Part shown: positions 1 to 21,582 of the stretch, in pieces
Layout: each line of letters starts with the position of its first letter
Position numbering within the stretch: position 1 is the stretch's first letter
Virus record (IMG/VR): IMGVR_UViG_3300009418_002389
Span: 1 to 21,582 of that record
Reading direction: 5' to 3' (one strand)
Length of the DNA stretch: 21,582 nucleotides
Source: a virus
Translations under genes and position numbers: made by a program
Notes under the pieces: generated by a model
The model's input: only the letters and a program-made list of their open reading frames with translations
Database searches by the model: none
What the model was told of the DNA's origin: nothing

Positions 1-1383
1 ACGGAGATGGGACTTGGTGGGGCGTACATTTCCAACATGCGAATGTTGGCCCGTGTTTCAACAGGTATTGCAGACGGAGAGTTCACAGAACCTCTTCTTC
101 AGTCGGTTCGGGGAATGGTTGCTCCGGCCACGGGAGTCGGCTGGTCTCTTCTGACACATGAAGATTATTTCGGAGATCCCATCTATACCTACCCCGGCAT
201 GTCAACGCTGGTTGCAGAAAGGCTGTTGCCCTTCTGGCTGGCACCCTATGTGACGGACGGATTGATTGATTCGCTCGATGCGACGAGTGATGACAAGGAC
301 TTCCTTGATGAGCTAGGCAAGAGAATGCCCGGCCCAGCACGACTCGGAGCAGGGTTGGCTGGCTTGCGTGAGTCCCCGGCGTACCCACGAAACCTGGTTG
401 CCCAGGATCTCTTTCAGAAAGAGTGGAGAGATATCGAGGACCCCTATCAGAAAGATATGGTTAGAAAAATTGCACAGGAGAACTATGCGGAAGACGCAAC
501 AGAATTTACCAAGGCACGACAGGAAGAGTTGAGCAAGCTGGAAGAGCTTGCAGAACGTGACGATATTTCCGTACAGAAACGACTCAATGAATTCTTCAAG
601 ATTCGCAATGTCTACCGGGGGATTCGTGAGGGTCTTGAGCGCGGGATGGGTATCGAGTTCAAGGAACGCAAGGACAACACACCGAACGAGGAAGCGCTGG
701 AGAGCGTCTATGATCTCTATGATGACTATGATGCAGACACATATGACGAGGAATACGCCAAGCTGCAAGAACAATGGTCACAGGAGATGCGTGATTTTGT
801 CACGAGAAATCTCAATCGGTATCGCATTCCAGAGAAACTCTTCTACCAACTCCCTGCTTCGGTGAAAGACAACTACGTGGAATCACTTGAACTCCGGAAA
901 GCGCATCTGGAATCGATTGGACGACAGGACCTCATAAACCCCATGGAGAAGGCATATCTCCCGTCTGCATTGCAGACGCAGGGGATCGCTGACTTAAGGA
1001 AAATCCATGCGTCACAAATTGAATATGTTGTGACGGACGACGCGATTCAAAAATATATCGAGCAGCGTTTCCCCCGGGCGTTACACCCATATATCAAGGA
1101 ATATGTGGATGGAGACAGGGATCAAAGAAACAAGCTCATGTCCGACCTGCAAAACAGGTCGATTTATTCGCAGGTGAAAACTGCTTATGACTTGGCAGAA
1201 CGAGACCTCAAGCGCAAACAGGTAGAAATCATCAACAACGATATTCGTGCTGGGGGAGACCTCGAACTCATGCTCTGGCTCCATGACAAGCATCCATTTG
1301 AATCACGGAGACGCGATGATCCCGTCTTCCTCAAGAAGTATAACGACTGGCTCAAAGAAAGAGAATCGGTTGAAGCAGCGTGA
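1..1383 (+). CDS. C-terminal part of a large polyvalent/internal virion protein (5' end outside window)
   Basis: The reading frame is open from base 1 through the first ATG at base 7. That ATG has no properly spaced ribosome binding site, so this is most likely the end of a longer gene. The first ~90 residues look like the closing module of giant phage polyvalent proteins: helices, then 'DYFGDPI' and a hydrophobic stretch ending 'LPFWLAPYV' (compare large polyvalent protein associated domain 38). The rest is strongly helical and charged, with many Glu, Lys and Arg and an acidic Asp/Tyr patch near residues 235-250, suggesting extended coiled-coil structure. It lies just before scaffold and capsid genes, where phages often encode proteins ejected with the genome. 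No catalytic motif was recognised. The family call is an inference from sequence pattern; an independent 458-residue protein starting at base 7 remains possible. Confidence 0.6.
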   Translation, partial: TEMGLGGAYISNMRMLARVSTGIADGEFTEPLLQSVRGMVAPATGVGWSLLTHEDYFGDPIYTYPGMSTLVAERLLPFWLAPYVTDGLIDSLDATSDDKDFLDELGKRMPGPARLGAGLAGLRESPAYPRNLVAQDLFQKEWRDIEDPYQKDMVRKIAQENYAEDATEFTKARQEELSKLEELAERDDISVQKRLNEFFKIRNVYRGIREGLERGMGIEFKERKDNTPNEEALESVYDLYDDYDADTYDEEYAKLQEQWSQEMRDFVTRNLNRYRIPEKLFYQLPASVKDNYVESLELRKAHLESIGRQDLINPMEKAYLPSALQTQGIADLRKIHASQIEYVVTDDAIQKYIEQRFPRALHPYIKEYVDGDRDQRNKLMSDLQNRSIYSQVKTAYDLAERDLKRKQVEIINNDIRAGGDLELMLWLHDKHPFESRRRDDPVFLKKYNDWLKERESVEAA

Positions 1384-1402
1384 CATTCTTTACGCATGTA
1401 GT

Positions 1403-1413
1403 ACTATAGGGGA
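1403..1413 (+). promoter_or_regulatory. T7-class-like initiation motif upstream of the scaffold/capsid genes
   Basis: The 11 bases ACTATAGGGGA lie 38 bp upstream of the scaffold gene. They resemble the initiation part of single-subunit phage RNA polymerase promoters (CACTATAGGGAGA). The upstream recognition half of the T7 consensus is not matched. A related copy, GTACTAGATAGGG, starts 19 bp after GTACTATAGGGG. No phage RNA polymerase gene is in the window, so this is speculative. Confidence 0.2.
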
Positions 1414-1450
1414 AGGAATGTACTAGATAGGGTATGGGAGGAAAGAAGAT

Positions 1451-2266
1451 ATGACAACAAATGCAGAGAACCAGACAGCGCCCCCAGAGGCTCCAGCAGC
1501 CCCGGTAGAGGCGCCTGCCGAGCAGCAGGGTGGACTTCTCGATATTACGACAGATGACCAACTGGAGATCGAATCTCCAGAACCCGTCGTCGAGGATTCT
1601 CCCACAGAGGAACCCGTTGTTGGTGACGCTCCTGATGCAACCACCACCACGCAGGCTGCCCCCGCAGACCCACCAGAGATTCCGGCACAGACGACCGCTC
1701 CTGGTCCGCAGCAACAGCAGGTCTCACAGGCTGAGGTTGAGGAGCTACAAAGGCGACGACAAGAGGAAACACAGAGAGCGTTCCGTGATGACTTGGGACG
1801 CAAGGCCCGCACCTATGAGCAGCAACTGACGGATGCCGGATATCTTCCGGAGCAAGCACGGGCGCAGGCCAAACAATATATGCAGAACGAGATGCGGTCG
1901 CAACAACAGGAGCAGAAGGCTCTCGATCTCGTTGGATTTGTGGAAGGGCGACAGATGGCAGCTCTCCACTTTATGGAAAAGAATGGGCTTGCTGACAAGC
2001 AATTTGTATCAGACTATCAGGCTCTTCTTAGCAGTGCTGATCCGCAACAGATGGAGCGTGAAGCACAACGCATGAAGAAAGAGCGTGATACGGATCAAGA
2101 GCTTGCCCGTCTCAGGCAGGGCCAGGTACCACCACAGACCTTCGACAACAGTCAAGGCGCTGCGGAGGCATCAACTTCAGATGACCGTCTTTTGACCGCG
2201 TACCTTAATGGTGATCGGTCACAGGCGGCAACAGAAGCAGCGCGAAGAATGACGTTCGGAAGTTAA
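1451..2266 (+). CDS. Probable capsid scaffolding protein
   Basis: This 271-residue protein lies directly before the major capsid gene, the classic place for a scaffold. The first ~100 residues are low-complexity and disordered-looking, rich in Pro, Ala, Thr, Glu and Gln. The rest is helical, with Gln/Arg/Glu-rich coiled-coil stretches ('EVEELQRRRQEETQ', 'QQQEQKALDLVGF') and a C-terminal helix ending 'AARRMTFGS'. This layout is typical of scaffolds that assemble inside the procapsid and are then released or cleaved. GGGAGG lies 9 bases before the ATG. The stop is 15 bases before the capsid start, so the two are co-transcribed. The assignment rests on position and composition; no signature motif is visible. 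Confidence 0.7.
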   Translation: MTTNAENQTAPPEAPAAPVEAPAEQQGGLLDITTDDQLEIESPEPVVEDSPTEEPVVGDAPDATTTTQAAPADPPEIPAQTTAPGPQQQQVSQAEVEELQRRRQEETQRAFRDDLGRKARTYEQQLTDAGYLPEQARAQAKQYMQNEMRSQQQEQKALDLVGFVEGRQMAALHFMEKNGLADKQFVSDYQALLSSADPQQMEREAQRMKKERDTDQELARLRQGQVPPQTFDNSQGAAEASTSDDRLLTAYLNGDRSQAATEAARRMTFGS

Positions 2267-2281
2267 GAAGGGGGATTCAAT

Positions 2282-3166
2282 ATGGCTCAGACAGCCACGA
2301 CGGGAAATTTAGAGAACGCACAAAAGATTATCATTGCGAGTTCTCGTTACACGGAGGAGCATAACGCTCCAGCAATGGCGCTCATCGAGCAGTTTAGCTT
2401 GCCGAGTGGCAGTAAACAGGTGACCGTTCCCAAGGTCAGCCAGATGTCTGTGAGCGACCTCGTAGACGGTCAGGATATCATCGATGAAGAAGATATCGGT
2501 ATGACGACCGTTGATCTCACCGCATCTGAGGTGGGAGCAAAAATCATTCTGACGGACAAGTTAGTCCGGCAGAGCGCGGAGAACGTGTTCTCCATGATTG
2601 GTCGCCAGCTCGGTGATGGAATGGCCCGGAAGAAAGATACAGATGTAATCGCTCTCTGGCCAAACCTTAATGACGGAACGTCCCTCGGTCTAGATGGCCG
2701 GAACATGAATGTGGCGAACACACATGCCATAATCAGCAACGCCAAGGCAAATAAGTTCGGTAACCAGCTCTACATTGTTCATCACCCGAATGCTGTTGCA
2801 TACCTTTCCAAGGATGGGGCAACTGTTGCTTCAGCCGCAGGAGCCGGAGGCGGTGAACTCACCAGTGGATTCAGTGTCGATCTCTTGAAGAACTTCTACA
2901 GCGGATTACGACCAATCAACAATGTTCCGATCTTTGAAGATGGAAACATTGCCAAAATATCCGGTCAGGATTCGGGATATGGTGTCATTGCAGACAAGAC
3001 AGCAATGGCCGTCTTGAAGAGCGTTGATAGCCGCTCAGAGCGCCAGAGGGATGCGTCTCTCCGGGCAACTGAGGTCGTATTAACAAGCGACTACGGTGTC
3101 TTTGAATTAGATGATGACCGTGGCGCATCAATCATTTTTGAGATTGGCGACCTTGCAACGTCATAA
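2282..3166 (+). CDS. Major capsid protein, HK97-like fold
   Basis: At 294 residues this is within the usual range for small HK97-fold capsid proteins. The N-terminal helix region ('ENAQKIIIASSRYTEEHNAP') is followed by an extended E-loop-like section ('SKQVTVPKV...DLVDGQDI'). A conserved-looking helix, 'EVGAKIILTDKLVRQS', precedes 'VFSMIGRQLGDGMARKKD' (the spine helix). Later come 'NQLYIVHHPNAVAYLSKDGA' and 'LRPINNVPIFEDGNI', the usual P-domain and A-domain pattern in which a peptide or residue loop is presented after a test of neighbours. A strong AAGGGGG site precedes the ATG. The family is inferred from recurring pattern and its place after a scaffold, not from a database match. It would form the icosahedral shell. 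Confidence 0.85.
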   Translation: MAQTATTGNLENAQKIIIASSRYTEEHNAPAMALIEQFSLPSGSKQVTVPKVSQMSVSDLVDGQDIIDEEDIGMTTVDLTASEVGAKIILTDKLVRQSAENVFSMIGRQLGDGMARKKDTDVIALWPNLNDGTSLGLDGRNMNVANTHAIISNAKANKFGNQLYIVHHPNAVAYLSKDGATVASAAGAGGGELTSGFSVDLLKNFYSGLRPINNVPIFEDGNIAKISGQDSGYGVIADKTAMAVLKSVDSRSERQRDASLRATEVVLTSDYGVFELDDDRGASIIFEIGDLATS

Positions 3167-3180
3167 TTGAGGAGTAACAG

Positions 3181-3540
3181 ATGGCAGGGATAACGGAGCG
3201 GAATCAACAGAAGCTGGACCTGGCCAACGTCGGGTATTCATTGAAATACATTGACGAGTGGCAGCCGAAGACAACTCTGTACAGGCATAAAGCCAGCTTG
3301 AATGTTGAAGGTGAAATAGTCAGAGAAGTTGGAACGACAGTTGGTAATGTTCCCGGTAGCCCTGATTATGTGTTACGCAAGGCACGGATCGGTTTGTTCC
3401 AGTGGCCTCCCAGCGATGGGTGTGTCTGTCCTTGGTGCCAGGAACCTTCCAAAGCACCTGAGGCTCAGAAGAAAGAAACTGGTGGGGAAGAGAAGAGTGC
3501 TTCCCCATCAAAACTGGGCCACATTACAAAGGTTGAATAG
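3181..3540 (+). CDS. Small head-region protein with a CxCxxC cluster
   Basis: This 119-residue protein follows the capsid gene by 14 bases and has a GAGGAG ribosome binding site 6 bases before ATG. Residues ~1-75 look folded ('LANVGYSLKYIDEWQPKTTLYRHKASLNVEGEI' region, broken here by description). Near residues 81-85 the motif CVCPWC could bind a metal or form disulfides. The C-terminal ~30 residues are Lys/Glu/Ser-rich and probably disordered. The position suggests a head completion or capsid accessory role. I do not recognise the family. Confidence 0.6.
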   Translation: MAGITERNQQKLDLANVGYSLKYIDEWQPKTTLYRHKASLNVEGEIVREVGTTVGNVPGSPDYVLRKARIGLFQWPPSDGCVCPWCQEPSKAPEAQKKETGGEEKSASPSKLGHITKVE

Positions 3541-3567
3541 CTAGGTGTAACGATTGGCCGAGCCTAG

Positions 3568-3609
3568 CGATAGAAAAAGTATCGGCTTATCGCGGGTCAT
3601 AAGAACCCG
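3568..3609 (+). other. Two small hairpins in the leader of the decoration-protein gene
   Basis: The gap 3541-3626 holds two perfect 5-bp stems. CGATA (3568-3572) pairs with TATCG (3580-3584) across a 7-base loop, and CGGGT (3593-3597) pairs with ACCCG (3605-3609) across a 7-base loop. Neither is followed by a U-run, so a simple intrinsic terminator is unlikely. They may form a leader structure, an RNA processing site or the scar of an insertion. Confidence 0.35.
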
Positions 3610-3626
3610 TAAGAAAGGACGAATTG

Positions 3627-4361
3627 ATGTCATTTCCACAAACGATTATGGGAAAATGGGGATGGGAACAAGTTACCACTACCGCTAAAAAGCATAAGCT
3701 GGGAACTAGGATGCAGATTGCAGACACAGAGTATATCTATGCATCTACTGGAGAGGCGGTTATTGCTGGTCAACTAATGGAGGCTCCTGCTCTCCTAGCT
3801 ACCGATGATGATGACCTCACAGTTGCAACTACCGGCTCCGCAGGCGGTACTACTGTAGGTATCACTTTTGGCGCATCAGTTACTAAAGACGAATATGCTG
3901 ATGGGATTCTTTTCAGCAACGTAGATGCTAGCACTGCCCTTGGGTGGAGATATAGGATCAAGGGACACCCTGCTGGTACGTCTGACGTAACAGTAACTAT
4001 AGACCATGAAGATGGGTTCATTACTGAGATTCTTGCCGGTACTGCTAAAGCTGGTGCATTCAAGAGTTTCTATGAGGGAGTCCTTCAGTCGAATACAACT
4101 CCTGTAGGTCCAGCGATTGGTGTAACCGTTTCTGACATAGCCAGTGGTAGTTACGGATGGCTTCAAGTAAAGGGTCCGGGAGTTTGCTTGATACAAGGTA
4201 CTCCGGCACCGGGTGCAGGATTAATGAGGTCTGATGCCACTGAAGGTGCGATGGAAGACTTTACAGAAGGTAGTGCAACTCTATGGGGTTGCCTTGGTCA
4301 AATGGGAAAGACTACTGCCGTCAATGGTGAATACCACTCAATATTCTTAAATATAGTTTAA
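3627..4361 (+). CDS. Probable capsid decoration / head surface protein
   Basis: I start the gene at ATG 3627, which has AAGGA upstream, rather than at the in-frame TTG three bases earlier. The 244-residue product is rich in Gly, Thr, Ala and Val, with alternating beta-like strands throughout ('GEAVIAGQLMEAPALL', 'TVGITFGASVTKDEY', 'GWLQVKGPGVCLI'). It ends in a hydrophobic strand, 'YHSIFLNIV'. This composition fits small beta-rich head decoration or surface proteins encoded beside the capsid gene. Threonine is mostly coded by ACT here, whereas the capsid gene mainly uses ACA, ACG and ACC, which hints at a separate origin. The gene overlaps the next one by one base (TAATG). The function is inferred from context. 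Confidence 0.6.
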   Translation: MSFPQTIMGKWGWEQVTTTAKKHKLGTRMQIADTEYIYASTGEAVIAGQLMEAPALLATDDDDLTVATTGSAGGTTVGITFGASVTKDEYADGILFSNVDASTALGWRYRIKGHPAGTSDVTVTIDHEDGFITEILAGTAKAGAFKSFYEGVLQSNTTPVGPAIGVTVSDIASGSYGWLQVKGPGVCLIQGTPAPGAGLMRSDATEGAMEDFTEGSATLWGCLGQMGKTTAVNGEYHSIFLNIV

Positions 4362-4729
4362 TGCCCATTGATTTATGGACACCACAGGGGGTCGTTCCGG
4401 TTGGGACGACCCTTGTGGGCGGTAACAAGGAAACAGGATCAGGAATTGTTTCTCACCGCTTTACTTTGAAAGCGAAAGACAAGTTTGGTGTTGAGCATGT
4501 CACTCGTGTCGAAATCCTAGCGGATAAAGATACCTCTAAAGAGCAGATCGAAGACATGATGGCCAACTCAGCCGAGGCTTTCGTGAAGGAAGTACGTGAG
4601 AAATATGACAAGAGGCGCCCAACCGCTGATGAGAAGAAGGAAATCGGGAAGATACTCGAAGACTTTCGGAAGCAGGCGATCAAGCGCAAGGAATCAACGA
4701 ACAATACTTTATACTATCAGGTGAAATAA
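4361..4729 (+). CDS. Hypothetical helical protein
   Basis: This 122-residue protein starts with its ATG overlapping the previous stop codon (TAATG), implying translational coupling to the decoration-like gene. The N-terminal ~55 residues look beta-rich ('GVVPVGTTLVGGNKETGSG'). The C-terminal half is a highly charged Lys/Glu helix ('EAFVKEVREKYDKRR', 'IGKILEDFRKQAIKRKE'). A head completion or assembly accessory role fits the position. I do not recognise the family. Confidence 0.55.
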   Translation: MPIDLWTPQGVVPVGTTLVGGNKETGSGIVSHRFTLKAKDKFGVEHVTRVEILADKDTSKEQIEDMMANSAEAFVKEVREKYDKRRPTADEKKEIGKILEDFRKQAIKRKESTNNTLYYQVK

Positions 4730-4730
4730 T

Positions 4731-4907
4731 ATGACTTCAGGAAATGGAATTGATGTTCAGGTCCAGCCGCAGGATGTGCAGGAAGTGCTGAAGAACAACG
4801 CACTTTTTGCCGTACAGGTTGAGAATGCAGCGATGCGACGCACGATAGAAGAACTGATTGCTCGTGTTCACGAGCTGGAGAATGGGGCAAGCGACAAGGA
4901 GGAATGA
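4731..4907 (+). CDS. Small coiled-coil protein (58 residues)
   Basis: An ATG directly follows the stop of the upstream gene, with no clear ribosome binding site of its own, so it is probably translated by coupling. The product has a Gln/Val-rich start ('GIDVQVQPQDVQEVL') and then one amphipathic helix ('ENAAMRRTIEELIARVHELEN'). It ends in an acidic tail. Short helical proteins like this often occur between head and tail genes of podovirus-type operons. The next gene starts two bases after its stop. Function unknown. Confidence 0.6.
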   Translation: MTSGNGIDVQVQPQDVQEVLKNNALFAVQVENAAMRRTIEELIARVHELENGASDKEE

Positions 4908-4908
4908 T

Positions 4909-5016
4909 ATGCCAGCAGTAGGAAAGCGGAAGTTCCCCTATACGAAGTCCGGGAAGAAAAAGGCAAAAGCCTTTGCCAAGAAGACCGGAAAGAAGATGAA
5001 GAAGGCGAAGTACTAG
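4909..5016 (+). CDS. Lys-rich mini-protein (35 residues)
   Basis: The ATG lies two bases after the previous stop and has AGGAGG-like purines (AAGGAGGAATGAT) just upstream. The product begins 'MPAVGKRKFPYTKSGKKK' and is about 45 percent Lys or Arg. Tiny basic proteins with an 'FPYT.KG' pattern recur among structural genes of many podovirus-like phages. A role in binding DNA or packaging is possible but unproven. Its extreme composition and precise fit between neighbouring genes support it being real. Confidence 0.65.
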   Translation: MPAVGKRKFPYTKSGKKKAKAFAKKTGKKMKKAKY

Positions 5017-5025
5017 GAGTGATCC

Positions 5026-6318
5026 ATGCCCGTGATACAAGGCCGGACACGCGAACAGATACGACAGCATGTCGGTTACGCTCTGGGCGCTCTCTATGTA
5101 AGCGCTGCCAGTGAAACTGGAGCAGTAGGGAAAAATACTCTCGTTGACTCAAGCCTGGTTCTCGGAGGGAACGACAACCATATTGGGAAATGGATTCGAT
5201 TTACAAGTGGGTCCAATGATGAAGAAATACGGCGTGTTACAGACTCAACGATTACCGACAATAAAACAACACTTGCGTACATGCCAGCCTCATCGGCGCA
5301 GACAGCTTCAGAATCCTATGAACTATGGGATGTTGCGTACAACCCATCCATCATCGATGATTTCATTAACCAGAGCCTGATCTCGGCAACAGGCAACGCC
5401 TATGATCCCATTGAAAACATTGCGCTCCACGGAGATGGGAAGACCACACGCTTTGATATTCCAAGTGATATCTCCATGATCAACAAGATCGAGTACAGGG
5501 ACAAGATCAGTAGTAAACGGATTCATGCGTGTGCCACTACATTTGACGAAGTGTCTGCCCCAACAGGATTCACCCTGTCGCTTGACACGAAAGATAAAAA
5601 ACAGGGAACCCAATCGTTAAAAATTGCACTTGCTGCCGGGGCAAGCGCGGGTGCATTTATTGCAGATTCTATTACTTCTACCGATATCTCGGCCTACGAC
5701 ACTATTGAGATGTGGATCAAAGTCACAGGGATCGGTAGCGCTCTTGTTGCCGGTAATATCAAATTACACCTTGATGATGGCACGGTTACAGCCGATGGAA
5801 GCGACAAGGAAAGCCTGAACCTCCCAGCTATATCACCGGATACGTGGACTTTCGCCAGAATGTCTTTAGCGAATCCAGAGGTAGACACGGCTATTGTCTC
5901 TGTTGGTCTTGAACATGATGCCGATCTTGGTGCAGGTGTCACGATATGGATTGACGACATTGTCGCGGTTGCCAATGACACGGCTGAATGGGAAACACTC
6001 CCTCGACGGAACTGGCGCATCGATAAAGAGGCGCGGGATCTCATCCTGACCCGTGATGGACAGGATACAATCGGCTACCATCTGATGAAAATCAAGGGTG
6101 GCGACAAGCCAGCCCTGCTTGGGTCTGATGACACAGGCACTGAGGTTAGCGAGAACTTCGTGATCGCCAATACGGTGAACTTGGCGTTGATTTCAACGTC
6201 AGGTGGCCCAGCAACAGACCCTGACGCAAAGCGGCAGCTTTCTGCGTACTGGGCGGCCCAGACAGAAAGAGCGCGAAAGGCATTACCATTCTTGGTGAAT
6301 GCGCGGTCAGTTGAATAA
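5026..6318 (+). CDS. Structural protein (tail/adaptor) with a carbohydrate-binding-like insert
   Basis: AGGAG lies 6 bases before the ATG. The N-terminal ~25 residues are helical ('GRTREQIRQHVGYALGALYVS'), followed by beta-rich sequence. Around residues 165-330 there is a jelly-roll-like section: 'KKQGTQSLKIALAAGA', 'YDTIEMWIKVTG', 'DTWTFARMSLANPE' and 'GVTIWIDDIVAVAND'. This is the pattern of galactose-binding or CBM-like domains. The C-terminal part ('RRNWRIDKEARDLILTRDG' and a final helix 'AAQTERARKALPFLVN') resembles head-tail adaptor or tail-tube proteins. The gene overlaps the next by one base. The exact virion role is inferred from position. The insert may help adsorb the particle to surface glycans. 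Confidence 0.6.
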   Translation: MPVIQGRTREQIRQHVGYALGALYVSAASETGAVGKNTLVDSSLVLGGNDNHIGKWIRFTSGSNDEEIRRVTDSTITDNKTTLAYMPASSAQTASESYELWDVAYNPSIIDDFINQSLISATGNAYDPIENIALHGDGKTTRFDIPSDISMINKIEYRDKISSKRIHACATTFDEVSAPTGFTLSLDTKDKKQGTQSLKIALAAGASAGAFIADSITSTDISAYDTIEMWIKVTGIGSALVAGNIKLHLDDGTVTADGSDKESLNLPAISPDTWTFARMSLANPEVDTAIVSVGLEHDADLGAGVTIWIDDIVAVANDTAEWETLPRRNWRIDKEARDLILTRDGQDTIGYHLMKIKGGDKPALLGSDDTGTEVSENFVIANTVNLALISTSGGPATDPDAKRQLSAYWAAQTERARKALPFLVNARSVE

Positions 6319-8267
6319 TGCCTGCCTCAGTGATTGATAGCAACGAAATATATTTGAATGATACCTATTTCCCGACGACGAAGCCTGTTCGCAGTGTCCT
6401 CGCATCGCTGTACCCGGCAAAGGTCGTCATCGGCGATACGTCAAAGGACGATCAGCTTCGATCCTCGATTGTTGCATGGTCGGACTGGCGTGGAGGGATC
6501 GGCATCAACCGCATGGAGGGTGCGGGTGAGGTATCACGGGCGTGGTATTCCACTGCCCAGCTCCGCTACAAGAACCATCTCGTGTTGCCAGGACTTGCGA
6601 CAGAATCGACAGCCCCATCACATGGATTGACGGATGCAACGATTGGCGCCATCAACACATATGGCGACGAAGTGTACGCTGCATGGAATGGAAGCAACAG
6701 CGAGAACGCAAAGATTTTCAAGTACAACAACACGGGTGATAGCTGGGGCAGTGCGCTGGATGAAACAGAAGATCAGGTCACAGATTCTGTTGTCTTCACG
6801 GATGCTTCAGGAAATTCGCACCTTGTGTTTGCACATTATGACGCCAATGGGAGTGGGTACACGCATTACGACGGATCGTCATGGACATCGAATGATGCAA
6901 AGGATACGCAATTTCTGACTGTCTGGGATGATCGCCTCTGGGGAATTAGCTATACTGGTCAGCTTTGGTACGCGACAACCATTGGAACAGAGGTTAATGA
7001 TGCCGTTCTTCCCTTACCGGACGGGTCAGTGACGGCAATGTTTGTCGCCCGGAATGCAGCAGGCATTCCAAACATCTATGTTGCAACAAAAGAAGGACTC
7101 TTCATGCACAACGCGGATAACGCACGGTTTGAAGAGACGCAAATGGAGTTCCCGATTCATTCAGAGAACGGAAAGGGAACAACCCGATGGAGGGATTCTG
7201 TCTACATTCCGAGCGGTCTAGGGCTTTATAAATATATCAACGGGAGCAACAGTGCGGTGATTACCGTTGTGGGCCCAGATCGCGATGATGGTATGCCTTT
7301 TGACAAGCGCGGTGCGATCCGAATGATGGAGGGATCACACAATGAATTGTTGGCTGGAATTGATGCACGGTTTTCCCCTCTATCAATTGCCAGTACATCA
7401 ATCCCATATCAACAGGGAACGACACAAACTGGGCACTCACCCGTGATTGAATCAGACGCAGGGTACAGCAGTATCGTTGGCTACAACGAGATGGGATGGG
7501 AAACAAAATGGTTGAGCGGAAACCTCGGTAAGGGCCTTGATTCAATGCATGTTTCCAGTTCTTACGACGAGGAATATCGTGTATGGTGGGGGCACAACAA
7601 TTCTGTTTGGTTCATGAATTTGCCTCCAGCGATCATCAATCCTTCTGAGATGGCCGAGTTTGAGTACGCCGAGGAGTGTATTCATGAAACACCGTGGTTC
7701 AATGCAGGCCAGAGCGAAGTTGATAAGCTGGCACTCAAGTTGCGGATCGAAGCGCAGGACCTGACATCCACAGAGAAGGTCAAGGTGGAATATGCCACGG
7801 ACTATGCGGAATCATACACGACGGCTGTTCCTAGCCTCGATGCATCCACGATGGGGGCGGCAAGCGGAACACATGTCTACACGTTTGGGTCTTCCTTGGG
7901 AACAGGGTTCCGTGCCATCAAGTTCAAGCTGACGTTGAATCGAAGCGATGCAACGACAACGGGTCTGGAGAAGTTTGAAAGCCCTGATGTCGTGAGCCTG
8001 ACGTTGGAGTGGCGCAAGAAGATGCCAGCGAAGTGGGGGCATCAGGTGGATGTTGATCTCACACATGACTATAAAGGAAACACGCCGCAAGACCTACGCG
8101 AGAAGCTGGTGTCGGCAATTGAGGAAACGACTCTCGTGGAGTTCACATTCCGTGATGATGGCGGTGGAACACGGAACTATTATGTTGATGTGACCAGTGC
8201 AACTGGTCTGGAATTTACAGGTCATGATGAGCGTGGTTCAACAACAATCACCGTGGCCGAACCCTAG
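6318..8267 (+). CDS. Large tail structural protein, probably beta-propeller
   Basis: This 649-residue protein starts in a TAATG overlap with the upstream gene. Most of it consists of recurring strands of about 40-50 residues: 'GAINTYGDEVYAAWNGS', 'DSVVFTDASGNSHLVFAHY', 'AMFVARNAAGIPNIYVATKEGLFM'. That pattern is typical of beta-propeller blades in phage tail or nozzle proteins. The C-terminal part ('ESPDVVSLTLEWRKKMPAKW', 'TRNYYVDVTSATGLEF') is beta-sandwich-like. It is followed at 9 bases by a small structural gene. A podovirus tail nozzle or tail hub role is the best guess. No enzyme motif was seen. Confidence 0.6.
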   Translation: MPASVIDSNEIYLNDTYFPTTKPVRSVLASLYPAKVVIGDTSKDDQLRSSIVAWSDWRGGIGINRMEGAGEVSRAWYSTAQLRYKNHLVLPGLATESTAPSHGLTDATIGAINTYGDEVYAAWNGSNSENAKIFKYNNTGDSWGSALDETEDQVTDSVVFTDASGNSHLVFAHYDANGSGYTHYDGSSWTSNDAKDTQFLTVWDDRLWGISYTGQLWYATTIGTEVNDAVLPLPDGSVTAMFVARNAAGIPNIYVATKEGLFMHNADNARFEETQMEFPIHSENGKGTTRWRDSVYIPSGLGLYKYINGSNSAVITVVGPDRDDGMPFDKRGAIRMMEGSHNELLAGIDARFSPLSIASTSIPYQQGTTQTGHSPVIESDAGYSSIVGYNEMGWETKWLSGNLGKGLDSMHVSSSYDEEYRVWWGHNNSVWFMNLPPAIINPSEMAEFEYAEECIHETPWFNAGQSEVDKLALKLRIEAQDLTSTEKVKVEYATDYAESYTTAVPSLDASTMGAASGTHVYTFGSSLGTGFRAIKFKLTLNRSDATTTGLEKFESPDVVSLTLEWRKKMPAKWGHQVDVDLTHDYKGNTPQDLREKLVSAIEETTLVEFTFRDDGGGTRNYYVDVTSATGLEFTGHDERGSTTITVAEP

Positions 8268-8275
8268 GAGGACGT

Positions 8276-8569
8276 ATGCGTCTGGATGCAGGAATTACGA
8301 ATGTGTCGAGTGCCGGGACAAGAGTACAGGTCAACAACGTCACGAACAGGGTCAAGCAGGTGCAGTTCAAGGCACTGGCAGGCAACTCTGGATTGGCCTA
8401 TGTGGGCGTGAGTGATGTCAGCGCGTCACTGGGATATGAACTCAGCGCAGGGAACACGGTGTCATTAAACTTTGGTGAGTTTGGCGGGTCGGTCCCGGCA
8501 AACATTTTCTATGTGGATGCCGCAACGCACAACGATAAAATCTCCTGGCTCATGATCTTGGAGGGATAA
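8276..8569 (+). CDS. Small beta-rich structural protein
   Basis: An AGGAGG site lies 4 bases before the ATG. The 97-residue product is Gly/Ser/Val-rich ('FKALAGNSGLAYVGVSDVSAS', then 'NTVSLNFGEFGG') and ends 'KISWLMILEG'. Small single-domain beta proteins of this kind are common virion components, either decoration or tail accessory. The next gene begins with GTG three bases after its stop. No specific family is recognised. Confidence 0.6.
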   Translation: MRLDAGITNVSSAGTRVQVNNVTNRVKQVQFKALAGNSGLAYVGVSDVSASLGYELSAGNTVSLNFGEFGGSVPANIFYVDAATHNDKISWLMILEG

Positions 8570-8572
8570 GGC

Positions 8573-8968
8573 GTGACAACACAGGCGTCACAAATCGAGG
8601 TTCCAGAGAACTGGGAAGGTTCGATCCCAGAGTGGGTTGCATACTCCACGTTTATCTCTCTGGGCAAGGAGCCCGGAGAGGACTTCACTTACCAGTCCCC
8701 CCTGATGGGCGGTCGATTGGACAAGGGTGGCGTTGTTCTGGACTTCATGTTCACCAATCCTCCAGATTTGGCGGTGAACGTGCAAGGGGTGTATTATCAC
8801 TACGAATTCGGTGTGGAAGTGCGGGGTCGAGACCTGATGGCACGGGCGCAGATGGCCGGGCAGGGGATTAGTTTGATATTCATTGATGACGATGATCTTC
8901 TGAACGATCCGGAATACTATTGCCGGGAGGCTCTTAACTACAAAGACCATAGCCAGCTAGGGGGCTGA
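8573..8968 (+). CDS. Unknown protein with restriction-endonuclease-like fold pattern
   Basis: Translation probably starts at GTG 8573, with GGAGG 8-9 bases upstream. The 131-residue protein has the order of elements seen in small Vsr-like or PD-(D/E)XK-like proteins. A helix 'PEWVAYSTFISLG' comes first, then 'EDFTYQSPLMGGR', a strand with Asp ('GGVVLDFMF'), a strand ending in Gln ('LAVNVQGVYYHY') and a late strand-loop ('ISLIFIDDDDLLNDPEYYCREAL'). The usual Glu/Lys of the E-x-K signature is not clear: Asn-Val-Gln is present instead. It may be an inactive or divergent nuclease fold serving a structural role, since it sits among tail genes. The fold call is an inference. Confidence 0.5.
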   Translation: MTTQASQIEVPENWEGSIPEWVAYSTFISLGKEPGEDFTYQSPLMGGRLDKGGVVLDFMFTNPPDLAVNVQGVYYHYEFGVEVRGRDLMARAQMAGQGISLIFIDDDDLLNDPEYYCREALNYKDHSQLGG

Positions 8969-8969
8969 G

Positions 8970-11312
8970 ATGACAGTTAATTTTCGCGGATATGTTTTCA
9001 ATGACGCAGGGACTGCGGTGTCTGGTGCGTCCGTCAAGCTCCTAGAGACGGGAACGACGACGCAGGAGGGCTCGACAGTCACGACCGATAGCAACGGTCT
9101 ATGGTATTTCGCTGAGGCCGACCAGGATCGGTACGATGTCGAGATTACATCCGGTACATCAGTCAGGCGTATTCGCTGGGACGACGAGATTTCTCTCAAG
9201 GAGATCGATGTCCGGAACAACGCGGCAGCAGGGACACCTGCTGGTACATTCACCAACCTCACAAATAGTGCGTCCAACCAGGTCGCGATATTCCGGGGAG
9301 CGAACACCACGCGGGCAGATGGCGACGAGATTTACATCTCGTTCGAGTTAGCAGATGACGGGGGAAATCTCCACGAATTTGCACGGATGACTGCGGAAGC
9401 GACGGACGTATCCAATACGTCAGAGGATGGCCAGTTTCGGTTTGGCGTCTCCGTCGCCGGAACGATAACAGATGTGTTCACAATTAACTCGACGACTGGC
9501 GGAGCTGCGGAGATCAGCTATGAAATTGATTCATTCACCATTAAAGGTGGCGAAGGAGAAGCTGGTGTCCTCTACCTCATGGCCGATCAGGGCGACGATG
9601 CAGGTGACGAGTGGAAGGTAAACGTCGCTGACGGTGGCGTTCTGACGATTGGAAACGATATTGCGTCAGCAGGTTCCTACGTGACGATGTTGACGATCAC
9701 GCCTCATGCGACGACAGCAAGCTCCAGCGTAGCCATAGCAGGTGATGCAACTGTTGGTGACGACTTGAGCCTGACCAGCGACAGTTCCGTGTTCAACATG
9801 GGAGCTGGGAATGACTTCACGATTACACACGACGGAACAACTGGTGCAACGATAGCGGGGAATCCCGTAACCATCACGGCAGCAGGGGCATCGACATGGT
9901 CAACGAGTTCCGGTGCATTAACGATTACATCTGCCGCAGCCCTCAACCTCAACCCTGCGGGTGGATCAGCGATTGTTCTGGATGGAACGGTCAATGTCGA
10001 TGCGGGTGTGATAACAGGTGCAACAGCAATTACATCTGAGACAATTGATGCAACCACTGACTTCACGATAGGAACGACAGTCATCACGGATGACAGTATC
10101 GTCATGACCCCAAGTACCAGCGACACAGTGACTATAGCTGCCGCAACCAACGGGGTCTTAAATATCACCACCGTGGATAACGCAGCCGCAGCCGCTAATC
10201 TGAATGTCACAGTTGATGGTGCGATCACGATGGATGCAGCAGGGAACATCGAGTTGGATTCTGCATCTGGTATCTGGATACTGGAAGATGGTGGGACCGA
10301 GGTCCTGAGACTTACTGAAGGTAACTCTGGGGATGTCACGGTGAAACTTGCCGTTGATGGAAAAGACTTGGTCTTCACGGATAACGGTGACGCAACCAAT
10401 ATGAAGATCCTCGACGCAGCGGCAGGAATCAATGTTCCCGGAGAAGTACAGACAACAGGTATTGGATACACGGATGGGGACAATGCAATCACCATTGCAG
10501 ATGGTGGCGGGATCACAGCAGCGGCCGGTATCACATCCACGGCTGCATCAAACGCTTTTGGGACAAGCACATTTAGTGCCTCTGTCTACCTGAACGACTC
10601 AGCGAATGGCGATATCAGCACAGGACTGACGATCAATCAGGGCTCAAACACGGATAAGATCATGGCATTCAAAGGAAGCGGCGTTGCACACGGTCGCACA
10701 GGTCGTGCAGAGACGGATACGTATGCGTCGTTCCTACAAGCGTCAGGAAATTTTGGGGGCTTAATCATCGACAGTATTGCCGAGAATGGGGCCAATGACC
10801 TCGTGACAATTATCCGATCAAGTGGCGGAACGGCTGCGACGACAAAGACAACGTCTGGCTACGGTTTGGTCGATATTCAGGTGGAAGAGCACGACGGGAG
10901 CAACTCGTCAGACAATATCGCTTCAAATGGAAACGTCTTCACTCTACGTGCACAGGTGGGTGGAGCGATGGCGACACGGATACTTGTGGATGAAGACGGT
11001 GATTTGTACAGCGTCACTTCGGCCCAGACTTTTGACTCTTACGATGACGCGCAATTGGTCCGTGCTTTGGAGCAGACCCGTGGCGACACGATTCGGACAG
11101 AGTGGGATAATTTCGTTGACTACAACGAAAAGGATTTGATTGAAGCTGGAATCCTTGGAGATACAATAGAGAACGGTGGCCTGACAAACGTGACGCAATT
11201 GCAGCGATTACATAACGGTGCAATATGGCAAGGACATGTCAGGCAAAAGCAATTGGAACAGAAACTGGAAGCGCTGGAGAACAAGATGGCGCTGATTGAA
11301 GGAGCAAGGTAA
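8970..11312 (+). CDS. Tail fibre / receptor-binding protein
   Basis: This is the longest gene, at 780 residues. Residues ~1-65 look like a carboxypeptidase-regulatory-like beta-sandwich ('GYVFNDAGTAVSGASVKLLE', 'DSNGLWYFAEADQDRYDVEI') of the kind that anchors phage fibres. Residues ~90-600 are an extended Thr/Ala/Gly/Ile-rich stretch of short strands ('DDLSLTSDSSVFNMGAGND', 'TLGTT'-like turns), fitting a trimeric beta-helical shaft. The C-terminus turns helical ('LVRALEQTRGDTIRTEWDNF') and ends in a coiled coil, 'KQLEQKLEALENKMALIEG', which may trimerise or act as a chaperone-like end. It overlaps the next gene by one base (TAATG). Receptor specificity cannot be read from the sequence. Confidence 0.75.
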   Translation: MTVNFRGYVFNDAGTAVSGASVKLLETGTTTQEGSTVTTDSNGLWYFAEADQDRYDVEITSGTSVRRIRWDDEISLKEIDVRNNAAAGTPAGTFTNLTNSASNQVAIFRGANTTRADGDEIYISFELADDGGNLHEFARMTAEATDVSNTSEDGQFRFGVSVAGTITDVFTINSTTGGAAEISYEIDSFTIKGGEGEAGVLYLMADQGDDAGDEWKVNVADGGVLTIGNDIASAGSYVTMLTITPHATTASSSVAIAGDATVGDDLSLTSDSSVFNMGAGNDFTITHDGTTGATIAGNPVTITAAGASTWSTSSGALTITSAAALNLNPAGGSAIVLDGTVNVDAGVITGATAITSETIDATTDFTIGTTVITDDSIVMTPSTSDTVTIAAATNGVLNITTVDNAAAAANLNVTVDGAITMDAAGNIELDSASGIWILEDGGTEVLRLTEGNSGDVTVKLAVDGKDLVFTDNGDATNMKILDAAAGINVPGEVQTTGIGYTDGDNAITIADGGGITAAAGITSTAASNAFGTSTFSASVYLNDSANGDISTGLTINQGSNTDKIMAFKGSGVAHGRTGRAETDTYASFLQASGNFGGLIIDSIAENGANDLVTIIRSSGGTAATTKTTSGYGLVDIQVEEHDGSNSSDNIASNGNVFTLRAQVGGAMATRILVDEDGDLYSVTSAQTFDSYDDAQLVRALEQTRGDTIRTEWDNFVDYNEKDLIEAGILGDTIENGGLTNVTQLQRLHNGAIWQGHVRQKQLEQKLEALENKMALIEGAR

Positions 11313-11521
11313 TGCCAGATATAACTCTCAGCTATTCGACGGCGAACATGAACCGTGCGCTTGCAGCATTCAAGGGGCCGATTACTCCGGCAGATGGCAA
11401 TGCTGTGACACAGGCCGAGCTAACAACCTATCTCAATGATGTAATCAAGGAACGTGTGCGTGTGTATGAGCGCGACCAGAACGAATCATCGTGGACAATG
11501 AGCGCTTTTGACACTGCGTAA
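11312..11521 (+). CDS. Small hypothetical protein downstream of the tail fibre
   Basis: This 69-residue protein is translationally coupled to the fibre gene through a TAATG overlap. Visible features are an N-terminal beta-like start ('MPDITLSYSTANMNRAL'), a helix near residues 33-50 ('TQAELTTYLNDVIKERV') and a polar C-terminus. Small proteins directly after fibres can be fibre assembly factors or tip proteins. That is only a positional suggestion. Confidence 0.55.
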   Translation: MPDITLSYSTANMNRALAAFKGPITPADGNAVTQAELTTYLNDVIKERVRVYERDQNESSWTMSAFDTA

Positions 11522-11532
11522 GGAGTAGGAAT

Positions 11533-11691
11533 ATGAACTGGATATCAAAGATTCGACCTCAGATCTTTATTGCGATTATTGTGCTGGGTGGGCTCAGCGT
11601 GATCGGCATCATGAATGAAGCCGTTGAGATTGCAGCCGGAGCATCGAGCGGAATTATCGCATTAGGCATGAAAGTGCTGGAATCCGAATGA
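11533..11691 (+). CDS. Small membrane protein (holin-like candidate)
   Basis: An AGGAG site lies 7 bases before ATG 11533. The 52-residue product starts 'MNWISKIRPQ' and continues into one clear membrane segment ('IFIAIIVLGGLSVIGIM'). A second, weaker hydrophobic helix follows, rich in small residues ('EIAAGASSGIIALGM'). Positive residues precede the first segment. Size and topology fit a small phage holin or tail-associated membrane protein. No lysis enzyme lies next to it, so the role is uncertain. Its stop overlaps the next start (ATGA). Confidence 0.6.
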   Translation: MNWISKIRPQIFIAIIVLGGLSVIGIMNEAVEIAAGASSGIIALGMKVLESE

Positions 11692-12785
11692 TATCGCTAC
11701 CATGGCCCAATTTTGGGGCTCTCAGATTAAAATCTGGGAGAGTTATGGGCAAAGCTGGAGTAGGTGTTAGGTCTGAATTGATCTGGCTGGCTGGTTTCCT
11801 ACTCAGCTTCTCGCTGGCGCCCTTCCGCCTGGCTGTGGAGTTCTTCCATGTCCTGATGGGATCTCCGCGGACAACTTATTATGCGCTCCGGGATTCTCGC
11901 GACTGGATATTGGCCAAGGTTGCTTATCTCCAAGACGAAAGCGACCGCTGGCGGAGAACATTTACCCTCCTCAAGTCGCCCTATTCTCTCCTCAGGGCGA
12001 TGGGGTTCTCGCCACAGATGGCCGGGACTTTTCTGTTTGCATCAACCGCCGTTACCTCCACGGTTGTTGTCAATGAAGTCATGGAAGGAAAAAGTTTCAG
12101 CGCTGGGGATTCCGGAGTCTATTCTGCTCCTGCTGATATCCCGACGGAATACTATGATGACGACAATACCCTCCGTGTTGATTTAGGCTCCACACCCGTC
12201 GGTCTGCTACAAATCGAGAACGTCACAATCGGAACCGCTTACGCAAACTCGGCACTCCCATCCGGTGAATCATCAGCGGTTATCGTTGGCGGTTTGCCAG
12301 CTGTCGTTGATCCTGCGTTCACGGAAACATATCTCGAAGTGGGCCATATGACGGTTGACCGGTGGAGATGCACGACCATGACACTTGCGAACATCGAGGC
12401 GCATCACCTGATCGTCAAGCAGAACGCCAGTGATGGGCAGTCGATTGCAGCAGTGGCCGGTACACCTAGGGCCAGGGGAATCGGTGGGGGAAATCGCGCC
12501 GATGCGATGGTCACAAGCGGTGGGTACTACGACCAATTGAAAATCACATCCGCTACCAGCGGAGTCAATGGAAAAGTGGATCGCCTGATCCTGAGTAATT
12601 TATATACCAAGGGTGGCGCCTGTTCGCTGTCGAGAATCAAGGCAGGAACGCTTGAGATCATATTGAATGAAATTGGTGCTGGGGATGGTTTTGCAACAAA
12701 GGATTTTACCATCGCAACCAGTGTAATTTATAAATCGTTTGACAACGAGGATAATGTCGAGGTGAGCATTAGCCCGCCATCGTAG
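11688..12785 (+). CDS. Structural protein with hydrophobic N-terminal third and beta-rich remainder
   Basis: The start ATG overlaps the stop of the small membrane protein gene. In this 365-residue protein, residues ~28-60 include a long hydrophobic stretch ('ELIWLAGFLLSFSLAPFRL'). Residues ~100-130 include another ('MAGTFLFASTAVTSTVVV'). The rest is beta-rich, with Gly/Thr/Ser repeats ('VGLLQIENVTIGTAYANS', 'VDRLILSNLYTKGGACSL'), as in tail or surface proteins. The membrane-like part suggests membrane contact during infection or release. An upstream reading of the first ~20 residues is weak, and ATG 11745 ('MGKAGVGV') could be an alternative start. Function unknown. Confidence 0.5.
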   Translation: MISLPWPNFGALRLKSGRVMGKAGVGVRSELIWLAGFLLSFSLAPFRLAVEFFHVLMGSPRTTYYALRDSRDWILAKVAYLQDESDRWRRTFTLLKSPYSLLRAMGFSPQMAGTFLFASTAVTSTVVVNEVMEGKSFSAGDSGVYSAPADIPTEYYDDDNTLRVDLGSTPVGLLQIENVTIGTAYANSALPSGESSAVIVGGLPAVVDPAFTETYLEVGHMTVDRWRCTTMTLANIEAHHLIVKQNASDGQSIAAVAGTPRARGIGGGNRADAMVTSGGYYDQLKITSATSGVNGKVDRLILSNLYTKGGACSLSRIKAGTLEIILNEIGAGDGFATKDFTIATSVIYKSFDNEDNVEVSISPPS

Positions 12786-12800
12786 GAATAGGAGAATGAT

Positions 12801-13001
12801 ATGTTTGGGTTTTTGAAGTGGATGGCAAAGCCATTCGTGAAACAAGTACCGAGTGTCACGGCGTTCTGTATGAAATGCAGACACACGCACCCAATGAATG
12901 AAGTGAAGGAAGTTCTGTTGAAGAATGGGAGACGCAGCCTACGTGGGTCATGTAATGCCTGCGGTGGCAACGTCTCCCGTATCAGTGGCCTCGTTGCCTA
13001 A
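12801..13001 (+). CDS. DUF5679-type zinc-ribbon protein
   Basis: This 66-residue protein has an N-terminal hydrophobic-basic lead ('MFGFLKWMAKPFVKQ') followed by a compact zinc ribbon. The cysteines form C-x2-C ('FCMKCRHTHPM') and C-x2-C ('GSCNACGGNVSRI'), with 'LKNGRRSLRG' between them. This spacing and the surrounding residues match the DUF5679 pattern found in phages and archaea, whose function is not established. GGAG lies upstream of the ATG. It is the last plus-strand gene before the convergent boundary. Confidence 0.75.
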   Translation: MFGFLKWMAKPFVKQVPSVTAFCMKCRHTHPMNEVKEVLLKNGRRSLRGSCNACGGNVSRISGLVA

Positions 13002-13017
13002 AAGAGTGGTTGAGAGC

Positions 13018-13074
13018 AGGGGTCAGAGAACCCCTACCCTCTCCGCTGGCTACGAGCCCGCTTCAGAACTCGTA
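13018..13074 (+). terminator. Two hairpins in the convergent gap (possible terminator region)
   Basis: Between the last plus gene and the convergent minus gene, AGGGGT (13018-13023) pairs with ACCCCT (13030-13035) over a 6-base loop. TACGAG (13051-13056) pairs with CTCGTA (13069-13074) over 12 bases. Neither is followed by a strong T-run on either strand. A bidirectional or factor-dependent terminator is likely from position only. Confidence 0.4.
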
Positions 13075-13091
13075 ACCGCATCATTGTATCA

Positions 13092-13463
13092 TCAATAAAC
13101 GGTACCGGAACTCCTCTTGGCAAACTCCAGCTCCTCTTTCAGCCTCTTGTTTTCATCGTTTGTATCTTGCAATGAATGCTTGTACTGGGAACTCAACCGT
13201 TCCAAGTCTCGAATGCGTTCATTGTATTTAAACTCTTTCTCCTCAATCGTTTTCTCTTCCGGTTCGTATGCCCTGGTTTCAACAGCAATTCCGAGCCGCA
13301 TCATCCAGCTCCATATCGTTGACTTGTTCAGGTTCATATGATCGACCATACCGGGCAACCCCTGATACAGGTTATACAGACGGGGAAGAAGTGTTTCCAG
13401 TGGCTCTCCGTACTGGGTTTCAACCATCTTCATCTTCTTTGATTTCTTGTTGCGTCTCTCCAT
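13092..13463 (-). CDS. HTH regulator with C-terminal coiled coil
   Basis: GGAG lies 7 bases before the ATG. The 123-residue protein begins with a basic arm ('MERRNKKSKKMK'). A helix-turn-helix-like region follows at residues ~18-60 ('ETLLPRLYNLYQGLPGMVDHM' then 'NKSTIWSWMMRLGIA'); the second helix has the usual recognition-helix shape. Residues ~70-115 form a charged coiled coil ('EFKYNERIRDLERLSSQYKH', 'ENKRLKEELEFAK'), probably for dimerisation. It is the last gene of the minus-strand block and is preceded by perfect inverted repeats that could be its own operators. It is likely a phage transcription regulator; the target is unknown. Confidence 0.6.
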   Translation of the reverse strand: MERRNKKSKKMKMVETQYGEPLETLLPRLYNLYQGLPGMVDHMNLNKSTIWSWMMRLGIAVETRAYEPEEKTIEEKEFKYNERIRDLERLSSQYKHSLQDTNDENKRLKEELEFAKRSSGTVY

Positions 13464-13508
13464 GACAGTACTCCTTTACCTCTCGAACGATTTCTCGTAT
13501 ACTCCTGA

Positions 13509-13540
13509 AGCCATTCTTGTTCTTCACGTTAAGAATGGCT
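13509..13540. promoter_or_regulatory. Perfect 10-bp inverted repeat upstream of the HTH gene
   Basis: AGCCATTCTT (13509-13518) and AAGAATGGCT (13531-13540) are perfect inverted repeats with a 12-base centre. They end 46 bp upstream of the HTH regulator start. The arms could be an operator for a dimeric regulator or an RNA hairpin in the leader. There is no U-run to make it a typical terminator. Confidence 0.5.
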
Positions 13541-13550
13541 CATTATTGGT

Positions 13551-13574
13551 GATGACTGCGTAGTCACGGTCATC
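13551..13574. other. Nested alternative hairpin
   Basis: GATGAC (13551-13556) pairs with GTCATC (13569-13574), while the inner TGACT (13553-13557) can pair with AGTCA (13562-13566). The two foldings are mutually exclusive. This is suggestive of a small regulatory switch, but it may be chance. Confidence 0.3.
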
Positions 13575-13586
13575 CACCTCCTGCTA

Positions 13587-13614
13587 GGGGGGCGACTGCA
13601 AACCCACGCCCCCC
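13587..13614 (+). terminator. GC-rich hairpin, possible terminator
   Basis: GGGGGGCG (13587-13594) pairs perfectly with CGCCCCCC (13607-13614) over a 12-base loop. On the plus strand the next bases are TTCTGACGTTCTT, a weak U-tract. On the minus strand it lies between two genes and is followed by purines containing AGGAGG. It may stop plus-strand readthrough into the replication block. Confidence 0.5.
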
Positions 13615-13625
13615 TTCTGACGTTC

Positions 13626-14165
13626 TTATCCGTTTCCTTGATATTGAATGTCAGATTTCTCTATGTTCTTTGTTGAGTTGGGACACGGTGTGCCATCTTC
13701 GCATTTGTGACCGATATAAAATGAAACTGGTAGCCATCGAGGATCTTTGTAGTGATGATTCGGTTGTTTGACAACAGGAATATTCAAGGTCCCACCATCT
13801 ATCAAATAAGCCATAGGATCACTTGGATGGATATGTATTTTCCCACGATCTAAATTAAACACGCCTAGTATATCCAGCGCCTCACAAAATGTTTCTGACA
13901 CATCGACCCAGAGGACAAAGTTGCGCTTCGGAAAACTCATTGTGAAATTACCAGACATTTGTTTTCCATATCGGTCCTCTAGTAGTGGAAACGTGGTTCC
14001 CGTATGTCCAGATTCCCGAACATACCACTCAATGTCCTCAGCCATTTCTTTCGCGGTCAAAACAAGATTTTCTGGTATGGAACGAATGCCAGTCCAAGGT
14101 CGTGGGTCTTCTTTTTCCCCCCATAATCCGATGCGAGTTTCTTCGATTAAATTCTGCTTACTCAT
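13626..14165 (-). CDS. Hypothetical protein (179 residues)
   Basis: The ATG overlaps the stop of the upstream gene (ATGA), so it is translated by coupling. Visible features include a mixed alpha/beta N-terminal half ('NLVLTAKEMAEDIEWYVRESG'), a strand pair ('NFTMSFPKRNFVLWVDVSE') and a His/Pro-rich section ('KIHIHPSDPMAYLIDGG'). The C-terminus has two Cys residues ('HKCEDGTPCPNS') in an unusual spacing. No family is recognised. It is an accessory early gene by position. Confidence 0.55.
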   Translation of the reverse strand: MSKQNLIEETRIGLWGEKEDPRPWTGIRSIPENLVLTAKEMAEDIEWYVRESGHTGTTFPLLEDRYGKQMSGNFTMSFPKRNFVLWVDVSETFCEALDILGVFNLDRGKIHIHPSDPMAYLIDGGTLNIPVVKQPNHHYKDPRWLPVSFYIGHKCEDGTPCPNSTKNIEKSDIQYQGNG

Positions 14166-14479
14166 CGATCTCCCTTTTCTTTTGAAATCCAGATTGGTAA
14201 TGCTTCACCGGGGTTATGAATAGAATTCCCCAGACGAATCTCAACATCCCATCCATCACGAATGATTTTTCCTAATTCCACAAAACTCTCTCCATCAAGG
14301 TAGTAGGGTTCTGTTACATAGATTGTTTCCTCTCCTTCTTTTGTGAGCCTACTAAGGTGATCTAACCACGGCGGTGGAAAAGGCGGTCCGGGCTCCAAAT
14401 GTCGCCACTCTATAGGTGCATTGTCATCCCAATAGGGCGTTCTTTTGTATCCGTCAAATTCTTCTTTGTACGTACTCAT
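14162..14479 (-). CDS. Hypothetical protein (105 residues)
   Basis: The start overlaps the stop of the RusA gene (ATGA) and the end overlaps the next start, so this is a coupled operon member. The product is acidic and aromatic, with a Pro-rich patch ('EPGPPFPPPWLDHL') near residue 30. A C-terminal alpha/beta element follows ('SFVELGKIIRDGWDVEIRLG' then 'NPGEALPIWISKEKG'). I do not recognise a family or function. Confidence 0.55.
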   Translation of the reverse strand: MSTYKEEFDGYKRTPYWDDNAPIEWRHLEPGPPFPPPWLDHLSRLTKEGEETIYVTEPYYLDGESFVELGKIIRDGWDVEIRLGNSIHNPGEALPIWISKEKGDR

Positions 14480-14853
14480 ATACGATTCCTTTCCTCATCT
14501 ACTTCTAGCACGGTATCCATAACATCTCCGACCACCAGCTCGTTGATGACGTAGCGTACTCGGTCAGCGGAATCATCAACGAGGACACCTGCCACGACCA
14601 ACCCATCGATGTATGGTTTTAAGGCCGCGAACAAGTTGTCGATATCGCGACGGCGACGATTGTTTACCTTGAAAGTAACGCTAATCGTTGCCTTCTCGAA
14701 TGGGTGTTCTGGTATCCCTGCTTCCCGGCAGAGATAGTACGTCTCTGCCTTTGCATCCCGCTTGGCCTTTGCGACGACACGCCAGTGCTTCCGGGCGTTG
14801 GGGCTCAGGTTCCTGTCAGGTAGGTGGTTGAGGTGGATTGTTAGCGTCGGCAT
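14476..14853 (-). CDS. rusA: RusA-like Holliday junction resolvase
   Basis: I start at ATG 14853 ('MPTLTIHLNHLPDRN'), giving 125 residues, the normal RusA length. A longer in-frame version from 14976 would add 41 residues that overlap a separate zinc-finger gene. The motif 'RRRRDIDNLFAALKPYIDG' places Asp at residues 70 and 72, as in E. coli RusA. A further Asp pair follows at 93-94 ('VLVDDSADRV'), and Lys79 lies in the conserved helix. RusA is a dimeric, metal-dependent endonuclease that cuts four-way junctions. Beside RecT and a helicase it would resolve branched replication intermediates before packaging. The fit is strong, although activity is inferred. Confidence 0.88.
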   Translation of the reverse strand: MPTLTIHLNHLPDRNLSPNARKHWRVVAKAKRDAKAETYYLCREAGIPEHPFEKATISVTFKVNNRRRRDIDNLFAALKPYIDGLVVAGVLVDDSADRVRYVINELVVGDVMDTVLEVDEERNRI

Positions 14854-14984
14854 GTTTCTGTTCCACGTGGGCAGGAGTGTCGCATGGCCTGCTTCATCGT
14901 GGATAACGTCTTTCCGCATGTGCGGCACACATGCATGAATCCCTTTCCATCGACAAGTGTGGCTGGGATGTGGCATTTACACAT
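14841..14984 (-). CDS. Zinc-finger mini-protein (47 residues) nested between helicase and RusA
   Basis: The ATG at 14984 lies inside the last codons of the helicase gene (AATGTGTAA), with AGGAG 8 bases upstream. The stop lies 13 bases inside the RusA gene. The product has the metal-binding pattern C-x-C ('MCKCHIP'), C-x2-C ('HVCRTCGKTL') and H-x2-C ('MRHSCPRG'), like C2H2 or C4 fingers in phages. The helical 'LSTMKQAMRHSC' resembles the second half of a classic finger. It fits the gap exactly and explains the odd 5' extension of the RusA frame. It is probably a DNA-binding or partner-binding adaptor. Confidence 0.7.
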   Translation of the reverse strand: MCKCHIPATLVDGKGFMHVCRTCGKTLSTMKQAMRHSCPRGTETCRR

Positions 14985-16290
14985 TGGGATTCTCCTGCCG
15001 CTTGTTGTAAACGTATGTCGGTGTCACGTAAACTCCTTTCCGTATTTCGACAAACTTGTCCTTGTTTCTATTTAGTTCCGTTGCGACATGCTTTTCGCTC
15101 TTCTCAACGGCCTCGGCAAGATCCTTCTTGGACATTGGTTCACCGTCGAGGAGCTTCTTCATCTGATCGACAACGGATAACTCCTTGACGAGGCGTGTGT
15201 CCCGTACCTCTTTCTTCCGAAACGTCACCATGTTCCCATCGAAACCAATCGTGAAACCAATCGGGGAAAACATCCGTGCATTGTTGGCCTTCTTTGACCA
15301 CAGGCCCAGGTCAATGCGGTCTTCTCCCTCGTTCTGTGACTTCCTTGCTTCGATGACAACACGCGCAGAGTTAAATGCGTAGACGGAACCGAAGAGAATG
15401 TTCTCCTTGTTCACATGGTGGATGTTCAGTGTCGGAATACGAAGACTTCGGAGTGCATTGAACATCCGGAGCATGACCTCGGCGCTCTCTGGTTCTCCAC
15501 CACTGGCCGAACCCATTGAATCCAGTACGGCAAACTCGATCCCCCGTTTCAGGACGATCTCCCGTACCTGCTCGATGTCCGCAGACAGGCTTTGTGTCAT
15601 GGTCTTGTACCAGAGGTTTGGTTCCGTCACAGGGTCGAGGTGCAGGCCGTTCCGAATCATTCCAACCCGGTAATCCAGTTCCCTCTTGTCCGTTTCCCAG
15701 TCCAAGTACAGTGTCGTCAGAGGTTCTTCTATGTGAAACCCATTGTCATTGACACCTTCAGACACGAGGACAGCAAAGTACTGTCCGAGAAAGGACTTCC
15801 CTGTGGAGCCTGTCCCATACAAGAGGCTTGGCTGCCCTGCCATCACGAGGGGCTCGATGATCCAGCGTGTGGCCTCAGCCCGATCCTCTGTTCCCATCAA
15901 GGCTTCTTCCGGAATACCTCTTTGGTAATCCTTGATGACGGCAGCAGACATCTGCTTCACTACCGTCCCCCATTCGATGCTGCTGTCTTCCTTCTTCAAC
16001 AGCTTCTCAAAGGATTCCATGTTTCCGGGGGACGTTAGGATCACACGCCCCCCATTGAGGTGTCCACCATTGGGCCGATTGGATGTCACTTCGACTCCGG
16101 CACGGATTTCGTGGCTTGAGTTCTCCCTGATACGGTTGACCTTGATATGAATACCGAGGCTTTCCCATTCAAGCTCATAGATACCAGAGCCACCATTCAT
16201 GTCGAAGTCGTAGCTACTCTCCGTCTGGTTCACTTGGCTCTCGATGTTGTCTTGGTTCAATGTTGATTCCCCCTCTGCTTGTATTTCCAC
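14977..16290 (-). CDS. RecA-fold ATPase, RepA-like replicative helicase
   Basis: The core has Walker A GTGSTGKS at residues 159-166 (counting from GTG 16290), 'LYLDWET' at 194-200 and Walker B 'FAVLDS' at 253-258. Sensor-like 'NIHHVNK' follows at 289-295. This is the AAA_25 / RepA hexameric helicase pattern. Residues ~365-425 look like a winged helix ('VDQMKKLLDGEPMSKKDLAEAV', then 'KFVEIRKGVYVTP'). It would unwind DNA for phage replication. The start is unsure: GTG 16290 has a poor ribosome site, whereas TTG 16260 has AGAGGGGG 8 bases upstream. Either way it overlaps the preceding gene. The family is well supported; helicase rather than other ATPase use is inferred. Confidence 0.8.
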   Translation of the reverse strand: MEIQAEGESTLNQDNIESQVNQTESSYDFDMNGGSGIYELEWESLGIHIKVNRIRENSSHEIRAGVEVTSNRPNGGHLNGGRVILTSPGNMESFEKLLKKEDSSIEWGTVVKQMSAAVIKDYQRGIPEEALMGTEDRAEATRWIIEPLVMAGQPSLLYGTGSTGKSFLGQYFAVLVSEGVNDNGFHIEEPLTTLYLDWETDKRELDYRVGMIRNGLHLDPVTEPNLWYKTMTQSLSADIEQVREIVLKRGIEFAVLDSMGSASGGEPESAEVMLRMFNALRSLRIPTLNIHHVNKENILFGSVYAFNSARVVIEARKSQNEGEDRIDLGLWSKKANNARMFSPIGFTIGFDGNMVTFRKKEVRDTRLVKELSVVDQMKKLLDGEPMSKKDLAEAVEKSEKHVATELNRNKDKFVEIRKGVYVTPTYVYNKRQENPNV

Positions 16291-16570
16291 CGCCTATCGT
16301 GCCGGTATTTCCATCCAAGTACAAGCGTCGAATTTCTGTCCGGGCACGAGGACGAGAAGAATATTCATCTCCTTCATCCTCGCGTAAATCAGCGTGTCGC
16401 TGCATCAGATCGTTCTGACGCCGGAGTTGTTGTGTTTGTTGCTGTATCGCCTCAATCTCCTGCATCTTGTGATCCTCTGCTCGTCTCACGGGGTTCGGGC
16501 ATTGTGTTGCAGCATGGGGGAAGTCAAACCCTGCGTCTGCACACTCGAATGCGTCGTGCCGCAACAGCAC
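16214..16570 (-). CDS. Small coiled-coil protein
   Basis: A GTG start overlaps the RecT stop (TAGTG) and has AGGAG 7 bases upstream. An internal ATG at 16465 with GAGG before it is an alternative. The N-terminal 35 residues show no clear fold. Residues 36-65 are a Gln/Arg-rich coiled coil ('MQEIEAIQQQTQQLRRQND'), and the C-terminal part is polar and Gly/Arg-rich. Its last 47-77 bases overlap the helicase gene in another frame. By position it could be a helicase-loading or annealing cofactor, which is speculative. Confidence 0.5.
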   Translation of the reverse strand: MLLRHDAFECADAGFDFPHAATQCPNPVRRAEDHKMQEIEAIQQQTQQLRRQNDLMQRHADLREDEGDEYSSRPRARTEIRRLYLDGNTGTIGGGNTSRGGINIEPRQHREPSEPDGE

Positions 16571-17640
16571 TATGCATCTCCTGTTGCGGATGCATAGGAC
16601 GCCTGTACCTTGAATTCATTGAATGCTTGGCAGAAAGATCCGTCATCGGTTCGAGCTGGGCATTTATAGAAGGCATCGTATGCTTTCCCTGTTCTTGCTG
16701 ATGTTCCTGCTGGCTGTAAATCCCACTCTTCTCCGTGGTCCGGACATGTTGGCATGTTCACCTTGTTTCCGGATTCTGGATCAGTCCCGATAAACGCAAT
16801 CTTAGGAACCTCTGGCTCTAGTTCAGGCTCCGGTTGATCCTCAGGCAAAGCTGTGGTTTCAGGAGGCTGCTCAAAGATCGGCTCTGTGTTCTGCTCTTCA
16901 GGTGACTCGACCTTGGCGCCACGTTCCTCTGCCGCTTTGACTGTTGGGCTTTTCCGTTTCGCTTTCGGCTTGCTCACGACAATGTCATCGCTTCCCTTAT
17001 CGGGCATCTCATCCTCGGAATAGAGCCCACCAAACTGTGCCGGGAATGCGATCCTTAGGGCTCCCACCTGGGCCACCTTCTCAATCATTCTACCCGGAAA
17101 CTTTATCCATGCCTCGCTCTTCTCTTTGCCCATAATGTAATCCCGGAAGTTTACCTTGTGGACGATGGGAAAATCTCGATCAGACCGATGGACGATTGCC
17201 CATCCACCGACGATATCCTCACCCTTCTTGTAGTACCCACCTTCAATTTCAAATGGGTCACCATCCGGGCCTCGTTCGACGATGACACCTGACTGTATAC
17301 CCCGGAACTTGGGATGTGCATCAGCAACACGGAGATAGAACGACTCCCTGATGACAAATGTTAGGCGACCATTTGCGTCAGTCCAGAAATCAACGTCTCC
17401 TGCCAGTGGGTTCATCGCCTTGGTGAGACACTGGACAATAAACAGTTCCATTTCTTTCAGTGATGGCGCTTTCTTGATGCTTCTATTGTGTTCAGGGGAC
17501 ATCAACTGTTCAATCGCTTCTCGTGTCACCGATGGTGGTGGCTCGAAAGATGTACTGGGTAGATTGTTATTTGATCCCGTGTTTGGGAGAAGGCTCGACT
17601 CTCCATCTTGATACTGTGGCTGTTCTTCAACGGTACTCAT
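16570..17640 (-). CDS. recT: RecT/Bet-family single-strand annealing protein
   Basis: AAGGAG lies 6 bases before the ATG. Residues ~50-215 show the RecT/Bet pattern. 'MELFIVQCLTKAMNPLAGDVDF' leads into 'ADAHPKFRGIQSGVIVERG', 'EDIVGGWAIVHRSDRDFPI', and then 'IEKVAQVGALRIAFPAQFGGLYS'. RecT/Bet anneals complementary single strands for phage recombination and replication. Residues ~220-290 are a Pro/Glu-rich linker. The C-terminal ~60 residues hold a likely zinc-binding element (CPDHG, YKCPA, SFCQ). No paired exonuclease is visible in the window. The partner genes downstream are a helicase and RusA. Confidence 0.85.
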   Translation of the reverse strand: MSTVEEQPQYQDGESSLLPNTGSNNNLPSTSFEPPPSVTREAIEQLMSPEHNRSIKKAPSLKEMELFIVQCLTKAMNPLAGDVDFWTDANGRLTFVIRESFYLRVADAHPKFRGIQSGVIVERGPDGDPFEIEGGYYKKGEDIVGGWAIVHRSDRDFPIVHKVNFRDYIMGKEKSEAWIKFPGRMIEKVAQVGALRIAFPAQFGGLYSEDEMPDKGSDDIVVSKPKAKRKSPTVKAAEERGAKVESPEEQNTEPIFEQPPETTALPEDQPEPELEPEVPKIAFIGTDPESGNKVNMPTCPDHGEEWDLQPAGTSARTGKAYDAFYKCPARTDDGSFCQAFNEFKVQASYASATGDA

Positions 17641-17649
17641 GGGTACTCC

Positions 17650-17889
17650 TTAACTATTTGCTGTAGCTCTCTCTGGTCGCTTCAATGCAAGTGCTTCATC
17701 CAACTGCTTCTTTGTATAGAGCAGCGAGATACTTTTATACAGACGTATATAATCTAGGTGGCCTGTTGATCGCCATCTCCACATCTGTTGTTCTCCAACA
17801 CCTAGATAGGATTGCGCCTCGACAGGTGTTAAGAAATCGTCCTGCGTGAACGTCTGTCCATCAATGATGTATGCCTCTGGTTCCTTCAT
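17650..17889 (-). CDS. Excisionase/MerR-like winged HTH protein
   Basis: I start at ATG 17889, with GGGAGG 8 bases upstream, rather than at GTG 17898. The 79-residue protein has the helix_turn_helix_17/excisionase pattern at residues ~18-68: 'DFLTPVEAQSYLGVGEQQM', then 'WRWRSTGHLDYIRL', then a wing and closing helix 'YTKKQLDEALAL'. Such proteins bind DNA as small regulators or recombination directionality factors. It is separated from RecT by only 9 bases. It is the first gene after the repeat array and has its own possible promoter, so it may control this operon. No integrase lies in the window. Confidence 0.7.
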   Translation of the reverse strand: MKEPEAYIIDGQTFTQDDFLTPVEAQSYLGVGEQQMWRWRSTGHLDYIRLYKSISLLYTKKQLDEALALKRPERATANS

Positions 17890-18056
17890 GTTTATCACCT
17901 CCCTTCTCTGTAGTAGTATACACCTCCCATATACAAATAGCTATGCCTAGGTGTCACTACGGTTGTGGTAGAATAAGGTCATCGGATGTTGTGGCGTCCG
18001 ATGTACCTCTCTCCAGGCCGTCTCTTCATGCATGTTCTTTATCAGGGACGGCCTTC
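17890..18056 (-). promoter_or_regulatory. Leader between repeat array and HTH gene: hairpin plus possible promoter
   Basis: This 167-bp gap contains a perfect hairpin: CATCGGA (17980-17986) pairs with TCCGATG (17997-18003) over a 10-base loop. Reading on the minus strand, it lies just past the array and could end the array transcript, although the following U-tract is weak. Nearer the gene, TATACT on the minus strand (about 17915) could be a -10 box; no good -35 is seen. A CACCT/AGGTG inverted pair flanks TAGCTA. Confidence 0.35.
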
Positions 18057-19466
18057 GGTATCTCTCTTGTCATCTGTTACCTCTGGATGATTGGATCTCT
18101 CATGTCTGTTGTTACCTCTGAGTTTTTGGATCTCTCTCCTTACTTGTTACCTCGTTCCGCTTGGATCTCTCCCATCTTTTGTTACCTCGTCGCCAGTGGA
18201 TCTCTCTCTGGGTCTGTTACCTCAGACTACCTGGATCTCTCGCTAACTTTGTTACATCGGTTCTTATGGATCTCTCCCATCTTTTGTTACCTCACCGCTT
18301 GTGGATCTCTCATACCTCTTGTTACCTCTTCACTTGTGGATCTCTCGACACATATGTTACCTCTGTACATCTGGATCTCTCCGGGGCTTTGTTACCTCAT
18401 GAACAATGGATCTCTCAAACCTATTGTTACCTCATTCACCTTGGATCTCTCCACTTCTGTGTTACCTCGGTGGTTGTGGATCTCTCACCCAACTTGTTAC
18501 CTCATCAACTGCGGATCTCTCCCCCGAACTGTTACCTCGCGATGCGTGGATCTCTCCAGGGCTTTGTTACCTCTTTTTTCATGGATCTCTCATATCTTCT
18601 GTTACCTCTATCCGATTGGATCTCTCCGCGGCTTTGTTACCTCTGCCGAAATGGATCTCTCCCCAACCTTGTTACCTCAGCAATCGTGGATCTCTCATAT
18701 CTAGTGTTACCTCCCCACCAATGGATCTCTCCCTGACTGTGTTACCTCATTCGCACTGGATCTCTCTGGGGCTTTGTTACCTCATTAACTATGGATCTCT
18801 CCGTAAGCCTGTTACCTCGTCAGAGATGGATCTCTCTCACCGTTTGTTACCTCAAGTCTCATGGATCTCTCTATTCACCTGTTACCTCGTGGCACGTGGA
18901 TCTCTCGTTTCCTTTGTTACCTTAACAGCGATGGATCTCTCTTTCCCATTGTTACCTCTGCAATTTTGGATCTCTCATCGGTCATGTTACCTCTCGGAAA
19001 TTGGATCTCTCATCTGGATTGTTACCTCAAAAGCAATGGATCTCTCGTATGGATTGTTACATCTGCCGGGATGGATCTCTCCCATCTTTTGTTACCTATC
19101 CCACTGTGGATCTCTCGCACCATCTGTTACCTCGCTGTCGTTGGATCTCTCTAGCTCTGTGTTACCTCTTCGCCCGTGGATCTCTCAAATTCCTTGTTAC
19201 CTCATAGATCTTGGATCTCTCTCGGGCTTTGTTACCTCATTAACTATGGATCTCTCCGTAAGCCTGTTACCTCATCTTCGCTGGATCTCTCGCATGCTTT
19301 GTTACCTCTTCTTATCTGGATCTCTCTCTCTTCCTGTTACCTCTTCGCCAGTGGATCTCTCACCTAACATGTTACCTATTCGCCTTTGGATCTCTCATCG
19401 CTCATGTTACCTCTTGAGATATGGATCTCTCTATTACTATGTTACTTCATCAATCGTGGATCTCTC
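18057..19466 (-). repeat. TIGR-like tandem interspaced guide array (40 units of 35 bp)
   Basis: Each 35-bp unit reads, on the plus strand, block A TGGATCTCTC, an 8-base variable spacer, block B TGTTACCTC, and a second 8-base variable spacer. Forty units run without any indel and end with a lone block A at 19457-19466. Block A is exact in all units except the first (8/10, at 18057) and the one at 18512 (C for T). Block B is exact in 34 of 40, with all changes in its last three bases. The spacers are mostly unique. Two conserved pieces alternating with two short variable pieces per unit is the architecture of TIGR arrays, whose transcripts are cut to 36-nt dual-guide RNAs used by Tas proteins. 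The strand is inferred from the tas-like gene 5 bp away. A box-C (RUGAUGA) or box-D (CUGA) consensus is not obvious in the blocks. Alternatives are an iteron or partition-site array. Confidence 0.85.
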
Positions 19467-19471
19467 GGTTG

Positions 19472-20566
19472 TTAAATCATGTCGAGGTTTGGTGGGAGAA
19501 CGTACTTGGTGTGTCCCCCATGCTCGATCACCCACGGTCGGGGTGGCTGCTGTCCCTCGTTGGCGATACGATACCCCACATCCCAGTAGTGGGACAAGAA
19601 CATCTTGACTGCCCACCGTCGTGAACGGCTCGTGATCTCCGCATCCGGCAGTCTCCCCTTCTCATAGGCGGACTTCGCCTTCGTTGCTTTCTTGAATTTT
19701 CCGCTGGCAATCTTCTCACCAGCCAGCTTTTCGTTGCCCCCAGCCTCATTGTTCTCGATCTCCCAGAGCTTTCTCTCTGCATACTTCTGACCGTAGAATG
19801 CTTTGTCATTCCCCGATACCTTGATGAAGCTCTCGCCCATGATCCAGCACAACCTCTTCAGGTTGGCGTTGAAGGGTCTGCGTGATGCTGCCTTGATGAC
19901 ATCATCGCGTGTGATCTCATCACTCACCGTCTTCCTGTTGTTGCGCTCGGCTTCCTCTTCCATGTGGGCTCGCATCAGTTCACGCAGGTTGGATGGTGAC
20001 CTGTTCAGTCGATCCGCAATGAGATCCAGATCGTCGTCGTCCGGGTCACGCTGTGTTCCCAAGACATCCGTTACGATATCTCGTGTCCCGTCCCTGCCGA
20101 GCCACTGCATACTGGGGTCGAGTCCGGCGAAGCGGAAGATCGCACCCGGTGTCCGTGCTTTGTCGAGATCAATGTGTGCCAGTAACCCCGATGCGATGAC
20201 GGGCCCGATACCGGTGTTACTCTTTGCCCACTCACCGATCTTGGATGAGCTACTGTAACTGTCCAAGACCTTGCGGACTTGGTTCTCCAGTTCTCGAAAG
20301 TTATGGGATGACCATTCGAGGATAGACGTTGGCTCATCCAGTGCCTTTGAGCTTCTGATCTGGTTGTCTGCCCGGACACGGTTCGACTGCATGATGTAGT
20401 AATCCTTGACGAGGAGCCGTGCTTCCTTCGGGTGCATGGTTGTGGCAGCCTCGCGAATCTGTGCGTCGAGTGGACGCTGGAAATCTGGTTGGCATGTGGG
20501 ACACTGGAGGTGTCCACCGCAGGTTGTACAAATTGTTGTGACTGCAAATGTATCTTCGCGTTCCAT
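19472..20566 (-). CDS. Tas-like protein: IS110 C-terminal/Nop-like domain, no nuclease domain seen
   Basis: I start at ATG 20566 (364 residues), which has GAGAGAGAGG 5 bases upstream, rather than at the ATG at 20590. Residues 13-25 are a zinc-knuckle-like C-x2-C...C-x2-C. Residues ~30-115 are helical, as in a coiled-coil arm. At 119-155, 'GIGPVIASGLLAHIDL' and 'FRFAGLDPS' match the HhH-like core of the IS110/IS116 C-terminal transposase domain. That domain is structurally related to Nop domains. Later 'NANLKRLCWIMGESFIKV', 'FYGQKYAERK' and 'RSRRWAVKMFLSHYWDVGY' continue the family pattern. The IS110 N-terminal DEDD/RuvC domain is absent and no HNH motif is seen, so it should bind guide RNA and DNA without cutting. 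The array begins 5 bp after its stop codon. A degenerate transposase is the alternative, but the intact frame, the ribosome site and the array argue against it. Confidence 0.75.
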   Translation of the reverse strand: MEREDTFAVTTICTTCGGHLQCPTCQPDFQRPLDAQIREAATTMHPKEARLLVKDYYIMQSNRVRADNQIRSSKALDEPTSILEWSSHNFRELENQVRKVLDSYSSSSKIGEWAKSNTGIGPVIASGLLAHIDLDKARTPGAIFRFAGLDPSMQWLGRDGTRDIVTDVLGTQRDPDDDDLDLIADRLNRSPSNLRELMRAHMEEEAERNNRKTVSDEITRDDVIKAASRRPFNANLKRLCWIMGESFIKVSGNDKAFYGQKYAERKLWEIENNEAGGNEKLAGEKIASGKFKKATKAKSAYEKGRLPDAEITSRSRRWAVKMFLSHYWDVGYRIANEGQQPPRPWVIEHGGHTKYVLPPNLDMI

Positions 20567-20590
20567 AAAAACCTCTCTCTCTTGTAACAT

Positions 20591-20641
20591 CTATATGCTG
20601 CTGATGATTCCGACAATCAAGATCCCAATAATAAGTTCCAT
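20591..20641 (-). CDS. 16-residue hydrophobic peptide
   Basis: An ATG at 20641 follows GGGAGG by 5 bases. It encodes MELIIGILIVGIISSI and stops immediately before the next open frame. Almost every residue after Glu2 is hydrophobic or small, enough for one short membrane helix. It could be a leader peptide coupling translation to the Tas-like gene, or a mini membrane protein. Its strong ribosome site is the main support. Confidence 0.4.
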   Translation of the reverse strand: MELIIGILIVGIISSI

Positions 20642-20652
20642 TGATACCTCCC

Positions 20653-20916
20653 TTAAAATGGTATGTCTTCCGATTGTGTTGGCTCTGGCTGCTTCGGGTA
20701 GTCTTTATCACGGAGTGCTTCCGTCAGTGCAGTCGCTGCCTCCTTCAGCGCTGCTATGTGTTGACCTCTTCTCAGTCCATCCGCGTTCACGATTTCTTCA
20801 AGCGCCGTGATGCGTTGATCGATATCGTGACGACGTTCACCCTCTTCCGCCATGTAGTTATCTGCTCCCCGCTCTTGTTGCTGTGCTTTGTAGGCTGCTC
20901 TTCCTGATTTAGACAT
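20653..20916 (-). CDS. Small helical protein ending in an SSB-like acidic tail
   Basis: The ATG directly follows the stop of the upstream gene and has GAGGGGGTG before it. In this 87-residue product, residues 1-70 are helical and charged ('GERRHDIDQRITALEEIV', 'HIAALKEAATALTEALRD'). Residues 71-87 are a Pro/Gln/Ser/Glu linker ending SEDIPF. Bacterial SSB proteins end in DDDIPF or a close variant, the peptide that recruits replication and repair partners. No OB fold is present, so this is not SSB itself. It may mimic the SSB tail to recruit or block SSB-binding host or phage proteins. The role is inferred from the tail only. Confidence 0.6.
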   Translation of the reverse strand: MSKSGRAAYKAQQQERGADNYMAEEGERRHDIDQRITALEEIVNADGLRRGQHIAALKEAATALTEALRDKDYPKQPEPTQSEDIPF

Positions 20917-21069
20917 CTATATCACCCCCTCTCTTTCCACATACCGCATCTGCTCCTCACAGTTCATGCAAAAACCAGACGGCCCTGCTGTATCGTCATA
21001 GTCAATCCCTGTCGAATCAAGGACGTTGTTCTCACCGCATCCCTCGCAGACTAACTCATCACTACTCAT
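20917..21069 (-). CDS. Cys4 zinc-binding mini-protein (50 residues)
   Basis: The ATG overlaps the upstream stop (ATGA). The product has two C-x2-C pairs, 'LVCEGCGENN' and 'GFCMNCEEQM', about 23 residues apart around an acidic loop. This is a zinc-ribbon layout common in tiny phage proteins. It ends one base before the next start, confirming a tight operon. The specific function is unknown; it may be an adaptor or an inhibitor of a host protein. Confidence 0.65.
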   Translation of the reverse strand: MSSDELVCEGCGENNVLDSTGIDYDDTAGPSGFCMNCEEQMRYVEREGVI

Positions 21070-21227
21070 CGGCTTGACCTCTCTAATCTATTCACGGCTG
21101 ACTGGAGCTGCCGCATGTCAGATTGCAGCTTTGATTGATCCGACACCAGCAGACTTAATTTTCGCTGGAGATCCTGGATCTCTCGTTGGAACTCATAACG
21201 TAGGTCCCGTACCTTATTGTCCTGCAT
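21066..21227 (-). CDS. Coiled-coil mini-protein (53 residues)
   Basis: The ATG at 21227 lies within the last codons of the methyltransferase gene, behind GGGGGTGAGAG. The product is almost entirely one amphipathic helix with heptad-like spacing ('VRDLRYEFQREIQDLQRKLS', 'SKLQSDMRQLQSAVNRLERS'). It is coupled at its end to the Cys4 mini-protein (ATGA). Its coding sequence contains, by chance or otherwise, one exact copy of the array's block A (21175-21184). Function unknown. Confidence 0.6.
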   Translation of the reverse strand: MQDNKVRDLRYEFQREIQDLQRKLSLLVSDQSKLQSDMRQLQSAVNRLERSSR

Positions 21228-21582
21228 CTCTCTCACCCCCTCTCAATCTTCCTGCGAGTACTTGATACGCTCGCTGCGCTGTCTCTGGAACCACCCCGTT
21301 CCCGATCATTCGGAGCCTGTCCACGCGGAACTGAGTTGGGTCCACCCCACTGGTATCCCCATCAGTTGCTCCACCCAGTTGGGGTTGAGCTTGCCTGTCG
21401 TTGTGTTGACCTGCCTGTGTAGGTACTCCGTCTTGCGGTTGGTCTCTATCCGTGACGGACGCATCCCCGTCGCTTCCCTGTGATCGTTTGCGTTGGGTGT
21501 TGACCACGACTGTCCGTGGCTCTTCCCATTCGTGCTGCTCGTGTCCGGGGCGGGCGGGCCATGCTGAGGCTGCTCTACTTGG
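21214..21582 (-). CDS. DNA cytosine-5 methyltransferase, C-terminal part (5' end outside window)
   Basis: The frame stays open to the window edge, so the first in-frame GTG at 21507 is not the true start. The visible 122 residues begin with a Trp/Pro/Arg-rich section ('AWPARPGHEQHEWEEPRTV') common at the end of phage Dcm-like enzymes. A low-complexity Asp/Gly/Gln linker follows. Near the end, 'RVDRLRMIGNGVVPETA' is motif X of C5-methyltransferases, which helps form the AdoMet pocket. The catalytic Pro-Cys motif IV lies outside the window. The enzyme would methylate cytosine in phage DNA, probably for protection from restriction. The recognition site cannot be read. Confidence 0.8.
   Translation of the reverse strand, partial: PSRAASAWPARPGHEQHEWEEPRTVVVNTQRKRSQGSDGDASVTDRDQPQDGVPTQAGQHNDRQAQPQLGGATDGDTSGVDPTQFRVDRLRMIGNGVVPETAQRAYQVLAGRLRGGERDAGQ

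What the first reader, a model, noticed from the sequence alone, without database searches (positions are those of the whole stretch)
18057..20566. A TIGR-Tas-like RNA-guided system in a phage genome
The array of 40 units (two conserved blocks, two 8-base variable spacers, 35-bp period) directly follows a gene with an IS110 C-terminal/Nop-like domain on the same strand. The sequence shows the architecture. Established knowledge: TIGR-Tas systems, in phages and parasitic bacteria, pair tandem interspaced guide arrays with Nop-domain Tas proteins and make 36-nt dual-guide RNAs. Inference: this is such a locus, with a very long array.
Basis: partly seen in the sequence, partly recalled or inferred. 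Interest (0 to 1): 0.95.

Follow-up and report, generated by a model that had tools for sequence, protein, structure and literature searches.

The report
Phage TIGR-TasA RNA-guided DNA-binding system
This virus of bacteria carries a recently described kind of RNA-guided DNA-binding system (TIGR-TasA, 40 two-part guides plus one nuclease-free protein), and a nearly identical copy of its gene in an otherwise very different virus comes with almost entirely different guides, so the guides are replaced much faster than the gene.

Summary
On the minus strand, 40 exact 35-bp units (edge GAGAGATCCA, 8-nt spacer A, loop GAGGTAACA, 8-nt spacer B; 19466 down to 18067) plus a truncated 41st edge follow the stop codon of a 364-residue gene by 5 bp. 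The interpretation also holds. The protein passes NCBIfam's TIGR-Tas model (150 bits, cutoff 100). Its AlphaFold model (pLDDT 91) matches solved TasH (Z 19.8) and TasR (Z 17.6) better than IS621 (Z 13.5). It lacks their nuclease domains, so it is a TasA. It is a new member of a known kind, one of at least 133 related loci in IMG/VR. Forty units is long but not a record (others have about 58-70). New here: the tas gene is 97.9% identical to that of a distant phage (capsid 29% identical), while the window's nearest structural relative carries a different TasA (36%). So the cassette moved between phages. Only 1 of 36-40 units is identical between the two near-identical cassettes; single spacers are shared out of order. 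Other phage pairs show the same turnover. I found no natural target. Unusual: an N-terminal zinc-ribbon-like motif and a helical insertion. RNA processing and DNA binding are inferred from published systems, not tested.

The parts
19472..20566 (-). tas gene (TasA type), 364 aa, stop codon included
   Evidence: NCBIfam NF052498 TIGR_Tas_endo 150 bits, cutoff 100; PDB TasR E 6.5e-14 and TasH 1.7e-6; AF2 model pLDDT 91.4; fold Z 19.8 TasH, 17.6 TasR; ATG at 20566 preceded by GAGAGAGAGG
20492..20530 (-). N-terminal CxxC-x5-CxxC motif (CTTCGGHLQCPTC), zinc-ribbon-like, in the position of the nuclease domain of TasR/TasH
   Evidence: sequence; among 81 TasA loci scanned only the sister phage has it; region has low model confidence
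19880..20098 (-). helical insertion of about 70 aa inside the Nop region
   Evidence: alignment (shared in kind with L219-L223); well-modelled helices
18067..19466 (-). TIGR array: 40 units of 35 nt, edge GAGAGATCCA / spacer A (8) / loop GAGGTAACA / spacer B (8)
18059..18066 (-). 3'-truncated terminal edge repeat GAGAGATA
   Evidence: the sister array also ends in GAGAGATA
17970..18054 (-). two stable hairpins immediately after the array, the second followed by UUAUUCU; possible terminator or 3' boundary
   Evidence: fold z -4.18, 0 of 200 shuffles as stable; not called by the strict terminator scan
16570..17640 (-). RecT-family annealing protein, downstream neighbour on the same strand (context)
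   Evidence: Pfam RecT 6e-25

Best explanation
A tailed-phage TIGR-TasA locus. The tas gene and the array are most likely transcribed together on the minus strand. The pre-tigRNA would be cut once per edge repeat into 40 guides of about 35 nt, each with two 8-nt spacers. A TasA dimer (coiled-coil helices 46-106) would hold one guide by the paired box D (GA) and box C (CA) ends of edge and loop, open a 16-bp target so that spacer A pairs with one strand and spacer B with the other, and bend the DNA. With no nuclease domain it should bind and block rather than cut, probably against competing mobile DNA or host sequences. Shown here: anatomy, family, fold, absence of RuvC/HNH, absence of matches in its own genome, cassette transfer between phages, and fast spacer replacement. 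Inferred from the published TasR/TasH/TasA work: transcription, processing, DNA binding. Purpose and targets are conjecture.
For: NF052498 150 bits vs cutoff 100, and all 55 aligned relatives match it. TasH and TasR are the best structural matches over residues 42-364; nothing aligns to their N-terminal HNH (1-63) or RuvC (1-111) parts. Perfect 40-unit dual-repeat array with truncated terminal edge. In about 70 related phage loci the same layout recurs with repeats of the form GAG....CCA, periods 33-38, sometimes with exactly this edge sequence GAGAGATCCA (L263, L268, L286). Spacer pairs have no match in the phage or its sister beyond the geometry control. The sister cassette (tas 97.9% nt, 6 nonsynonymous changes in 357 codons) keeps the repeats and changes the spacers, as expected if repeats are bound by the protein and spacers are guides.
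Against: No RNA data. No natural target found, so the guide role is not shown here. Unit 35 nt rather than the published 36. Box motifs are GA...CA rather than UG...CCA of TasR. The U-run after the array is weak. The zinc-ribbon-like N-terminus could add an activity that the nuclease-free reading misses.
Confidence: 0.9

Rival explanations
1. The system cuts or modifies DNA through its N-terminal zinc-ribbon-like extension or a recruited phage nuclease, rather than only blocking.
For: The CxxC-x5-CxxC extension sits where TasR and TasH carry their nucleases and is kept in both cassettes; RecT and RusA genes lie nearby on the same strand.
Against: About 40 residues with no RuvC or HNH match and low model confidence; none of the other TasA proteins scanned has it.
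Confidence: 0.1
2. The array is a set of DNA binding sites (iteron or partition-like), not an RNA source.
For: Regular spacing and conserved blocks; TasA loci sometimes sit beside ParB-like genes (PMC12045711).
Against: Alternating edge and loop repeats share box ends, as in characterised TIGR arrays; spacers differ almost completely between near-identical cassettes while their length stays at 8 nt with two 9-nt exceptions; homologous loci are processed to RNA (PMC12045711).
Confidence: 0.03
3. An IS110-type RNA-guided transposon or its remnant.
For: Weak Transposase_20 and IS110 profile matches; IS621 fold match Z 13.5.
Against: IS110 model 16 bits against a cutoff of 140; TIGR-Tas models and structures fit far better; no N-terminal DEDD domain; long multi-guide array.
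Confidence: 0.01
4. A decayed locus that is no longer functional.
For: Six of 40 loops carry a change in the first three bases.
Against: Intact ORF; 16 synonymous and 6 nonsynonymous changed codons against the sister; edges nearly invariant.
Confidence: 0.04

Closest known systems
TIGR-TasA (Faure et al., PMC12045711; e.g. Flavonifractor plautii FpTIGR)
   Same: Nuclease-free Nop-domain protein next to a dual-repeat array of edge/spacer A/loop/spacer B units; found in phages.
   Different: 35-nt unit, 8-nt spacers, 40 units (most published arrays 5-15), N-terminal zinc-ribbon-like motif, about 70-aa insertion.
TasH (PDB 21kl, 9w04 and others; the paper's SpTasH is from Salicola phage CGphi29)
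   Same: Closest solved fold (Z 19.8); SpTIGR also has 16 variable nt per guide.
   Different: TasH has an N-terminal HNH nuclease; about 20% identity.
TasR (PDB 9mty)
   Same: Same Nop fold (Z 17.6, rmsd 2.8) and C-terminal motif PW[VI][IL]EHGGH.
   Different: RuvC nuclease domain absent here; TasR uses UG/CCA boxes and 9-nt spacers.
IS110/IS621 recombinase
   Same: RNA-binding domain fold (Z 13.5).
   Different: No DEDD domain, no single bridge RNA, no transposon ends.

Membership tests
TIGR-Tas | Tas protein with a Nop-type RNA-binding domain | tested here: met
   NF052498 150 bits vs cutoff 100; TasH/TasR best structural matches
TIGR-Tas | Adjacent array of two alternating 8-12-nt repeats separated by short (about 8-9 nt) variable spacers | tested here: met
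   10-nt and 9-nt repeats, 8-nt spacers, 40 units
TIGR-Tas | Edge and loop repeats share box D at their start and box C at their end | tested here: met
   GAG...CCA and GAG...ACA; related loci show the same forms, e.g. L241 GATAGAAACA/GAGCGAGCCA
[quoted passage not shown]
   Truncated edge GAGAGATA present; strong hairpins follow but the U tail is weak
TIGR-Tas | Processing into about 36-nt tigRNAs bound by Tas | not testable with these tools
   needs small-RNA sequencing
TIGR-Tas | Tandem-spacer targeting of both DNA strands | not testable with these tools
   No natural target found in own, sister, related or random viral contigs
TasA subtype | No RuvC or HNH nuclease domain | tested here: met
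   The Nop region starts near residue 42; no nuclease profile hit
IS110 transposase | N-terminal DEDD/RuvC catalytic domain plus Transposase_20 above threshold | tested here: not met
   No N-terminal match; Transposase_20 20.5 bits vs 21.3; NF033542 16 bits vs 140
Box C/D snoRNP | Known C/D RNA family in Rfam | tested here: not met
   No Rfam match in the window

The most novel reading that the evidence does not exclude
TIGR cassettes move between unrelated phages, and their guides are rewritten one spacer (half a unit) at a time, by recombination in the 9-10-nt repeats plus replacement of single spacers, much faster than the gene changes, with no dedicated acquisition protein. That would answer part of the open question of how TIGR arrays arise and are maintained.
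Probability: 0.5. Interest if true: 0.75.

Novelty: new member of a known kind. Interest (0 to 1): 0.55.

Why it matters
[quoted passage not shown] This locus and its sister form a natural experiment: nearly identical genes, same repeats, different phage backbones, almost wholly different guides, with a few single spacers retained next to replaced partners. Together with about 80 further phage TasA loci it makes the question of spacer origin directly testable by comparing strains. It also extends TasA with a zinc-ribbon-like variant.

Tried and rejected
Targets: all 76 spacer pairs of window and sister were scanned as spacerB-(0-2)-rc(spacerA) against both phages, 197 viral contigs picked up by two target patterns, 54 related phage contigs, and the pairs of 71 TasA loci against 2.45 Mb. 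Counts never clearly exceeded the reversed-geometry control; exact hits in the pattern-selected contigs were selected for by construction. Coding-sequence targets: similar spacer pairs looked codon-like, but stop codons are not depleted in any frame, so dropped. Antisense proteins across the array: dropped for the same reason. A record-long array: rejected, since L212 and L258 have about 58 and 64-70 units. RNA families and tRNAs: none. Host: the phages collection gave no Tas match and only distant capsid and terminase matches, so no host assigned. One bacterial genome relative was found (Acidobacteriaceae KBS 96, L216). Strain variants through the neighbouring RecT gene: none.

Full report
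Observation. On the minus strand the window holds 40 units of exactly 35 bp from 19466 to 18067: GAGAGATCCA, 8 variable bases, GAGGTAACA, 8 variable bases. A truncated 41st edge GAGAGATA follows. All 40 edges match their first nine bases exactly and 34 of 40 loops are exact, so chance is not an explanation.

The protein. NCBIfam's TIGR_Tas_endo model matches at 150 bits against a cutoff of 100; the IS110 model reaches only 16 of 140 bits. phmmer finds solved TasR (E 6.5e-14) and TasH (1.7e-6) and, weakly, IS621. A 55-member alignment, every member of which matches the TIGR-Tas model, gave an AlphaFold2 model with mean pLDDT 91.4. VIA-align ranks TasH first (Z 19.8, 231 residues aligned), TasR next (Z 17.6, rmsd 2.8), IS621 third (Z 13.5). 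Model residues 42-364 align to TasH from about residue 64 and to TasR from 112, so the HNH and RuvC parts of those proteins have no counterpart: this is a TasA. In place of the nuclease there are about 40 residues with a CxxC-x5-CxxC motif, poorly modelled; among 81 TasA loci scanned, only the sister phage shares it. An insertion of about 50-78 residues at the same place is found in five relatives, L219-L223.

Relatives. One viral scan with a five-member profile found 133 related loci, of which 80 were fetched. Nearly all have a dual-repeat array beside tas, typically with GAGCGAGCCA and GAGAGAACCA repeats; three use exactly GAGAGATCCA as one repeat. Periods run from 33 to 38. Arrays of about 58 units (L212) and 64-70 units (L258) occur, so 40 is long but not unique. 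The paper defining the family (PMC12045711) gives 5-15 units as usual.

Cassette transfer. A second phage, G001 (IMGVR_UViG_3300030382_003620, 41 kb), carries the same tas at 97.9% nucleotide identity: 16 synonymous and 6 nonsynonymous changes in 357 codons, 10 of 159 fourfold sites. The rest of that phage is remote: capsid protein 29%, RecT 32%, helicase-like ATPase 32%, best other gene 67%. Similarity rises abruptly near codon 10 of tas and ends at the terminal edge repeat. The window's closest relative in structural genes, G002 (capsid 67%), instead carries a different TasA at 36% identity with other repeats. The simplest reading is exchange of the tas-array cassette between phage lineages.

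Spacer turnover. The sister array has 36 units with the same repeats. Only one whole unit is identical, including a shared edge variant CCG. Seven A and three B spacers are shared exactly, against about 0.02 expected per class by simple 8-mer counting (inference), and no A occurs as a B. Pairs of A spacers alike at 7 or 8 positions number 20 against 2.4 in column shuffles. The shared spacers are not collinear: AAAACTCA is unit 39 here and unit 4 there. One A spacer, TCGCTGTT, keeps its rare loop variant AAGGTAACA in both phages while its B partner differs at chance level. Inside the window, a B-edge-A-loop-B stretch is duplicated with one base changed (units at 19291/19256 and 18836/18801). 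At 6% fourfold divergence most spacers should have stayed identical if they only drifted (inference). Other pairs agree: L264/L272 (tas 93.6%, flank 83% over 2.5 kb) share 0 of 14 detected spacers, L237/L238 share none, L289/L292 share 2 of 10, whereas cassettes with identical tas genes share all. Caveats: these are metagenome assemblies, repeat arrays can be misjoined, spacer detection was incomplete for some pairs, and exchange of whole arrays with unseen phages could give part of the pattern.

Targets. I derived the target form 5'-spacerB-rc(spacerA)-3' from the published cleavage geometry (8-nt 3' overhangs, PMC12045711). No scan found matches above the reversed-geometry control. In these samples the guides do not aim at the phage itself or at the related phages fetched; their targets remain unknown.

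Context. The cassette lies in the early region between a small conserved ORF and an HTH and RecT gene; a RepA-like ATPase and RusA follow. Two strong hairpins follow the array (z -4.2). The window is a 21.6-kb IMG/VR virus record with an HK97-type capsid gene; a 99.8% identical contig exists (L300) but stops before tas. No host could be assigned.

Verdict. It is a new TIGR-TasA member, not a new system. Its value lies in the paired cassettes, which show guide replacement outrunning gene divergence.

Noticed in passing
18067-19466 and sister array in L002 (7107-8368): Spacer positions have skewed composition in these two arrays: A8 is G in 1 of 74, A6 G in 43%, B2 C in 2 of 76. The wider TasA set shows only mild skews, mainly at positions 1-2. 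Unexplained.
   Followed up: partly
window 11533-11682: A 150-bp stretch next to a conserved structural gene is 88.7% identical to the distant phage G001 although the neighbouring gene is only 64-67% identical; possibly a conserved regulatory or packaging element.
   Followed up: no
window 11688-12785: Protein of unknown function with a hydrophobic N-terminal part, conserved in 53 IMG/VR contigs at 45-100% identity, a good marker gene for this phage group.
   Followed up: no
L212 (3963-5114 and 5920-6955): Another phage TasA with about 31 units upstream and 27 downstream of tas (about 58 in all); some spacers recur in both arrays.
   Followed up: partly
L206 2956-4044: A Tas relative with two cysteine-rich insertions inside the Nop region and no array detected by the period scan.
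   Followed up: no
L216 (Acidobacteriaceae bacterium KBS 96): The only TasA relative found in the species-genome collection, with its own 36-bp array; possibly a prophage, which would give a cultured host for experiments.
   Followed up: no
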